Source: a cyanobiont of Ornithocercus magnificus
GTDB lineage: Bacteria; Cyanobacteriota; Cyanobacteriia; PCC-6307; Cyanobiaceae
Assembly: GCA_007996965.1 (NCBI GenBank)
Contig: BIMP01000001.1
Location: forward strand, 1,178,001-1,242,000
Length of the DNA: 64,000 bases
Direction: 5' to 3'
Part shown: one piece after another, positions 1 to 64,000 of the stretch
How positions within the stretch are numbered: position 1 is the stretch's first letter
How the letters are laid out: each line of letters starts with the position of its first letter
The notes under the pieces: generated by a model
Told to the model about the DNA's origin: nothing
Database searches by the model: none
The model's input: only the letters and a program-made list of their open reading frames with translations
Position numbers and translations under genes: made by a program

Positions 1-287
1 TGTTTAACAGGGGCTTTCGTAGGAGAAGTTACCTCACTGGTAGCTAATTCCTCGATGTTCTCATTTGAGACATTCTCTACAACAGGATCGGGATCTATTA
101 CAGAAGCCTGAACTTTTCGCCGGGGCCTGAGGAGCAGGATGCCAACAGCTAGCACAAGTAGGGAAGCAATAGTAGCTGGTAAGCCAGCTGTGCGACCTTG
201 AAAGTTCCAGAAAATGCCTGATGCAGCCAGTCCAAGAACACCTACTACTGTCAAAATAACACTGCTAAAAGATATAAGGCGGTTCAT
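1..287 (-). CDS. Partial hypothetical membrane protein (C-terminus outside window)
   Basis: An open minus-strand frame begins with ATG at 287 and stays open for 95 codons to the window edge, so the C-terminus is missing. The N-terminus begins MNRLISFSSVILTVVG and forms two hydrophobic segments at about residues 5-25 and 36-52. A basic RPRRK stop-transfer motif and an acidic, Thr/Ser/Pro-rich soluble tail follow. This looks like a two-helix membrane anchor with a cytoplasmic tail. I do not recognise the family and assign no function. Codon use and the clear membrane topology make it a credible gene rather than chance. Confidence 0.6.
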   Translation of the reverse strand, partial: MNRLISFSSVILTVVGVLGLAASGIFWNFQGRTAGLPATIASLLVLAVGILLLRPRRKVQASVIDPDPVVENVSNENIEELATSEVTSPTKAPVK

Positions 288-342
288 GATGTGCAGTTTA
301 CTTCAGGAGCGTCCTATAGACTTACATAATCCCTGGATTGCA

Positions 343-522
343 TCAAGGTAATGGCAGAGATGACCAAAGGTGCAGCGGAACATCATGGGCTGTTATAGCA
401 GTGATGCAAGTAACCAGAATCCCGGTAACAGTGGTGATGGTTCCTATAAAGATTCCTGCGCTTAACACCCAACGACGCTTGTTGGCCAGGTAACTTTGGA
501 ATCTTGAGTATAGCATACCCAT
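343..522 (-). CDS. Small single-span membrane protein, 59 aa
   Basis: ATG at 522 (or the second ATG at 516) opens a 59-codon frame closed by TGA at 343. The N-terminus is basic (RFQSYLANKRRW) and is followed by one transmembrane segment, about residues 18-44, rich in Ile, Thr and Gly. A short tail ends LWSSLPLP. The positive-inside arrangement supports a real small membrane protein. It lies between the partial membrane gene and the DoxX gene, on the opposite strand from DoxX. The family is not recognised. Short length and lack of a known domain keep confidence moderate. Confidence 0.4.
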   Translation of the reverse strand: MGMLYSRFQSYLANKRRWVLSAGIFIGTITTVTGILVTCITAITAHDVPLHLWSSLPLP

Positions 523-607
523 ATTCTTAAAGCGTAAGATACATAAATCTAGCTCACCTGATTTACGACAAAATTTAAGAAGCTCTGTAGCAAGAGCTGG
601 GTCAGCA

Positions 608-680
608 GTGGTGCTTAGGCAACTAAGTGCTTTGAGTATAACTACTTATTTTACGGCAAAAAGGTGTAGCTAAGCACCAC
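608..680 (+). promoter_or_regulatory. Candidate switch-like RNA leader upstream of the DoxX gene
   Basis: The arm GTGGTGCTTAG (608-618) is perfectly complementary to CTAAGCACCAC (670-680). Its inner half (611-618) can instead fold on the adjacent CTAAGTGC (623-630) with a GCAA loop, giving an 8-bp stem with two G-U pairs. The two pairings exclude each other. The distal arm ends about 24 bases before the DoxX start at 705, where a stem could affect translation. No known riboswitch is recognised; the switch idea is an inference from the pairing. Confidence 0.35.
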
Positions 681-704
681 AGTGCCCTCTCTGTTCCTTA
701 AGCT

Positions 705-1226
705 GTGTTAAGAAAAGTTTACCCAATGTTAAGAACCGTTCTCACCCGACCGGTTGCAGCTGACCTCGGCCTCCTCTTCTTGAGGATCTTTGCGGGTGCT
801 TTGCTGATCCACCATGGCTACGAGAAGCTTGCAAACATTGAAAACTTTGCTGATGCCTTTGTACGGCCACTGCACTTACCATTTCCTATCCTTCTCTCTT
901 ATGTTGCTGCTTTTTCAGAGGTAGTAGGCAGCTGGCTCTTGATCACTGGCTTGGCAACACGTCTTGGCGCATTAGCAATTGCTGGGACCATCTCAGTCGC
1001 AATCTATCATGCCATCATAACAGCTGGATTTAATATTTACCTCCTAGAATTACTGGGTCTCTACTTAGCAACCGCCGTTACTGTCCTGTTAGTTGGACCT
1101 GGGCAGTTTGCAATCGATGAGCTGATTGTTCGTCAATTTCAGCCTGATCTTCAGAAAGAGGCAACTCGCCTCGAAAATATTCTCGCGCAGTCTGCACCTG
1201 ATAAGCCTAAGTCTGCTGTTGGCTGA
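705..1226 (+). CDS. DoxX family membrane protein
   Basis: This 173-aa protein has the DoxX/DoxD-type fold: four hydrophobic segments at about residues 20-40, 62-82, 86-106 and 110-130. The first segment ends in the family-typical LRIFAGALLIHHGYEK, and a FSEVVGSWLLITG stretch follows. A charged soluble tail of about 35 residues ends the protein. DoxX-family proteins are inner-membrane proteins linked to redox or sulfur chemistry and oxidative stress; the substrate here is unknown. An alternative ATG lies eight codons in (residue 8). The gene stands alone, preceded by a structured leader and followed by a long spacer with a large hairpin. Confidence 0.75.
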   Translation: MLRKVYPMLRTVLTRPVAADLGLLFLRIFAGALLIHHGYEKLANIENFADAFVRPLHLPFPILLSYVAAFSEVVGSWLLITGLATRLGALAIAGTISVAIYHAIITAGFNIYLLELLGLYLATAVTVLLVGPGQFAIDELIVRQFQPDLQKEATRLENILAQSAPDKPKSAVG

Positions 1227-1866
1227 CACATTACGAGGTTGAAGGCTAGGCAGCGACCTGGATATAATACCTAAAATCCAATATAAACCGAAATTAGACA
1301 TAGATTAACCAAAGCTGAGAATTCAATGACTCTCAACTTCGGTTAATCTATGTTAGGTCTTTAATACAAGGCTTAATTGAAAGCTCTAACCTTTGCCAGA
1401 TCTCAAGACCAGACAAGATTTAAAATCTTTATGCTTTAACCATGATCATATAGAAACAATAGTTTTTGATTAGTACCTGTAGTAGCATAATAATCTCAGC
1501 AACCTTTTACTAGGTCTTGAACTTTTAAGTCCCACTAGCAAGATAACATACCAAACAACTGCCAGTCGTGCTTCGCATATTGTGAGGTTGCTACTTTCCA
1601 AACTCTGTTTAGGTCTTAGGCTGAGATTAGCAGCGCAATACTTGCAGGTATGAGGACTATGCCAGTATTTTGATTTTAATTATCCACTTGTTTGATTGTC
1701 TGGGCTGGCTTCAAATACCAGATATGGTAGGTAGTAGGCCGAATGCATGGTTGGATTAAGAGCCGATAGGTCAATGGGCCTCTAAGTCGAAGTGCTTAGA
1801 AGGTTTTACTACCATGGCTAAGGTCAACATGTTTTACAACGGCGACATTAACCCAGGAGCACTTGC
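1227..1866. other. Long gene-poor spacer with one large hairpin
   Basis: About 640 bases contain no convincing gene. The content is AT-rich with frequent stops in all frames. The one clear structure is the inverted repeat at 1298-1353, with a TATAAT hexamer shortly before it. A 25-codon frame starting at 1814 overlaps the next small ORF and is probably chance. Confidence 0.6.
1298..1353. repeat. 23-bp imperfect inverted repeat (hairpin)
   Basis: The outer arms ACATAGATTAACC (1298-1310) and GGTTAATCTATGT (1341-1353) are perfect 13-mers. After one unpaired base pair they continue with AAGCTGAGA (1312-1320) against TCTCAACTT (1331-1339), which has a single mismatch, leaving a 10-base loop. A TATAAT lies at 1263-1268, so a transcript starting there would contain the hairpin. 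There is no long T-run after it, so it is not a textbook terminator. It could be the DoxX transcript end, a small structured RNA, or a relic of a miniature element. Confidence 0.6.
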
Positions 1867-1953
1867 ATGGTGGCCAGAACCGTGTCTTTGACGACAGCTT
1901 ACTGGAGGAACCTTAGTAAAGGTGTAAGTGCTTTCCAGAACCTGCATGATTGA
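1867..1953 (+). CDS. Short ORF (28 aa) overlapping the next start
   Basis: ATG at 1867 opens 28 codons (MVARTVSLTTAYWRNLSKGV and eight more residues) ending in TGA at 1951-1953. The next gene's ATG at 1946 lies inside its last codons, an eight-base overlap that allows translational coupling. The peptide composition looks protein-like, with Tyr-Trp and a basic middle. It may be a leader peptide, or the true N-terminus of the following protein separated by a one-base frameshift. I do not recognise a family. Confidence 0.25.
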   Translation: MVARTVSLTTAYWRNLSKGVSAFQNLHD

Positions 1954-2152
1954 ACCGCTGCAGTTGAGCATTGCCCAACGATTCGAGATCGAACGCATGA
2001 ATCGCGCCATTGATGCCACTGTCGATGCCGAGCAACTTAAGCAGATTGCCAAGCAGCTGCTGCAAGCTTGGCAATCTCAGCGGGCAGCTACTGCCTGGGC
2101 GATCAGATCGCAACTACCTGAAGCCAAGCCCTTTAATGCTGCCATCACCTAA
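1946..2152 (+). CDS. Conserved-looking small helical protein, 68 aa
   Basis: I choose the ATG at 1946 over an upstream in-frame GTG at 1928 because the protein-like sequence starts at MIEPLQLSIAQRFEIERM. The protein is almost wholly predicted helix, with an AEQLKQIAKQLLQAWQSQ stretch and a WAIRSQLP end, and it has no membrane segment or cysteine. The opening P-L-Q-L-S-I-A-Q-R-F-E resembles the LSLEQEF opening of the small NblA phycobilisome-degradation proteins, but the rest does not clearly follow that family, so no symbol is given. It is coupled to the 28-aa ORF before it. Confidence 0.55.
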   Translation: MIEPLQLSIAQRFEIERMNRAIDATVDAEQLKQIAKQLLQAWQSQRAATAWAIRSQLPEAKPFNAAIT

Positions 2153-2886
2153 CAAGCCAGGGCAGTTGCTTATAAAATATGCAATAGTCTATACGCAGGA
2201 AAGTATGGCTCAGACCATCTATTTCCTTAATGGATTTAAATCTGTTGCCATAAGCTGAGAGAACTTGACAGCATTACCATGCTGGGCAGGAAAATATTTA
2301 CTAACGTTGGTGGAAAGTATTCCCAGTTCAGGAAACTGCCAGGGACCGTATTGTATTAGGCAAGTTCTAAGCAGGTAAATTAATCCTCAGCAAGTTGGTA
2401 CAATTTAGAGAGTAAGAAGAGATGGATTACTAGAAACAAAGATTGCCTAGCTAAGGAATAAATGAGCAACCAGCTAGTCTAGTCATAATTGTTAAACTTG
2501 ATCTGCCTATGGGAGAAATTTAGATTTACTCTCGTGCAAGCTCAGTGGTGCTATATAACTGTCAAGTTGGTAACATAACAGGTTCTAGAAAGTTTCCCCT
2601 ACATCTACTCACTTTGAGATATTTGCCACATTTATAATTATTATTATCTAAGCTAGTTATGCTTTATGAATAGCCTGGCTAAATCGTAGCTTAATAACTG
2701 TGGTAAGCGATGCAATTAGGCTTGCTGTAAGTAGAACGTATAGTCTGCCTATACTATCGATTAGTGTTATCTCGATCTTTATCCAAAAATTTACCTCTCC
2801 ATACTACAACTTCCTAGAGTAATAAGACTTGGAATAGTTTTGGTAGAGCTGACATTAGTATATTTTTGCATCTTGCTGCCACCCAC
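2153..2886. other. Long spacer, no convincing gene
   Basis: About 730 AT-rich bases separate the small helical protein from endonuclease III. Stops are frequent in every frame. A 26-codon ORF at 2279-2359 (starting MLGRKIFTNVGGKYSQ) has a protein-like composition and is noted as a possible microprotein or gene relic. I see no tRNA, terminator with T-run, or repeat family here. Confidence 0.5.
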
Positions 2887-3540
2887 TCAAGCTCGGTGAT
2901 AAGCTACTGGCATACGCCGCTGCGGATACAACTCTTTACAAAGTGCGCAGATCGTGCCATCGCAACCACGTGCTGTGCAAAAATCTCGTCCCCAGAAAAT
3001 TATCTGTAGATGCAATCGGTTCCAGAATTGCTTAGGAAACAGACGTTTAAGATCATGTTCAGTTTGCTTAACGCTTAGCCCACTGCTCAGCCCCCAGCGC
3101 TGGGCTAGACGATGAATATGCGTATCTACTGGGAAAGTAGGTATACCAAAAGCCTGAGACATTACAACACTGGCAGTTTTATGCCCTACTCCCGGCAAAG
3201 CTTCAAGTTCTGCGAAGCCGCACGGTACATTACCACTATGTTGCTCTACTAATAGCTCAGACAAGCGCCTAATATTGCGAGCCTTTGTCCTTGACAGACC
3301 TAACTGCTTAATAAATGATATGATTTCTGTTTCTTCAAGCTTTGCCATCATTGCTGGAGTTGGCCCGGCCTTAAACAGTGCTGGTGTCACCTCATTAACC
3401 TTTTTATCGGTGCATTGAGCACTTAGGAGCACAGAAACTAGTAGTGTAAAAGCATCATAGTGATTTAGTGGAATAGGTGTAGTAGGGTAATGTTGATTTA
3501 ATCGTGTTTGGATTAATACAACACGTTCTTTTTGGTGCAT
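2887..3540 (-). CDS. nth: Endonuclease III (DNA glycosylase/AP lyase)
   Basis: This 217-aa protein removes oxidised pyrimidines and cleaves the abasic site in base excision repair. The helix-hairpin-helix LPGVGHKTA carries the catalytic Lys121, and the conserved Asp139 lies in FPVDTHIHRL. The core matches the family throughout. The C-terminal cluster region has four cysteines at 188, 193, 198 and 201, a C-x4-C-x4-C-x2-C spacing. The classical Fe4S4 loop is C-x6-C-x2-C-x5-C, so the cluster may be altered or absent. The gene is monocistronic on the minus strand. Confidence 0.95.
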   Translation of the reverse strand: MHQKERVVLIQTRLNQHYPTTPIPLNHYDAFTLLVSVLLSAQCTDKKVNEVTPALFKAGPTPAMMAKLEETEIISFIKQLGLSRTKARNIRRLSELLVEQHSGNVPCGFAELEALPGVGHKTASVVMSQAFGIPTFPVDTHIHRLAQRWGLSSGLSVKQTEHDLKRLFPKQFWNRLHLQIIFWGRDFCTARGCDGTICALCKELYPQRRMPVAYHRA

Positions 3541-3944
3541 AGCTAGTGGTGAGGTAAAAAGTTTTAGGGTTTACTTGCAGAGTTACTTTATCGAGAGCCT
3601 CTATGGATCTAGCATGGTAGGCCTGAGGTTTAGTTTTATCTAACTTTAGTACAAAAAAGCAACATACCATAGGACTTCCCCTTTTCGAGCTTGGATTAGC
3701 CTCTTAGAAGCTGAAAATTTAAAGGGTAGTTGCTGTTGCCAAGGTAGCTGAATATCTAGGCTAACAGCTTTCCTAGTCTAAATTTCTTGATGTGCAAATT
3801 CACTTGATCCATCACTATTGTTTCTTTGTCACCTTGCTACACCTATTTCTAGGCGAGTACAGGGTGGTCTAGACGATTTACGTTCTGCTAAACTGGTTTT
3901 TTTAAAGCGCGCCGCTCCTAAAAGCAAGTGATCTATGAGTTGGT
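3541..3944. other. Divergent promoter region between nth and mntC
   Basis: About 400 bases separate two divergent genes and should hold both promoters. I see no coding frame with convincing composition and no strong inverted repeat. A T-run followed by GC-rich sequence occurs at about 3897-3915. A manganese- or Fur-type operator could be here, but I cannot point to a clear palindrome. Confidence 0.4.
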
Positions 3945-4892
3945 ATGAGTCTAAAATCTTCACAATACTACTTACTGCAAGTCCTAACCCTGCTGCTGCT
4001 AACAGGATGCTTAGCGGAGCCACTCAGGTCACCTCCACGCCAGGCTAATACAAGTGCTGCAGACCGCCCTGTGGTGCTCACTACTTTCAGCATACTTGCG
4101 GATATAGCTCGCAACGTAGCTGGCGACCGTTTAGAAGTACGCTCAATAACTCGGGAGGGTGCCGAGATCCATGGTTATGAGCCTTCTCCTAGTGATATTA
4201 AGCGAGCTACTGGTGCAAACCTGATTGTCAAGAATGGCCTAGGTCTTGAGGCCTGGTTCCAGCGATTCATCCGTAGTGTTGGTGATGTACCTACAGTTAC
4301 ACTCAGCGATAGTATAGACACACCACTACCAATTATTGGAGATCGACCTAATCCGCATATATGGATGTCACCACAACTTACGGTAAAATATGTAGATGTT
4401 TTAGTTAGTGCTTTTACGAAACTTGATCCTAGCAGCACAGAACTATTCATTGCCAACGGTGCTGCTTATAAAGCTAGATTACTAGAGCTTGACAAAGAGA
4501 TGAGAGAGGGACTTGCCGTAGTTCCTAAAGAGCAACGCTTGCTTGTGACTTGTGAAAGGGCTTTCAGCTATCTTGCCATTGATTATGGTCTAGATGAAGC
4601 TTACCTCTGGCCTATGAATGGGGAAAGTCAAGTGACACCTCAGCGTATGGCTCGCCTGATTGAGGTAGTGCAACGCCGAAAAGTACCTGCAGTATTTTGC
4701 GAAAGTACAGTGAGCGATAAAGCGCAGAGGCAAGTAGCTCACGCAGCTGGCACTAAGTTTGGTGGGAACCTCTATGTTGACTCCCTGTCAACTCCTGATG
4801 GCCCAACGCCAACTCTATTAGATTTGCAGCGCTATAATGTAAGACTTATTATCAAGGGACTAGCTCCACAGGGAGAGATTAATGCGCGTTGA
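3945..4892 (+). CDS. mntC: Manganese ABC transporter substrate-binding lipoprotein (MntC type)
   Basis: This 315-aa cluster A-I solute-binding protein delivers Mn2+ to an ABC importer. The N-terminal signal ends in a lipobox, LLTGC, with Cys22. The predicted metal ligands are His76 (EIHGYEP), His138 (NPHIWM), Glu204 (TCERAF) and Asp279 (YVDSLS). His-His-Glu-Asp is the manganese set of Synechocystis MntC, and the spacing between the last three residues also agrees. There is no His-rich loop of the zinc proteins. It overlaps the start of the ATPase gene by 11 bases, so the genes form an operon. Confidence 0.85.
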   Translation: MSLKSSQYYLLQVLTLLLLTGCLAEPLRSPPRQANTSAADRPVVLTTFSILADIARNVAGDRLEVRSITREGAEIHGYEPSPSDIKRATGANLIVKNGLGLEAWFQRFIRSVGDVPTVTLSDSIDTPLPIIGDRPNPHIWMSPQLTVKYVDVLVSAFTKLDPSSTELFIANGAAYKARLLELDKEMREGLAVVPKEQRLLVTCERAFSYLAIDYGLDEAYLWPMNGESQVTPQRMARLIEVVQRRKVPAVFCESTVSDKAQRQVAHAAGTKFGGNLYVDSLSTPDGPTPTLLDLQRYNVRLIIKGLAPQGEINAR

Positions 4893-5637
4893 GGTTGATC
4901 AGGTTTGCGTCAACTATAATGGCTTTGTTGCATTGCACAATGCAACACTAAACTTGCCAGCTGGAAGTATATGCGGCTTAGTTGGTATGAATGGAGCTGG
5001 TAAATCAACTCTATTTCGTGTTCTTACAGGCTTCGTTAGCCCATCACAGGGACGAATTCACATAAATGGCATGACTGTTGCCCAAGCTCAACGTGCACAG
5101 TCCGTAGCCTACATGCCTCAAAACGAGAACATTGACTGCAATTTCCCAATATCAGTGTGGAATGTAGTAATGATGGGACGTTATGGCAATATGAATATGT
5201 TACGCATACCCCGTGGTTGTGACCGGGCAGCGGTACTTCATGCTCTAGAGCAAGTTGAATTGCTGGAGTTATCAAGGCGTCCAATCGCAACTCTCTCTGG
5301 CGGACAGCGTAAACGCTGCTTCCTAGCCCGGGCAATTGCCCAGCATGCTTCTGTACTGCTTCTTGATGAACCTTTTAATAGCGTTGATGTGCAAACTGAG
5401 AAACTTATAGTAGACCTTTTGCTACAGCTTCAGGTTGAGGGACGCACGATTCTAATTTCAACCCATGACCTTAGTCAAGTACGTAATTTCTGTAACTTGG
5501 TAGTGCTGATTAATAAAACTATTCTAGCCTATGGTAATACTTCAGAAATATTTACACAGGATAATCTAGCTTTGGCTTTCGGAGGCATACCATCCAACTT
5601 ACTCTTTGGCAAAAGCCCCCCCAAGACTTTTCTCTAA
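4882..5637 (+). CDS. mntA: Manganese/zinc ABC transporter ATP-binding protein
   Basis: This 251-aa nucleotide-binding subunit energises metal import. Walker A is GMNGAGKST (35-43), the signature LSGGQ lies at 138-142, Walker B VLLLDE at 158-163 and the switch His at about 195. The Q-loop sits in YMPQNENIDCNFPISVWN, which is typical of the Mn/Zn ABC-3 family. The gene overlaps mntC and lies about 118 bases before the permease. Given two different binding proteins in the cluster (MntC and a ZnuA type), this ATPase could serve both. Confidence 0.88.
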   Translation: MRVEVDQVCVNYNGFVALHNATLNLPAGSICGLVGMNGAGKSTLFRVLTGFVSPSQGRIHINGMTVAQAQRAQSVAYMPQNENIDCNFPISVWNVVMMGRYGNMNMLRIPRGCDRAAVLHALEQVELLELSRRPIATLSGGQRKRCFLARAIAQHASVLLLDEPFNSVDVQTEKLIVDLLLQLQVEGRTILISTHDLSQVRNFCNLVVLINKTILAYGNTSEIFTQDNLALAFGGIPSNLLFGKSPPKTFL

Positions 5638-5755
5638 GCAACAACCTCTACAGATGGTGGTGATGTAGCTTGGTTGAGCAGCATTGACTGTCTAAGTCGA
5701 TGAGTCTGGGAGACTTTTTGAGACTGCTTCTATTTTTATTTCTCGATCCTAGTGT

Positions 5756-6598
5756 ATGGTTAACTTACTTCTAGAGCCTCTGCGTCATGCATTCATGGTT
5801 CAGGCTCTACTAATCAGTACTCTCGTTGGTGCAGTCTGTGGACTGTTGTCATGTTATATGACTCTTAAGGGCTGGGCACTAATGGGTGACGCTGTCTCCC
5901 ATGCTGTACTGCCAGGAGTAGTTCTTTCTTACGCTCTTGGGCTCCCATTTTCGCTCGGTGCTTTTGTATTTGGCTTGGGTTCAGTAGTAGCAATCGGTTT
6001 CATCCAGCAGAATTCACGAATTAAGGAAGACACAGTAATTGGCCTAGTGTTTACTGGTTTTTTTGCCTTTGGATTAGTGCTAGTTTCCAAAACGCGTAGT
6101 AGTACTGACCTCACTCATATCCTCTTTGGCAATGTTCTTGGTATCTCTGCTGGCGATATTCAGCAAACGCTGCTAATTTCTGTGCTTGTCATGACCTTGC
6201 TGTTACTATTTAACCGCGACTTACTGCTATTTTGCTTTGATGCTGCTCATGCCCAATCTATAGGCATCAACACTAACTTTCTACACTACTTACTGCTGTC
6301 AATGCTTTCTTTAACCGCTGTTGCTGGATTGCAGACAGTAGGCATTATCCTTGTAATTGCAATGCTAGTAACACCAGGTGCGTCTGCCTATTTGCTCACC
6401 GACCGCTTTGATTACATGGGCCTGTTAGCAATACTTAGCAGTGCTCTTTCTAGTTTTCTTGGTGTGGTCGTAAGCTACTGGACTGACAGCTCTACTGCTG
6501 GCTGTATAGTACTGGCCCAAACTGGGGTATTCCTGCTTGCCTTTGTGTTCGCACCACGACATGGTATTTTGACGTCTCTTACAAGACCAAAACTTTGA
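5756..6598 (+). CDS. mntB: Metal ABC transporter permease (ABC-3 family)
   Basis: This 280-aa integral membrane protein has about eight hydrophobic segments and the ABC-3 signature region GWALMGDAVSHAVLPGVVLSY near residues 42-62. Later segments (LQTVGIILVIAMLVTPGASAYLL) are typical of MntB/ZnuB. It forms the pore for Mn2+ and possibly Zn2+ with the ATPase just upstream. The gene is followed after 48 bases by a ZnuA-type binding protein, which supports one transcription unit. The start at 5756 is GTG or nearby; the alternative ATG at residue 14 is also possible. Confidence 0.88.
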   Translation: MVNLLLEPLRHAFMVQALLISTLVGAVCGLLSCYMTLKGWALMGDAVSHAVLPGVVLSYALGLPFSLGAFVFGLGSVVAIGFIQQNSRIKEDTVIGLVFTGFFAFGLVLVSKTRSSTDLTHILFGNVLGISAGDIQQTLLISVLVMTLLLLFNRDLLLFCFDAAHAQSIGINTNFLHYLLLSMLSLTAVAGLQTVGIILVIAMLVTPGASAYLLTDRFDYMGLLAILSSALSSFLGVVVSYWTDSSTAGCIVLAQTGVFLLAFVFAPRHGILTSLTRPKL

Positions 6599-6646
6599 CT
6601 TGCCTGAAAGTTTGCACAATTTGTGTGAGGAAGCTGTACACTTGAA

Positions 6647-7648
6647 ATGTTTCATAGAAAGAGACGTAAAGGAGTTAACCTTATTGGTAGTAGTGCTCTA
6701 CACCAGCATACGCTCTACCTGATTACTCCCACGTTATTTTTTCTGTCAGCGATCAGCACAGTTGTGCCATCAGCAGCTAAGCAACTACCAGTCGTAGTTG
6801 CCGCTGACGGCGTCCTTTGCGACCTCAGCCGTACGCTGGCTGGCAACCAAGTTCAGGTTGTTTGCCTTGTCCCTCCAGGTGCTGATCCTCACAGCTTTGT
6901 TCTTAAACCCAGTGATCGCCGTAGCCTTGACCTAGCTCGCCTGATACTAATCAATGGTTATGGTCTAACCCCAACGCTGCGCAAGATCCGCGACGTTAGT
7001 ACTGTAGTGCCAGTAGCTGAGCGGGCAGTACCACAAAATCAAGCTAATTCTGATCCGCATGTTTGGCATGACCCTGCTCAGGCAAAGGCAATGCTGATGG
7101 TTGTTAGAAACCATCTTCAGATGCTGGTAGGACCAAATCGAAAGCAGGCTAAAGAGTTGCAACGGCGAGCCTGGGCAGCTGCGAATGTACTTGATGATCT
7201 TGCAGACTGGACTACTGACCAGATTAGTACCGTGCCTAAGACAAAGCGCGTACTAGTTAGTGAACATCGTGCTTTTTCAGCCTTTGCGCGCCGCTATGAT
7301 ATTCGAGAAGTTCCTTTAATAGATGACTATACTACCGGTGGCATGCTTCGCCCAGACACCCTTCGGAAGATTACCAAGAGTGTACGCGCCTCGGGCACAC
7401 AAGTTCTCTTTGCTGAAGCATTACCACCGTCAAAGATCCTGAGTAGGATGAGTCAGAGCAGTGCCATTCCAGTTGCTTCAGCCGCACTAGTTGCTGACGG
7501 CCTCGCATCTGGGCGAAGTCTAATACAAACTGCCACAGATAACGTCTGCACATTTGTCACAGCACAGGGCGGCAGATGCGATAACAAAGGGGCCGGCGTG
7601 CTGCAGCAGCGTTGGGCTACTTTGCACGTGAATCCTGCACCCATGTGA
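6647..7648 (+). CDS. znuA: Zinc ABC transporter substrate-binding protein (ZnuA type)
   Basis: This 333-aa cluster A-I binding protein has an N-terminal signal segment at about residues 22-44 without an obvious lipobox. The predicted ligands are His82 (ADPHSF), His138 (SDPHVW), His207 (SEHRAF) and Asp284 (VADGLA). A His-His-His-Asp set fits zinc, in contrast to the Glu-containing set of the MntC-like protein earlier in the same cluster. The charged His loop of many ZnuA proteins is absent. No second ATPase or permease is adjacent, so it probably uses the mntAB components; that is an inference from position. Confidence 0.75.
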   Translation: MFHRKRRKGVNLIGSSALHQHTLYLITPTLFFLSAISTVVPSAAKQLPVVVAADGVLCDLSRTLAGNQVQVVCLVPPGADPHSFVLKPSDRRSLDLARLILINGYGLTPTLRKIRDVSTVVPVAERAVPQNQANSDPHVWHDPAQAKAMLMVVRNHLQMLVGPNRKQAKELQRRAWAAANVLDDLADWTTDQISTVPKTKRVLVSEHRAFSAFARRYDIREVPLIDDYTTGGMLRPDTLRKITKSVRASGTQVLFAEALPPSKILSRMSQSSAIPVASAALVADGLASGRSLIQTATDNVCTFVTAQGGRCDNKGAGVLQQRWATLHVNPAPM

Positions 7649-7728
7649 TTATAACCTGGTGTTGAGAACAATCTGCAGTTACTTGCCCGACTCCTTTAAA
7701 GTGCGAGTCTTTCTCAATAGAAATCGCT

Positions 7729-8334
7729 TTGTCTACAGCTGACTACCGGTTTCTACCGGATGATCCCATTGCCGCTGTTCGCATGCCAGTTGGGCAAACT
7801 GTCCTACTTGACCCTGCGAGTCGACAGGGCGAAACAAGCCTTCAGGTCATGGAAGGCTTAGCCCGGGTTTACTGTCCTTGCGAAGAAACCGAAGGAATGA
7901 CCCTGGCATTCCTGAAATCCGGTGACCATCTACGTACTGACCGTCTGTGTAGTGAAGGTGTGTGTATTGAGGCACTAACTCCGCTCTGCTTTTGCAGTAA
8001 TGGAGAATTTGCTCAAGATAGGGGCTTTGACGCTGTAAATGAGTGGACCCTCCAACTTCTTCGCATCCGTCACCTTAGCTCTGCAGAGCAACGGTTGCAT
8101 GCGTTGCTAGCTCTGTTGGTCAACCGTCTTGGCCGCCGCTGCGGTGACTGGTGTGTTTTACCATTCCGCCCCACCCATGAACGGTTTGGTGAACTGATAG
8201 GAGCTACAAGGGTGACTTCTACTCGACTGCTCTCACGCCTTCGTCGTCTTGGCCAGCTCCAGGCTCCAGCGGGACAGTCACAGCTCCAGCTTTCTCCTGA
8301 CCTGATCCTATCCGCGCCGCTACTGATGAATTAA
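7729..8334 (+). CDS. CRP/FNR-family transcriptional regulator
   Basis: This 201-aa protein has a degenerate cyclic-nucleotide-type beta domain (residues 15-90), a dimer helix (103-130) and a C-terminal winged helix at 149-175, THERFGELIGATRVTSTRLL. That is the usual CRP-family HTH pattern. The cAMP-binding cassette is not recognisable, so the ligand is unknown. Six cysteines fall in or near the sensor part, which could suit metal or redox sensing. The start is TTG. It sits between metal importers and ferritin, so metal control is plausible but not shown. Confidence 0.75.
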   Translation: MSTADYRFLPDDPIAAVRMPVGQTVLLDPASRQGETSLQVMEGLARVYCPCEETEGMTLAFLKSGDHLRTDRLCSEGVCIEALTPLCFCSNGEFAQDRGFDAVNEWTLQLLRIRHLSSAEQRLHALLALLVNRLGRRCGDWCVLPFRPTHERFGELIGATRVTSTRLLSRLRRLGQLQAPAGQSQLQLSPDLILSAPLLMN

Positions 8335-8340
8335 CCGCTG

Positions 8341-8649
8341 ATGACTGTACTACGTTGTGCTGAACTGCAGGTCGATAATCTTGTGTGTGCTTTGGGCCGC
8401 GAGGTTGAAACTCTGCGTCGCCGACAGGGCCATCTCGCCCGTAGCCTTCCCAGTTGTTGGGATATTCATCTAATCTCCCGCCTGCGTCATGAGCAGTACA
8501 GAATCCATCTAAGGTTGCAGGAGATCAGGCGCACAGCGGTGTTGTTGCAGCTGTATCTCCCAGAACCCTCACTAACTATGGACTGGCTGCAAGAACTCTG
8601 CAATAGAGGCAATCAGGAACTGATAAGTGTGTTACCAGAGCTTAGCTGA
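8341..8649 (+). CDS. Hypothetical helical protein, 102 aa
   Basis: This frame starts seven bases after the CRP-like regulator and is probably cotranscribed with it. The protein is strongly basic and helical, with heptad-like Leu and Arg (REVETLRRRQGHLARSL, then LRHEQYRIHLRLQEIRR). It has no membrane segment. Its last 37 bases overlap, tail to tail, the end of the ferritin gene on the other strand. I do not recognise the family. It might be a small partner of the regulator. Confidence 0.5.
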   Translation: MTVLRCAELQVDNLVCALGREVETLRRRQGHLARSLPSCWDIHLISRLRHEQYRIHLRLQEIRRTAVLLQLYLPEPSLTMDWLQELCNRGNQELISVLPELS

Positions 8650-9221
8650 GCCGGTGTACTCTGACCACGGCCTAGTTCATCATCGACTAGCAGTATGGCG
8701 GCTGCCTGTTGCTCCGCAAGGCGCACTCGGCCAAGCAAATAAGCAGCCTCATGCTCAGCTCGAGTTTGCTTCTCCAGCATTGGATCTAGAAAAACTGTTG
8801 TACGCATGTCAGAAGACTGTTCCGCTAATGCATAAATCTGATGTAGGGATGTGGTGACATCTGATTCCATCCGGAAAGCTTGGACTAGAACATCTTCAGG
8901 CGAAACCCAACTTTGATATGGGGCGTCTAGCGGCTGTAGTTCCACCGTCTGTCCGCGGGATATTAGATAGTCGCCAAAGCGTGCAGCATGATCTAGTTCA
9001 TCAAGGGCTTCCTGTCGGTAATAGTGGGCGAAGCCACGGAGCTCACGCTCAGCAAACCAGATAGCAGCTGCAAAGTAGGCTGTATGTGCCTGGCGTTCCA
9101 TATTGAGGTGTTGCTGTGTCGCCAGCAACACCTCACGTTCCATTTGCTCAGCCATGGCACGCCCAGCAGGACCAACAGCGATGCCAATCGGAGGAGTGAT
9201 TACGGTCCTTGAGTCAGTCAT
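8613..9221 (-). CDS. ftn: Ferritin
   Basis: This non-haem ferritin stores iron as a mineral. The likely start is the second ATG (MTDSRTV, 9221), two codons inside the longest frame. In longest-frame numbering, the ferroxidase ligands are visible as Glu44 (LNMERQ), Glu77 and His80 (DELDHAARF), Glu121 (RMESDV) and Gln154 with Glu158 (LEKQTRAE). Tyr51 follows the family, and the four-helix bundle length of about 200 aa is normal. It is convergent with the regulator-hypothetical pair. A small palindrome lies about 40 bases upstream of the start. Confidence 0.88.
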   Translation of the reverse strand: MTDSRTVITPPIGIAVGPAGRAMAEQMEREVLLATQQHLNMERQAHTAYFAAAIWFAERELRGFAHYYRQEALDELDHAARFGDYLISRGQTVELQPLDAPYQSWVSPEDVLVQAFRMESDVTTSLHQIYALAEQSSDMRTTVFLDPMLEKQTRAEHEAAYLLGRVRLAEQQAAAILLVDDELGRGQSTPAQLSSGNTLISS

Positions 9222-9259
9222 GAGCAAACCTCATACTTGTCGATAGCTACAACTTAGAT

Positions 9260-9271
9260 TATCAAATGATA
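9260..9271. promoter_or_regulatory. Candidate operator upstream of ferritin
   Basis: TATCA-AA-TGATA is a perfect 5-bp inverted repeat with a 2-base spacer, about 33-39 bases before the ferritin start. It loosely resembles part of a Fur-type ATAAT/ATTAT palindrome and also FNR-like half sites. The CRP-family gene nearby is a possible binder. Short palindromes occur by chance in AT-rich spacers, so this is only a candidate. Confidence 0.25.
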
Positions 9272-9358
9272 CACCTTACCTTTTAGCTCTGTGACATTTG
9301 CTTTTCCAACACTCACCGCATGTGCTGATGTGAGTACTGAGTTAGTCTGTGTACTGGT

Positions 9359-9496
9359 ATGGTACTAAGTTTCTTGTCGGCTGAATTAGGGACAGAATCG
9401 AAGTATAGGTGCATCTATATCGGCAAAAAGAAAGGCTGCAAGAAGCGTAAGTGCTCTAAATGGAAGGGCGGAGCTTGCCGTTGCGGTCGTGACTGA
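9359..9496 (+). CDS. Cys/Lys-rich cationic microprotein, 45 aa
   Basis: ATG at 9359 opens 45 codons closed by TGA at 9494-9496. After a mildly hydrophobic start (MVLSFLSAELGTE), the peptide becomes very basic and cysteine-rich: nine Lys, four Arg and only three acidic residues, with Cys at 18, 27, 32, 40 and 42. The core includes GKKKGCKKRKC and GGACRCGRD. Such a composition is unlikely in random AT-rich spacer. It lacks the double-Gly leader of prochlorosins. Roles as a metal- or Fe-S-binding peptide, a nucleic-acid binder or a secreted cationic peptide are all possible. It lies next to ferritin, on the opposite strand. Confidence 0.55.
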   Translation: MVLSFLSAELGTESKYRCIYIGKKKGCKKRKCSKWKGGACRCGRD

Positions 9497-9660
9497 TAGC
9501 ATTATCGCATATTACATAATCTGGAGCCAGGTTACCCAATGTCAATGTCAAAGCCTAGTTAGTAGTTAATGTATAGCTAGATTTGCAAGCATATTCTACT
9601 GTAATAGTGCAACTCTAGATACCAATACATCTAATTTTAACAAACATTTTAAGCTAGTGA

Positions 9661-9699
9661 AAAAATCTGTCACTTTAAAGTTAAGTGAACAGTTTAAAA
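9661..9699. terminator. Hairpin with flanking A and T runs
   Basis: CTGTCACTT (9667-9675) pairs with AAGTG plus ACAG (9683-9692, one bulged A) across a 7-base loop. It is preceded by five A and followed by TTTAAAA, so it could end transcripts in either direction, including one from the 45-aa peptide gene. The stem is AT-rich, so it would be a weak terminator. Confidence 0.3.
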
Positions 9700-9861
9700 T
9701 TGTCATGCTGCTGAGGAGACAACTAATAAAATAAACCGTAGCCTCATGGCTGCTTTCTAAAAAAGCCAAAGCATTGTAAAGATCATAGTATTCATTCATA
9801 TTGCTTCAATGAGCAGGCCTTGATCCATGACAATGCATCATTGAGCCTATCGATTGACCTG

Positions 9862-11019
9862 ATGTTCGCCGACCAGCGCTGGCCCTGGTGGCCGCTGCTA
9901 CCGCTCTACCCCTATAGCCGGCGCACAACACTACTTACTGAGCTAATTCCAGGAGAGGTCTGGAGTCTCGAACAGCTACAAGGCATCTACTACGTTGCTG
10001 TTCCTATTCGTCTGACAGTGGTACGTATAAGCGGCGGACTAATGCTAGTCAACCCTCTGCCGCCTACACTGGAGTTACAGAGTCTGCTCCAACTGCTGGT
10101 CAAGCGTTATGGGCCGGTACGCACGATCGTGCTGCCCACTGCCTCAGGACTTGAGCACAAACTGCCGCTTCCAGCTCTGGCGCGAGCTTATCCAGAAGCA
10201 GAACTATGGCTTTGTCCCGGGCAATGGAGCTTTCCACTGTCTTTACCTTCGCCATGGCTAGGTATCCCAGCACAGCGTAGTCACACACTACTCGAAGATG
10301 GTGTACCTCATGCTGATACTTGCGAATGGCTATCTTTCGGGCCACTCGATCTGGGCATAGGGCGATTCCAGGAAATTAGCTGTTTGCATCGGCCTTCCGG
10401 TTCACTAATAGTTACTGATGCACTGTTAGGCATCGGGTCTGAGCCTCCAGCGATCTTTGATCATGATCCAACACCACTCCTGTTTCATGCACGTGAGCGT
10501 GGTGACGAGCTACTGCAAGATACGCCCGAGTCTCGCCGCCGCGGCTGGATGAGGATAGTTCTATTTGCATCCTATTTACGACCAGAACCGCTGGAGGTGC
10601 CAGGATGGGAGGAACTACTACGCTATGCCTTCAGACCTGGTTTGCGTTCTGCTCGCACTCATTTTGGAATTTATCCCTTTCGCTGGAAAGATGGCTGGGA
10701 TTTAACTGCCGCCACACTCATCGGAGCGAGTAGCCCAAGACTGCAAATCGCACCAGTATTGGAGCGGCTCGTCTTGCCACGAGCGCAGTGTGTCTTACTT
10801 GATTGGCTTGCACGCTTGAAAGAGTTGCACGGCCTTCGCTGGTTAGTTCCAGCGCACTATGCCGCACCCTTAGCTTTCACCCCTGAGATCATTTGCCAGT
10901 TTCAGGCTGACCTGACAAACCGTGATTGGGCAAAGAGTCAAGGTAACTGGCATTTCCTTGGAGCAATCGATCGATGGTTGCTCAGTTTAGGTCTTGTCCC
11001 TAAGCAGCCTAATGTATAG
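9862..11019 (+). CDS. DUF4336 family protein
   Basis: This protein of about 385 aa belongs to the DUF4336 family, which is found in cyanobacteria and plants and resembles metallo-beta-lactamase-fold proteins, with no established reaction. I choose ATG at 9862 (MFADQRWPWWPLLPLYPY), because the longer frame from TTG at 9820 adds 14 residues of low quality. The typical conserved core includes PGEVWSLEQLQGIYYVAVPIR and a later LVPAHYAAP. The classical HxHxDH zinc motif is not evident. The gene is alone on the plus strand and is preceded by a spacer of about 365 bases. Confidence 0.75.
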   Translation: MFADQRWPWWPLLPLYPYSRRTTLLTELIPGEVWSLEQLQGIYYVAVPIRLTVVRISGGLMLVNPLPPTLELQSLLQLLVKRYGPVRTIVLPTASGLEHKLPLPALARAYPEAELWLCPGQWSFPLSLPSPWLGIPAQRSHTLLEDGVPHADTCEWLSFGPLDLGIGRFQEISCLHRPSGSLIVTDALLGIGSEPPAIFDHDPTPLLFHARERGDELLQDTPESRRRGWMRIVLFASYLRPEPLEVPGWEELLRYAFRPGLRSARTHFGIYPFRWKDGWDLTAATLIGASSPRLQIAPVLERLVLPRAQCVLLDWLARLKELHGLRWLVPAHYAAPLAFTPEIICQFQADLTNRDWAKSQGNWHFLGAIDRWLLSLGLVPKQPNV

Positions 11020-11093
11020 CATTGGTGAAACGTTGCGGAAGTGACAGCTAAAGACTGAAGTCCAGCCATGGCTGTGTGCGCACGTCTGGTGCG

Positions 11094-11444
11094 CTAAAGA
11101 TTCGTCTCATCGGGATCAACAGTCATGGCTTCGTCTGCGAACATTACCTCTTCAAGATCTTTGCGCTGCTCCATTTGACGCAGGAAATAGCCCGTCATCA
11201 TGGCTGAGGCAAGCATGTTGGCAAGGTTGTCTCGGTTAACCGAGACTCTTACCTCGAACTGCTCAGTTGGCAGCATGCCTAGTAGCCCCTGCACATTGTG
11301 GCGGATGATCTCCTGAATATCGTTGCTTGCCGAGCGAGCCACGCTCTGCAGTACTTCAGGAGGTTGATTCTGCAGGTACTGCACTAAGGCATTCCCTGGT
11401 TGGCCGTCACCATTCTCTGTGGTCAAGAACTCCGGATCGAACAT
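11094..11444 (-). CDS. DUF760 domain protein
   Basis: The DUF760 core (FLTTENGDGQPGNALVQYLQ, then IIRHNVQGLLGMLPTEQFEV and AMMTGYFLRQMEQR) is clear in this protein of about 116 aa. I choose the start MFDPEF (11444). The longer frame to 11561 runs through the end of lepB, which stops at 11462, and its extra N-terminus is shadow sequence. DUF760 proteins occur in cyanobacteria and plastids; the function is not established. The gene follows lepB on the same strand with 17 bases between, so the two are likely cotranscribed. Confidence 0.8.
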   Translation of the reverse strand: MFDPEFLTTENGDGQPGNALVQYLQNQPPEVLQSVARSASNDIQEIIRHNVQGLLGMLPTEQFEVRVSVNRDNLANMLASAMMTGYFLRQMEQRKDLEEVMFADEAMTVDPDETNL

Positions 11445-11461
11445 TGCCGGTGCGCTCTCCA

Positions 11462-12076
11462 TCACCCCAATGACGTTATCGCAGTCGCTCCTTGCTGACC
11501 GTGGTTGCGATGGTCGGGGAACCGAATCGGACCGAATCGGTTGGGAGGCCAGTAGCGCCAAACAGCAGTACCAATCACGTTTTTCTCCGGCAGTGGTCCC
11601 CAGAGATGAGAGTCAAGACTGGCATTGCGGTTATCCCCCAGAACCCAGAGTTGATGTGGTTGTACTAGCACCGGCCCCATGTTGTAGCCGATAGCTCCGG
11701 TGCTAGGAAGAACATCGTTAGGGCGCCCATTACGCCAGAGATAGCCATCTCTAACCTCCAGGATATCGCCTGGGCGACCAACTACACGCTTAATTAGGGC
11801 AGCCTGAGGGTCATAACCTCCCTTGACCAGTAAGGTGGGCGCCCGAAATACCACGATGCTGCCAAGCGGTAGCCCTTCCCGATTTAATCTAGGCCGGAGC
11901 TTTTCTACCAAAATCCGGTCTTTGACCGCCAATGTTGGCAACATTGATCCAGATGGAATCCAGCGTGGCTCGACCACCAACCAGCGCAACAGTAATGCCA
12001 ACAGCAGCCACAGTAGAAGCTGGCGCCAAGAGAATTCAGTTTGCCCAGATCCGTTTGATGACTGAGTGTCATGCAT
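11462..12076 (-). CDS. lepB: Signal peptidase I
   Basis: This membrane serine protease of about 204 aa removes signal peptides from exported proteins. I start it at MHDTQSSNG (12076); the 54 residues before this in the longest frame are the antisense of menD. One transmembrane segment (LLLWLLLALLLRWLVVEP) is followed by the catalytic box PSGSMLPTL, which carries the Ser. The Lys is in ALIKRVVGRPGD, and the C-terminal box is LGDNRNASLDSHLWGP. The start overlaps the divergent menD start by about 11 bases. Confidence 0.9.
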   Translation of the reverse strand: MHDTQSSNGSGQTEFSWRQLLLWLLLALLLRWLVVEPRWIPSGSMLPTLAVKDRILVEKLRPRLNREGLPLGSIVVFRAPTLLVKGGYDPQAALIKRVVGRPGDILEVRDGYLWRNGRPNDVLPSTGAIGYNMGPVLVQPHQLWVLGDNRNASLDSHLWGPLPEKNVIGTAVWRYWPPNRFGPIRFPDHRNHGQQGATAITSLG

Positions 12077-13892
12077 CAGCGGAACTCTCTGCCCGAGGAT
12101 TAAACCAGCTTTCACAACTTCTCTGACGCCTACACACCACCAACTCCAATGTTGTCTTGATCTGTTGCAAACGCTGACCAAACTTGGGCTGACACACTTG
12201 GTACTTTGCCCTGGTAGCAGATCTGCTCCCTTAGCCATGGCTGCTGGTGCTCTAGCAAGGCAGCATCATCTGCAGCTAATTTCCGCCCTTGATGAACGAT
12301 CTGCTGCCTTTGTTGCTCTTGGCATAGCTACAGCCACCGGTCGTGGAGTTGTTGTAGTTACCACAAGTGGTACAGCTGTTGCCAATCTATTGCCGGCTGC
12401 TGTCGAGGCTGATCGTTCAACCCAGCCACTATTGCTTCTTACTGCTGACCGCCCCAAACGTTTAAAGGAGTGTGGCGCTAACCAAGCCGTTAACCAAGAA
12501 GCGTTTCTGCAACCAGTTTGTCGCTGGTTTGGCAGTAGCCACTTAGATGGCATGCAGCAACTTACACTCTCTAATATACAGTTTTTGGCTAACCAAGCCT
12601 GGCACATAGCACATGGGCTGGGCGGTTCCAATCCTCCAGGACCAGTGCATCTCAATTTGCCGATGGAGGAGCCCCTACATGCTTCACTTGAGGACCAGCG
12701 TTGCTTGTTCGGCCACCTAGGTCACCGCAGTACGGGCGCTACTAACATAATTTATGCGCTGCCAGACCAGAGCGTTGGCAGGGCCAGCTCATTGCCTTCC
12801 AGACTTAGTCTTAAGCTACAACATCCAGGAGTTATCTTAGCTGGCCCCTGGCGAGGCTTGGAAAGCCGTCTGCCAGCGTTTCAGGATGCTTTGTGCGATC
12901 TTCAAGTTTGCTGTGGATGGCCAGTGTTAGCAGATCCACTTAGTGCTGTGCCTGCTGATTGTCCTGGCCGAATTGAGGTATGGGAACCTTTGCTCGAGGT
13001 TTTGCCCCAGCCCTTTGACAATCTGCAAATTCTCCGATTGGGGCCGCTAAGTGCCAGTCGCAGTTTAGAAAACTGGCTGCGGCAACAGCGAGGACTGCAA
13101 CTACTGATTAGCGAGGGGGACACACGCCGGCTTGACCCTCTTGGCTGTGCTCTTCAAGATGGGATGGGACTTGCAAACTGGTGGCAACAGCAGTTCTGGG
13201 ATCAAGAGACAAGCGCAAATAAAGATCTGCTTGCCTGCTGGAAGACTAGTGACCGCCGTGCCCGTGCCTATCTTGACCGAGAGCTGCCGCTTAGTGGTCC
13301 AGCTAGTGAACCTGCGCTGGCACGTGGGTTAGCGCGTCTAATCCCCCATGACATCCCTATAATGCTGGCAGCTAGCAGTCCAGTGCGGGACTGGCTCTCC
13401 TGGAGCGGTGGCAGGCGCTGCTACGGCTTTCGTGGTGCCTCAGGCATTGACGGCACACTGTCGCTGGGTCTTGGTTTGGCGATAGGTCATGGCCAGACTG
13501 TGCTGATAACAGGTGATCTAGCACTTATACATGACAGCAATGGCTGGTTACTGACCCGTCCTGATGGCCCACATTTGCTAGTGATCCTAATCGACAACAA
13601 CGGCGGCGGTATCTTTGAACAGTTGCCACTCACTCTCGACCCTATAACTGCATTCGAGTCCCTATTTGCTATGCCTCAGCGAGTCGATCCTCTTGCTCTA
13701 GCAGCTTCTCATGGAGTTCCACACTGCCAACTTACTCATCTTGAAGATTTAGAAGAAGCTCTAGTATGGGGGCTCAATCAGAATGGCCCCGCACTGCTGC
13801 GCATTTGCACTGACCGCCGTCGCGACGCGGCACTCCGCCATCAACTACGACACCAGCTCATTGAGGATCTGTCTAGTGCTGATTCAGAATAG
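12066..13892 (+). CDS. menD: SEPHCHC synthase (menaquinone/phylloquinone pathway)
   Basis: MenD is a thiamine diphosphate enzyme that joins 2-oxoglutarate and isochorismate; in cyanobacteria the pathway leads to phylloquinone of photosystem I. The 608-aa frame has the N-terminal LVLCPGSRSAPLA and the ThDP-activating Glu77 (SALDERSAAF). Near 480-515 it has the metal-ThDP motif TGDLALIHDSNGWL with DNNGGGIFEQL. The only standard start is GTG at 12066, which overlaps lepB head to head; a CTG at 12123, nearer the conserved part, is an alternative. menB follows after 22 bases. Confidence 0.92.
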   Translation: MSCISGTLCPRIKPAFTTSLTPTHHQLQCCLDLLQTLTKLGLTHLVLCPGSRSAPLAMAAGALARQHHLQLISALDERSAAFVALGIATATGRGVVVVTTSGTAVANLLPAAVEADRSTQPLLLLTADRPKRLKECGANQAVNQEAFLQPVCRWFGSSHLDGMQQLTLSNIQFLANQAWHIAHGLGGSNPPGPVHLNLPMEEPLHASLEDQRCLFGHLGHRSTGATNIIYALPDQSVGRASSLPSRLSLKLQHPGVILAGPWRGLESRLPAFQDALCDLQVCCGWPVLADPLSAVPADCPGRIEVWEPLLEVLPQPFDNLQILRLGPLSASRSLENWLRQQRGLQLLISEGDTRRLDPLGCALQDGMGLANWWQQQFWDQETSANKDLLACWKTSDRRARAYLDRELPLSGPASEPALARGLARLIPHDIPIMLAASSPVRDWLSWSGGRRCYGFRGASGIDGTLSLGLGLAIGHGQTVLITGDLALIHDSNGWLLTRPDGPHLLVILIDNNGGGIFEQLPLTLDPITAFESLFAMPQRVDPLALAASHGVPHCQLTHLEDLEEALVWGLNQNGPALLRICTDRRRDAALRHQLRHQLIEDLSSADSE

Positions 13893-13914
13893 AGTTGAAC
13901 AGATCTAGAGACTC

Positions 13915-14799
13915 ATGTCCAGCTCATCCTCCACAGGGTCCCGATGTGTGCTCCCTGGTGACTCCGGCATCAGTTGGCAGCCCTGGGGCAACTACGAGGA
14001 CATATTACTGGACCGCTGTGATGAGGGTATTGCTCGAGTAGCAATTAACCGTCCTGAGAAACGCAATGCATTTCGGCCTCGCACTGTTATGGAGCTCTGC
14101 AATGCATTTAGTCATATCCGGGACGACAGTCAACTAGGAGTCGTTCTCTTCACTGGTGTAGGCCCAGCAACTGATGGCTGCTACGCCTTTTGTGCCGGTG
14201 GTGATCAGAGTGTGCGTGGAGTTGGTGGTTATCTAGACGAGGATGGAATGCCACGCCTAAACGTCTTGGATTTGCAGCGCATCATTCGCAGCATACCAAA
14301 AGTAGTAATCGCTTTGGTAGCAGGATATGCTGTAGGTGGCGGCCAGGTGCTTCACCTACTCTGCGACCTCAGTCTTGCAGCAGAGAACGCAATTTTTGGC
14401 CAGACTGGCCCTCGTGTTGGCAGCTTCGACGGTGGTTTTGGTGCTGGCTTTCTGGCCCGTGTAGTGGGACAACGTAAGGCAAGAGAGATTTGGTTTCTCT
14501 GTCGCCAGTACTGTGCTGAGGAAGCTCTGAATATGGGTTTGGTTAATGCAGTTACACCACTGCGCAGCCTCGAATCTGAGGGAGTGCGTTGGGCACGAGA
14601 GGTGCTTTGTCACAGCCCAGCAGCAATCCGCTGTCTCAAGGCGGCTTTTAATGCTGAGACCGATGGCTTGGTCGGATTGCAAGAGTTGGCTGGACAAACT
14701 ACTCATCTCTTTTATAGAACCAGTGAGAGCCAGGAAGGCCGTGACGCATTTTTAGAGAAGCGCAACCCGGATTTCTCAAAATCCCCATGGTTACCTTGA
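13915..14799 (+). CDS. menB: 1,4-dihydroxy-2-naphthoyl-CoA synthase
   Basis: MenB closes the naphthoate ring from o-succinylbenzoyl-CoA in the phylloquinone pathway. This 294-aa crotonase-fold protein has the oxyanion-hole region [11 protein letters not shown] and the conserved [21 protein letters not shown] MenB-specific [15 protein letters not shown] segment and a C-terminal [10 protein letters not shown] complete it. An N-terminal extension (about 20 residues) before the [11 protein letters not shown] start of the core is usual in picocyanobacteria. It is directly downstream of menD and surely cotranscribed. Confidence 0.95.
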
Positions 14800-15071
14800 G
14801 AGTGAGTTATGCACTGCTTCAGGAAGCATATAATTTCTATCTAGCCAATAAGGTTCCTCCAGAATTTATGGACATAGCACTTTATGAGTTGCCTACACCC
14901 ATATTATACTCCCTTACTTATTATCTATTGAACATTATCTTAAAGCTAAATATGATCTTGTACTAAGTCCAATCTGTATGGATGCATTAGTAGTCTTGCT
15001 TCCCAAGCCAGACCTAAGCAGATTTAGACAGGCACTGGCTCATAGAGTCTCGTTGCCGGTATAACTGAGCA

Positions 15072-16619
15072 ATGAGAATTTTATTTGCATCGGTGGAGTG
15101 CGCTCCCCTCGTAAAGGTGGGCGGCATGGGAGATGTGGTTGGATCTCTTCCGCCTGAGCTTGCTGCTCTTGGCCACGATGTGCGCCTGATTATGCCAGGC
15201 TACGGCAGGCTCTGGAGCCAACTTGACATACCTCTCGACCCTCTATGGCGTGCTCAAACCATGGGTACCGAGTTTGCTGTTTACGAGGTGTGCCATCCTG
15301 ATAATGGCTTGATAATCTATCTTGTTGGACACCCAGCTTTTGACGTAGATTATATCTATGGGGGTGAGGATGAAGACTGGCGCTTTACTTTCTTTGCTAG
15401 CGCCGCTGCAGAATTTGCCTGGAACGTCTGGAAACCTCAGATTCTACATTGTCACGATTGGCACACTGGCATGATACCAGCATGGATGCACCAAGACCCA
15501 GAGATCAGCACTGTTTTTACAATCCATAACCTCAAGTATCAGGGTCCCTGGCGCTGGAAGCTCAATCGCATTACTTGGTGCCCCTGGTATATACAGGGAG
15601 AACATACCATGGCAAATGCTTTGCTATATGCCGACCGCGTCAATACTGTCTCGCCCACCTATGCTAATGAGATTCGCACTGTGGAATATGGTGAGAATTT
15701 AGAGGGCCTACTAAACTACATTTCTGGAAAGCTACGCGGGATTCTCAATGGAATTGATGTGCAATCCTGGGACCCGGCCCGAGACTCAACTTTACCCGCA
15801 AATTTTAGTGTTGATAATTTATCCAGGCGGATAATTAACAAGAGAGCACTACAAAAACGAATGGGGTTAGTGGCTCGCGACGAAGCCTACCTGATGGGCA
15901 TGGTCAGTCGCCTCGTAGATCAAAAGGGAATTGACCTATTACTTCAGGTCGCTGACCGGTTCCTCGCCTATACAGATTCCCAGATCATTGTTCTAGGAAA
16001 TGGGGAGCGGGGTCTAGAGTCGGGGCTTTGGCAGCTGGCCTCGCAGTACCCAGGGAGATTCGTTGTTTTTCTTACCTATGATGACAATCTATCTAGGCTG
16101 ATATATGCTGGCAGTGATGCATTCTTGATGCCTAGTCGTTTTGAGCCCTGCGGTATTAGTCAGATGATAGCGATGCGCTATGGATGTATACCAGTAGTGC
16201 GTAGAGTTGGAGGCTTAGTTGATACTGTGGTACCCCATGACCCGATGAGACATACTGGTACTGGCTTCTGCTTTGACCGTTTTGAACCGCTGGACTTCTA
16301 TACTGCACTAGTACGTTCTTGGGAAGCATACCGTCATCACGACAGTTGGCAGGAGCTGCAGCTGCGCGCCATGAATCAAGACTATAGCTGGAGCCGATCA
16401 GCATTAGAGTATGATCGTATGTATCGTGAGGTATGTAGCGCTGATGAAGTTACCCAAAGTATAACTACGTACCAGCGTCTCTCGCCTATACAAGATGTGC
16501 CTAGCTCCTCTAGTGCTGATATATCAGCCACCGCTATTGACCCACTATCTAAAGCTAATCATCCCAGCATGCTAGTACGCTGCCAGAATCTCATGCAGTC
16601 TCTCTTTGGCCAAAGGTAA
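15072..16619 (+). CDS. glgA: Glycogen synthase (GT5)
   Basis: This 515-aa enzyme adds glucose from ADP-glucose to glycogen, the cell's night-time carbon store. The N-terminal ADP-glucose site is KVGGMGDV at 15-22. The C-terminal GT-B domain has [14 protein letters not shown] and the family motif [17 protein letters not shown]. About 40 Ser/Thr-rich residues follow the domain, slightly longer than the usual 480-490 aa. The gene stands alone after a 272-base spacer in which I see no gene. Confidence 0.95.
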
Positions 16620-16900
16620 GCTAAGACATAGCCTGCTAACAGAGCTATATTTCCTACTTTGTCTGTGTCTGTATTATTTATGCTTTACAAGTCTATAATT
16701 TGTAGGAGATACCTATCTTTCTAGACTTTGCTATCTCTCAGCTGTATGGACACAGCTAGTAAATAGCTAGGAGTAATTAGGCCCTGTCAACTTTAGGAGT
16801 TACAAAGACAGCAGGCTTAACGGCCAATTGCAAATATGCTTGAAGAGCCTCACAGCTAAGAACCTTAAGCCATCATCCTGAATTGACGTTAATACAATTG

Positions 16901-18313
16901 ATGATTTTGTCATTAGAAGATCTTAAGAAGCTTTGGGGAGCCCCCAACTACTGTTTTGCAGACACTAATATTCCCCTTGGCCCGGTTTGCATAGACAGTC
17001 GCTCCCTAAAACCCGGTGATTTTTTTGTACCCTTGCTAGGAGAACGCTTTGATGGCCATAACTTTCTCAGTGAAGCTGCTGCACGAGGTGCACAGGGAGC
17101 AGTCATTAGCGCACATATGAGTCATCTGGCTCCTAACAATTTCTGTCACTGGAGCGTCGATAACAGCCTAATAGCATATCAAGAGCTTGCCCATTTACAC
17201 CGTCAGCAACTTCGATGTCCGGTCATTGCTGTTACTGGCTCTGTCGGCAAAACGACAACGCGTGAATTGATTAAAGCTGCGATTGCCTCACTTGGTGCAG
17301 TTATATCCAGTAGCGGCAATAATAACAATGATATAGGCGTACCAATGACACTTTTGCGAGGCAACCCAAAACATGCTGCCCTTATAGTGGAAATGGGCAT
17401 GCGCAACAGTGGGGAGATCATGCGACTCTCACGCTGTGTCTGTCCCAATGTTGCTGTGATCACCAACATTGGGACAGCACACATAGGACGCCTTGGTAGT
17501 AAGTCAGCTATAGCTAGGGCAAAGTGCGAGATTACAGCTGCCCTTCAGCCTTGCGGCCTTTTGGTCATACCATCAGGCGACATTTTGTTAGAGACAGCTC
17601 TCAAGCGTGTCTGGCATGGCCGTGTCTTCAGGGTAACTCTCGAAGACGAAGTAGATGACAGCATTATATCCTTGCCACCTGCTAACCTCATAGGCCATCT
17701 TAGTGAAGACCGACAGCAAGTCAGGGTCGGTGAGCGATGGCATGCTTTGCCTTTGGAAGGACGTCACAATGCACGTAACTTCTTACTTGCCCTGGCCGTA
17801 GCACGAGAGTTGCAAGCTCCCATCCCTGATATGAGGGATCTGCATATTGTCTTGCCCACAGGCTGCAGCCATCGACTACAACTAGGGTCTATTAAGGTAC
17901 TTGATGAAAGCTACAATGCCTCACCCGAGTCAGTAGTTGCCACACTAGATTTGCTAAAATACTGCAACGGCCGTCATTTCGCGGTGCTTGGTGCTATGCT
18001 CGAGCTTGGCAAGCATAGCATTGCCTTACACCAATATGTAGCAAAACAGGCAGTCTCTATGAGACTTGATGGTCTAGTCATAGTTGCAGGAAAAGCTGAG
18101 GCAGAAGCAATGACAATGTTTGCTTCATTATCAAAGCGTGTTGTCTGGGTTAAACAACCGGAAGCAGCTATCTTTCCCCTTACTAACTGGCTTGCTCCAG
18201 GTGATACTTTATTGCTCAAAGCAAGCCACAATGTAGGATTGAACAGGTTGATACCACTCCTAGAGAAACAGTTTATGAAGCCAGGCTTACCTAAGAGTTG
18301 TATCAGCTCATAA
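16901..18313 (+). CDS. murF: UDP-N-acetylmuramoyl-tripeptide:D-Ala-D-Ala ligase
   Basis: MurF adds D-Ala-D-Ala to complete the peptidoglycan precursor in the cytoplasm. I choose ATG at 16901 (MILSLEDLKKLWG); an upstream in-frame TTG at 16883 would add six residues. The P-loop GSVGKTTT lies at 113-120. The Mur ligase centre has SSSGNNNNDIGVPMTLL and VEMGMRNSGEI, and the C-terminal domain DESYNASPESV. Length (about 470 aa) is normal. The flanking spacers of about 260-280 bases show no gene. Confidence 0.93.
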   Translation: MILSLEDLKKLWGAPNYCFADTNIPLGPVCIDSRSLKPGDFFVPLLGERFDGHNFLSEAAARGAQGAVISAHMSHLAPNNFCHWSVDNSLIAYQELAHLHRQQLRCPVIAVTGSVGKTTTRELIKAAIASLGAVISSSGNNNNDIGVPMTLLRGNPKHAALIVEMGMRNSGEIMRLSRCVCPNVAVITNIGTAHIGRLGSKSAIARAKCEITAALQPCGLLVIPSGDILLETALKRVWHGRVFRVTLEDEVDDSIISLPPANLIGHLSEDRQQVRVGERWHALPLEGRHNARNFLLALAVARELQAPIPDMRDLHIVLPTGCSHRLQLGSIKVLDESYNASPESVVATLDLLKYCNGRHFAVLGAMLELGKHSIALHQYVAKQAVSMRLDGLVIVAGKAEAEAMTMFASLSKRVVWVKQPEAAIFPLTNWLAPGDTLLLKASHNVGLNRLIPLLEKQFMKPGLPKSCISS

Positions 18314-18571
18314 AACCTAGCTAGATAACGCTGAGTACTCGGTTAAAGGATATCACTTGGTAGCTTTATTCACATGGATGCTTCTCAAGAAAGCTACTTA
18401 TGTCACTATACAGAGTGGTTAAATGATTAGCATCCTGATAATTAACTTTATCTTTACACTACTGTATCCAGCAGTACCTGGCTTTTAGACAAGTGGTTAG
18501 GAAAGCTAAGTCTTCAAATATAAATTTAGACTTACTGGCTTTGTCATTCTATTGTCAAAAGTCCTGTTTGC

Positions 18572-19930
18572 TCAAGGCATATAGTGAGAGCCCTTCCAGT
18601 TCTGCTTGACCAGCTGCCGGGCCCGACCCAAACCAAGCGCCCCGTTAGGTATATCTCTGGTAATTGTCGAGCCGGCTCCTATCATTACATCTGTTCCAAG
18701 AATTACAGGTGCTACGATTACTGAGTTAGCGCCTGTTCTGCTACCATCACCGATGATAGTCTGATGTTTTTGGGTACCATCATAGTTAGCAGTGATTGTG
18801 CCAGCACCAATATTAACTTGGTGACCAAGATCTGCATCACCTATATAACTAAGATGACTTGCTTTAGTTCCTTTTCCAAAGCGACTATTTTTTACTTCCA
18901 CAAAGTTTCCTACACGGCATTCGTCGTTAATCTTAGTATTAGGTCGTAGATGGGCAAAGGGACCAATTGTTACGCTATTTCCTATAATTGCCCCACGGAC
19001 TACCGAGTTAAGTACTACTGTATTTTGCCCAAGTATAGTGTCTTCTATTAAACTGCCAGGGCCAAGCCTACAATTGTTGTTGATCTTACAAATACCACGC
19101 AGATGTGTTTGTGGTTCGATTACCACATCATAACCAAAACTACAATCTTCGCTGAGTGTGCAGCTAGCGGGGTCGATAAAAGTAACCCCCTTCATCATCC
19201 AGTGTTTCTTTAAGCGCTGCTGTAAAACAAACTCGCAGTCAGCAAGTTGGCTGCAGTTGTTGACACCAATAATCTCGTCAGTATCAGCTGCTGATAGATG
19301 TCTAACTTTAGGTAGCATTGCTACTGTGTCGGTGAGATACAGTTCGTTTTGGTGATTATCAGTTCTCAACTTTGGTAATACCCTAGCCAAAGCTGGCCAG
19401 CTAAAACAGTAGGCTCCAGCATTGATCAAGTTATTGTGCTTTTGCTCCTCACTGCAATCAAGGTGTTCAACGACAGCACTTACCTGTCCCATACTGTTAG
19501 TAAAGACTCTACCATAACCACTAGGGTTAGCCAGCCTCGCAGTTAGAATGGTCATATCAGCTTTGCTAGATCGGTGCTCACCCACTAACTGACTAATTGT
19601 CTTAGGTTGGAGTAAGGGTGCATCGCTATTAAGGACTAGCAGTTCACCATTAAAGTCTTGAAGCACCGGTAGGAGTGCTTGCACAGCATGACCAGTGCCT
19701 CTCTGGGATAGCTGTAGCACAAACTCAAGTTCTTTTAGATGGTTTAGGTGCTTCTTTATCTGTTCTGCTCCATAACCAATGATTAGCAGTCGCCGCTCTG
19801 GCTGTACAATATGAACATTAGCTAAGACTCGCTCTACCATGGTTACCCCAGCTAGTAGGTGCAGTGCTTTGGGAATAGTGCTTTTCATGCGGCTGCCTCT
19901 TCCAGCAGCCAGAACAGCGACAACAAGCAT
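18572..19930 (-). CDS. glmU: Bifunctional UDP-GlcNAc pyrophosphorylase / GlcN-1-P acetyltransferase
   Basis: GlmU acetylates glucosamine-1-P and couples it to UTP, giving UDP-GlcNAc for wall and outer-membrane synthesis. I start it at [17 protein letters not shown] (19930); the longer frame to 20035 adds 35 residues of poor quality. The N-terminal nucleotidyltransferase has AAGRGSRM with Lys, and the C-terminal left-handed beta-helix has hexapeptide repeats and the acetyltransferase region ([12 protein letters not shown]). The 452-aa length is typical. It is monocistronic on the minus strand. Confidence 0.95.
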
Positions 19931-20502
19931 GTAGTGTGGTGCATAGGCCTGCCAAAATCTATATTGATAATGCTGCTCGCGTGAGATAGACGCTAGATGC
20001 ATCCTTAGTATGCTTTTAGGTAAGCTATTCCACAATCGTAAGTTGCATATACTGACTGTTACCCTGATAACTCCGGGTCCTATCTGGATTGTCTTCTAGA
20101 TATCGGAGCCTGGAAGCTGAGTTCAAGCTTTAACTATAAGACTTTAGTGTCTGCTTACAGCTACAGACCAGTTAAAAGCACTACAAACTCATCTAATTTC
20201 TCTTATGTGCATCCCCAAACATAGATTATGCTAGCGCTGTAGCCTTTCTAGGCTGATAGTATAAGATTAACTAGATTTTGCCCTAGAAACCTAGGGCATA
20301 GGCTATTTATAAAAGAGTGATAAGTGTTGGCTTTGAGCACATAGATAATCAGGGTAAGTTTCCCTAATTAACACTTCTCCAAATCAGGAGAGGCTTTGTT
20401 ACAAAGAACTACAGTAGTGCTCTAAACAAAGGCAGCGATTATGAGGGCTAAGGCTACTGCTCACAGTGTTGCAAAATCCTGCATATGGAGAGCAGTCTTC
20501 TC
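19931..20502. other. Spacer between aroA and glmU with a perfect hairpin
   Basis: About 570 bases have no convincing gene. A perfect 8-bp hairpin, TGCCCTAG and CTAGGGCA around an AAAC loop, lies at 20279-20298. A weaker stem (GAGAG/CTCTC) close after the aroA stop could help terminate aroA. The glmU promoter should be near the 19931 end. Confidence 0.4.
20279..20298. repeat. Perfect 8-bp hairpin in spacer
   Basis: TGCCCTAG (20279-20286) and CTAGGGCA (20291-20298) are perfectly complementary with a 4-base AAAC loop. There is no T-run on either side, so it is not a classical terminator. It could be a processing or protein site in the aroA 3' region. Confidence 0.5.
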
Positions 20503-21834
20503 TCAAACACACAGTCGGTCCAACTCCTCCCAAAATTGAGGATACGATATTGCTGCTACACCATGCTGGCGCAAGTGTGATGTTCCACTTGCCATCAAAG
20601 CTGCAACTGCTAGACTCATAGCAACACGGTGGTCAGCTTCGCTGTCAAGATCAGTTCCCAGCAGATCGCGACCACCCCTGATTGTAATTCCATCTTCATG
20701 TTCGTCGATGTCAGCTCCCATGAGTCGGAGCTGGCGAACCATTACCGCTATTCTATCACTCTCTTTGACGCGCAATTCAGCTGCACCGCGTATTTGGCTT
20801 GTGCCTTCACAGAAACAAGCAGCTACTGCCAAGATCGGGATTTCATCGATCAAGCTAGGTATGCTCTCTCCTCCTATAAAAAATGGTTTTAAATTACTTG
20901 ATTGTACCTGTAAGTCTCCTACTGGCTCACCAACTATATCACGCCGGTTGATCACTTTCAGCTTTGCTGACATCTGCTCAAGAACGTTAAGAATACCAGT
21001 ACGTGTTGGATTGAGACCAACATTTTCTATCACGAGATCGGAGCCTGGCACGAGAATACCAGCTATTAGCCAAAATGCTGCGGAGCTAATATCACCTGGA
21101 ACTACTATGGTTTGTCCCCGCAATATTGCTCCAGGATGCACATGGATATGGCATCCCATTTCACCATCTATATCAAGGTCAGCGCCGAAGGCTCGTAGCA
21201 TTCGCTCGCTATGGTCGCGCGACCTGGCTGGCTCAATTACAGTAGTATCTCCATTGGCAGTGAGTGCTGCCAGCAACAAAGCTGACTTAACCTGGGCACT
21301 TGCTACTGGTGTGAAAATCACAGCACCATGTAGCTGTTGTCCTGCTACTGCAATTGGAGCAAACTTCCCACCTGCTCGCCCAGTAATACATCCACCCATT
21401 ATACCAAGTGGCTGGCTGACTCGCTGCATTGGCCGCCGCTGCAGTGAGGCATCACCACTGAGAACAAAATGATGCCCTTGCTGACCAGCAAGTAAGCCCA
21501 GCATAAGGCGCATTGTTGTGCCAGAGTTACCGCAATCGAGAACTACATCTGGTTCTTTTAAGCCACTAAGGCCAACCCCCTGCACAGTAACTGGATGGTC
21601 ATTTTCGTCTAGCGGACTGATTACAGCTCCTAGAGAACGTAAACATTCTGAGGTGCTAGCTGGGTCTTCTGCTCGCAACAGGCCATGAATAGTGGTTTGT
21701 CCCTCAGATATTGCCCCAAATATGAGCGCGCGGTGCGAAATCGACTTGTCTCCTGGAACACGAACTCGTCCTCTTAAAGAGCCGCTGGTAGTAAGACTGC
21801 GGAGGGATCGGACTGCAGTACCAGAGAAGTTCAA
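20503..21834 (-). CDS. aroA: 3-phosphoshikimate 1-carboxyvinyltransferase (EPSP synthase)
   Basis: AroA transfers enolpyruvyl from PEP to shikimate-3-phosphate in aromatic amino acid synthesis. The 443-aa frame has the conserved [16 protein letters not shown] near the N-terminus, [19 protein letters not shown], the [11 protein letters not shown] region and a C-terminal [12 protein letters not shown]. The first ATG (MNFSGTAV) gives a short leader before the core. It is divergent from futA across a spacer of 520 bases. Confidence 0.95.
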
Positions 21835-21944
21835 GATCCAAATCGCATACTCTGCAATTCTATTGCTACTAACGGACGGTTAATAATATTACCTAGGGTA
21901 CAAGCGTCAAGTGTTATAATAGAGAGAACAAAGCTATTCTAAAG

Positions 21945-22028
21945 ATGAGCAGTTTTTTACAGCTGCGTTTGCCTGACTTGACGCCTTGGAAGATTTATGT
22001 ACATTACCTTTTCTTCATGATGTGTTGA
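21945..22028 (+). CDS. Candidate 27-aa hydrophobic microprotein
   Basis: ATG at 21945 opens 27 codons (MSSFLQLRLPDLTPWKIYVH and seven more) ending in TGA. A perfect TATAAT lies 24 bases before the ATG, a good distance for a short 5' leader. The peptide is amphipathic at first and hydrophobic and aromatic at its end. No clear Shine-Dalgarno or -35 box is seen. I do not recognise it; it may be a leader peptide or chance. Confidence 0.25.
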   Translation: MSSFLQLRLPDLTPWKIYVHYLFFMMC

Positions 22029-22225
22029 CAAGCTCCAGTTTACCCGGGAACTAAAAGTTGTGGTCTTACATAGGGGCTATATAAGCTTAGTGCAAAGCAT
22101 TATTAACCTGTGAGGCTATACACTCTTGTTATTCATCACTGACTATAGTCGAACCAGATTAAACAAAGCCTCACTAGTAAGCAGGAGTAGGTTACGGGTT
22201 GTTGCATAGCTCAATATAGTTATCC

Positions 22226-22276
22226 TGTCGCGCAGTTAAAGAATTGTATTGCCTGCTAGCAAGGCTATATGCGCGA
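22226..22276 (+). promoter_or_regulatory. Structured element upstream of futA
   Basis: GTCGCGCA (22226-22233) is perfectly complementary to TGCGCGAC (22269-22276). Inside the loop GCCT and AGGC can form a second short stem. The element ends about 80 bases before the futA ATG. GC-rich arms are unusual in this AT-rich spacer. It could be an untranslated-leader structure or the terminator of an upstream small transcript. Confidence 0.35.
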
Positions 22277-22356
22277 CACTCACCTATAACAAATGTACTT
22301 GGGTCCTAACAATTTTGTCTCTACACTGCTAGAAATTATGCCGAGTCATCCTAAAT

Positions 22357-23370
22357 ATGCCTAATCTTCTCTACCCCGTAGCATTTTTCAGCAGCCTAAT
22401 ACTGCATATTTTCCCTGCCAGTACATTAGCATCAGAGGTGCGGGTTTATTCAGGGCGTCATTATAATACCGACCGTGCTGTTTATAAGCAATTTTCCGAG
22501 CAGACTGGCATTCGCGTTCGCTTGATGGAGACCAGCGGTATCTCTTTGATTGAGCGCATCAAACGCGAGGGAGCCAATACAAAAGCAGATGTCATCATCC
22601 TTGTCGATGCTGCAAGAATCAATAATGCAGCTAATGCTGGTCTGTTTCAACCCATCGCTTCTAGCCGTCTTGATCGTGATGTCCCAGCGCGTTATCGTGA
22701 CCCAGGCCGCCAATGGTATGGTCTTACGCGCCGGGTGCGAGTTATCATAGCTAATCCGGGGGTCGTTAACCTGTCGAGGATAAAGTCCTACAGTGACCTA
22801 TCTGATCTATCTCTCAAAGATAAACTCTGCCTGCGCAACCGCAAAAACGTCTATAACCAGTCACTTGTCGCTGATCAACTGGTATTACGTGGTGAAGCAG
22901 CTACCAAGACATGGCTTAAAGGAATGACATCGAATGTTTCCCAGACTTACTTTCCGGGCGATGTTGCTCTAGTCCGCGCAGTTGCTCAGGGGAAATGTGG
23001 TGTCAGTATTGTTAACCACTATTATGTTGCTCGAATGCGGGCTGGTGTTTCTGGTCAGCGCGATCAGATGCTGGCTGATAAGGTGCGCGTGATTACCCCA
23101 AGCCCAGCCCATGTTAACATCAGTGCGGCAGCTATCTCAAAGTATGCTCAAAATAGGTCCGGAGCGATAAAACTTATTGAATTTCTTGCTTCCCTTCGTG
23201 GCAGTTCCAGCATGGCTAATCCTACTTATGAATACCCGCTGAAAGGATTTGGTCAATCACCACAACTCAAGAATTTAGGTACTTTCACTCCAGGTAGCGT
23301 CACTATCTCTCAGCTTGGTAGTAATAACGCAAAAGCAGTTGAACTTATGACCCGGGCAGGCTGGAAATAG
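22357..23370 (+). CDS. futA: Iron ABC transporter substrate-binding protein (FutA type)
   Basis: This 337-aa periplasmic protein binds ferric iron for ABC import. A signal peptide covers residues 1-26 (FPASTLAS). The iron-site tyrosines fit FutA: Tyr in YSGRHYNTD just after the signal, and a Tyr-Tyr pair in SIVNHYYVARM. The WYGLTRRVRVIIANP region is also typical. Ferric permease and ATPase genes are not in this window; in picocyanobacteria they are often separate. It converges on the ubiD-family gene with a 10-base gap. Confidence 0.9.
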   Translation: MPNLLYPVAFFSSLILHIFPASTLASEVRVYSGRHYNTDRAVYKQFSEQTGIRVRLMETSGISLIERIKREGANTKADVIILVDAARINNAANAGLFQPIASSRLDRDVPARYRDPGRQWYGLTRRVRVIIANPGVVNLSRIKSYSDLSDLSLKDKLCLRNRKNVYNQSLVADQLVLRGEAATKTWLKGMTSNVSQTYFPGDVALVRAVAQGKCGVSIVNHYYVARMRAGVSGQRDQMLADKVRVITPSPAHVNISAAAISKYAQNRSGAIKLIEFLASLRGSSSMANPTYEYPLKGFGQSPQLKNLGTFTPGSVTISQLGSNNAKAVELMTRAGWK

Positions 23371-23380
23371 CTTAAGTACT

Positions 23381-24946
23381 TTACTCAACCTTGCTTATCT
23401 TCTTATGTATTAGATGCTCTAATACATAGCCAAATAAGGATGGGTCTGGCTCATGAGTATCGAGGTCGCCGAGACCTAACTCCTGCCAGCGAGCATCAAT
23501 CCTCTTTTCCAATTCTTGGGGGCGTCTTAGTGGTTCTCCCCACTCATGGTTGCGTTCAGGACCAATCTTTGTAGTAGCATCAATTGCTAGTCTTCCCCCT
23601 AAACCTAGCTGCTCACTAGCAAAGTCCAGGCTATCAAATGGGGTATTTTCCAGCACAAATAGGTCCCGTTGAGGGTCTACCTGGGCAGCAATTGCCCAAA
23701 TTACCTGCCGTGGGTCGCGTACACTGATATGTTGGTCAACGACAACTACAAATTTAGTATATGTAAACTGTGGTAGGGCACTCCAAAAAGCCATGGCAGC
23801 TCGCTTAGCTTGGCCTGGGTATGATTTATCAATAGCGATCACTGCTAACTTATAGCTTAGTGCCTCCATTGGCAGGAAAAAGTCTGTGATTTCAGGAATC
23901 TGTTTACGGAGAATTGGCGTATAGATACGGTTGAGTGCAATAGCTAGCATCGCTTCCTCTTTCGGAGGACGACCGCTGAAGGTAGCAAGAAAGATCGGAT
24001 CTCGACGGTGAGTGATGCAGTGAAATCTAACTAGAGGTGAAGCTTCAGCGACACCGTAGAAACCCATATGATCCCCAAAAGGACCGTCTTGCAATTGCTC
24101 GCCTGGTGTAATTGTACCCTCAAGTACCATCTCACTGTGGCTTGGTACCATCAGATCCAATGTCTGGCAGCGTGCCAACCGCACTCCCTCGCCAGCATAA
24201 AGGCCAGCAAATAGCCACTCGCTTAGCTGTACAGGGATTGGTGTGGCTGCTGCCATTATCAGTAGAGGATGAACACCAACTGCAACTGCCACCTCTAGTT
24301 TGCGGTCCATAGCTGCCGCCTTGCGCAGATGGCGTGCACCACCTCGAACGCTTAGCCAGTGCACAGTCATCGTTGTGGCGGACTGACGCTGCAGTCGGTA
24401 AACGCCCACGTTCGGCACACTAGTTTCTGGATCCTTTGTAATCACTAGACCAAGAGTGATCACGCCGCCAGCATCCTGCGGCCAAGGCCTGAGCAACGGT
24501 AGGTTGTTAAGGTCGACTGCGTTGCCTTGCAAGACGCTTTGATGGCAAGGAGGTAACAAATCTCTTTCAGGTCGAGCTCTCACAAGATCCCAGAACACCC
24601 GTGCGAACCGACGAGTTTCTTGCAAGCTTTTTGGTGGTTGTGGCTGCTGCAATAGCCCAAGGCGTGTGCCAAGCTCCTCTAGCTGTTCTGCATGCTCCAG
24701 TCCCATACTCCACACCACTCGCTCGACTGTTCCAAGCAAGTTGACCACTACCGGTACTGAGGAGTTAACAACATTCTCAAACAACAGAGCCGGTCCTCCC
24801 GAAGCAAGTACTCGGTCAGCAATTGCAGCTAATTCAAGATCGGGATCGACTAGTGCCTTAATGCGACGCAACTGGCCTTTTTGCTCAAGCAACTTAATGA
24901 AAGTTCGCAGATCACGAGTCGCTGGTCCGGAGCGGAGCAGAGGCAT
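23381..24946 (-). CDS. UbiD family decarboxylase
   Basis: UbiD-family enzymes use prenylated FMN to decarboxylate aromatic or unsaturated acids; in cyanobacteria a role in plastoquinone synthesis is proposed. The frame gives about 521 aa from ATG at 24946 ([16 protein letters not shown]); an upstream GTG adds five residues. Typical family regions are visible: [25 protein letters not shown] and a late [17 protein letters not shown] matching UbiX prenyltransferase is not in the window. The start region is divergent from comB across 63 bases. Confidence 0.88.
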
Positions 24947-25009
24947 GGGCGGCACGGCCACAGCTTAGTGATTCTCTGTACTGTGGCGCACGTCGACCGA
25001 AGCTGCGCT

Positions 25010-25750
25010 ATGGAGATCACTTATTTCCACGTCGCCGCTGATGTCCCGCCTCTGTCCGAAGTGGCAGAGCCCCCCCAAGCAGCAGTCGTAATTGACGTGC
25101 TGAGAGCGACTACCACCATTGCCTGTGCACTTCACAACGGATCAGATGGTGTTCAGACCTTTGCTGATCTTGGGGCACTCCACTCTGCAGCGACAAACTG
25201 GCCAGTCAACTCAAGGCTACTGATTGGTGAGCGAGATGGCCGCCAGATCGATGGCTTTGACATTGGCAATTCCCCAGTTGACGTAACACCGGAACGAGTC
25301 CAAGGTCGACGACTGTTTATGAGTACTACTAATGGTACGCGTGCATTGCAGCAGGTTCGCAGTGTAGATCACCTTCACACTGCTGCATTGTTAAATCGCC
25401 GTGCGGTAGCCAACCGCTTGCTTAAAGATGGCCACCAAAGCGTTTGGATTGTCGGTAGTGGGTGGGAGGGCTCATACGCACTTGAGGACTCTCTTGCTGC
25501 TGGTGCTTTAGCTGCAGCGGTCTTAAAGACTGATTCTTCGACTACTATAGCCAATGATGAACTTACGGCAGCGCTCGCACTCTGGGAACAGTGGCGGCAT
25601 GCCCCAGAAGAGTGTCTACGCATAGCAAGTCATGGCCAGCGTCTTGCTGGACTCGGCAATCATGATGGTGATTTCCACTGTTGCGCCCAAGTTGATGTGC
25701 TATCTGTGGTACCAACTCAGGACAGCCTGGGCGTTTTGAGAAATGGCTGA
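25010..25750 (+). CDS. comB: 2-phosphosulfolactate phosphatase
   Basis: This 246-aa ComB-family protein ([13 protein letters not shown] start at 25010) is named after the coenzyme M pathway enzyme. In cyanobacteria its real substrate is not established. The conserved [15 protein letters not shown] and [17 protein letters not shown] regions and the STTNGTRAL loop identify it. The longer frame from 24881 is antisense to the ubiD-family gene and is rejected. The stop overlaps the longest frame of the downstream nitrilase gene, so the genes lie very close. Confidence 0.88.
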
Positions 25751-25796
25751 GCTAGCCGATGCAGCCCTTAAAGTTAGACTTCCGAGGTTCGACAAC

Positions 25797-26618
25797 GTGA
25801 CCGATTTTCTGGCGGCGGCGGTGCAACTCACCGGCACTCCCAACCCGGAGGTCAACTTCGCCGCCGCTGAAGAACAGATTGAGCTTGCTGCACGACGTGG
25901 TGTCGAGCTAGTGGGGCTACCCGAGAATTTTGCCTTTATGGGTAGTGAACAGCAACGCCTGGCTCTAGCACCAACACTGGCAGAGCAGTGCGAGCGCTTC
26001 TTAGTCACTATGGCTCGACGTTATCAAGTGGTTTTATTGGGTGGTGGCTATCCAGTACCAGCTGGTGATGGAGCTCACATCCACCAGCGCGCTTCGCTAG
26101 TAGGACGGGATGGTCAACAGATGGCTTACTACAACAAAATCCATCTATTTGATGTTGATCTACCGGATGGTAGCTCTTATCGTGAGTCAGCTAGTACTGC
26201 ACCAGGGCAGAAGCTACCACCAGTTGTTGATGTCCCCGGACTTTGCCGCGTGGGACTATCTATTTGCTATGATGTTCGCTTTCCCGAGCTTTACCGCCAC
26301 CTTGTGGGAAGTGGTGCTGAGTTGCTAATGGTTCCCGCCGCTTTTACCGCCTTTACTGGTAAAGACCATTGGCAAGTGCTTCTACAGGCTCGAGCTATTG
26401 AAAGCACAGCATACGTCCTTGCTCCGGCACAGACCGGAGAGCACCCCGGTTGTCGTCAAAGTCATGGGCATGCCATGGTGATTGATCCTTGGGGAACTGT
26501 ATTGGCAGACGCAGGAATTCAGCCAGGAGTAGCCATTGCACCCATTAATCCGTCACATGCAGCCCGTATCAGGATGCAAATGCCCTGTCTTAAACATCGC
26601 CGGCCAGCGTTGTTCTGA
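25797..26618 (+). CDS. Nitrilase-superfamily amidase (Nit1/Nit2-like)
   Basis: This carbon-nitrogen hydrolase of about 273 aa has the Glu-Lys-Cys triad. Counted from GTG at 25797 these are Glu43 (GLPENFAF), Lys114 (YYNKIHLFD) and Cys157 (SICYDVRFPEL). The best match is the Nit2/omega-amidase or deaminated-glutathione amidase branch, which repairs damaged metabolites. I start at GTG 25797 (VTDFLAAAVQL), where family similarity begins; an ATG at 25743 in comB's tail adds 18 doubtful residues. It sits in a close plus-strand chain from comB to sds. Confidence 0.88.
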   Translation: MTDFLAAAVQLTGTPNPEVNFAAAEEQIELAARRGVELVGLPENFAFMGSEQQRLALAPTLAEQCERFLVTMARRYQVVLLGGGYPVPAGDGAHIHQRASLVGRDGQQMAYYNKIHLFDVDLPDGSSYRESASTAPGQKLPPVVDVPGLCRVGLSICYDVRFPELYRHLVGSGAELLMVPAAFTAFTGKDHWQVLLQARAIESTAYVLAPAQTGEHPGCRQSHGHAMVIDPWGTVLADAGIQPGVAIAPINPSHAARIRMQMPCLKHRRPALF

Positions 26619-26625
26619 ATTTGAG

Positions 26626-27717
26626 TTGATAGGTGCAGCTCAGCGTCATTATTTTTTGCTCTGTTTACCTGGCTTGCTGTCGCTAGGATTAATGACTACT
26701 CTGCGAGCCCAGGCTGCAAGTGCTCTTGCAGCCTGGGCGCTCGGAACAGACGGTACTCTTCAATTACGAACCACAACCGGTACTCAACTTGAAGCTTTTT
26801 ACCAGGCAGCACGCGATGGTCGTGGTCCACGAGTCTGGATAGATTTTCCTGGTGAGTTAGTGCGTCCGCGTACCTTGCAGGGCAGTGGTACTGTACGAGA
26901 GATACGCTTAGGAAAGCCTAGCCCTGGCCTGACTCGTCTTGTTATTGAGTTTACTACTCAAGTACGCCTTAATCCCAACAATCTCAAGTTAGTAGGAACA
27001 GCCCCTGACCGTTGGAGCATGTTGCTCGCAGGATTGCCTACACGTGGCCTTCGGCATATCGGCGAAGGTAACCTAGAAAAAAATTTAACCGCTTGGGCCC
27101 CAAGTCGCCATATTGCGCCCAGCCGTGTGCCAGTTAATCCTGCTGGTTTACCCAATGTTCCGAGCAATCGCTACCGAGTTGTGGTTGATCCTGGACATGG
27201 TGGCCCTGATCCAGGAGCTATTGGCATTGGCGGTCTGCGTGAAACCGATGTTGTCCTTGATATCTCGCTACAGGTAGCTGATTTGCTTAAAAATCGCGGG
27301 GTGTATACAACACTCACCCGTACCTCTGACATAGATGTTGATCTTCCACCTCGAGTATCCATTGCTAACCAGGCCAGAGCCACAGTATTTGTGAGTATTC
27401 ACGTCAATGCAATCAGCATGTTGCGGCCAGACGTGAATGGCATAGAGACCTTTTATCATATTAACTCAAGCTCAGCCCGGCTAGCATCTTACATCCATCA
27501 AAGAGTTCTTAATGTTTCTTCTGGCAGTCCTAATCGGGGCGTTCGGCAGGGACGTTTCTTTGTAATACGTCGCACTACCATGCCTTCCGCACTTGTAGAG
27601 ACCGGTTTTGTCACTGGTCAGCTTGACGCACCACGTCTAGCTTCAGGGAGGCATCGCCGTCGTTTAGCGCTCGCTATCGCTGCTGGTATCCTCAGCTACC
27701 TTAGGGAAGTTCGGTGA
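26626..27717 (+). CDS. amiC: N-acetylmuramoyl-L-alanine amidase (AMIN + amidase_3)
   Basis: This secreted zinc enzyme cleaves the peptide from murein during cell separation. From TTG at 26626 (363 aa) the N-terminus is a signal peptide ending near RAQAAS. An AMIN domain (about 35-145) targets it to the septum, and amidase_3 follows. Zinc ligands are His191 (VDPGHGG), Glu206 (LRETDVV) and His259 (VSIHVNA); the catalytic Glu is 325 (ALVETGF). The longer frame from 26536 overlaps the nitrilase gene and lacks a signal start. The stop overlaps murI by 4 bases. Confidence 0.88.
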   Translation: MIGAAQRHYFLLCLPGLLSLGLMTTLRAQAASALAAWALGTDGTLQLRTTTGTQLEAFYQAARDGRGPRVWIDFPGELVRPRTLQGSGTVREIRLGKPSPGLTRLVIEFTTQVRLNPNNLKLVGTAPDRWSMLLAGLPTRGLRHIGEGNLEKNLTAWAPSRHIAPSRVPVNPAGLPNVPSNRYRVVVDPGHGGPDPGAIGIGGLRETDVVLDISLQVADLLKNRGVYTTLTRTSDIDVDLPPRVSIANQARATVFVSIHVNAISMLRPDVNGIETFYHINSSSARLASYIHQRVLNVSSGSPNRGVRQGRFFVIRRTTMPSALVETGFVTGQLDAPRLASGRHRRRLALAIAAGILSYLREVR

Positions 27718-28526
27718 GTCACCAGCTTGGCCTCTTCGATAGCAGCTTAGGCGGCCTTACTGTCTTGCGACGCCTGATAGAGAGCTACGGCCCCATCTCG
27801 TGTCTCTATCTTGGCGATACAGCTCGAGTTCCTTATGGAAACCGTTCAGCCACTGAGATACGCTCCATTGCTGATGAAGTAGTCAGCTGGCTGCGTAAGG
27901 AAAAAGTCTCAGCAGTAGTGATGGCCTGTAACACGACTAATGCATTAGCTCGTGATGTTGCCGAAAGGGCCGCTGCTGGTCTGCCAGTCTTTGGCCTAAT
28001 CGAGTCCGTTGCAGGGCAGGTTAGTGTGTCGCGTGTCGGAGTACTAGCAACGCCGGCAACAGCGGCGTCTGGTGCTTACACTAGAGCTATCCAACGTACT
28101 TGCTTTGAGATCAACATCTTCGAGCAGCCTTGCCCTGCTTTTGTACCAATGATCGAGGCTGGTGACCTAGCCAGTTCTGCCCTGAGGCAAGCTGCTGTCA
28201 GTTATCTTCGACCTCTGCTTAAACAACAAGTTCGCGAGATCATACTTGGCTGTACCCACTATCCCTTGATAGAGCCCTTATTACATCAGCTTCTTCCTCC
28301 AGACATCCGTCTCCTGGATCCAGCACGTGCGCTGGCTCGTGACTTAGACTGCTTTCTTGGCACACCTTTACGCTCGCGCACCTGTAGGGATTTACTGACT
28401 CTTCAATCAACACGCTTATGCGTCACTGCTGATCCTGAAGGCTTTGCCGAGCGTACAGTGAGGTGGCTCGGCATAAGGCCACACGTTGAGTTGGTCAGCC
28501 TGCGGCCATCAGCCTGTGCCTTCTAG
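27714..28526 (+). CDS. murI: Glutamate racemase
   Basis: MurI makes D-glutamate for peptidoglycan. The 270-aa protein has the two catalytic cysteines, Cys72 (VMACNTTNA) and Cys180 (LGCTHYPLI), and the N-terminal GLFDSSLGGLTVL. It starts at GTG 27714, which overlaps the TGA of the amidase gene by 4 bases, a sign of coupled translation. Wall-hydrolase and wall-precursor genes are thus in one operon. About 22 bases separate it from sds. Confidence 0.95.
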   Translation: MSHQLGLFDSSLGGLTVLRRLIESYGPISCLYLGDTARVPYGNRSATEIRSIADEVVSWLRKEKVSAVVMACNTTNALARDVAERAAAGLPVFGLIESVAGQVSVSRVGVLATPATAASGAYTRAIQRTCFEINIFEQPCPAFVPMIEAGDLASSALRQAAVSYLRPLLKQQVREIILGCTHYPLIEPLLHQLLPPDIRLLDPARALARDLDCFLGTPLRSRTCRDLLTLQSTRLCVTADPEGFAERTVRWLGIRPHVELVSLRPSACAF

Positions 28527-28548
28527 GATCGCCGCGCCGAGAGAATCC

Positions 28549-29520
28549 ATGACCACCGCCACAGAGCTGCTGCAGCCAGTCGAACTGGATCTGGAAACCC
28601 TCCTGAGCGATCTGCGCAACCTGATTGGAGCCAAACATCCAATCCTTCAGGCTGCCGCCGAACATCTTTTCAGCGCTGGCGGCAAGCGATTGCGCCCCGG
28701 TATAGTGCTGCTCATTTCACGAGCTCTTGCTCCCGGCGTTGACCTCTCGCCTCGACACCGACGCCTAGCCGAAATCACCGAGATGATCCACACGGCTTCA
28801 CTCGTACACGATGATGTTGTTGATGAGGCGTCGACTCGTCGGGGTGTAGCCACGGTTCACAGTCGCTTTAATCATCGAGTCGCTGTTCTTGCAGGAGACT
28901 TCCTATTTGCTCAAGCAAGCTGGCATCTCGCCAACCTTGATGATCTCGAGGTTGTAAAGCTCCTCAGTCGCATAATCATGGACCTTGCTGATGGTGAAGT
29001 GCGCCAGGGTCTGTTTCGCTACGACACCGGACAAAGTCTAGAAAACTATCTAGAGAAAAGCTACTGCAAAACGGCCTCTTTGATCGCTAACAGCGCCCGC
29101 GCTGCTGGTGTTCTTAGTGGCCTTGCACAGGACCGTCTTGACAGTTTACATCGCTACGGTCGTCAGCTTGGTTTGGCATTTCAAGTTGTAGATGATATTC
29201 TTGACTTTACCGGTAGTGAGCAGCAACTTGGCAAGCCAGCTGCTAGCGACTTATCTAGTGGCTATCTGACAGCACCGGTCCTTTATGCCCTTGAGGAGCG
29301 GCCAGCACTCGCAGGCTTGATCGAGCGTGAGTTCAGCACAGAAGGTGATCTTGAACAGGCACTCAGATTAGTGCGTGAATCAGATGCGATCCTGCGCTCT
29401 CGCCGATTGGCTGAAACCTTTGCACGAGAATCCCGTGAGGTGCTTGCTTGGCTCCCAGATTCTCCCTGTCGTGAAGCCCTGCTAGGTTTCCCAGACTTTG
29501 TACTCAGCCGGCTGTACTAG
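28549..29520 (+). CDS. sds: Solanesyl (all-trans polyprenyl) diphosphate synthase
   Basis: This 323-aa trans-prenyltransferase makes the long side chain of plastoquinone. The first aspartate motif is DDVVD at 88-92, the second DDILD at 215-219. Ala83, five residues before the first motif, is small, which fits long-chain products. I start at ATG 28549 (MTTATELLQPVEL); the frame from 28486 overlaps murI. It is the last gene of the chain and is followed by a hairpin with a T-run. Confidence 0.93.
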   Translation: MTTATELLQPVELDLETLLSDLRNLIGAKHPILQAAAEHLFSAGGKRLRPGIVLLISRALAPGVDLSPRHRRLAEITEMIHTASLVHDDVVDEASTRRGVATVHSRFNHRVAVLAGDFLFAQASWHLANLDDLEVVKLLSRIIMDLADGEVRQGLFRYDTGQSLENYLEKSYCKTASLIANSARAAGVLSGLAQDRLDSLHRYGRQLGLAFQVVDDILDFTGSEQQLGKPAASDLSSGYLTAPVLYALEERPALAGLIEREFSTEGDLEQALRLVRESDAILRSRRLAETFARESREVLAWLPDSPCREALLGFPDFVLSRLY

Positions 29521-29551
29521 ACTAGACAAAAGTTAAACTGAGCTTTAAATG

Positions 29552-29570
29552 GCTCTACTGGAGAGCTTTT
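29552..29570 (+). terminator. Rho-independent-like terminator after sds
   Basis: GCTCT (29552-29556) and AGAGC (29562-29566) form a 5-bp stem with a 5-base loop, followed directly by TTTT. It lies 32 bases after the sds stop and would end the comB-to-sds chain. The stem is short, so it may be inefficient. Confidence 0.45.
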
Positions 29571-29765
29571 ATAATTCTCTACACGTATTGCTCTAGCACT
29601 ATTCAGGATCATCTAGGTACTAAGGAGTAACTCAGGTCGAATCCCTGTGTTCTGTAAGATTTCAAAGAGGGAGGGGAGGAGACAAGAATGGTGCAACTGA
29701 GTGTATCTGTCAAGTCCAGGACGGTTAATCTATTGTGCCTGTGTCTATAGCAGGGTGCTTGAGAA

Positions 29766-31736
29766 ATGAGCGAGAGCCACACGATTGAAAGTGCGCTCCG
29801 CGAGCAGCGGACATTTAGGCCACCGGCTGATTTTGCCACTGTTGCCAGGATAAAAAGTCTCAATAGCTATAGAGATATGAGAGAAGCAGCTCGACGTGAC
29901 CCAGAAGCTTTCTGGGGCAAAGCTGCTATCAACGAGCTAAGCTGGTTTAAACCCTTCCATACGGTTCTTGATTGGTCTAATCCCCCTTTCGCACGCTGGT
30001 TCGACGGGGGTTTCACCAATGTTAGTTACAATTGCCTTGACCGTCACCTGGAAGGAGAATCAGCAGAGCGAACAGCTTTAATCTGGGAAGGTGAACCTGG
30101 TGACGAGCGCCGGTTTACCTATCGGGAGCTACACATTGAAGTCTGTCGTACTGCCAATGCTTTAAAGGCAATTGGAATTACCAAGGGCGATCTTGTTGCT
30201 ATCTATATGCCGATGGTCCCAGAGGCTGCCATCGCTATGCTGGCTTGTGCCAGAATCGGAGCTCCTCACTCAGTAGTGTTTGGCGGTTTCTCTGCAGAGG
30301 CTTTGCGTAGCCGCCTGATCGATGGTGATGCGAGAGCCGTAATCACTGCAGATGGCGGCTTCCGTAAGGGCAAGACAACATACCTTAAGCCAGCGGTAGA
30401 TGTAGCCTTGGCAAATGGAACTTGTCCTAGCGTACATTCAGTACTAGTGCTACAGCGCATCAATAGACCTATTGGAATGACGGAGGGGCGAGATATCTGG
30501 TGGCATAGTTTGGTGCCGTTTCAGTCTTCTGACTGTCCTGCAGAACCTATGGCCAGCGAAGACTGCTTATTTATACTTTATACTTCTGGGTCTACTGGTA
30601 AACCGAAAGGAGTAGTGCATACTACCGCTGGCTATAACCTCTGGGTTCACCTAACATTCCAGTGGATTTTTGATATTCGTTCTGATGACATTTACTGGTG
30701 TACTGCAGATGTCGGCTGGATCACTGGTCACAGCTACATCATTTATGGACCACTATCCAACGGAGCAACAACGGTGATGTATGAAGGGGCTCCACGCCCC
30801 TCAAAGCCTGGTGCTTTCTGGGAGCTGATCCAGAAGCACAAAGTTACAATCTTCTATACCGCCCCTACTGCAATACGTGCTTTTATGAAAAGTGGCCGTG
30901 AGATTCCGGATCAGTACAACATATCTAGCTTGCGCTTGCTCGGCACTGTTGGCGAGCCAATTAATCCCGAAGCTTGGATCTGGTACCATAATATAATAGG
31001 AATGGGTCGATGTCCTATTGTGGATACCTGGTGGCAGACAGAGACTGGTGGTGTAATGATTAGTCCACTCCCTGGTGCAACTCCTACTAAACCTGGTTCT
31101 GCTGCTTTACCACTACCTGGCATCGAAGCTGATGTAGTCGACACTAATGGCATCAGTGTTGCTCCTAATGAGGGTGGCTATCTCGTAGTGCGTCAACCCT
31201 GGCCCGGAATGATGCGAACAGTACACGGTAATTCCCAGAGGTTTCTTGAAAGCTACTGGGAGCATATTTGCCCAAGCGACGGTAGTCACGTCTACTTTGC
31301 AGGAGACGGGGCCCGCCAGGACAGTGATGGCTACTTTTGGATTATGGGGCGTGTTGACGATGTAATCAATGTGTCCGGTCATCGCCTAGGGACTATGGAA
31401 ATCGAGTCAGCTCTAGTAAGTCATCCTGCAGTTGCCGAGGCAGCAGTTGTGGGACGCCCTGACACTCTCAAAGGTGAGGGGATTGTTGCCTTTATTACAC
31501 TAACCAAGCATAATAGTTGCGATAATATATTAATTGAGGAACTGCGCGCTCATGTTGCTCAAGAAATAGGAGTGATAGCGCGGCCAGATGAGATTCGCTG
31601 CAGTGACGCTCTACCGAAAACACGCAGTGGCAAAATCATGCGCCGTATTTTGCGGGCTCTTGCAGCTGGTAAGGAAATCAGTGGCGATACGACCACTCTT
31701 GAAGACCGTTCTGTGCTTGATCGCCTACGGGGCTGA
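29766..31736 (+). CDS. acs: Acetyl-CoA synthetase
   Basis: This 656-aa AMP-forming ligase activates acetate to acetyl-CoA. The P-loop [11 protein letters not shown] lies near 275, the WWQTETGG motif in the middle, and the C-terminal hinge carries [15 protein letters not shown]. The catalytic, acetylation-sensitive Lys lies near the end in TRSGKIMRR. The length matches bacterial Acs. It starts at ATG 29766 and ends one base before the convergent DUF1350 gene, so the two transcripts end back to back. Confidence 0.95.
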
Positions 31737-31737
31737 A

Positions 31738-32466
31738 TCAGTTCGTTGCCCAGTTAGAGATTGCCTCTTGCAAAAGCTCAATTGTCCGCCTACGTCTGGT
31801 ATCTTCTGCCCAGTCACCTAAAAGTTGGCGCCGCAGCCCAGCACTAGCCGGTGTTAGATGATTCCCTGGCAGATGCCAACTATAGGAACAATCTCTATGG
31901 CGGGAACGAAGACTACTGAGCAATTCATTGCTTTGATCCAAGGCATCACTGCCAAATTTGACTACCAGATTTCGCTCCTGTGTGTAACTTTCCCGGACTA
32001 AGCGTAGCGTCTCTCGAGGTGAAGGACTAAACCCAGTTTTAATCCCTAGCTGCGTCAGGTCCTTAAGCAAAGGAATTGAGCGATCAGCAGCAAAGTTGTT
32101 AAAACTGAGTGCAACCATCGCTCGGCAACTTCGCCCACCATCTGGAGCTAGCAAGTGCAGCTTGCAACCAAGGCTATGACCTAGGCGCAATGTTGCTAGG
32201 CGCCGAATTCCTAAATATTGGAGTAGTGATTCTCTTGCTTGCCGGAATGCCTGCCAGGCTTCACGTGCTTGAAACTGGTGATCCAAAGTTGGTACATATG
32301 TCCAGGCATGAACAGCGATGCCCTGTCTGACTATCCCTTCTAGAAGTCGCCCGTAGGTTATCTGGGGTCCAACTGCAAGATAAGTACCACCTATCATTTC
32401 TATAATAGCACTTGGCTGTGTTGGCCAGAGCGCCCAGATGTTGCCGAGTTTGTGCCAATGTGTCAT
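31738..32466 (-). CDS. DUF1350 alpha/beta-hydrolase-fold protein
   Basis: This 242-aa protein belongs to DUF1350, a cyanobacterial and plastid family with an alpha/beta-hydrolase fold. A nucleophile elbow is visible as GHSLGCKLHLLA near residue 95, so the serine may be catalytic. The substrate is unknown. The opening WALWPTQPSAIIEMIGGTYL is typical of the family. It overlaps the stop of the peroxiredoxin gene by four bases, so the two are one operon. Confidence 0.8.
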   Translation of the reverse strand: MTHWHKLGNIWALWPTQPSAIIEMIGGTYLAVGPQITYGRLLEGIVRQGIAVHAWTYVPTLDHQFQAREAWQAFRQARESLLQYLGIRRLATLRLGHSLGCKLHLLAPDGGRSCRAMVALSFNNFAADRSIPLLKDLTQLGIKTGFSPSPRETLRLVRESYTQERNLVVKFGSDALDQSNELLSSLRSRHRDCSYSWHLPGNHLTPASAGLRRQLLGDWAEDTRRRRTIELLQEAISNWATN

Positions 32467-32924
32467 GTTCCTTGCTGTAGTTTCTCAACAATTCGTCGGG
32501 CTTCTAGGACATGTGCAGGACCATCGAGCAAGTTGTTGAAAATGTGTCTGATAATTCCCTTAGCGTCAATCACATAGGTTACTCGCCCAGGGAATAGTCC
32601 CAGTGCACGCGGTACACCAAAGGCCCGGCGCAAGTTACTGCCGCGGTCGCTTAGGAGCGGAAAGGGCAACTGGTGGCGTCTGGCAAAGCGTTGATGACTT
32701 GCGTTAGTATCACTGCTTACACCCCAAACCTCGGCCCCAAAACCCAAAAGCGCAGCATGACTATCGCGGAAGCTACAGACTTCTGCTGTGCAGCCAGGGG
32801 TATCATCCTTAGGGTAAAAGAACAGAACTAGGGTCTTACCTCTTACATCTGTACTAGCCCGAATAACACCATCTTGGTCCTTGAGCATAATCTCTGGAAT
32901 ATGGTCCCCAATAGACAGGCTCAT
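32463..32924 (-). CDS. bcp: Peroxiredoxin Q (Bcp)
   Basis: This thioredoxin-dependent peroxidase of about 153 aa reduces H2O2 and lipid peroxides. The motif TPGCTAEVCSFRD holds the peroxidatic Cys and the resolving Cys five residues later, as in PrxQ. FYPKDDTPGC and GVSSDTNASHQRF also fit. I start at MSLSIGD (32924); an upstream in-frame codon adds five residues. The stop overlaps the DUF1350 start. Confidence 0.93.
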   Translation of the reverse strand: MSLSIGDHIPEIMLKDQDGVIRASTDVRGKTLVLFFYPKDDTPGCTAEVCSFRDSHAALLGFGAEVWGVSSDTNASHQRFARRHQLPFPLLSDRGSNLRRAFGVPRALGLFPGRVTYVIDAKGIIRHIFNNLLDGPAHVLEARRIVEKLQQGT

Positions 32925-32983
32925 CACAGATCCGGGCAAAGTCTCGGCAACCCTAATAACCCCTTGTCTAACGTGGAAGATTT

Positions 32984-33814
32984 ATGGATATAGGTGTACA
33001 CGGGATACCTATGGTAGCAGGGAGCGAGAGATCTGCTCTTAGTTTCTCTGAATCAGCCCAGTTAGGTCTTTTGACAGATACTGCAGATATCTGTCGCACC
33101 ACACCTGTATCAGTCCGATCACTACTGATATTAGATACTGAGACCACTGGTCTAAACCCAGACCAAGGTCAGTGCTTAGAGATAGGAGCCATTCTCTTCG
33201 ATGTGCCGTCTCGCTCCATACTCATTCAGCAATCCTTCTTGCTACCGGTCGAGTCGAATTTGGCCGAAGCTATCAACCAAGTCCCTGCATCTGTCACCAG
33301 GATTTCTCAGCCTTGGAGACCGGCATTAATGCTGTTCCGAGAACTAATCACCACTTGTGATGTTGTTGTGGCACACAATGCTGCGTTCGATCGGCCTTGG
33401 TTTGGCCGGCCACCTTTGCCCCCAGTTAACCGTCCTTGGCTTTGCTCGATGGAAGAGATACCTTGGCCTGCCGAGCGCCAGCTCCGAGCCAGACCATCTA
33501 TTCGTGATCTTGCCTTGGCATACGGCATCCCAGTTTGGTCTGCTCATCGTGCGCTTACAGATTGTACCTACTTGGCAGAGGTATTCCGTCGCTGTGATGA
33601 CCTTGAACAACGAATATTACTTGGCTTGGAGCCTCGCTGTCTAATGCAAGCTCAGGTTTCCTACGATAATCGTCATCTAGCTCGGGACGCTGGGTTTTGC
33701 TGGAACGACCCCATCCGTGGTGCTTGGACTCGCCGTCTCAGCAATCGCGAGACACTTGCTCTTGGGTTTCCTGTAGTCCCCGTCAATGCTGCTGCACAGC
33801 ATTTGGTGGATTAA
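32984..33814 (+). CDS. DEDDh 3'-5' exonuclease (DnaQ-like)
   Basis: This 276-aa protein has the exonuclease motifs Exo I (LILDTETTGLNP, near 48), Exo II (VVAHNAAFDRPW) and Exo III (HRALTDCTYLAE). The DEDDh set is complete. It resembles the DnaQ/epsilon proofreading domain, but about 70 C-terminal residues differ and it may be a stand-alone repair or RNA exonuclease. The N-terminal 40 residues are not part of the domain. It is divergent from bcp. Confidence 0.8.
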   Translation: MDIGVHGIPMVAGSERSALSFSESAQLGLLTDTADICRTTPVSVRSLLILDTETTGLNPDQGQCLEIGAILFDVPSRSILIQQSFLLPVESNLAEAINQVPASVTRISQPWRPALMLFRELITTCDVVVAHNAAFDRPWFGRPPLPPVNRPWLCSMEEIPWPAERQLRARPSIRDLALAYGIPVWSAHRALTDCTYLAEVFRRCDDLEQRILLGLEPRCLMQAQVSYDNRHLARDAGFCWNDPIRGAWTRRLSNRETLALGFPVVPVNAAAQHLVD

Positions 33815-34282
33815 ACTGAAAAGTCACGGTGCTCCAGCTGAAGTGGTCCTTTTCTTACAACGGTACCGGGATTACTAGCTGGTAGTTTCTAAAGATGATC
33901 TTTGGTTAGCATCGCACTACCATAGACTGTTTACCAGCATCCTAACTAAGCCTGTGACATGCAGGCCTGCGCATCTGGGCTTGCTCAAGTTAAGGTGTAA
34001 TTTCTCTAGGAAGAGTAGTCGCTCGTTAGTAACATTGCCCCAAATTCCTAGAACCATCCCAGATAACTTGAGGGGTACTGTTAAGTTTGCTACTGCCTGC
34101 TGCCATTAATTGTCAACGCAGTGTTACGCCACGCAACATATCTCCAGGTTACTGAAAGGCAGATAGGCCTTGGCTTTTGCAGTTGTACCGGGAGCTGCTC
34201 CCCAACCTCTTAACCAAGTCCTAACGACTGAATGGCTAGCTATAAGCTACGCGTAGTTAGCTAGGACTTTGTAGATTCTCCA
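33815..34282. other. Spacer upstream of pstS
   Basis: About 470 bases have no convincing coding frame. Near the pstS end lie a short GC-rich hairpin, GGGAG and CTCCC at 34190-34202, and a candidate Pho box just after it. Confidence 0.5.
34209..34227 (+). promoter_or_regulatory. Candidate Pho box before pstS
   Basis: CTTAACCA (34209-34216) fits the cyanobacterial Pho-box repeat PyTTAAPyPy(T/A) exactly. After a 3-base spacer, CCTAACGA (34220-34227) matches 6 of 8 positions. The direct-repeat spacing is the known one. It lies about 55 bases upstream of pstS, a classical phosphate-starvation gene, which makes PhoB/PhoR control likely. A third repeat at the expected place is poor. Confidence 0.5.
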
Positions 34283-35248
34283 ATGGTCTTCGTAAAAAGG
34301 GTAATGATTTTTGGCTCTCTCATTGCTATTAGCACTAGTGCCACCGCTGCCAACCGCCTCAATGGTGCCGGCGCTTCCTTCCCCGAAAAGATTTATAGTC
34401 GTTGGTTCTCTGAACTTGCCAGATCTGGTGGTCCTCAAGTCAATTATCAAGCTGTGGGTTCTGGTTCTGGTCGTAAAGCCTTCATTGATCAGACTGTAAG
34501 CTTTGGTGCCTCTGATGACCCAATAAAAGCAGAGGACATAATTAAAGTTAAGCGTGGTGTGGTACAGATTCCAATGGTCGGTGGTACTATAGCCTTTGGT
34601 TACAACTATGACTGTAATCTAAAGTTAACTCAACAGCAAGCTGTCCAAGTCGCCATGGGTAAGATCAAAGACTGGAAGCAACTTGGCTGCCCCGCTGGTG
34701 AACTTACCTGGATATATCGCTCTGATGGCTCTGGCACTACTAAAGCCTTCACTAGTTCTATGGAAGCCTTTTCTAAAGAGTGGACTTTGGGAATCGGTAA
34801 GTCCGTAAAGTGGCCTTCTGGTATTGGTGCTAAAGGCAATCCTGGCGTTGCAGGATTTATTCAAAATATTAGAGGATCGATTGGCTATGTTAACCAATCT
34901 TATATTGGTAACAATATTAGGGCTGCTGCTCTCCAGAATAAATCCGGCGAGTATATCAAGCCTAGTAGTAGCTCTGGTGCTAGAGCTTTGAACAGCATTA
35001 GGCTAGACGTAAACTTAGCCGGCAGAAATCCCAATCCTGCGGCTAGTGGAGCTTATTCTATAGCTAGCCTAACATGGGTCTTGGCATACGAAACTGGCAA
35101 TGGTAAAAATGCTGATGCCCTACGTAAAACTTTTAGCTTCATGCTAAGCAGCGAAGCTCAAGCTTATGCTTCTGCTCTTGGCTTTGTTCCCCTTAAAGGT
35201 GAGATCCTCAATAAAGCCCGTGCTGCAATAGGTAGGATTGGTGAATAG
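34283..35248 (+). CDS. pstS: Phosphate ABC transporter substrate-binding protein
   Basis: PstS binds phosphate in the periplasm for high-affinity uptake. This 321-aa protein has a signal peptide (1-22, ISTSATAA). The family's NGAGASFPEKIYSRWF, VGSGSGRKAFIDQ and SDGSGTTKAFTSSM phosphate-binding loops are all present. It starts at ATG 34283; an alternative start is ATG at residue 8. No pstCAB is adjacent, as is usual for the stand-alone pstS genes of marine picocyanobacteria. Confidence 0.93.
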   Translation: MVFVKRVMIFGSLIAISTSATAANRLNGAGASFPEKIYSRWFSELARSGGPQVNYQAVGSGSGRKAFIDQTVSFGASDDPIKAEDIIKVKRGVVQIPMVGGTIAFGYNYDCNLKLTQQQAVQVAMGKIKDWKQLGCPAGELTWIYRSDGSGTTKAFTSSMEAFSKEWTLGIGKSVKWPSGIGAKGNPGVAGFIQNIRGSIGYVNQSYIGNNIRAAALQNKSGEYIKPSSSSGARALNSIRLDVNLAGRNPNPAASGAYSIASLTWVLAYETGNGKNADALRKTFSFMLSSEAQAYASALGFVPLKGEILNKARAAIGRIGE

Positions 35249-36050
35249 ATAAGGTGAACCACCCAGTTTGTCGAGAGCTATTGAGTTACTAGGTATAGGA
35301 AAAGAGTGTGGTACTTCCTCTTCAAATAGTTAGTGTAATTGGCCAAGTTGTTTTTTTGGTTGCTGTCTTTGGCCTCTCTCGATAGTTGTAGGGTAGTCAT
35401 ACACACTTCAAAGTGAAATAAAGTTTCTTTTCTAGAGTTGATGGCACAAGCCACAAGCCTTCTATAAAGAGAAGCTTAAGACTAATTCTTGATAACACTT
35501 TTATAGCCTTGCAAACTATTAGTGTGTTAAGCCGTTGGAGAAGCTGACAGTGCTGAAGATTGGGTAATTTCTTTAAACTTCTCAAGGATGAGCCTAGATA
35601 TACAAGATAAGGTGAAGGGAAAGGCAAAAGACTCAAAACAAGGTCCAGATTAATTTATCTAAGTTCAATGAGAGCAATAGTATTTGGACCCAAGGCCTTT
35701 ATTGCCTCATGTTGGGTTAACAGTAAGAGTCAGATAGCTAATACTACTAATCTCTCTTCCTCACTCAGTACTTTTGTTAATATTGCCACTAGAGCTTTCG
35801 AGGAGAGAATAGAAGTTCAGAAAGATTTTTAGCAGTTAGCTCTCCTTAATGCCAGAGGGACAGCTTACTTATTTATCTTGTTACAGGGTAATTAAAGCCA
35901 ATCAATTTGCCTTGGAGTCCAGCCTTCTTCTATCTATCAGTTTCATTATTGAACCACCCCTTCTCATTATTGGTTGAAAGAAAGTAAAAGTAGAAGAGCT
36001 AAATCTAGTAGAGTCTGGATTCACAATTGAGCTTTAAACAAGAATCTGAA
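35249..36050. other. 800-base gene-free spacer next to tRNA-Pro
   Basis: This is the longest gene-poor stretch in the window. Frames are short and of poor quality. GGCCAA (35341-35346) can pair with TTGGCC (35369-35374), with a T7 run in the loop, and TCGAGAG (35271-35277) is complementary to CTCTCGA (35376-35382). These may form the pstS 3' end. I see no integrase and no duplicate of the tRNA 3' end. Confidence 0.5.
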
Positions 36051-36124
36051 TCGGAGCGGCGGGATTTGAACCCACGACCCCCACTACCCCAAAGTGGTGC
36101 GCTACCAAGCTGCGCTACGCCCCG
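36051..36124 (-). tRNA. trnP-GGG: tRNA-Pro(GGG)
   Basis: The minus strand folds as a 74-nt cloverleaf. The 7-bp acceptor CGGGGCG pairs with CGCTCCG (one G-U). The D-arm stem is GCGC/GCGC, the anticodon stem CCACT/AGTGG has loop TTGGGGT (anticodon GGG), and the T-arm has loop TTCAAAT. The discriminator base is A and the CCA end is not encoded. It lies between a long spacer and a small conserved gene. Confidence 0.95.
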
Positions 36125-36186
36125 ATAGACTAACACTAGCAACTCACAGCAAACTACATCATTATCTGCCTTGAGCCATGTTGCCA

Positions 36187-36516
36187 CTACTGGCGACTGA
36201 TGCAGTGTAGTAGACGTTGTGTTAACTCCTCTCGTCCGCTTGCAGCATAGCCTAGGAGACCGAGTTCTTGTGCCAACTGACGTAGGTCCCTAACAAGCAT
36301 TCCAGCGAGCCAAAGTTCAGGCATCTGCCTCCAGGCTTTGGAATTAATCTGTAATGACTCACTCGAGTCTCTAGGATTAAGCAGCAAAGTTCCTTCGGCA
36401 AGCCACTCGGGTATCAGGAACGTTAAAACTGCGATCAAACTATAGAGCTCGACCATACCTTGTGGTAGCGGATGTAACTGTCGATGTGGAGGCCGTGGGG
36501 ATCTTGAGTGTGACAC
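36187..36516 (-). CDS. Small protein with SAP/Rho-N-like C-terminus
   Basis: This 109-aa frame (or 89 aa from the internal ATG at 36456, MVELYSLIAVL) has one hydrophobic N-terminal segment. The C-terminal helical motif is LVRDLRQLAQELGLLGYAAS followed by REELTQRLL. That motif resembles the SAP/Rho-N-type helix-extended-loop-helix that binds nucleic acid in other proteins. I infer no function beyond that. It is upstream of tRNA-Pro on the same strand. Confidence 0.6.
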   Translation of the reverse strand: MSHSRSPRPPHRQLHPLPQGMVELYSLIAVLTFLIPEWLAEGTLLLNPRDSSESLQINSKAWRQMPELWLAGMLVRDLRQLAQELGLLGYAASGREELTQRLLHCISRQ

Positions 36517-36590
36517 AGCGCAGAGTTACCTATTTGGAATAGGCACAACATTGTCACAACTACACAAGGTTGTGGCCCTACTAGACTAAA

Positions 36591-36758
36591 CTAGGTATCT
36601 GGAGTTCTACCCTGAGACGATATTAATGGCGATTGCCATTCTAGGTTGGGCAATTGCTCATCATGGTTAGCATATAGACCTAAGACTATTCCGAATATTA
36701 GCAGCAAAGTAAGCAACAAGGTAAGCAGAACAGTACGGTCAGACAGGGGCGAAGGCAT
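36591..36758 (-). CDS. Single-span membrane microprotein, 55 aa
   Basis: ATG at 36758 (or two codons earlier, 36764) opens 55 codons to TAG at 36591. The N-terminus MPSPLSDRT precedes one strongly hydrophobic helix (VLLTLLLTLLLIFGIVLGLY). A polar tail ends with SSQGRTPDT. The clear topology supports a genuine small membrane protein, of the size range of photosystem or NDH accessory subunits, but I do not recognise it. Confidence 0.5.
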   Translation of the reverse strand: MPSPLSDRTVLLTLLLTLLLIFGIVLGLYANHDEQLPNLEWQSPLISSQGRTPDT

Positions 36759-36764
36759 GATCAT

Positions 36765-37276
36765 TTTTCAAATCAACCAGGTGTTCGATAAGGTCTCCCA
36801 GTTAAGTTTAACTTAAAAGTTCGTGTTTTAAGTCAGTAGTACTTCCTGTACAAAGTGCCACCTATTTGGGCGGTGTTAGAGACTAGCACTGAATCTAATT
36901 TAGGATCGACATAAGTACTTCTCACTCTACTAGGTCTATTACATGAATTAGCCTGACTTATGGTTCTCTTTCTTATAATAGCTAGGTATTCTTGCAGGCT
37001 TATAACAAAGTTGGTACTTTTGGTCTTGCGTTCAAAGTCCAGACTTGTGACATTAATCACGAGCTTTCTTAATAAACCTGCAAATTCTAGCTTATGAAGA
37101 AATTGACATGTCGATGGTTCTAAGTTTGCTTAACCTAGATGATAGGTTAACATGTTTAATTTAGGCATCTGACGATGCCAATAATTCTCTGAGATGGCTA
37201 TTGCTACATCTAGTGTACCGTCATTCTGAACTAGCTGCTCGGCATCGAGTGCGTACGGAAGCGAAGGCCAACTATT
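36765..37276. other. Spacer between microprotein and msrA
   Basis: About 510 bases hold no convincing gene; one 75-codon minus-strand frame (36833-37060) has poor composition and is not called. A perfect hairpin lies at 37130-37150, in the 3' region of msrA. Confidence 0.45.
37130..37150. repeat. Perfect 8-bp hairpin downstream of msrA
   Basis: TTAACCTA (37130-37137) and TAGGTTAA (37143-37150) are complementary around a GATGA loop. It may be the msrA terminator, although no long T-run follows on the minus strand. The left arm with its preceding C, CTTAACCT, also equals one Pho-box repeat unit, probably by chance. Confidence 0.45.
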
Positions 37277-37990
37277 CTAAAGCTTGATGGGTGTATTATC
37301 ACTGCGCAAGACGCAGTGGTGAATCGTCCAGTTGTAGTTACTCCAGATTGCTTGAGGGAGTTTGTAGGCAGCGCCTGGGAACTGACCAAGGGTCAAACCA
37401 GATGGCTGGGCTGAACAGTAAGGCCGACTGCCTGGCTTTGCTAGGTATTGTTGGTGGTAACTCTCAGCAAAGAAGAAAGGCTGCTCTGCCTTGATTTCTG
37501 TAGTTATAGTTCCAAAACCATGTTCCGCAATAAGCTGCTGGTAAGTGCCTAGGCTAGCGAAAGCAAGATCAGTTTGTCTTGGTGTAGTTGTATAAATTGC
37601 TGAGCGGTACTGACTGCCGCTATCATTTCCTTGCCTGTTGCCCTGCGTTGGATCGTGGCATTCCCAGAACAACTTTAGTAGGTCGCTAAAATCTATTTCT
37701 AGAGTATTCCAGACTACGCGCACCACTTCTGTATGTCCAGTGAGTCCAGTGCAGACCTGCTTATATGAGGGTGCTTTGGTGTGACCGCCAGCATAACCCA
37801 CAGATGTAGTTACAACTCCGGGGAGCCGCCAAAAGCCTTTTTCTGCCCCCCAGAAACAGCCACAGCCAAAGACTACTTCCTCCTGATCTGATGTCAGTGG
37901 TGCCCGCAGAGTTGTCCCCAGGACAGCATGCTGCTCATCGATTGAACTGTTAGGTGCTATTTGTACTGGCGGCATGCTAAAGGGAAACAT
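37277..37990 (-). CDS. msrA: Peptide methionine-(S)-S-oxide reductase
   Basis: MsrA repairs oxidised methionine with thioredoxin. This protein of 237 aa has the active site FGCGCFWGAEKGFW, with catalytic Cys45. It also has the conserved VGYAGG, TGHTEVVRV and HDPTQGNRQGNDSGSQYRS motifs. A 40-residue N-terminal extension without a clear targeting signal precedes the core. Cysteines near the C-terminus (PYCSAQP, HHCVLR) could recycle the enzyme. Confidence 0.93.
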   Translation of the reverse strand: MFPFSMPPVQIAPNSSIDEQHAVLGTTLRAPLTSDQEEVVFGCGCFWGAEKGFWRLPGVVTTSVGYAGGHTKAPSYKQVCTGLTGHTEVVRVVWNTLEIDFSDLLKLFWECHDPTQGNRQGNDSGSQYRSAIYTTTPRQTDLAFASLGTYQQLIAEHGFGTITTEIKAEQPFFFAESYHQQYLAKPGSRPYCSAQPSGLTLGQFPGAAYKLPQAIWSNYNWTIHHCVLRSDNTPIKL

Positions 37991-38052
37991 TAAGACAAGG
38001 TAGTGTGTGGGCCTGGAGCCTAGACAGCTGTGCAGATAGGTGCTGAGTGAGG

Positions 38053-38307
38053 TCAGGGTGCATCTTCTGATGGATCCAGGCGAATATGATTAAGCAGCGT
38101 GGTAACGAAAGCAAATAAGAGGAATGGTAAACTAATAACAAAAATTAAGCCAACTCCTACAAGAGCGAAGAGTGGTCGGCTTGAACCCATTAACGCAAGA
38201 CCTGCTGCAAGGCTCGCAAAGATCACAGCCATCCAGGCAAGCATCTGCCCATAGATATCACCAAAGGTCAAGGTACAGCGGACATGGAGTGGGATGCCTG
38301 AAGTCAT
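38053..38307 (-). CDS. Two-span membrane protein, 84 aa
   Basis: This small protein has two hydrophobic segments at about residues 22-42 and 47-70, a tight Gly-Ser-Ser-Arg turn and an acidic tail (DPSEDAP). It has no cysteine-rich or heme motif. The family is not recognised. It lies 56 bases downstream of the ABC exporter gene on the same strand, so it may be cotranscribed with it. Confidence 0.55.
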   Translation of the reverse strand: MTSGIPLHVRCTLTFGDIYGQMLAWMAVIFASLAAGLALMGSSRPLFALVGVGLIFVISLPFLLFAFVTTLLNHIRLDPSEDAP

Positions 38308-38363
38308 GGTCCAGTGGAGGGCCTTCCAGCTAAACTATCCAATAAGTAGGATATTTGGGTTTA

Positions 38364-40151
38364 CTAGCAGGCTTTCGGGTTTACAATGCCATTGTCTGCT
38401 TGTGCAGCCTGCTGAAGCTGCTGTTCACTCTGCTGACGTTGCCAGAGACGTTGATAAGTGCCCTGTTGCATAATTAGATCTTCATGTCGACCTTGCTGGG
38501 TAATCCTTCCTTTTTCTACTACCAATATTCTGTCGCAAGCAGCAGCAGCAGAAAGCTGGTGACTAATCATTAAGATTGTACGCGAGCTCTGTGTACGAAT
38601 TGACGCGAGGATTGCAGCAGCAGTAGCGTTATCAACGCTAGCAAGGGCATCGTCAAGAACCAGCACTGGAGCTGACACCAGAAGAGCGCGAGCAAGTGCT
38701 GAACGCTGACGTTGCCCGCCACTAAGAGTTATGCCGCGTTCTCCCACAAGGGTATCAAATCCTTCAGGGAAACCACGCACGTCGTCGAGAAGGCTAGCTT
38801 GCTGCGCTGCCTCCTCAACACGGTTCATTCCTGCATCGGGATCACCATAGCGTAGGTTATCGGCAAGAGAGCTGGTAAATAGATAGCCTTCTTGAGGAAC
38901 CAGAGTTATTGCTCTGCGCAATGTTTCAAGCGGTAGGTCATTACAGTCGATCCCGTCTACTAGTAACTGCCCACGGGGTACTTGTACCATTCGTCCAAGG
39001 GCTCTTGCCAACGTAGTCTTTCCACAGCCGACAGGACCAACTACAGCTACGAGTTCTCCAGGCTTGATCTGAAAGTCAAGGCCGTTCAGTGTATCTCGGC
39101 TACTACCATCATAGCGGATATGTAGTCCACGGGCCTCTAGATGACCCTTTAGCGGCGTGGATGGAGCCGCTAGATTAGCTTCATCGCATATCACTGGATT
39201 GCGTTGCAGTAATTCTTGCACTCGCTCTAGGCTTACCTGTCCTGTTTGAAATGTACTGAGCGTGAACCCTAGTAATGCTGTGGGAAAAATAAGGCGCTCA
39301 ACGTAGAGAATTAGTGCTACAAGACTTCCTATACTAAGACTACCTCTGCCAATCTGGGTACTGCCAATTGCTAGCAAAAGTAATAGAGAAAGTGAAGAGA
39401 TTCCCTCTAAAAGGGGAAAGAGAGTACTGCGTGTGCGGGACAGTAGGATTGCTGCATCGCGGTAGATACCATTAATCTGACTGAAAGCTGCTCTTTCAGG
39501 ATGTTCTTGCCCATAGATCTTGATGGCACTGATACCAGACAAATCCTCTTGAATTAGATCACTCAGCGATGATAATGCTTCCTGCTGGCATCGCTGCTGT
39601 CGCATCATCCTGCCTCCCAACAGGCGAACTACAGCAAGCATTAAGGGATAGAGAGCAACAGCAACAATAGTTAGACCAGGGTCAATAGCAAGCATTGCTG
39701 GTATGGTGAGGCCATAAGCTAGAGCGGTATTAGTAAGACTAAGCACAGCAAACCCCATCAGTCGTCGGACGCTCTCTACATCGCTGGTAGCGCGACTGAT
39801 TACCTCACCGCTGCCGGTACGCTGTACCCAGCCTGGATCTTGGCGAAGCATATGGTCGAACAGTTCCTGGCGCAGATCTACTTCTACTTGACGGCCAACA
39901 CCAAAAACCACCTGGCGTGAGTACAGTCTTGCGACTCCCATCATAGTGGCCAGAAATATGATCCAGACTGCCTGACGCATCACCATAGTGATCGCGAAAT
40001 TGTCTTGCAGTTCGTCAATTATTCGGCGGACCTCTAATGGGATAGTCACGCTGAAGATATTGACTATTACAAGTGCTATCACTCCTCGTATCACCATCCT
40101 CCGATGGCGCTTGAGATAGCGACCAATTGAGTTGAGGCTAGAGGCAATCAT
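38364..40151 (-). CDS. ABC exporter half-transporter (type IV, MsbA/BmrC-like)
   Basis: This 595-aa fused permease-ATPase has six membrane segments in residues 15-310 and a C-terminal nucleotide-binding domain. Walker A is VVGPVGCGKTTL, the signature is LSGGQRQR, and the switch His is in MISHQLS. Walker B reads VLVLDDALASVD, so the catalytic Glu is replaced by Asp. That is the pattern of the degenerate subunit in heterodimeric exporters such as BmrC and TM287. No partner subunit is nearby. The substrate is unknown; lipid or drug export is possible. Confidence 0.85.
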   Translation of the reverse strand: MIASSLNSIGRYLKRHRRMVIRGVIALVIVNIFSVTIPLEVRRIIDELQDNFAITMVMRQAVWIIFLATMMGVARLYSRQVVFGVGRQVEVDLRQELFDHMLRQDPGWVQRTGSGEVISRATSDVESVRRLMGFAVLSLTNTALAYGLTIPAMLAIDPGLTIVAVALYPLMLAVVRLLGGRMMRQQRCQQEALSSLSDLIQEDLSGISAIKIYGQEHPERAAFSQINGIYRDAAILLSRTRSTLFPLLEGISSLSLLLLLAIGSTQIGRGSLSIGSLVALILYVERLIFPTALLGFTLSTFQTGQVSLERVQELLQRNPVICDEANLAAPSTPLKGHLEARGLHIRYDGSSRDTLNGLDFQIKPGELVAVVGPVGCGKTTLARALGRMVQVPRGQLLVDGIDCNDLPLETLRRAITLVPQEGYLFTSSLADNLRYGDPDAGMNRVEEAAQQASLLDDVRGFPEGFDTLVGERGITLSGGQRQRSALARALLVSAPVLVLDDALASVDNATAAAILASIRTQSSRTILMISHQLSAAAACDRILVVEKGRITQQGRHEDLIMQQGTYQRLWQRQQSEQQLQQAAQADNGIVNPKAC

Positions 40152-40233
40152 GCCGGACCCAAGTCAATGACTAGCCTAGTAGCCATCTAAGGACTATTAC
40201 GTCAATCTAGACAGACCCCATATGTGCTGAGCT

Positions 40234-40557
40234 ATGACCGACGACTTCACCCCGGTGAGTCAGCAACATCCTCTGTATGCAGAGGATCGGGCTAACCTAG
40301 ACAAGCTTCTCACCTGCGAGGCCCCGACCGATGCCAATCTCATCGACTTGGCCCGACTACTGATCCGCTATGATGGCTTTCCTGGAGCTAGTGACCTGCA
40401 GAAAGATATGGTGCGCACTATGCATTTGTGGAAACTCAATCGTGAAGAACTAAATCATCGTGTTCGCAAGCTCTGGAGTGCCGGTTTCCGAACTAGAAAC
40501 GTGTTGACTAATACGGTCGGCTCTGGATTTGACACCGCTGATAGCGATGGTATCTAA
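40234..40557 (+). CDS. DUF3288 family protein
   Basis: This 107-aa protein matches the cyanobacterial DUF3288 family: HPLYAEDRANLDKLL, then LIDLARLLIRYDGFPGASDL and a final MHLWKLNREELNHRVRKLW. It is soluble and helical, with no known activity. The gene is divergent from the ABC exporter and is followed by trpD after about 120 bases. Confidence 0.8.
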   Translation: MTDDFTPVSQQHPLYAEDRANLDKLLTCEAPTDANLIDLARLLIRYDGFPGASDLQKDMVRTMHLWKLNREELNHRVRKLWSAGFRTRNVLTNTVGSGFDTADSDGI

Positions 40558-40678
40558 AAAGTGTAGGGTGCTCTAAAGACAAGTTAGTGAAGCTCGCCAG
40601 CAAGAAATCTTTTAATGAGGGATAGTGAAGAAGTCACCCAAAACCCTATGTGCTGTGCACTTAAGGTTCCCTGCACAA

Positions 40679-41722
40679 ATGCTCAGTAACTCTGATTCTC
40701 CCTGGCCACAACTTCTGGAGAGTCTGCTGGAAGATAGAGAGATAGAACCTACACAGACTGCGCAGCTGATGCGAGCTTGGCTTGCTGAAGAGCTCGCACC
40801 TGTTCAGACTGGTGCATTCTTGGCAGCTTTGCAGGCGCGGAGACCTCGCGGCAGCGAGCTAGCAGCGATGGCTGATGTTCTAATGCAGGCTTGCCTTCTG
40901 CCCTGCAATCCACCAAACATACCTATGGTAGATATCTGCGGCACTGGTGGCGATAGAGCTGACACCTTCAATATTTCTACTGCAGCAGCTTTTACTGCAG
41001 CTGCCTGTGGTGCTCATGTTGCTAAGCACGGCAACCGCAGTGCCAGTAGCCGTGTTGGCTCAGCTGATGCTCTTGAGGCCCTTGGTCTAAACCTAAGAGC
41101 CTCTGCTGATGTAGTAATAGCTGCACTTCTTACTACAAGAGTAACATTCCTATTCGCACCAGCTTGGCATCCTGCACTTACAAATCTTGCTCCCTTGCGA
41201 CGCAGGCTAGGCATACGAACTGTATTTAACCTAATTGGGCCTTTGGTAAATCCACTCAGGCCTCAAGCCCAGGTATTAGGTGTTGCCAGTGCTGACTTGC
41301 TTGATCCGATGGCACAAGCACTGCTCGATTTCGGTTTACAGCGTGCCGTAGTTGTCCATGGTGCTGGCGGCTTGGATGAAGCCTCACTTGAGGGCCCGAA
41401 TATCCTTCGACTAGTGGAAAAGGGTAAGATTCGAGAGGAGTTTGTCACAGCCACGGAACTTGGTTTGACGGCTGCACCTATCAGTGCTTTGTGCGGTGGC
41501 GATCTTGCTGCGAATGTGCGTATACTTGGTGATGTACTTCAAGGTCGCGGCAGTCTACCCCATCGCGATGTAGTAGCGCTGAATACAGCTCTAGTGCTAT
41601 GGGCTGCTGGCCTACAAAATGACTTGCGAACTGCTGTTGGCCAGGCCTGTGAGGCTCTTGCCTCAGGCTTAGCCTGGCAATATCTAGAACAACTGCGACA
41701 AGCGCTAAAGCCTATTGCTTGA
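40679..41722 (+). CDS. trpD: Anthranilate phosphoribosyltransferase
   Basis: TrpD transfers phosphoribose to anthranilate in tryptophan synthesis. This protein of about 347 aa has the PRPP site VDICGTGGDRADTFNIST and KHGNRSASSRVGSADALEAL. I choose ATG at 40679 (MLSNSDSPWPQLLESLL) rather than the GTG at 40625. carA follows 13 bases later, so tryptophan and carbamoyl-phosphate genes are in one unit. Confidence 0.94.
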   Translation: MLSNSDSPWPQLLESLLEDREIEPTQTAQLMRAWLAEELAPVQTGAFLAALQARRPRGSELAAMADVLMQACLLPCNPPNIPMVDICGTGGDRADTFNISTAAAFTAAACGAHVAKHGNRSASSRVGSADALEALGLNLRASADVVIAALLTTRVTFLFAPAWHPALTNLAPLRRRLGIRTVFNLIGPLVNPLRPQAQVLGVASADLLDPMAQALLDFGLQRAVVVHGAGGLDEASLEGPNILRLVEKGKIREEFVTATELGLTAAPISALCGGDLAANVRILGDVLQGRGSLPHRDVVALNTALVLWAAGLQNDLRTAVGQACEALASGLAWQYLEQLRQALKPIA

Positions 41723-41735
41723 AGAATAATCAACT

Positions 41736-42890
41736 ATGGTATCATCATCCTATAACGTGCTCACTTCTGCTCAGTCAGCCCTTTTAGTATTAGCTGACGG
41801 AACTGTCTTGGAAGGTGAGGCTTTTGGTCGAATTGGTAGCGTGATCGGCGAAGTTGTCTTTAATACAGGAATGACTGGATATCAAGAAGTGATTACAGAC
41901 CCTAGCTATGCTGGTCAACTAGTTACATTCACGTATCCCGAGCTCGGTAATACAGGTATCAACAATGATGATATGGAGTCTAGGCAACCCCACGTCCGTG
42001 GTGTGATAGCACGCCAACTTTCTCCTTGCTCTAGTAGCTGGCGTAGTACAGGATCTTTGCAAGACTGGCTCGAGTACTATGGCATAGTGGGAATACTTGG
42101 ACTAGATACCCGGGCTTTGGTGCGTCATTTGCGCCAATCAGGAGCGATGAACGGTATCGTCAGCAGTGAAGGTCGCTCACCGCAAGAATTAATGCAGAAA
42201 CTTCAATGTTTCCCATCGATGGAGGGCCTTAACTTAGCTGACCAGGTGACTACTAAAGCTCCCTATAGCTGGAATAGTCTTTGTCCGGTTGCCTTTGACT
42301 GCCGCTCCCAGTTTACTACAGACCAACCTTTCCGTGTTGTGGCTATTGACCTTGGCATTAAGAAGTCTATTCTTGAGCGGCTTGCTGCTCATGGGTGTGC
42401 TGTCACCGTGATGCCGTCTACAAGTAAACTCAGTGATATACTGGCTCTTCAGCCTGAGGGGGTATTTGTCTCTAACGGTCCTGGAGACCCATCAGCTGTT
42501 AAGGCCAGTGTTAATCTAGTGCAAGGGCTTCTTGAGCAAACCCAGCTCCCATTATTTGGGATTTGTCTTGGCCATCAGATAATTGGTCTTGCTCTTGGTG
42601 GGCGCACTTTCAAGCTTAACTACGGACATCATGGATTAAATCACCCTTGCGGTGAGGCAGGGTGCTTGGAGATCACAAGCCAAAATCATGGCTTTGCCCT
42701 AGACGCCAAGTCACTGCCTGATGTTGTCACTGTGACTCACTTGAATTTGAATGACCGCACAGTCGCTGCTTTCAAACACCAACGCCAACCTGTGTTCGGG
42801 GTGCAATATCACCCAGAAGCTAGCCCTGGACCCCATGATGCTGATCATCACTTTGCCAGATTCACAATGCTGATGCAGGAGCGTCGCTGA
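41736..42890 (+). CDS. carA: Carbamoyl-phosphate synthase small subunit
   Basis: CarA is the glutaminase subunit that supplies ammonia for carbamoyl phosphate in arginine and pyrimidine synthesis. The 384-aa protein has the N-terminal [20 protein letters not shown]. The class I amidotransferase domain has the catalytic Cys in [10 protein letters not shown] and the His and Glu in [11 protein letters not shown]. The carB partner is not in the window. Start ATG at 41736 gives a 15-residue leader before the core. Confidence 0.95.
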
Positions 42891-42955
42891 GGCGTGGTTA
42901 GTCAAGACCAACATCTCTACACTTCCAGCGATCACATCCTTGGAGGGCTGAGTCC

Positions 42956-43321
42956 ATCACCGAACTTCAGCGTCTGACCGTATCCCTCCGAGGAGGTTTC
43001 GAGCAACGCGATGGCTGCCTGGTCTTCCATTTCACCGGTCAGCTGGACGCCTATTCAGAGAATCAATTCATTGCTTATGTGGCAGATGTCCTTGAATCCC
43101 ACACCTTGTCAACAGTTCTTGACCTTAGTAAGATTGACTTCATTGACTCTTCTGGCTTGAGTGCGCTAGTACAGATTGCTCAGCGCTGTCAGGGACAGGA
43201 TCGTAGCTTCCTTGTTGTTGGCAATGCTCGCGTTGTGCAGACTGTCAAGCTTGTGCGGCTGGAAAACTTTCTCCATTTGGCCAGCGATCTTCCCTCAGCT
43301 CTTAACCAATTAGCTGCTTGA
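42956..43321 (+). CDS. STAS-domain anti-sigma-factor antagonist, apparent ATC start
   Basis: This 121-aa STAS protein has the phospho-site region LDLSKIDFIDSSGLSALVQI and belongs with SpoIIAA-like regulators of partner switching. The reading frame is open from 42902, yet no ATG, GTG or TTG occurs before GTG at 43079, which would remove half the domain. A perfect GGAGGG Shine-Dalgarno (42942-42947) lies eight bases before ATC at 42956, where the sequence reads (I)TELQRLTVSLRGG. I infer ATC initiation. The stop overlaps the next gene's TTG start. Confidence 0.75.
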   Translation: MTELQRLTVSLRGGFEQRDGCLVFHFTGQLDAYSENQFIAYVADVLESHTLSTVLDLSKIDFIDSSGLSALVQIAQRCQGQDRSFLVVGNARVVQTVKLVRLENFLHLASDLPSALNQLAA

Positions 43322-43746
43322 GCAACTGGATAAGCTGCCAGTCAGTCTCTGGTCATGGCGATCAGCTGGGCCCACTACAGCTCGCCTGGCTTGGCGATGC
43401 GGTGTGGGAACTTCACCAGCGGCTACGTCACTGCCAAGAGACAGGTCGTGCTTCTACCTTGCATAATGCTGTTGTCCGCCAAGTGTGTGCTGAGGCACAA
43501 TCCGAGGCACTGCGGCGGCTTGAGCCCTGGCTTAATCAGCAGGAGCGTGACCTGATCCGCCGCAGCCGTAATCAGGCTGGTCGTGGCTCCCGTGGTAGTA
43601 GGGCTTCCAGTTACAGGCGGGCCACAGGATTTGAAACGATGGTGGGCTGGCTCTTTTTGCAGGATCCAGTGCGTCTAGCACAGCTATTGGATCGGCTAGA
43701 GCCAGAAACCACCGATGGTCATTCCAAACATTCCCTCCCCTTATGA
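43318..43746 (+). CDS. mrnC: Mini-ribonuclease III
   Basis: Mini-III matures 23S rRNA ends. This 142-aa protein has the RNase III catalytic-type motif LAWLGDAVWELHQR with Asp27. It also has the basic NQAGRGSRGSRASSYRRATGF loop and FETMVGWLFLQ of the family, and no dsRNA-binding domain. It starts at TTG 43318, overlapping the STAS stop, and ends with a four-base overlap with rlmB. Three genes are thus translationally linked. Confidence 0.88.
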   Translation: MSNWISCQSVSGHGDQLGPLQLAWLGDAVWELHQRLRHCQETGRASTLHNAVVRQVCAEAQSEALRRLEPWLNQQERDLIRRSRNQAGRGSRGSRASSYRRATGFETMVGWLFLQDPVRLAQLLDRLEPETTDGHSKHSLPL

Positions 43747-44996
43747 GTTCCCACTTTGATCCTCGGCTAGGATCCCCTCCGCAAGGCAGTCGACCAACTG
43801 TTAGCCATTCCTCTATGCTAGGCAGAGAGTCTCTCCGCAGGCGCTCGGGCAACCGCTTTGACCGCAAATCTGATGTCAAACGTGAGAGATTTGTTAGCCG
43901 CGAAAGTGGCCCACGACGAAATGACAGCCGACCCTCACTCAATACATTCAGTAGCGACAGGAAACGTCACTCAGCTATAAGAGGTCGACGCCCTAGCCGT
44001 CGAGAAAACCAGGATACCGCCCTGCTGTCATCTCGACCAGAGGCTTCATCTGGTGAGGTTATCAGCCGGAACAGCATCTTATCAGAGGATATTCTCTGGG
44101 GCCGCCACGCTGCCCATGCAGCTATCAAAAGTGGTAGGCCTATTCATCGTATCTGGTGCACTGCTGAACTCCGCAGTGCACCACGCTTCCTACAACTTCT
44201 GCGGGAAGCTAAGTCCTCAGGTATTCTCATTGAAGAAGTTACATGGGGTCGCCTTGCCCAGATCACTAATGGAGCTGTACATCAAGGCATCGCACTGCAA
44301 ACTGCAGCAGCGGAAACTTTAAGTCTTGCATCTTTGGTCAAAGGCTGTGCTTCACTCAAGGAGCCTGCACTACTCTTGGCACTAGATGGGTTAACTGATC
44401 CACACAATCTTGGTGCGATTCTTCGCTCTGCAGAAGTTCTCGGAGCCCACGGAATTATTTTACCACAACGGCGCAGTGCAGGCCTAACCGGATCAGTTGC
44501 TAAAGTTGCAGCTGGAGCTCTTGAGCATATTCCAGTAGCTCGCGTCGTCAACCTAAACCGCTCTATAGACACCCTGAAAGATGCAGGCTATCGAGTGATT
44601 GGGCTAGCTGGAGAAGGCGACCAGACCTTAGGGGAAGTAAGTTTGAAGGGTCCTCTCGTAATAATTACTGGTTCTGAGAACAAAGGACTGTCCCTGCTAG
44701 CTCGCCGCAAATGTGATCAGCTGGTACGGATACCATTGCGGGGAATTACTCCTAGCCTCAACGCCTCAGTTGCCACAGCACTATGCCTCTACGAGGTTGC
44801 ACGGCGTGGTTGGATGAAAGATCTACGTGGTCAAGCCCCAGCACCACCAATTATCCGTCCCTGCAAAATGTCAGATGAATTAACAGTAAGAGGAGGAACT
44901 GATGTACAGGCAACTACTGCCGTTATCAATCTCTGTCTAGACCCAGATAATTCCAGTCAAACACCGTTGGTATTTGAACACAATATTGATTTGTGA
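43743..44996 (+). CDS. rlmB: 23S rRNA (guanosine-2'-O)-methyltransferase, SPOUT family
   Basis: This 417-aa TrmH/RlmB-type methyltransferase has a substrate-binding start (ILWGRHAAHAAIKSG near 117), then the SPOUT core LDGLTDPHNLGAILRSAEVLG and the SAM-knot motifs ITGSENKGLS and IPLRGITPSLNASVA. The first 110 residues are an Arg/Ser-rich, probably disordered tail, and about 55 residues follow the domain. Both extensions exceed the usual 250 aa enzyme. The N-tail likely binds RNA. Confidence 0.9.
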   Translation: MSSHFDPRLGSPPQGSRPTVSHSSMLGRESLRRRSGNRFDRKSDVKRERFVSRESGPRRNDSRPSLNTFSSDRKRHSAIRGRRPSRRENQDTALLSSRPEASSGEVISRNSILSEDILWGRHAAHAAIKSGRPIHRIWCTAELRSAPRFLQLLREAKSSGILIEEVTWGRLAQITNGAVHQGIALQTAAAETLSLASLVKGCASLKEPALLLALDGLTDPHNLGAILRSAEVLGAHGIILPQRRSAGLTGSVAKVAAGALEHIPVARVVNLNRSIDTLKDAGYRVIGLAGEGDQTLGEVSLKGPLVIITGSENKGLSLLARRKCDQLVRIPLRGITPSLNASVATALCLYEVARRGWMKDLRGQAPAPPIIRPCKMSDELTVRGGTDVQATTAVINLCLDPDNSSQTPLVFEHNIDL

Positions 44997-45063
44997 CTTT
45001 CCTGTGGCTTAGTTGGCTAACTCTATGAAAGCACCAAAGTAGTAGTCTCTCTTCTGGATTTAT

Positions 45064-45309
45064 ATGACCTCTTTAAAAAGACCACTTCGAGCTGTTGCTA
45101 ATATCCTTGGCTTAGCTTGGTGGGCTCATGTCCAGACTTACGGACCCAATGTCACTTACTGGTTTGGCCCATTTGTTACTCGTCGCAGTTTGCAGTCTGA
45201 ACTCTCTAGCTTTCTCAAGGACCTCTCTAGTGAGAGCCCTGACAACATTAGGCACAGTCTGATCCGCTGCCGTCGGGGGGAGCCTTTCACCATCAACTTT
45301 GAGGTTTGA
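45064..45309 (+). CDS. DUF1816 protein
   Basis: This 81-aa protein has the DUF1816 features WWAHVQTYGPNVTYWFGPF and VTRRSLQSELSSFLKDLSSE, ending RRGEPFTINF. Relatives in other cyanobacteria are annotated as CpcD-like, but no phycobilisome genes are here and no linker role is implied. It is soluble, with no membrane segment. It precedes gatA by 46 bases. Confidence 0.8.
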   Translation: MTSLKRPLRAVANILGLAWWAHVQTYGPNVTYWFGPFVTRRSLQSELSSFLKDLSSESPDNIRHSLIRCRRGEPFTINFEV

Positions 45310-45355
45310 TTGCAGATAGCTGATAGCGTCGGTTCTGCACTATTGCGCAGGGCCA

Positions 45356-46816
45356 ATGGGCATTGCCGAATGGCGTCAGCAATTGAAGAGCGGTGAGATA
45401 TCTGCCTGCGAGCTAACGGATCACTACCTAGCACATATAGAGGTAGCAGATCCTACAGTCCGCGCCTACCTCAGGGTGACGGCAGACCGCGCACGTGCTG
45501 ATGCAGCGCGCATAGACGCAGCACGTGCTGCGAAACAACCTCTTCCTCGACTTGCTGGTGTTCCAGTAGCGATCAAGGACAATCTCTGTACTTATGGGAT
45601 CCCAACTACTTGCTCCAGTCGCATGCTGGAGACTTTCATCCCGCCTTACGAGTCAACAGCGACCGAGCGCTTGTGGCGAGCAGGAGCCATCTTGCTAGGC
45701 AAGACCAACCTCGACGAGTTTGCTATGGGCAGTTCTACCGAGACCTCTGCTTTTGGCGCTAGCCGCAATCCCTGGAACCCCGAACGGGTTCCAGGCGGTA
45801 GCTCTGGCGGTAGTGCTGCCGCCGTAGCAGCAGGTGAATGTCTTGCTGCTCTGGGTTCTGACACCGGCGGATCAATCAGACAACCCGCATCTTTTTGCGG
45901 AGTAGTAGGTCTTAAACCGACTTACGGGCGTGTTAGTCGCTGGGGTCTAATCGCCTTCGCTAGCTCACTGGATCAGGTTGGTCCCTTGGGAAACTCGGTG
46001 CAGGATGTAGCCGAACTTCTACAAGTAATTTCAGGAGCCGATCTACAAGATTCTACATGTCTCCAGACAGGAGTCCCTGATTACATTGCTGGCCTTAGTC
46101 AGTCGGTTGATGGCTTGCGCGTTGGACTGATTCGAGAATGCTTTGACCAGAAGAAGCTTGATTCTCAAGTCAAAACTTCAGTAATGGCGGTTGCCTCTCA
46201 ACTGGAAGACCTTGGTGCTGAGGTTGTAGAAATTAGTTGCCCCCGCTTTAATGATGGCATTGCCACTTACTACGTAATTGCTCCATCAGAAGCATCAGCA
46301 AACTTGGCACGTTATGACGGTGTTAAATATGGTTATCGCGCTGCAGACATGGAAAATTTGGCAGTGATGACTGCTCGTAGCCGTGCTGAGGGTTTTGGTA
46401 GTGAGGTCCAACGGCGCATTTTAATTGGTACTTATGCCCTTTCTGCCGGCTACGTAGATGCTTACTACCACAAAGCACAGCAGGTAAGAACCCTAATACG
46501 CTATGACTTTAATGCTGCCTTTAAACAAGCGGATGTGTTACTCACACCAACTTGTCCAACTACTGCCTTTACAACCAGTGCATATACTAACGATCCTCTA
46601 GCAATGTATCTCTCTGATCTTTTAACAGTTCCTGCCAGCTTGGCTGGTCTGCCAGCTATCAGTTTGCCCTGCGGTTTTGATGATACTGGCCTGCCAATCG
46701 GAGTTCAGCTTATCGCTGATGTACTTCAGGAGTCAAGACTTCTGCAGGTAGCCTACCAATATGAGCAGAGTGCAAGAGTAATGCACAATCATCCTGCTGG
46801 TGCTTTTATTCCATGA
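45356..46816 (+). CDS. gatA: Glutamyl-tRNA(Gln) amidotransferase subunit A
   Basis: GatA converts Glu-tRNA(Gln) to Gln-tRNA(Gln) with GatB and GatC. The 486-aa amidase-signature protein has the Lys of VAIKDNLCT and the Ser-cisSer pair in [16 protein letters not shown] with [16 protein letters not shown]. The length is normal. gatB and gatC are not in the window. It starts at ATG 45356 ([10 protein letters not shown]). dnaE follows after 62 bases. Confidence 0.95.
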
Positions 46817-46878
46817 AAAAGCAGCTTAGAAAGCACTATTGATACTAGGCTCTGTACAACCATCTCAAACTAGACTTC

Positions 46879-49800
46879 ATGGCCTTCGTTCCTCTTCATA
46901 ATCATAGTGACTACAGCTTGCTCGACGGCGCCTCACAGTTACCACAGATGGTTCAGCGAGCTGTCGATCTCGGCATACCTGCTCTCGCTTTAACTGACCA
47001 TGGTGTCATGTATGGTGCTATCGAACTCTTGAAGCTCTGCATAAAAGCAGGCATCAAACCAATCATTGGCAACGAAATGTATGTAGTGAATGGTTCGATT
47101 CGAGACCCACAGCAAAAGAAGGAGAAGCGTTATCATTTAGTAGTACTCGCTAAAAACGCCGCGGGTTATCGTAACCTAGTTAAGCTTACAAGTATTAGTC
47201 ACTTGCAAGGTAAGCGCGGGCGCGGCATTTTTGCTCGCGCCTGTATCGACAAGGAACTTCTCAAAAGTTACAGTGAAGGACTAATTGTGGCAACAGCTTG
47301 TCTTGGAGGAGAAATTCCGCAAGCTATCCTACATGGCCGTCCTGATGTTGCTCGCAATGTTGCTTGCTGGTATCAGGAGGTCTTTGGAGATGACTTCTAT
47401 CTCGAGATCCAAGACCATGGCTCAATTGAGGATCGGATAGTCAATGTAGAGATTGTCCGGATTGCTCATGATCTTGGAATTAGCCTAATCGCCACAAATG
47501 ATGCTCATTATCTTAGTAGTCAAGATGTTGAAGCTCATGATGCACTACTCTGTATATTAACTGGGAAGTTGATTAGTGACGAGAAGCGGCTCCGTTATAC
47601 CGGCACAGAGTATATCAAAACTGAGCAAGAGATGACTCGGCTATTTGCTGATCATTTAGAACCTAGTGTGGTGCAAGAAGCAATAGCAAACACTGTCAGG
47701 GTAGCTGAAAAAGTTGAGGAATATGACATCCTTGGCAAATGTCAGCTTCCGCATTTCCCACTTCCTGAAGGTCATACTTCTGCTTCTTACCTAAACAAAG
47801 TTTCAGAGCAGGGGTTGCACTCTCGACTTAATCTTAGAAGCCAAGAGCAAATAGAGACTTCGTATTCTGACCGGCTTTCTCATGAGCTGAAAATCATAGA
47901 GGAAATGGGTTTTTCTACTTATTTCCTCGTAGTTTGGGACTATGTCCGCTTTGCACGTGAGCGTGCCATACCCATAGGGCCTGGACGTGGCTCAGCTGCA
48001 GGCTCTCTAGTAGCTTTTGCTCTAGGAATTACTAGCATTGACCCGGTAATCAACGGACTTCTATTCGAGAGATTTCTAAATCCAGAGAGGAGATCAATGC
48101 CAGATATAGATACTGATTTCTGTATCGAGCGTCGTGGTGAGGTGATTGACTATGTCACACACTGTTATGGCGAAGACAAAGTTGCTCAGATCATTACCTT
48201 CAACAAGATGACCTCGAAAGCAGTTCTCAAGGACGTAGCTAGAGTGCTAGACATTCCTTACGGTGATGCTGATCGTCTTGCAAAACTAATTCCAGTCGTT
48301 CGTGGCAAGCCGGTCAAGCTTGCCACAATGCTCAGCGAGGATTCACCCAGTTCTGAGTTCCGCAAGAGATACAAGAACGATGCAACAGTCAAACGCTGGG
48401 TGGATATGGCTATGCGGATTGAGGGCACTAACAAGACCTTCGGTGTCCATGCTGCTGGCGTCGTGATTGCTGCCAACCCACTCGATGATCTAGTTCCACT
48501 ACAACGCAATAATGATGGCCAGGTGATTACCCAGTACTTCATGGAAGATCTGGAATCTATGGGCTTGTTAAAGATGGATTTTCTTGGCCTTAGAAACTTA
48601 ACAATGATTGATAAGGCCCTAGAACTCGTTCAAGCGGACAGTGGAGATAAGATTAATTTGGAATGTCTGCCGCTTAAGGATTCCAAGACTTTTGCTCTGC
48701 TTGCTCGCGGTGACCTCGAAGGGATTTTCCAGCTGGAGTCAAGCGGGATGCGGCAGATCGTGCGTGATCTACGACCGTCATCTCTAGAAGATATATCCTC
48801 TATCTTAGCACTCTACCGGCCAGGGCCACTCGATGCAGGACTAATTCCCAAGTTTATCAAACGGAAGCATGGGCATGAGGCAGTTGACTTTGCCCATATT
48901 TCCCTGGAACCAATTCTTGGGGAAACTTACGGGATTATGGTTTACCAAGAGCAGATTATGCGCATAGCGCAAGATCTAGCAGGATATTCACTTGGTGAGG
49001 CTGATCTCCTGCGACGAGCTATGGGTAAGAAAAAGGTTGCTGAAATGCAAAAGCAGCGCGGCATTTTTGTCGCAGGTGCTACTAAGAGGGGTGTTGATAA
49101 GCAGACTGCTGATAAGCTCTTCGATCAGATGGTTTTATTTGCAGAGTACTGCTTTAACAAAAGCCATTCTACTGCATATGGTGCGGTGACTTATCAGACA
49201 GCTTACCTAAAAGCTAATTACCCAGTAGCTTATATGGCAGCGCTGCTTACAGTAAACGCAGGAGCTAACGATAAGATACAGCGTTACATTGCTAATTGCA
49301 ACTCCATGGGCATCAAGGTGATGCCGCCTGACATTAATGTATCTGGAACTGACTTTACCCCACGTGGTGAGTGCATTCTGTTCGGCTTATCAGCTGTTAA
49401 AAACCTTGGTGAAACTGCCGCCCGTCAACTAATTTATGTACGGGAGAGCAATGGACCATTTAGATCACTTGCTGACCTCTGCGACCGTCTTCCTCCTACT
49501 GTGCTCAATCGCCGTAGCCTTGAATCCCTAATTCACTGCGGTGCTCTTGATGCTCTTGATCAGATAGCTAACCGTGCTCAGCTAATAGCCAATCTTAGTC
49601 TACTCATGGACTGGGCTTCAGCTAGGGCTAAAGACAGGGAAAGTGGCCAGGGCAATCTCTTCAATATGTCAAGCAGCCCAGTTAGTATAGACGGGGATAG
49701 CGAATCGAGCTTGAAGCTTGCGCCAAAGGCAGATCCTGTACCCGACTATCATCCTGCTGAAAAACTTCGGCGTGAGAAAGAACTAGTAGGTTTTTATCTC

Positions 49801-50403
49801 TCTGACCATCCACTGAAGCAGATCCGCCCCCCAGCACGATTGCTTGCTCCTATTGAGCTAGCTACACTCGAGGAACAAGTTGACAAAGCGCAAGTAAGTG
49901 CAATTGTTATGCTAAGTGAGTTGCGCCAGTTAGTTACGCGCAAAGGTGAAAGTATGGCTGTACTTCAGCTTGAAGATCTTACTGGTAGTTGTGAAGCTGT
50001 TATCTTTCCCAAGATCTACAACAGATTGCAAACCAATCTAGTTTCGGAAGCTCGTCTGCTCATCTGGGCTGTTGTTGATCGACGTGATGAGCGAACTCAG
50101 CTAATTATCAATGACTGCCGAGTTATCGATAATCTGCGATTGCTTCTTGTGGAGATACCATTCAATCAGGCTGGCGATGTAACTGTTCAACACCGGCTTA
50201 GAGAGTGTTTGCAGCAACATCGACCAGGCCACAATGAGCTAGGTGTAAGGGTGCCTGTTGTAGCAACAGTACGGCAGGGTAATGCCACTCGCTATGTAAA
50301 GCTCGGCGCACAGTTTTGTGTCCGTGACCCTGATGTAGCAGCCAAAGCTCTTAACAACCAGGATTTCCAGGCTGCTTGCAGCGAGCCCCTTCTTCTTCGC
50401 TAG
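46879..50403 (+). CDS. dnaE: DNA polymerase III alpha subunit
   Basis: DnaE is the replicative polymerase. The 1174-aa protein starts with the PHP domain (FVPLHNHSDYSLLDGAS). The palm motifs follow: PGRGSAAGSLVAF and the catalytic PDIDTDF near 410. The finger and thumb parts include FGVHAAGVVIA and GIFQLESSGMRQIVRDL, then a helix-hairpin-helix and an OB fold (VIMLSELRQLVTRKGESMA). It is not an intein-split DnaE, unlike that of many other cyanobacteria. It converges on the PAM68-like gene with a 7-base gap. Confidence 0.96.
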   Translation: MAFVPLHNHSDYSLLDGASQLPQMVQRAVDLGIPALALTDHGVMYGAIELLKLCIKAGIKPIIGNEMYVVNGSIRDPQQKKEKRYHLVVLAKNAAGYRNLVKLTSISHLQGKRGRGIFARACIDKELLKSYSEGLIVATACLGGEIPQAILHGRPDVARNVACWYQEVFGDDFYLEIQDHGSIEDRIVNVEIVRIAHDLGISLIATNDAHYLSSQDVEAHDALLCILTGKLISDEKRLRYTGTEYIKTEQEMTRLFADHLEPSVVQEAIANTVRVAEKVEEYDILGKCQLPHFPLPEGHTSASYLNKVSEQGLHSRLNLRSQEQIETSYSDRLSHELKIIEEMGFSTYFLVVWDYVRFARERAIPIGPGRGSAAGSLVAFALGITSIDPVINGLLFERFLNPERRSMPDIDTDFCIERRGEVIDYVTHCYGEDKVAQIITFNKMTSKAVLKDVARVLDIPYGDADRLAKLIPVVRGKPVKLATMLSEDSPSSEFRKRYKNDATVKRWVDMAMRIEGTNKTFGVHAAGVVIAANPLDDLVPLQRNNDGQVITQYFMEDLESMGLLKMDFLGLRNLTMIDKALELVQADSGDKINLECLPLKDSKTFALLARGDLEGIFQLESSGMRQIVRDLRPSSLEDISSILALYRPGPLDAGLIPKFIKRKHGHEAVDFAHISLEPILGETYGIMVYQEQIMRIAQDLAGYSLGEADLLRRAMGKKKVAEMQKQRGIFVAGATKRGVDKQTADKLFDQMVLFAEYCFNKSHSTAYGAVTYQTAYLKANYPVAYMAALLTVNAGANDKIQRYIANCNSMGIKVMPPDINVSGTDFTPRGECILFGLSAVKNLGETAARQLIYVRESNGPFRSLADLCDRLPPTVLNRRSLESLIHCGALDALDQIANRAQLIANLSLLMDWASARAKDRESGQGNLFNMSSSPVSIDGDSESSLKLAPKADPVPDYHPAEKLRREKELVGFYLSDHPLKQIRPPARLLAPIELATLEEQVDKAQVSAIVMLSELRQLVTRKGESMAVLQLEDLTGSCEAVIFPKIYNRLQTNLVSEARLLIWAVVDRRDERTQLIINDCRVIDNLRLLLVEIPFNQAGDVTVQHRLRECLQQHRPGHNELGVRVPVVATVRQGNATRYVKLGAQFCVRDPDVAAKALNNQDFQAACSEPLLLR

Positions 50404-50410
50404 GCATTAG

Positions 50411-50833
50411 TTACTTCAATCCTCTAGTCACTGCATTTTGGGTGCGTACCGAACTTCGCATACGCTGTAAGTTAGGCTTAATGTTCTCCAGGCCTAGAAT
50501 ACTTCCTGGTTTAGGTTCCCAACTAGCAGATAGCACACCATAACTTAGGCCTGCTAGGCCTAAAAAGAAGAACCCGCCAGATAGCAAGAGCGTCGCTATA
50601 GGAGGAACCTCAGCAATTCCCTGGCTGACAAACACATAGCTCAAAGCAAACACAGCCATACCCATCAAGCTGGGGAGGCCTGTGGTGAACATAATGCGGC
50701 GTACCATTCGGTTAGCAATATTGCGAGGTATAACTTGAGCTTTAGCGGATGCTAGTGGCCTTCCACTAGGACCTTTCCTGCTAGGTTCAGATGGACGGAG
50801 TTCAAAGGGCAAGGTGCGGCGGTGGTCAATCAT
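50411..50833 (-). CDS. PAM68-like photosystem II assembly protein
   Basis: This 140-aa protein has a charged N-terminal third with the Pro-Arg rich region ending IPRNIANRMVRRI. Two membrane segments follow (FTTGLPSLMGMAVFALSYVF; LLLSGGFFFLGLAGLSYG), then the conserved SASWEPKPGSILGLENIK. These are the PAM68/DUF3464 features; relatives help early photosystem II assembly in the thylakoid. It is downstream of rpsO on the same strand, with 36 bases between. Confidence 0.85.
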   Translation of the reverse strand: MIDHRRTLPFELRPSEPSRKGPSGRPLASAKAQVIPRNIANRMVRRIMFTTGLPSLMGMAVFALSYVFVSQGIAEVPPIATLLLSGGFFFLGLAGLSYGVLSASWEPKPGSILGLENIKPNLQRMRSSVRTQNAVTRGLK

Positions 50834-50869
50834 TGTTATGAAGCAAGAAAGTTTGGTTCAGTAGCAATC

Positions 50870-51139
50870 TCAGCGACGGATACCTAATCTCGTAATCAAG
50901 CTACTGTACTGTTCCTCACTATGAGCGCGCACATAGCTCAGAAGTCTCTTACGACGACCAATCATCTTCAAAAGGCCTTGGCGTGAGGAGAAGTCATGCT
51001 TGTTTTGCTGCAGATGACTGCTTAGCTTACTGATCTGCTCGCTAAGAATAGCTATCTGTACACCAGCTGATCCAGTGTCTGTGCCGTGAACTTGATACGT
51101 ACTGATTAGCTGCTGCTTTTCGATAGTGTCGAGCGACAT
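50870..51139 (-). CDS. rpsO: 30S ribosomal protein S15
   Basis: This 89-aa primary 16S rRNA-binding protein has the S15 core: [39 protein letters not shown], then [20 protein letters not shown]. The length is exactly that of the family. It lies in the ruvA-rpsO-PAM68 minus-strand group. In other bacteria S15 represses its own mRNA; I cannot see the required leader here. Confidence 0.97.
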
Positions 51140-51172
51140 AAGCTTTCAAGCTGTGATAGTTTGAACCTAATG

Positions 51173-51859
51173 TTACTTAGTTATTTCTGTTCCTGCACAT
51201 CCTATCTGCCCCTGGCTCAACCAGCGCAGACACTCGCGTAGCCAGACCTCAGAGTCACTACATCCCAGCATGTCTGTCTCTGAAGAAGTGGCCTGTATAG
51301 CGTGGTTGATTTCTGGATCTCTGTAGCCTAAAGACTTCAGAGTCTGCTTAATATCGAGCAGCTCCACTGCCAGGTGGTTTTCTAGTGATAGATTAACTAT
51401 TTGCTTTTCTTCAGATAGAGAGCTTATGTCGGAATTTAACAAAGATGCTAGTTTATCGTGCAATTCTGTCACTATGCGTTCAGCTACTCGCTTACCAACC
51501 CCATGAATTTGACATAGACGACCTATATTTTTGTGCATTATAGCATATGCTAGCTCGTTCGTTGATGCTTCTTCCAATAAAGCTATCGCAGTTTGAGGGC
51601 CAACACCGTTGACTGCGATTAGGTTTCTAAACAGTTCCCGGTCACAAAGGTCGCGGAATCCAAATAGACTACTATCATCTTTTCTTTGCACTTGATGCAC
51701 CCATAACGTGAGTCTCCCTTCACCATCTGGTTCTAGCCTATTTATAGCACGCCTCGGTAATTGCACCTCATAACCTATTCCTCCACAGGCCAGGACCAGC
51801 CCGTGTCGTTGTCCCTGTTGCCAAGTACTTATTTGCTGTCCTTGTAACCAGCCAATCAT
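51173..51859 (-). CDS. ruvA: Holliday junction DNA helicase subunit RuvA
   Basis: RuvA binds four-way junctions and loads RuvB. The 228-aa protein has the N-terminal OB fold (MIGWLQGQQISTWQQG, then LTLWVHQVQRKDD) and two helix-hairpin-helix motifs (LIAVNGVGPQTAIALL; LCQIHGVGKRVAERIV). The C-terminal RuvB-binding domain ends near 190, and a short tail follows. It is divergent from the lipoprotein gene by 24 bases, so their promoters are back to back. Confidence 0.95.
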   Translation of the reverse strand: MIGWLQGQQISTWQQGQRHGLVLACGGIGYEVQLPRRAINRLEPDGEGRLTLWVHQVQRKDDSSLFGFRDLCDRELFRNLIAVNGVGPQTAIALLEEASTNELAYAIMHKNIGRLCQIHGVGKRVAERIVTELHDKLASLLNSDISSLSEEKQIVNLSLENHLAVELLDIKQTLKSLGYRDPEINHAIQATSSETDMLGCSDSEVWLRECLRWLSQGQIGCAGTEITK

Positions 51860-51883
51860 TATAATCTACACCAGACGCTGGCC

Positions 51884-52333
51884 ATGTTGCCTGACCTTGA
51901 TTCATCTAGAATTGACAAGCACTTAAACCTAAGAATCGCAGTAGTTTTCGCGATATTCCTCAGCGCTTGCTCTGCCACATTACAACCACCGCAATCCATC
52001 ATAGTTGAAGCATTAAAACTCCAGATTAATATTACCCAGAGCACCATTGCCCGTACCCTTGAACTTGAGCCAACTAGGGATCCTGAAGTTAGCCGTATTA
52101 GATTAATAGATCAAGGGCAAATTCAGCTTGGCCAATCCAAGGCAGTACGGCTGACAGGACGCTTTGATTGGCGCCTTCCTGGAGATCAGGTCTATGTAGA
52201 TAGCCTCTTCGAAATATTTCTCCAGAAAGGACCAAAGGGGCAAAGCTGGCGTTTGGCACGACCTGTAGGCTCTGCTGGTAGTCTGGACCAGGAGTGGATT
52301 ACTTACCCATTGGGTCTTGATGACTTGGCATAG
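51884..52333 (+). CDS. Predicted lipoprotein of unknown function, 149 aa
   Basis: After a charged start, a hydrophobic segment (LRIAVVFAIFLSACS) ends in a lipobox-like LSAC. The mature part is beta-rich and ends VDSLFEIFLQKGPKG and a WRLARP motif, as in conserved cyanobacterial hypothetical proteins. Function is unknown. The last 35 bases overlap the end of the EamA transporter gene on the opposite strand. Confidence 0.6.
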   Translation: MLPDLDSSRIDKHLNLRIAVVFAIFLSACSATLQPPQSIIVEALKLQINITQSTIARTLELEPTRDPEVSRIRLIDQGQIQLGQSKAVRLTGRFDWRLPGDQVYVDSLFEIFLQKGPKGQSWRLARPVGSAGSLDQEWITYPLGLDDLA

Positions 52334-53267
52334 CAGCAGCGGGTGTGCTCCGAGTACTAATGCCAACCAGTGTACTAATTATCACACAAACTGATCCTAG
52401 GACTATCCACACATTTATAGGTTCAGCAAACAGCAGCACGCCCCAGAAGATGGCAAATAGTACCTGGGCATAGTTGATAATCGCGGCTCGCCCAGCTGGC
52501 AGTAGAGCAAGACCTTTTGTGATCCAAACCTGCCCTAACTGTGTAAACAGACCGATAGCTAGAAGCCATATCCAGTCTATCCCTTTTGGCAAGACTGCAT
52601 CATGCCAGAGGAAAGGTAGGGTTAGTGGCACTGAGATCAGTGGAAAGTAGTAGACTATAACTAGTGGATGTTCACTAACAACAAGGTTTCTAACACAGAT
52701 ATAAGCTAGGGCAGTGAATACAGCACCAGAAAGACTGATTGCTACAGCCATAGGTGGTATAGTAGCAGTACTGAGACCCATCCACTCTGGTTGCACTGCT
52801 AGACCAACACCTAGCCAGCCTAGTAGAGCTGCCAAGCAAATCCGGGGATGAAATGGCTCATGCAGCAGCCAACAGGCTATGATTGCAGTAATGGTAGGGC
52901 TAGTCTGCTGCATTAAGACGGCAGCCCCAAGAGGCAGCTGAGTCAAAGCATAAAAGACACAGAACAACGCTGCTGTACCTAATATACCGCGGAGGGCAAG
53001 GAGGCCTTTACGTTTACCCCACGGGGACACGCCAGCTTTTAGTAACAGCAAGCGTGTAATAGCTAAGCTGATCACCGCGCGACTTAGCACTACCTCAGCC
53101 ACTGGGAGACGCCCGCCTAAGTGTTTGACACAAACAGCCATCAAACTAAAAGATAGCCCGCTGGCTAGTAGGGTGCAGGTACCCCGATAGTTAGTGTCAT
53201 GGTTATACCGGCGCCGTAGCCTGCTGAATGTGAGAGCTACCAGTGGCAGCGAGTCACCCTGTTGCAT
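52299..53267 (-). CDS. EamA/DMT family transporter
   Basis: This 322-aa protein has about ten membrane segments in two EamA repeats. The first carries the conserved PVAEVVLSRAVISLAITRL, and the segment with VLMQQTSPTITAIIACWLL is typical of the drug/metabolite transporter superfamily. The substrate is unknown; amino acid or metabolite export is common. The precise start is uncertain because the first 30 residues lack similarity. It is divergent from dnaG. Confidence 0.82.
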   Translation of the reverse strand: MQQGDSLPLVALTFSRLRRRYNHDTNYRGTCTLLASGLSFSLMAVCVKHLGGRLPVAEVVLSRAVISLAITRLLLLKAGVSPWGKRKGLLALRGILGTAALFCVFYALTQLPLGAAVLMQQTSPTITAIIACWLLHEPFHPRICLAALLGWLGVGLAVQPEWMGLSTATIPPMAVAISLSGAVFTALAYICVRNLVVSEHPLVIVYYFPLISVPLTLPFLWHDAVLPKGIDWIWLLAIGLFTQLGQVWITKGLALLPAGRAAIINYAQVLFAIFWGVLLFAEPINVWIVLGSVCVIISTLVGISTRSTPAAAMPSHQDPMGK

Positions 53268-53370
53268 GGGGGTGATATCTATTGGTAGGTGTTAGAAATA
53301 GGATGTCATCCTGACGGGATAGCACAAGGCAGTTCTAGACAGACCCACGCTGCTTCGCAAACATAGAAGT

Positions 53371-55419
53371 ATGGCCAGCCTCCGCATTCATTCCCACACT
53401 ATCGATGCCGTCAAAGAGCGAGCTGACATCGTCGACATAGTCAGTGAGCATGTGGTGCTAAAAAAGAGGGGACAAGAATTCATTGGCATCTGTCCATTTC
53501 ATGATGACAGCAGACCCTCAATGACTGTCTCGCCAGCCAAGCAATTCTACTACTGCTTTTCTTGTGGAGCTGGTGGCAATGCTATCAAGTTCTTGATGGA
53601 GTTCCAGCATCAGAGCTTTGCTGATGTAGTACTTCAACTAGCGCGCCGCTATCAACTAACAGTCGAGACTATAGGCGGTTTTCAGCAAAAACAGCTGCGA
53701 CAGCAGCTCTCTCACCGTGAGCAGCTATACCGTGCCCTTGCACTTTCAGCAAGTTGGTTCCGCAACCAGTTGTGTAGCTCTGAAGGAGAAATGGCTCGTA
53801 CTTACCTAAAGGAAAAACGTGGTTTAGGTGAGACTACACTCAAAGTATTTGGTATTGGCTATGCCCCAGATTGCTGGGATGCGCTGCTGAGTTACCTGGG
53901 ACGTGTTGAGCAGATACCGCCATCTTTGCTTGAAAAAGCTGGTCTTGCCGCACCCCGTAAAGGAGGCAAAGGCTTTTACGATCGTTTCCGACATCGCGTA
54001 ATGATACCGATTAGTGACCGTCAAGGACGCATAGTTGGCTTTGGCGGTCGTAGCCTTAACCAAGCCGGACCTAAATATTTAAACTCACCTGAAACCGAGG
54101 TCTTTGAAAAGAGTAAGCATATCTTTGGCCTAAACCTAGCTGCTAATGCTATCCGACATGAAGACCAGGCTGTCATTGTCGAAGGCTACTTCGATGTTAT
54201 GGCTCTGCATGCGGTGGGGATTACTAATGCTGTTGCTTCTCTTGGCACAGCACTGAGCGCAAGTCAGATTACCCAGATCTGTCGCTGTAGCGACAGCAAG
54301 CGGGTAGTACTGAGCTTTGATACTGATCGTGCTGGTATTAAAGCCGCCAATAGAGCTATCAGCGAAGTCGAGCAACTAGCCCTACAGGGTCAGCTAGAAC
54401 TACGAGTACTCCAGCTACCTCTCGGCAAAGATCCTGATGAGTTCCTCAAGACAAACAGTTCTGGAAGCTACCGGGTACTATTAAATCAAGCCCCACTCTG
54501 GCTTGACTGGCAAATCACGCAGGTCTTGCGAGATCGAGATCTTAGCCAAGCTGATCAGTTTCAGCAGGCTATTTCTGCTTTAGTACTACTGTTAGGTAAA
54601 TTAACGCAACCCACTGTTCGTACCCATTACCTAAAGCAGGTTGCCGAACACCTCAGTGGGGGTCAAGGTCGCCTGGCACTTCAGCTTGAGGAAGATTTGC
54701 GCCGCCAGGTCAAGGGTAAGCGCTTGCTTAGTTATTCTAGGCGCCATGAAAATCTTGTAGAGATCAGCCAGCGCGAGCGCTGTGAGGCCGAGATCCTACG
54801 TTTGTACTTGCACTGCCCAGTCCATAGGGCTGCAATCCGGCGTGAGCTGAGACAGCGCGGTCTTGACGAATTTGACCTTGGACACCATCGTTTGTTCTGG
54901 GAAGCTATTACAGAACTCGAGAGAATTAGGCTTGGCACTAATCGTCTCGAAGCCATCAACTGTGGTAATGACTCTGGCATTGAACTAGCTGAACTTGATA
55001 TGCCCCAACTATTAAGCAGCCAGTTACTGCTCGAAGATGATTCTCTGCTAGCGCGTCTGGCACTGTTGCTCGAGCCAGAAGAAGTACATCGTGCCTCCCT
55101 TGATCAACCACTACACCAGCTGCGCGGTGCAGTAGCCTTGCTTGAGCGACAAAAGAGTTTGAAGCGCTGTCAGCATTTACTTGAGGCTTGGAGTGAGCAA
55201 CACTTGCAAACCCTAGAGCAGTGCATTACAGTTTTGTTGGAGACACCGACATTGATTGACGAGGCGTCCAACACAAATATGGAAGTCTGTATCCAGTCTC
55301 TGTTTGAGGAGTTAAATAGTAATGCCATAAAGTTTCAGCGGCTTTATTATAGCGAGAGGGAACACATTATACATCTCGACCGGCAACGCTGCGGCGGCTA
55401 TACCGCCAACGATATCTAA
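53371..55419 (+). CDS. dnaG: DNA primase
   Basis: DnaG makes RNA primers for replication. The 682-aa protein has the CHC2 zinc finger (GICPFHDDSRPS with YCFSCGAGG) near 38-75. The TOPRIM domain follows, with VIVEGYFDVMALH and SFDTDRAGIKAA. A divergent C-terminal helicase-interaction domain completes it. The length is typical for cyanobacteria. It converges on rlmH with a 10-base gap. Confidence 0.95.
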   Translation: MASLRIHSHTIDAVKERADIVDIVSEHVVLKKRGQEFIGICPFHDDSRPSMTVSPAKQFYYCFSCGAGGNAIKFLMEFQHQSFADVVLQLARRYQLTVETIGGFQQKQLRQQLSHREQLYRALALSASWFRNQLCSSEGEMARTYLKEKRGLGETTLKVFGIGYAPDCWDALLSYLGRVEQIPPSLLEKAGLAAPRKGGKGFYDRFRHRVMIPISDRQGRIVGFGGRSLNQAGPKYLNSPETEVFEKSKHIFGLNLAANAIRHEDQAVIVEGYFDVMALHAVGITNAVASLGTALSASQITQICRCSDSKRVVLSFDTDRAGIKAANRAISEVEQLALQGQLELRVLQLPLGKDPDEFLKTNSSGSYRVLLNQAPLWLDWQITQVLRDRDLSQADQFQQAISALVLLLGKLTQPTVRTHYLKQVAEHLSGGQGRLALQLEEDLRRQVKGKRLLSYSRRHENLVEISQRERCEAEILRLYLHCPVHRAAIRRELRQRGLDEFDLGHHRLFWEAITELERIRLGTNRLEAINCGNDSGIELAELDMPQLLSSQLLLEDDSLLARLALLLEPEEVHRASLDQPLHQLRGAVALLERQKSLKRCQHLLEAWSEQHLQTLEQCITVLLETPTLIDEASNTNMEVCIQSLFEELNSNAIKFQRLYYSEREHIIHLDRQRCGGYTANDI

Positions 55420-55429
55420 ATATCGTGGA

Positions 55430-55936
55430 TTAATTGACAGACCTGTGGTAGGGACTATTCTGAATAATTGATTGAGCGCGGAATAGCTGCTCCACTAGCA
55501 TTAGTCTTGCAAGTTCGTGTGGCAACGTCATTGGAGAGAGGCTTAGCTTCCACTGAGCTTTAGCTTTAATCTTAGGGCTTAGTCCTTCTGCCCCGCCAAT
55601 TAGGAAAGTTAGTCGCTGACTCTCATACGATACCAGGCGTTGTGCAAATGCTTTGGAAGTTAAGGTTTCTCCTTCCTCTGCCAATGCTGTGAGGATCCCA
55701 CGATTGTTAAATGTAGCCATGATTCCCTCCGCTTCTTTTGAAAGAGTGCTGCCCCGCAGCTCAGTTATTGTTAGACCTGGGAGCCGCCGGAGATAAAGGT
55801 TAATCCCCTCCTGAATCCACCATCTGCGAATTCGGCCAATAGCTATGATACGGTAGTGAGAGGTATACAATAATGTCGTCAACTTCCATAATTTCCTAAA
55901 GTGCTTCAATTTTGCATCCCTTTCCTTTTCCTTCAA
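55430..55936 (-). CDS. rlmH: 23S rRNA pseudouridine(1915)-N3-methyltransferase
   Basis: RlmH methylates a pseudouridine in helix 69 of 23S rRNA. This SPOUT protein has IAIGRIRRWWIQEGINLYLR at the start of its domain, ITELRGSTLSKEAEG, and the SAM knot FLIGGAEGLSP with KLSLSPMTLPHELAR. The start is unclear: the ATG at 55936 adds about 28 residues before the usual domain start, and internal TTG codons near residue 17-22 are alternatives. Confidence 0.92.
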   Translation of the reverse strand: MKEKERDAKLKHFRKLWKLTTLLYTSHYRIIAIGRIRRWWIQEGINLYLRRLPGLTITELRGSTLSKEAEGIMATFNNRGILTALAEEGETLTSKAFAQRLVSYESQRLTFLIGGAEGLSPKIKAKAQWKLSLSPMTLPHELARLMLVEQLFRAQSIIQNSPYHRSVN

Positions 55937-56312
55937 GTAGGACCAGATGAAGGCTATATAGAGCTTTCACACTCACTGATGTGAAAGCAGATACCGCTAC
56001 AATTGGGTAATACTGTCTTCGCCTTGACTCTACTTATAGAACTAGTATACTAAGGGATCTAGTCTGGCGAATATTGAGAAATTTTGCCATTAAGAGTCAA
56101 TGATATAAGTTCTGAAACATTATGTACAGATCTTCCTTTGCCCTAATGTGATACTTACGCTGTGAGGTTGAGACCTTCCGGTCAATACTAGGACTTCGAC
56201 TTGGATTTAAAATAGTTGGTACTTTGATAATCGGGGGCTCATTACACACTAGGTATTCATGATTGTAGAGGTCAAAACTCATGGTCTTCATATTAGTCTA
56301 GATAGTTAAGGG
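55937..56312. other. Spacer between rlmH and the pentapeptide gene
   Basis: About 375 bases. A 64-codon minus-strand frame (56097-56291, MKTMSFDLYNHEYLVCNEPP start) has somewhat protein-like composition and is listed separately with low confidence. No terminator or RNA gene is evident. Confidence 0.4.
56097..56291 (-). CDS. Possible small hypothetical protein, 64 aa
   Basis: An ATG at 56291 opens 64 codons with a plausible composition: MSFDLYNHEYLVCNEPP, a proline-rich middle and a basic KVSTSQRKYHIR stretch. No domain or membrane segment is recognised. It lies on the same strand just after the pentapeptide-repeat gene. It may be chance. Confidence 0.3.
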   Translation of the reverse strand: MKTMSFDLYNHEYLVCNEPPIIKVPTILNPSRSPSIDRKVSTSQRKYHIRAKEDLYIMFQNLYH

Positions 56313-56837
56313 TCAAGGGCAGCCAAGACTATCGCGGGTAGTACGGCCAGTTACAGGGTTGGTACCTTCAGCCGTAGCACATAGGGCTTTCAACACATCG
56401 TTTCTTAATGGCACATTTGTGAAATCAGCTCCAGTAATTGTTACGTTTTTAAAACGTGTGTTAAAGGCAAAAGCATTTTCCAGCACTGCATTACTGAGAT
56501 CTGTACCGTCGAAGACCGCAGAGTCGAGTGTTGCTTCTCTTAAGTCAGCACCCTTAAGCTTAGCATCTTGAAGCTTAGCGCCGAATAAACTAGCACCGCG
56601 CAGGTCGCTTCCTGATAGGTTTGCCTCGCGTAAATTAGTCAGGTTGAAAGTAACGCCTCGCAAATCACGTTTTGAGAAGTCAGCCTCGATCAGCACTTGC
56701 TTAGCATAGTCCATGGCTGCAAGGCTAGGCTGGCATGGCAACAGAATTACCAAAAATAGAGAGACTAGGAGAGACAGAACACGAGTATACACCTGGTACC
56801 CCAAGATAAACCTTTTAGTATGAGCCCAAGCTTGCAC
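56313..56837 (-). CDS. Exported pentapeptide-repeat protein
   Basis: This 174-aa protein has an N-terminal signal (about 15-41, ending PSLAA) and then about 15 A(D/N)Lxx pentapeptide repeats forming a right-handed beta-helix (for example GSDLRGASLFGAKLQDAKLK). A C-terminal cap has two cysteines (ALCATAEG and SLGC) that could form a disulfide. This is the pattern of lumenal pentapeptide proteins of thylakoids. The function is unknown. Confidence 0.85.
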   Translation of the reverse strand: MQAWAHTKRFILGYQVYTRVLSLLVSLFLVILLPCQPSLAAMDYAKQVLIEADFSKRDLRGVTFNLTNLREANLSGSDLRGASLFGAKLQDAKLKGADLREATLDSAVFDGTDLSNAVLENAFAFNTRFKNVTITGADFTNVPLRNDVLKALCATAEGTNPVTGRTTRDSLGCP

Positions 56838-57145
56838 TTGGACCGAGAAGAATGATAGTATGATAGTCTAAAATAAATTGATGCTGAAACAAAGCTGCTA
56901 CTAAGTATTATGGTGTTGTGCTATTGAGGGCCCTGGCTGGAATTCAGGGAAAAGTGTTCTCCTGCAGTCGAGGTTGAAACCAGCTGAATACTTGAGTTAG
57001 ATCCTAGAATGTAGGAATAGATGCAGCTTGCGGTATTAGATCCGGTACCTGCTTATGTTTCATGGGTCTTAGTTCAAGTCTGGATCTGTAGGGCTGCTCT
57101 AACGCCCCATTAAACCTTGAAGAGTCATTCTGGTCAATCGTAGTC
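56838..57145. other. Divergent spacer between pentapeptide gene and ksgA
   Basis: About 310 bases must hold the promoters of both genes. A 66-codon antisense frame across the ksgA start is a shadow. I see no clear operator or RNA gene. Confidence 0.4.
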
Positions 57146-57979
57146 ATGGCACCTTTAAAATCTGCTACCCGCAAACGTTTCGGACAGCACTGGCTTAAGG
57201 ACACAACTGTTTTGAACCAAATTATCTATGCAGCTAAGTTGGTTCCAGAGGACCGTATCTTGGAGATTGGTCCTGGTCGTGGGGCCCTTACTAGGCACCT
57301 ATTAGCTTCTCCCGCTGCAATGGTACACGCTATTGAACTAGACCATAACTTAGTAGGCAAACTGCGGCAAGACTTTGGTCGTGACCCACGCTTCAGCCTA
57401 TGTGAGGGTGATGCTCTTAGGGTGTCTTTAGAGCTACCCAATAAAATTCAAGCTACTAAGGTAGTAGCTAACATTCCCTACAATATAACTGGTCCGTTAC
57501 TAAAGCGATTGCTAGGTAGCTTTAGTGATCCTGTAGAACCTACTTTTGGACGGCTTGTTCTACTCGTTCAACGAGAAATAGCTGAGCGTATCCAGGCACA
57601 ACCCGGAAGTAGTAACTTTAGTGCAATAAGTGTACGTATGCAACTGATAAGCCATTGTTTTAGTATCTGTGCTGTTGCTTCTCATTGCTTTCAGCCACCA
57701 CCGAAAGTGCAGTCTGAAGTAATTGTTATTGAACCTTTGCCAAAGTCGCAGCGACCTGACTCAGACCTCGCACGACGCGTAGACGCATTGCTGCGTATGG
57801 CTTTCCAGGCTCGCCGTAAAATGCTGCGCAGCACGCTGTTAGGAATTGCGCCAATTGAGCAGCTCTGGAACCTGGCAAACCGTGCGGGAATCCATCTCAA
57901 TCAGCGACCTCAAGACCTGGAGCCAAAAGCCTGGCTGAGGCTTGCTGAAGAGCTGGCTAGGGTCGACTGTTATAGTTAA
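57146..57979 (+). CDS. rsmA: 16S rRNA (A1518/A1519-N6,N6)-dimethyltransferase
   Basis: RsmA/KsgA dimethylates two adenines at the 3' end of 16S rRNA. The 277-aa protein has KRFGQHWLKD, the SAM-binding ILEIGPGRGALTRHLL and the catalytic NIPYNITGPLL. A C-terminal domain ends LARVDCYS. The order rsmA followed by ispE is common in picocyanobacteria. The start at ATG 57146 (MAPLKSATRKRFGQ) fits the family. Confidence 0.96.
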   Translation: MAPLKSATRKRFGQHWLKDTTVLNQIIYAAKLVPEDRILEIGPGRGALTRHLLASPAAMVHAIELDHNLVGKLRQDFGRDPRFSLCEGDALRVSLELPNKIQATKVVANIPYNITGPLLKRLLGSFSDPVEPTFGRLVLLVQREIAERIQAQPGSSNFSAISVRMQLISHCFSICAVASHCFQPPPKVQSEVIVIEPLPKSQRPDSDLARRVDALLRMAFQARRKMLRSTLLGIAPIEQLWNLANRAGIHLNQRPQDLEPKAWLRLAEELARVDCYS

Positions 57980-58290
57980 GAATTTCTCCCTCGGGGCATA
58001 CAAAAAAACTAGGTTCAAATCCTTGCAGTAGATAGGTAAACCTCGAAGGAAGACCAAGACAGACTATAGTCTGAACAGGCTGACTTATCTAGGATTATTC
58101 GCTAATGCTTCTTCGGTAACATACAGGGAAATCATATACTTATGGACTACGCTCAGATATGGGGCAGATACACTCAATCTAAGACCTTACCAGTTTCCAT
58201 CAAGCTGTCTAGTCACGCTGTACCTTCACGTATCTCTAAACTGGAACCATATTTATTCCTCTGACGCAACATGATAAGGCTGTCAAGTTT
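57980..58290. other. Spacer between ksgA and ispE
   Basis: About 310 bases. I see no gene. A TTCAAAT loop at 58014-58020 resembles a tRNA T-loop, but the rest of a cloverleaf is absent. The ispE promoter should be here. Confidence 0.45.
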
Positions 58291-59229
58291 GTGCATAAGG
58301 TGAGTCTACAGGTGAGCGCCCCTGCCAAGGTGAATTTGCATCTGGAGGTGCTGGGTTTGCGGTCAGATGGCTTTCACGAGCTGGCTCTGATGATGCAGAG
58401 TATCAATCTTGCTGATGAGCTTCTATTCGACGACACAAATGATGGTGTAATCAGACTAACTTGTGACGATCTCAACCTCGACACTGGCCCAGATAACCTG
58501 GTTATGCAGGCAGCTAAATTGTTGCGCCACTACTCTGGTTGCCACCAGCTTGGGGCACATATCCACTTGTGTAAACATATCCCGATAGGTGCTGGCCTAG
58601 CAGGAGGTTCTAGTGATGGTGCTGCAACCTTAGTTGGCCTAAATGTGCTCTGGAGGCTTGGGCTGCATAGACAAGAGTTGGAAAACTTAGCAGCTCGTCT
58701 AGGATCTGACATGCCATTTTGCATAGCTGGCGGGAGGCAGCTTTGCTTCGGACGCGGAGAACGCCTAGAGCCCCTATCAACACCACATTGGCCTACTGCA
58801 CTCTTACTGGTTAAGAACCCGAAGGTAAGTGTATCAACATCCTGGGCCTACCGCCGTTACCGCAAACTTTTTGAGACGCGGTACCTTACTGATGAAACTG
58901 CATTTGAGATTCGTCGCCAGCAACTTCGTAGTCAGTTCGGTTTCGTAACTGCTGGCAGTAGCAGTCTTTCTCTACCCCTGCGCAATGATTTGCAGGAAGC
59001 TGTGGCGCCGGCAACACTTTCTGTGAAGGTTGCTCTCGAGCTACTGCAAGCTGTACCAGATACACAGGCTGTGGCTATGAGCGGGTCAGGACCTAGCTGC
59101 TTTGCACTGTTTGCTGATATGCAGCAGGCGGCATCAGTAATGGAACTCAACCGCTTAAGTTTTGAGGCAGCGGGATTCCAGGTCTGGTGTTGCTCATTTC
59201 TGTCACAAGGCGTCAAAGTGCTGAGATGA
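58291..59229 (+). CDS. ispE: 4-diphosphocytidyl-2-C-methyl-D-erythritol kinase
   Basis: IspE phosphorylates CDP-ME in the MEP isoprenoid pathway. The 312-aa GHMP kinase has SAPAKVNLHLEVLGLR at the start and the ATP loop PIGAGLAGGSSDGAATL near 95-111. The C-terminal GSGPSCFALF motif is also present. It starts at GTG 58291. Its stop overlaps the DUF3082 start (ATGA), so translation is coupled. Confidence 0.95.
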   Translation: MHKVSLQVSAPAKVNLHLEVLGLRSDGFHELALMMQSINLADELLFDDTNDGVIRLTCDDLNLDTGPDNLVMQAAKLLRHYSGCHQLGAHIHLCKHIPIGAGLAGGSSDGAATLVGLNVLWRLGLHRQELENLAARLGSDMPFCIAGGRQLCFGRGERLEPLSTPHWPTALLLVKNPKVSVSTSWAYRRYRKLFETRYLTDETAFEIRRQQLRSQFGFVTAGSSSLSLPLRNDLQEAVAPATLSVKVALELLQAVPDTQAVAMSGSGPSCFALFADMQQAASVMELNRLSFEAAGFQVWCCSFLSQGVKVLR

Positions 59230-59558
59230 GTCAAACTGGTAAATCCGCGACAAGTGTCAGCTCTGAGTCGCAGCTAGCCCGGCCACGCAAAGGCCTGCTA
59301 AGTTACTTATCCGGCGCTTTAACTGGTGCCACTCTTGCCTGGCTGAGCTTCGGCTTAAGTCAACGCATGGTCACCTATTTTGCTGCACACCCGCCAGCTC
59401 TTAATTCTGCTATAGGTCAAACCATTGCCTCAGCTCTTAGAACTCTGCTGACTGGCATGTGTTTTCTAGCCACTTTCAGCTTTGCCTTCGTTGGACTTGG
59501 ACTATCGCTCATTTTTCTTCGCAGAATATTCACAGGCAGCAAATTGCATGAAACTTAA
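59226..59558 (+). CDS. DUF3082 membrane protein
   Basis: This 110-aa protein starts at MSQTGKSATS (59226), inside the ispE stop codon. After a polar, basic leader (RPRKG), two hydrophobic segments (LLSYLSGALTGATLAWLSF; LLTGMCFLATFSFAFVGLGL) match the DUF3082 pattern of cyanobacteria. The function is unknown. The longer frame from 59187 is rejected because it lies inside ispE. Confidence 0.8.
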   Translation: MSQTGKSATSVSSESQLARPRKGLLSYLSGALTGATLAWLSFGLSQRMVTYFAAHPPALNSAIGQTIASALRTLLTGMCFLATFSFAFVGLGLSLIFLRRIFTGSKLHET

Positions 59559-59596
59559 GCACCTGTTGATAAAAGCTTCCTCAGCAACCAATTGAG

Positions 59597-59692
59597 ATGA
59601 CACCGCAAGACCTGGGACTTCTTGTGCTGCTACTTAGTCCAGGCTTACTCATCTCAGTGCTTCTTCTACTCACCTTTGCTGCTGGGGGCTAA
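59597..59692 (+). CDS. 31-aa single-span membrane microprotein
   Basis: ATG at 59597 opens 31 codons (MTPQDLGLLVLLLSPGLLIS and eleven more) ending in GG and TAA. It is almost wholly one hydrophobic helix with a short acidic N-terminus. A pattern of helix, Ser-Pro-Gly and terminal Gly-Gly recalls small thylakoid subunits such as Psb30, but I cannot assign it. It lies between DUF3082 and pdhB, spaced like a member of the operon. Confidence 0.5.
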   Translation: MTPQDLGLLVLLLSPGLLISVLLLLTFAAGG

Positions 59693-59753
59693 GGTCGATG
59701 GCTCTGGAGTAGACTATTAATTTACACCAACTCGTCAGAACTCTAGAAAATCT

Positions 59754-60737
59754 GTGGCAGGGACGCTTTTCTTCAATGCACTCCGTGAAGCTATCGACGA
59801 GGAGATGGCCCGAGACCCCTATGTCTGTGTAATAGGGGAAGATGTGGGCCACTATGGCGGCTCATACAAGGTCACTAAAGATCTTTATGAAAAGTACGGC
59901 GCACTCCGAGTTCTAGACACACCAATCGCTGAGAACAGTTTCACTGGCATGGCAGTTGGTGCAGCAATGACTGGTCTACGGCCAATCGTAGAGGGCATGA
60001 ACATGGGTTTTTTGCTGCTGGCATTTAACCAAATCTCCAACAACATGGGCATGTTGCGTTACACTAGTGGTGGTAACTACAAGATTCCTACAGTTGTGCG
60101 GGGACCAGGTGGCGTTGGCCGTCAACTTGGTGCTGAGCACAGCCAGCGTCTTGAAGCCTACTTTCACGCGGTGCCCGGCATTAAGATAGTGGCCTGTAGT
60201 ACTCCTACGAATGCTAAGGGCCTGATGAAAGCAGCTATTCGCGATGATAACCCTGTCTTATTTTTTGAGCATGTTCTACTCTATAACCTTAGTGAGGCTT
60301 TACCAAAGGGAGAGTTCACTTGTGCTTTAGACCAGGCAGATATAGTACGCGAGGGCAGTGATTTAACAATTCTCACCTACTCTCGCATGCGCCACCATTG
60401 TCTCAAGGCACTAGAGCAGTTAGATGCTGATGGCATCAGTGCTGAACTGATTGATCTGATTAGTCTCAAACCCTTTGATATGGAGACGATTGCACGGTCA
60501 ATTCGCAAGACAAACCGAGTAATTGTTGTTGAAGAATGTATGAAAACCGGCGGTATCGGTGCAGAGTTGATCAGCCTGATTATTGAGGAATGCTTTGACG
60601 ATCTCGATGCTTGTCCTGTAAGACTCTCTAGCCAAGATATTCCAACGCCTTACAATGGCAGCCTAGAGAATCTAACGATTATTCAACCACATCAAATTGT
60701 TGAGGCAGCGCGTCAAATTACAGGCCAGAAGCTTTAA
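59754..60737 (+). CDS. pdhB: Pyruvate dehydrogenase E1 component, beta subunit
   Basis: PdhB pairs with PdhA to decarboxylate pyruvate to acetyl-CoA. The 327-aa transketolase-type protein has [17 protein letters not shown] near 28-45 and [18 protein letters not shown]. The PVLFFEH and [15 protein letters not shown] regions are also present. It starts at GTG 59754. secD follows 19 bases later, a gene order that looks typical of marine picocyanobacteria. Confidence 0.95.
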
Positions 60738-60756
60738 GAGAACTTAAAAGAAATGT

Positions 60757-62247
60757 ATGGGTCGACAACAGGGCTGGCTTACTTTAATTCTAGCACTGAC
60801 AGCTTTAGCAACAGCTGCACTAGCCTCTTTTCCTCTGCAGCTTGGTCTCGATCTGCGTGGCGGCAGTCAACTAACCCTACGAGTACAGCCTGATAGCGAA
60901 ACCAGTGTTGTTCAAGCTGAGCAGTTAGAAGCAGTGAGGCAGGTCCTTGATCGCCGCATTAACGGACTCGGGGTAGAGGAATCTGCTCTGCAAACTCTCG
61001 GTAGTAGTCAGCTCGTGCTCCAGCTCGCTGGCGAGGCAGATCCATCTAAAGCTGCAGAAGTGCTAGGCAAGACTGCATTGCTTGAATTCCGAGCTGAGAA
61101 AGAGGACTCTAGCTCTCAATTACAACAGCTAACCCAGTTGCGTGCTCTACTTGGTTTGATCCAAGCCCGTGTTGGACCTGACAACACTCTAACAGAGCAA
61201 GATAGTGAACTTATACAGCAGGCCAGGGAAGCTCTGCAATTGCCCATAGTTGATAACACTGAGGAAGTTCCGGAGCAGCTGAAGCAGCTACAAGACAGTG
61301 TCGATGAACTTATCAGTCAGGCTTACGGATTAACACAACTTACTGGTAAGAATCTAACTAGGGCCGGTATCGCACCAGAGCCGAACCGCCCAGATGTCTG
61401 GGTAGTTACTCTTGACTTTAATAAGGATGGTGGAGATCGCTTTGCAGAGCTTACCCGCAATATTGCCGATACTGGAAAAACCTTAGGCATTTTTCTCGAC
61501 GGCCGCCGCATCAGCGCCGCTGTTGTTGGACCTGAGTTTAAAGAGACTGGCATCAGTGGTGGGGCAGCTCAGATCTCAGGTGGCTTTAGCTTTGAGGAGG
61601 CACGTGAGCTGGAAATACTTCTCCGTGGTGGATCGCTACCACTACCTGTCACAATAATCGAGCAACGTACTGTTGGCCCATCCTTAGGCGCTGAAAATGT
61701 ACGTCGTAGTCTAGTAGCTGCTCTAACTGGATTAGCTCTTGTAGTTGTATTCATGATTCTAGTTTATCGCTTGGCAGGTATAGTAGCTATGGTAGCTCTT
61801 AGCTTGTACCTCTTATTTAACCTAGCGACTTATACTTTAATCCCCGTTACTTTAACATTGCCTGGTATTGCTGGTCTCATACTTAGTATTGGTATGGCTG
61901 TAGATGCCAACATACTAGTTTTTAAGCGGGTTAAAGATGAGCTACAGCAAGGTAATACTCTCATACGCTCGATCGAAGCTGGCTTTTCCCGAGCTTTCTC
62001 CTCAATTCTCGATGGCCATCTCACTACTCTAATTAGTTGCGCTGCACTTTTCTTGCTAGGTACAGGTTTTATTAAGGGGTTTGCAGCGACTCTTGGTATT
62101 GGTGTTTCACTAAGCCTTTTCACTGCCCTTAGCTGCACTCGGACGCTACTGCGCTTTCTGATGACTTATCCTGCTTTACGGCGTGTTACATACTTCCTCC
62201 CCGCCCATGAACTTCCTTCGGCTTCCCCTCTTAACCTAATCAATTGA
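60757..62247 (+). CDS. secD: Protein translocase subunit SecD
   Basis: SecD helps pull secreted proteins through SecYEG with the proton gradient. This 496-aa protein has the N-terminal membrane helix, the LGLDLRGGSQLTLRV motif and a large periplasmic domain. The C-terminal membrane part carries LPLPVTIIEQRTVGPSLGAE and the SIGMAVDANILVFKRVKDEL motif. It ends just before secF, with three bases between. Confidence 0.95.
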   Translation: MGRQQGWLTLILALTALATAALASFPLQLGLDLRGGSQLTLRVQPDSETSVVQAEQLEAVRQVLDRRINGLGVEESALQTLGSSQLVLQLAGEADPSKAAEVLGKTALLEFRAEKEDSSSQLQQLTQLRALLGLIQARVGPDNTLTEQDSELIQQAREALQLPIVDNTEEVPEQLKQLQDSVDELISQAYGLTQLTGKNLTRAGIAPEPNRPDVWVVTLDFNKDGGDRFAELTRNIADTGKTLGIFLDGRRISAAVVGPEFKETGISGGAAQISGGFSFEEARELEILLRGGSLPLPVTIIEQRTVGPSLGAENVRRSLVAALTGLALVVVFMILVYRLAGIVAMVALSLYLLFNLATYTLIPVTLTLPGIAGLILSIGMAVDANILVFKRVKDELQQGNTLIRSIEAGFSRAFSSILDGHLTTLISCAALFLLGTGFIKGFAATLGIGVSLSLFTALSCTRTLLRFLMTYPALRRVTYFLPAHELPSASPLNLIN

Positions 62248-62250
62248 TTT

Positions 62251-63216
62251 ATGGCCGTTGTCACTTCTAGGGCTATACAACCACGGCTCGCAATCTGCCG
62301 TCAGCGTAGTCTTATATGGATGATCTCAGCAATCTTATTGTTACTGTCTCTAGTTGGATTGGTACTGAGCTGGTTAAATCCAACCATCAGGTCACCGCTG
62401 CGTCCAGGGCTTGACTTCACTGGAGGTACGCAGATCCAGCTTGAGCGCGCTTGTGGCGATATCTGTAATAGTCTCTCTTCACTCCAGATAAATCAGTTCC
62501 TCGCAGAGATCTCTCTATCTTCTGACACTAACCTACCCCTACTGGATGGGGCACGTGTGCAGCTCCTCGATAGTTCTCAGTCTCTTGCACTACGACTACC
62601 CACTCTTACGCCTACCCAGGGTCAGGTAGTAATCAGCGCACTAGAAAAAGTTGCTGGGCCATTCATTCCTGGTAGCCAAGCTATCGACACGATCGGGCCA
62701 ACTCTGGGATCTCAGCTATTTCGCAGCAGCTTAATTTCTCTATCGGTTGCTTTGGTTTCAATCGCAATTTACATCAGCATACGCTTTGACCGACTTTTCG
62801 CTGTGCTAGCTCTCATAGCCTTAGCACATGACGTGTTAATTGTCTGTGGTGTATTTGCTTGGCTCGGACTATTATACGCTCTTGAAGTAAATAGTCTCTT
62901 TGCTGTCGCCTTGCTTACTATTGCAGGGTACTCAGTCAATGACACCGTCGTAGTCTTTGACCAGATTCGTGAGTGTCGTCGTGTTGACGTCGATTTACCG
63001 TTGAGGATACAAATTGACAATGCTGTTTCAGTAACACTAACGCGTACACTTTATACTAGCGGAACTACACTTTTGCCACTACTAACGCTAATTCTATTTG
63101 GAGGTTCTACTCTGTTCTGGTTTGCGGTTGCGCTCGCACTGGGAGTTATTGTAGGTAGCTGGTCAAGTATAGCTCTAGCCCCATCGCTCCTAAGTCTACG
63201 CGAGACTGCTATTTGA
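62251..63216 (+). CDS. secF: Protein translocase subunit SecF
   Basis: SecF works with SecD in protein export. This 321-aa protein has a first membrane helix, the PGLDFTGGTQIQLE motif, and five C-terminal helices. The VNDTVVVFDQIRE signature is clear. It starts at ATG 62251 and its end overlaps the start of the small membrane gene downstream by four bases. Confidence 0.95.
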   Translation: MAVVTSRAIQPRLAICRQRSLIWMISAILLLLSLVGLVLSWLNPTIRSPLRPGLDFTGGTQIQLERACGDICNSLSSLQINQFLAEISLSSDTNLPLLDGARVQLLDSSQSLALRLPTLTPTQGQVVISALEKVAGPFIPGSQAIDTIGPTLGSQLFRSSLISLSVALVSIAIYISIRFDRLFAVLALIALAHDVLIVCGVFAWLGLLYALEVNSLFAVALLTIAGYSVNDTVVVFDQIRECRRVDVDLPLRIQIDNAVSVTLTRTLYTSGTTLLPLLTLILFGGSTLFWFAVALALGVIVGSWSSIALAPSLLSLRETAI

Positions 63217-63458
63217 AGTCTGTGCCTAGTAATGTGCAACAGGAGATAGCAGACTACAGTAGCTCACGTTGGCTGCCGCTACTTCTCCTCGTGTTAGCCC
63301 TGTTAGATCTTCGTCAGGAGCTGCGTCTATTAATAGATCACTTTACTGCTACATCTCTATTATATGCTATTCGGCATCATCTACTTGCAGTAGCCGTGTT
63401 AGCGAGCTTACCATCGTTATGGCGCCGATATGGGCCGATCATATCAAATCATTCCTGA
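63213..63458 (+). CDS. Small membrane protein after secF, 81 aa
   Basis: This frame starts at a TTG that overlaps the secF stop and encodes 81 aa. Two hydrophobic segments (RWLPLLLLVLALLDLRQEL; HLLAVAVLASLPSL) are joined by a His-containing loop, ending WRRYGPIISNHS. It is likely translated with secF. The family is not recognised, though small membrane proteins in this position are known in related genomes. Confidence 0.6.
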   Translation: MKSVPSNVQQEIADYSSSRWLPLLLLVLALLDLRQELRLLIDHFTATSLLYAIRHHLLAVAVLASLPSLWRRYGPIISNHS

Positions 63459-63571
63459 AAACATGGGGCAAATCTAATAGCCTCGACTTTATTTATGAAA
63501 TTAGGGCTTATGATATGAAGGGTCATGATTGTAATTTGTAGGCTGTCCAAGACTTTACTTGACTTGAAACC

Positions 63572-64000
63572 TTACCCCCAGCTGTCTAGTAAGTCTCGAA
63601 CAATTACCTCACGTATTAGCACCTGAAGCATAACAGTCAATGGTAATGCTAATAGTAAGCCGAGTGGTCCAAATAGCACTGTGAATATGAACTGTGCTGT
63701 AAGCGTAAATCCAGGCAATAAGTTGACCTGGTACTGCATCACCGATGGAGTGATCACATAACTTTCCAAGTTTTGTACCACCACATAGAGACCGAGGACA
63801 GCTACGGCTTTCCAAGGAGCATCTAGAAGTGCCACCGACATTGGGAAAATAGTACTAAGTGTTGGGCCAATATTTGGGATGACATTAAGCATGCCTGCCA
63901 GAACGGCATTTGCTATCACAAGCTTGATTCCCAGTAAAGAGAGACCAATTCCTGCGAGAACTCCTACACATATTGAGCTGATCAGTACCCCTATCATCCA
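63572..64000 (-). CDS. AI-2E transporter family (PerM) protein, N-terminus missing
   Basis: This minus-strand frame is open to the window edge, so the N-terminal part of the gene lies outside. The visible 142 residues are the C-terminal part of the AI-2E/PerM family, including NVIPNIGPTLSTIFP, the VVVQNLESYVITPSVMQ motif and FGPLGLLLALPLTVML. Family members are multispan membrane proteins, some linked to signal export or ion exchange. The substrate here is unknown. Confidence 0.85.
   Translation of the reverse strand, partial: WMIGVLISSICVGVLAGIGLSLLGIKLVIANAVLAGMLNVIPNIGPTLSTIFPMSVALLDAPWKAVAVLGLYVVVQNLESYVITPSVMQYQVNLLPGFTLTAQFIFTVLFGPLGLLLALPLTVMLQVLIREVIVRDLLDSWG

Follow-up and report, generated by a model that had tools for sequence, protein, structure and literature searches.

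Bfd is a small [2Fe-2S] protein that unloads bacterioferritin; it is encoded beside bfr in many genomes and is expressed differently (PMC7762939). When Bfd is missing, iron becomes trapped in bacterioferritin (PMC7760384). SynFtn represents a distinct Ftn class of the non-haem type, the iron chemistry of which has been studied in detail; no accessory partner was found in the open-access literature consulted, and the SynFtn papers in it name no small partner protein. The Bfd domain is itself essentially absent from the picocyanobacterial family considered here (4 of 121 genomes, each time inside a larger ORF).

The window analysed here, a 64,000-nucleotide stretch of the genome of a cyanobiont of Ornithocercus magnificus, carries a microprotein gene next to a ferritin gene. 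Like Bfd, the microprotein is a small Cys4 protein tied to a ferritin-type cage and to iron supply; its gene lies beside the cage gene, apparently under its own promoter, and co-occurrence and synteny show that the two are genetically coupled. Unlike Bfd, it has no sequence match to PF04324 (Fer2_BFD), its cysteines are spaced C-x4-C-x7-C-x-C and not CxC...CxxC, and its partner would be a non-haem ferritin of the SynFtn type, any cluster or activity being a prediction. Judged by its sequence, the protein is a ferritin-linked small Cys protein unrelated to known Bfd and unmodelled by Pfam, NCBIfam and PHROGs.

Other described proteins share some of these features. Cys4 zinc knuckles and SEC-C-type motifs also place four metal-type ligands, including a CxC, within a short basic segment, but their spacing and order differ and the microprotein has no Pfam match. 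Cyanobacterial metallothioneins of the SmtA type are likewise small Cys proteins linked to metal homeostasis, whereas the microprotein has only four conserved Cys, a strongly cationic core and an invariant Trp, and finds no family match in Pfam or NCBIfam that would make it a metallothionein. SynFtn of Synechococcus CC9311, a 24-mer cage subunit, would be a partner of the microprotein and is not a relative.

The microprotein gene and its locus

The features of the locus, in window coordinates, are as follows.

3945–6598, forward strand: mntCAB-type metal ABC importer (MntC/ZnuA-type binding protein, ABC ATPase and permease), particular to the window's arrangement
6647–7648, forward strand: second ZnuA-like binding protein
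7729–8334, forward strand: CRP-like regulator, a conserved neighbour (Pfam HTH_Crp_2; four invariant Cys in the sensor part)
8341–8649, forward strand: 102-aa ORF, related to an ORF of ~95 aa at the same operon position in relatives
8613–9227, reverse strand: ferritin of the SynFtn type, divergent and co-inherited neighbour (Pfam Ferritin, E 4e-27; solved relatives; co-occurrence)
9258–9273, forward strand: ATTATCAAATGATACA, conserved spacer element resembling CRP/NtcA-type sites (recurrence in relatives' spacers)
9359–9496, forward strand: intact microprotein ORF, 45 aa from the ATG at 9359, more likely 40 aa from the TTG at 9374
9425–9484, forward strand: conserved core KKKGCKKRKCSKWKGGACRC (alignment of 41 members; C27, C32, C40, C42, W35 and G37 invariant)

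Translation of 9359–9496 on the forward strand gives MVLSFLSAELGTESKYRCIYIGKKKGCKKRKCSKWKGGACRCGRD, confirming the intact ORF of the preliminary description. The composition given there (five Cys, nine Lys, four Arg and three acidic residues) is correct for the whole 45-residue peptide and not, as had been written, for its basic core. The true start is probably the TTG at 9374 (MSAELG...), giving a 40-aa product, since the N-terminal pattern of the family, M-x-x-x-[IL]-G, fits there better than at the ATG. The spacer that holds the gene (9228–9819) contains no other recognised gene and adjoins the ferritin gene, as had been described, and the mntCAB importer, ZnuA protein and CRP-like regulator said to lie within 5.6 kb were recovered as an ABC importer, a ZnuA-like protein and a CRP-family HTH protein. 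Downstream of the microprotein gene lies a DUF4336 gene (9820–11019), at a position occupied in relatives by FutC-like or FutB genes; in the window no Fut gene adjoins the microprotein. The source genome is 1.88 Mb in size and was the sole representative of its genus among the genomes searched.

When the ferritin was compared with solved structures, the best matches were 6gka, 5ouw and 7pf9 (E about 1e-53), which we take to be the SynFtn structures of Synechococcus CC9311, and the next group followed at 1e-22. On this similarity the window ferritin is assigned as a SynFtn ortholog. In 29 of 29 relatives the CRP-like regulator keeps C49, C51, C74 and C79 of its sensor part; it may therefore be a CRP-type regulator of the iron locus that senses a metal or an Fe-S cluster. 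The 102-aa ORF has no Pfam match; the ~95-aa family to which it belongs is conserved and uncharacterised, and in many relatives its members separate the CRP-like gene from ferritin.

Conservation of the microprotein and its co-inheritance with ferritin

A search with the single sequence returned matches at E <1e-3, and down to 1e-10, in more than 40 of the 60 further genomes of the same family that were sampled, and a profile search found homologs in 218 of 300 genomes of the family, with ferritin among the recurrent neighbours. The conservation and ferritin synteny that the preliminary description had proposed to look for are thus present in picocyanobacteria. Of 291 genomes sampled across the class, the profile matched 31 of the 36 from the microprotein's own family and none of the 255 other cyanobacteria, and a scan of a collection of 85,000 species found matches only in records whose names point to picocyanobacteria or to what appear to be close allies. 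Named relatives with homologs include Prochlorococcus, Synechococcus, Cyanobium and Candidatus Synechococcus spongiarum.

Residue-level conservation spans 49 genera and centres on a shared core, KKKxCKKxKCSKWKGGxCxCG. The four-Cys pattern is invariant in all 41 aligned members, as are W35 and G37, and K23-25, K28, K31, S33, K36 and G38 are nearly so. All five Cys reported initially are present, of which only these four are conserved, C18 lying in the variable part. Family members are about 35–50 aa long, with a net charge of +8 to +14 and a variable N-terminus that often starts M-x-x-x-[IL]-G. Copies differ mainly at third codon positions. For 12 close Cyanobium-type copies the pooled dN/dS, a check suggested at the outset, was 0.19 overall and zero for the core at a median dS of about 0.44, and in the spongiarum group the ratio was 0.19 over the last 33 codons. 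These values demonstrate that strong purifying selection acts on the microprotein as a protein. Neither a lack of homologs nor in-frame stops in relatives, which had been named as evidence against a gene, was found, and the microprotein is almost certainly encoded by a genuine protein gene. Some genomes have a second copy (G004 C2 and C11; G115 C1:552608), one of them with an internal stop. In genus g56, which has small genomes, matches are weak and shortened, which suggests gene decay.

Database searches placed the family nowhere. For the 41 members Pfam gave no match except one DUF1540 hit in a single member (E 0.03), and PHROGs, searched with all members, gave a single CII-like phrog (E 0.039), both at chance level; NCBIfam gave no significant family match for any member, a profile search of the PDB found nothing, and no description of the microprotein was found in text searches of the open-access literature. 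AlphaFold, run on the 41-member alignment, returned a pLDDT of 63 and a pTM of 0.28. A phage-borne origin was not supported, as a scan of viral contigs yielded no relative.

The window ferritin was searched in the same 300 genomes and found in 217. Both genes were present in 208 genomes and neither in 73; the 19 discordant genomes, 9 with ferritin and no detected microprotein and 10 with the reverse, count against coupling. Because relatedness inflates a raw Fisher value, the association was stratified by genus, leaving out 17 negatives without a genus label; the common odds ratio within genera was about 38, and 17 genera hold both microprotein states. Of 16 near-complete genomes with no or a poor microprotein match, 14 also lack ferritin, and the two that have it (G003 and G055) have a weak or shortened microprotein match.

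Ferritin and microprotein genes are often adjacent, so part of their co-loss may reflect single deletions. Physical linkage cannot, however, fully explain the co-occurrence, since it holds in the single-contig genomes G120, G178 and G250, where ~219, 92 and 83 kb, respectively, separate the microprotein from the sole ferritin match. Moreover, among the 82 genomes without the microprotein, the CRP-like gene is kept in at least 45 and ferritin in 9, and the microprotein therefore follows ferritin and not the locus generally. Taken with its discordant cases, this pattern makes it very probable that the function of the microprotein is coupled to SynFtn-type ferritin. The net charge of the ferritin subunit, –6 to –15, is opposite to that of the microprotein.

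Gene order and promoter elements in relatives

Two arrangements recur around the microprotein gene. In the Prochlorococcus-like order the CRP-like gene and the ~95-aa ORF (both forward) are followed by ferritin (reverse), the microprotein (forward) and a FutC-like ATPase (reverse). In the Cyanobium-like order the CRP-like gene and the microprotein (both forward) are followed by FutB and FutA (both reverse), and some of these genomes also have the ~95-aa ORF (forward) and ferritin (reverse) between the CRP-like gene and the microprotein. In G060 the CRP-like gene is convergent and lies after the microprotein, with FutA and ferritin 3–5 kb away. FutA was identified from the match of the neighbouring binding protein to 8c4y, an iron ABC binding protein (E 6e-102), whereas the names FutB and FutC are given by association, their NCBIfam matches being below cut-off. 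The best of the sub-threshold NCBIfam matches, PhnS/T/U, would have made the importer one for 2-aminoethylphosphonate, and this was rejected since the binding protein is of the iron type. What relatives keep beside the microprotein is ferritin, the CRP-like regulator and an iron importer of the Fut type. Metal importers had been offered as context; those of the Mn/Zn type proved specific to the window, and it is the iron importers that are conserved, so iron is the metal to consider.

An rRNA or repeat neighbour was suspected from several Cyanobium contigs that start a short way upstream of the microprotein; Rfam found no rRNA in a sample of these loci, and several of the contigs start inside the CRP-like gene. 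In L066 a cobalamin riboswitch (10260–10441, minus strand) lies ~4 kb downstream of a microprotein homolog.

The spacer between ferritin and microprotein contains two recurrent elements. Near the microprotein, 22 of 30 ferritin-adjacent spacers have a Fur-like box, a TGAGAATNAATCTCA-like palindrome at 11/14 positions or better, against 1.7% in shuffles, the consensus having been derived from the same spacer sequences on which it was scored. Of these boxes, 21 of 22 lie 15–30 nt before the start codon, mostly directly behind a TAnnnT –10 element. The independent Fur 7-1-7 consensus gave a mean score of 10.3 on the spacers, compared with 8.8 when shuffled and 9.2 for the highest shuffle mean. 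Across nine genomes the strict box pattern occurred in only five places, namely two microprotein promoters, two sites upstream of the CRP-like gene where it diverges from an antenna gene, and one elsewhere. In L105 and L109, around position 1501, the CRP-like gene and the gene for a chlorophyll a/b-binding antenna protein (Pcb) point away from each other with the same Fur-like box in the interval. On these motifs, a single iron-starvation regulon may cover the regulator, the antenna and the microprotein. The window's own microprotein promoter has no Fur-like box, which counts against control by Fur, and a search of its whole genome gave no more than two one-mismatch sites, both away from the microprotein. 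Fur-family genes are present in all 8 genomes tested, that of the window included.

On the ferritin side, AATGATACA or a close variant is present in 22 of 30 spacers, nearly always 85–98 nt from the microprotein start, and the window has it at 9258–9273. The element resembles the sites of NtcA/CRP-type regulators, which have the form GTA-N8-TAC. The AAATGATACA element may be a candidate site for the CRP-like protein, as the TGAGAATNAATCTCA element may be for Fur.

A possible partner of SynFtn

The four invariant Cys look like a metal site. By analogy with Bfd and bacterioferritin, the microprotein could be a small cationic metal-site protein that acts with SynFtn to mobilise stored iron in starvation, a reading to which we give a little less than an even chance. 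The Cys4 site would hold an Fe-S cluster or a metal, iron or zinc; Fur would repress the gene, with expression under iron shortage; and the cationic protein would dock on the acidic ferritin shell and help to release SynFtn-stored iron, in a role equivalent to that of Bfd at bacterioferritin. Bfd uses the haem of bacterioferritin and SynFtn is non-haem, so electrons would have to travel by a path other than the haem route. That the specific action is iron mobilisation is tentatively proposed from the same analogy, and the most detailed version, in which a starvation-induced metal or Fe-S protein of ~40 residues docks on SynFtn, drives iron release and so constitutes a non-homologous replacement for Bfd, is doubtful as a whole.

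Metal binding and nucleic-acid binding had both been suggested; the former is what four invariant Cys in an iron locus most naturally suggest, and the latter survives as a rival with the nearly invariant Lys in its favour. A zinc-knuckle-like regulator, in which the Cys hold Zn (or Fe) while the Lys at 23-25, 28, 31 and 36 bind DNA or RNA, might tune the ferritin and iron-uptake genes, perhaps together with the CRP-like regulator, behind which the microprotein stands in tandem in Cyanobium-type genomes. Its distribution nevertheless tracks ferritin and not the CRP-like gene, and it has no significant match to any known knuckle, ribbon or nucleic-acid-binding family, which leaves such a regulator unlikely. 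The Cys pattern with its CxC, the coupling to ferritin and the metal importers nearby would also suit a metal chaperone or buffer, delivering Fe2+ to ferritin or holding metal as a tiny metallothionein; a Fur-like box in relatives suggests a need at iron shortage and not excess, however, and typical metallothioneins do not look like a strongly cationic core with four thiols, making this an improbable, though still live, account.

The preliminary description also allowed for a secreted cationic peptide. An antimicrobial peptide or bacteriocin would be expected to be small, cationic and Cys-containing, as the microprotein is, but its distribution tracks ferritin, its genes remain in the iron locus alongside ferritin and iron uptake, the family has no conserved leader-like N-terminus, and export or modification genes were not seen among the recurrent neighbours. 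This explanation is accordingly very improbable, and a prochlorosin had rightly been discounted, the double-Gly leader being absent across the family. That the ORF arose by chance, or is a piece of a regulatory RNA, could be argued from its shortness and lack of a database family; it is scarcely credible given the conservation of residues over so many genera, the third-position variation, the unchanged core of one close group and the lack of any Rfam match at the locus.

Picocyanobacteria are the most abundant phototrophs of the ocean, carry out much of its photosynthesis and are often limited by iron. In a family essentially without Bfd, a co-inherited protein of ~40 residues provides a specific and easily made candidate for how SynFtn is loaded or unloaded, and it adds a conserved iron-linked gene to those that Pfam, NCBIfam and PHROGs do not model. 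Since the microprotein is conserved across picocyanobacteria, is kept or lost with one type of ferritin and lies among iron-handling genes, it probably helps these organisms to use stored iron, in a way so far undescribed.
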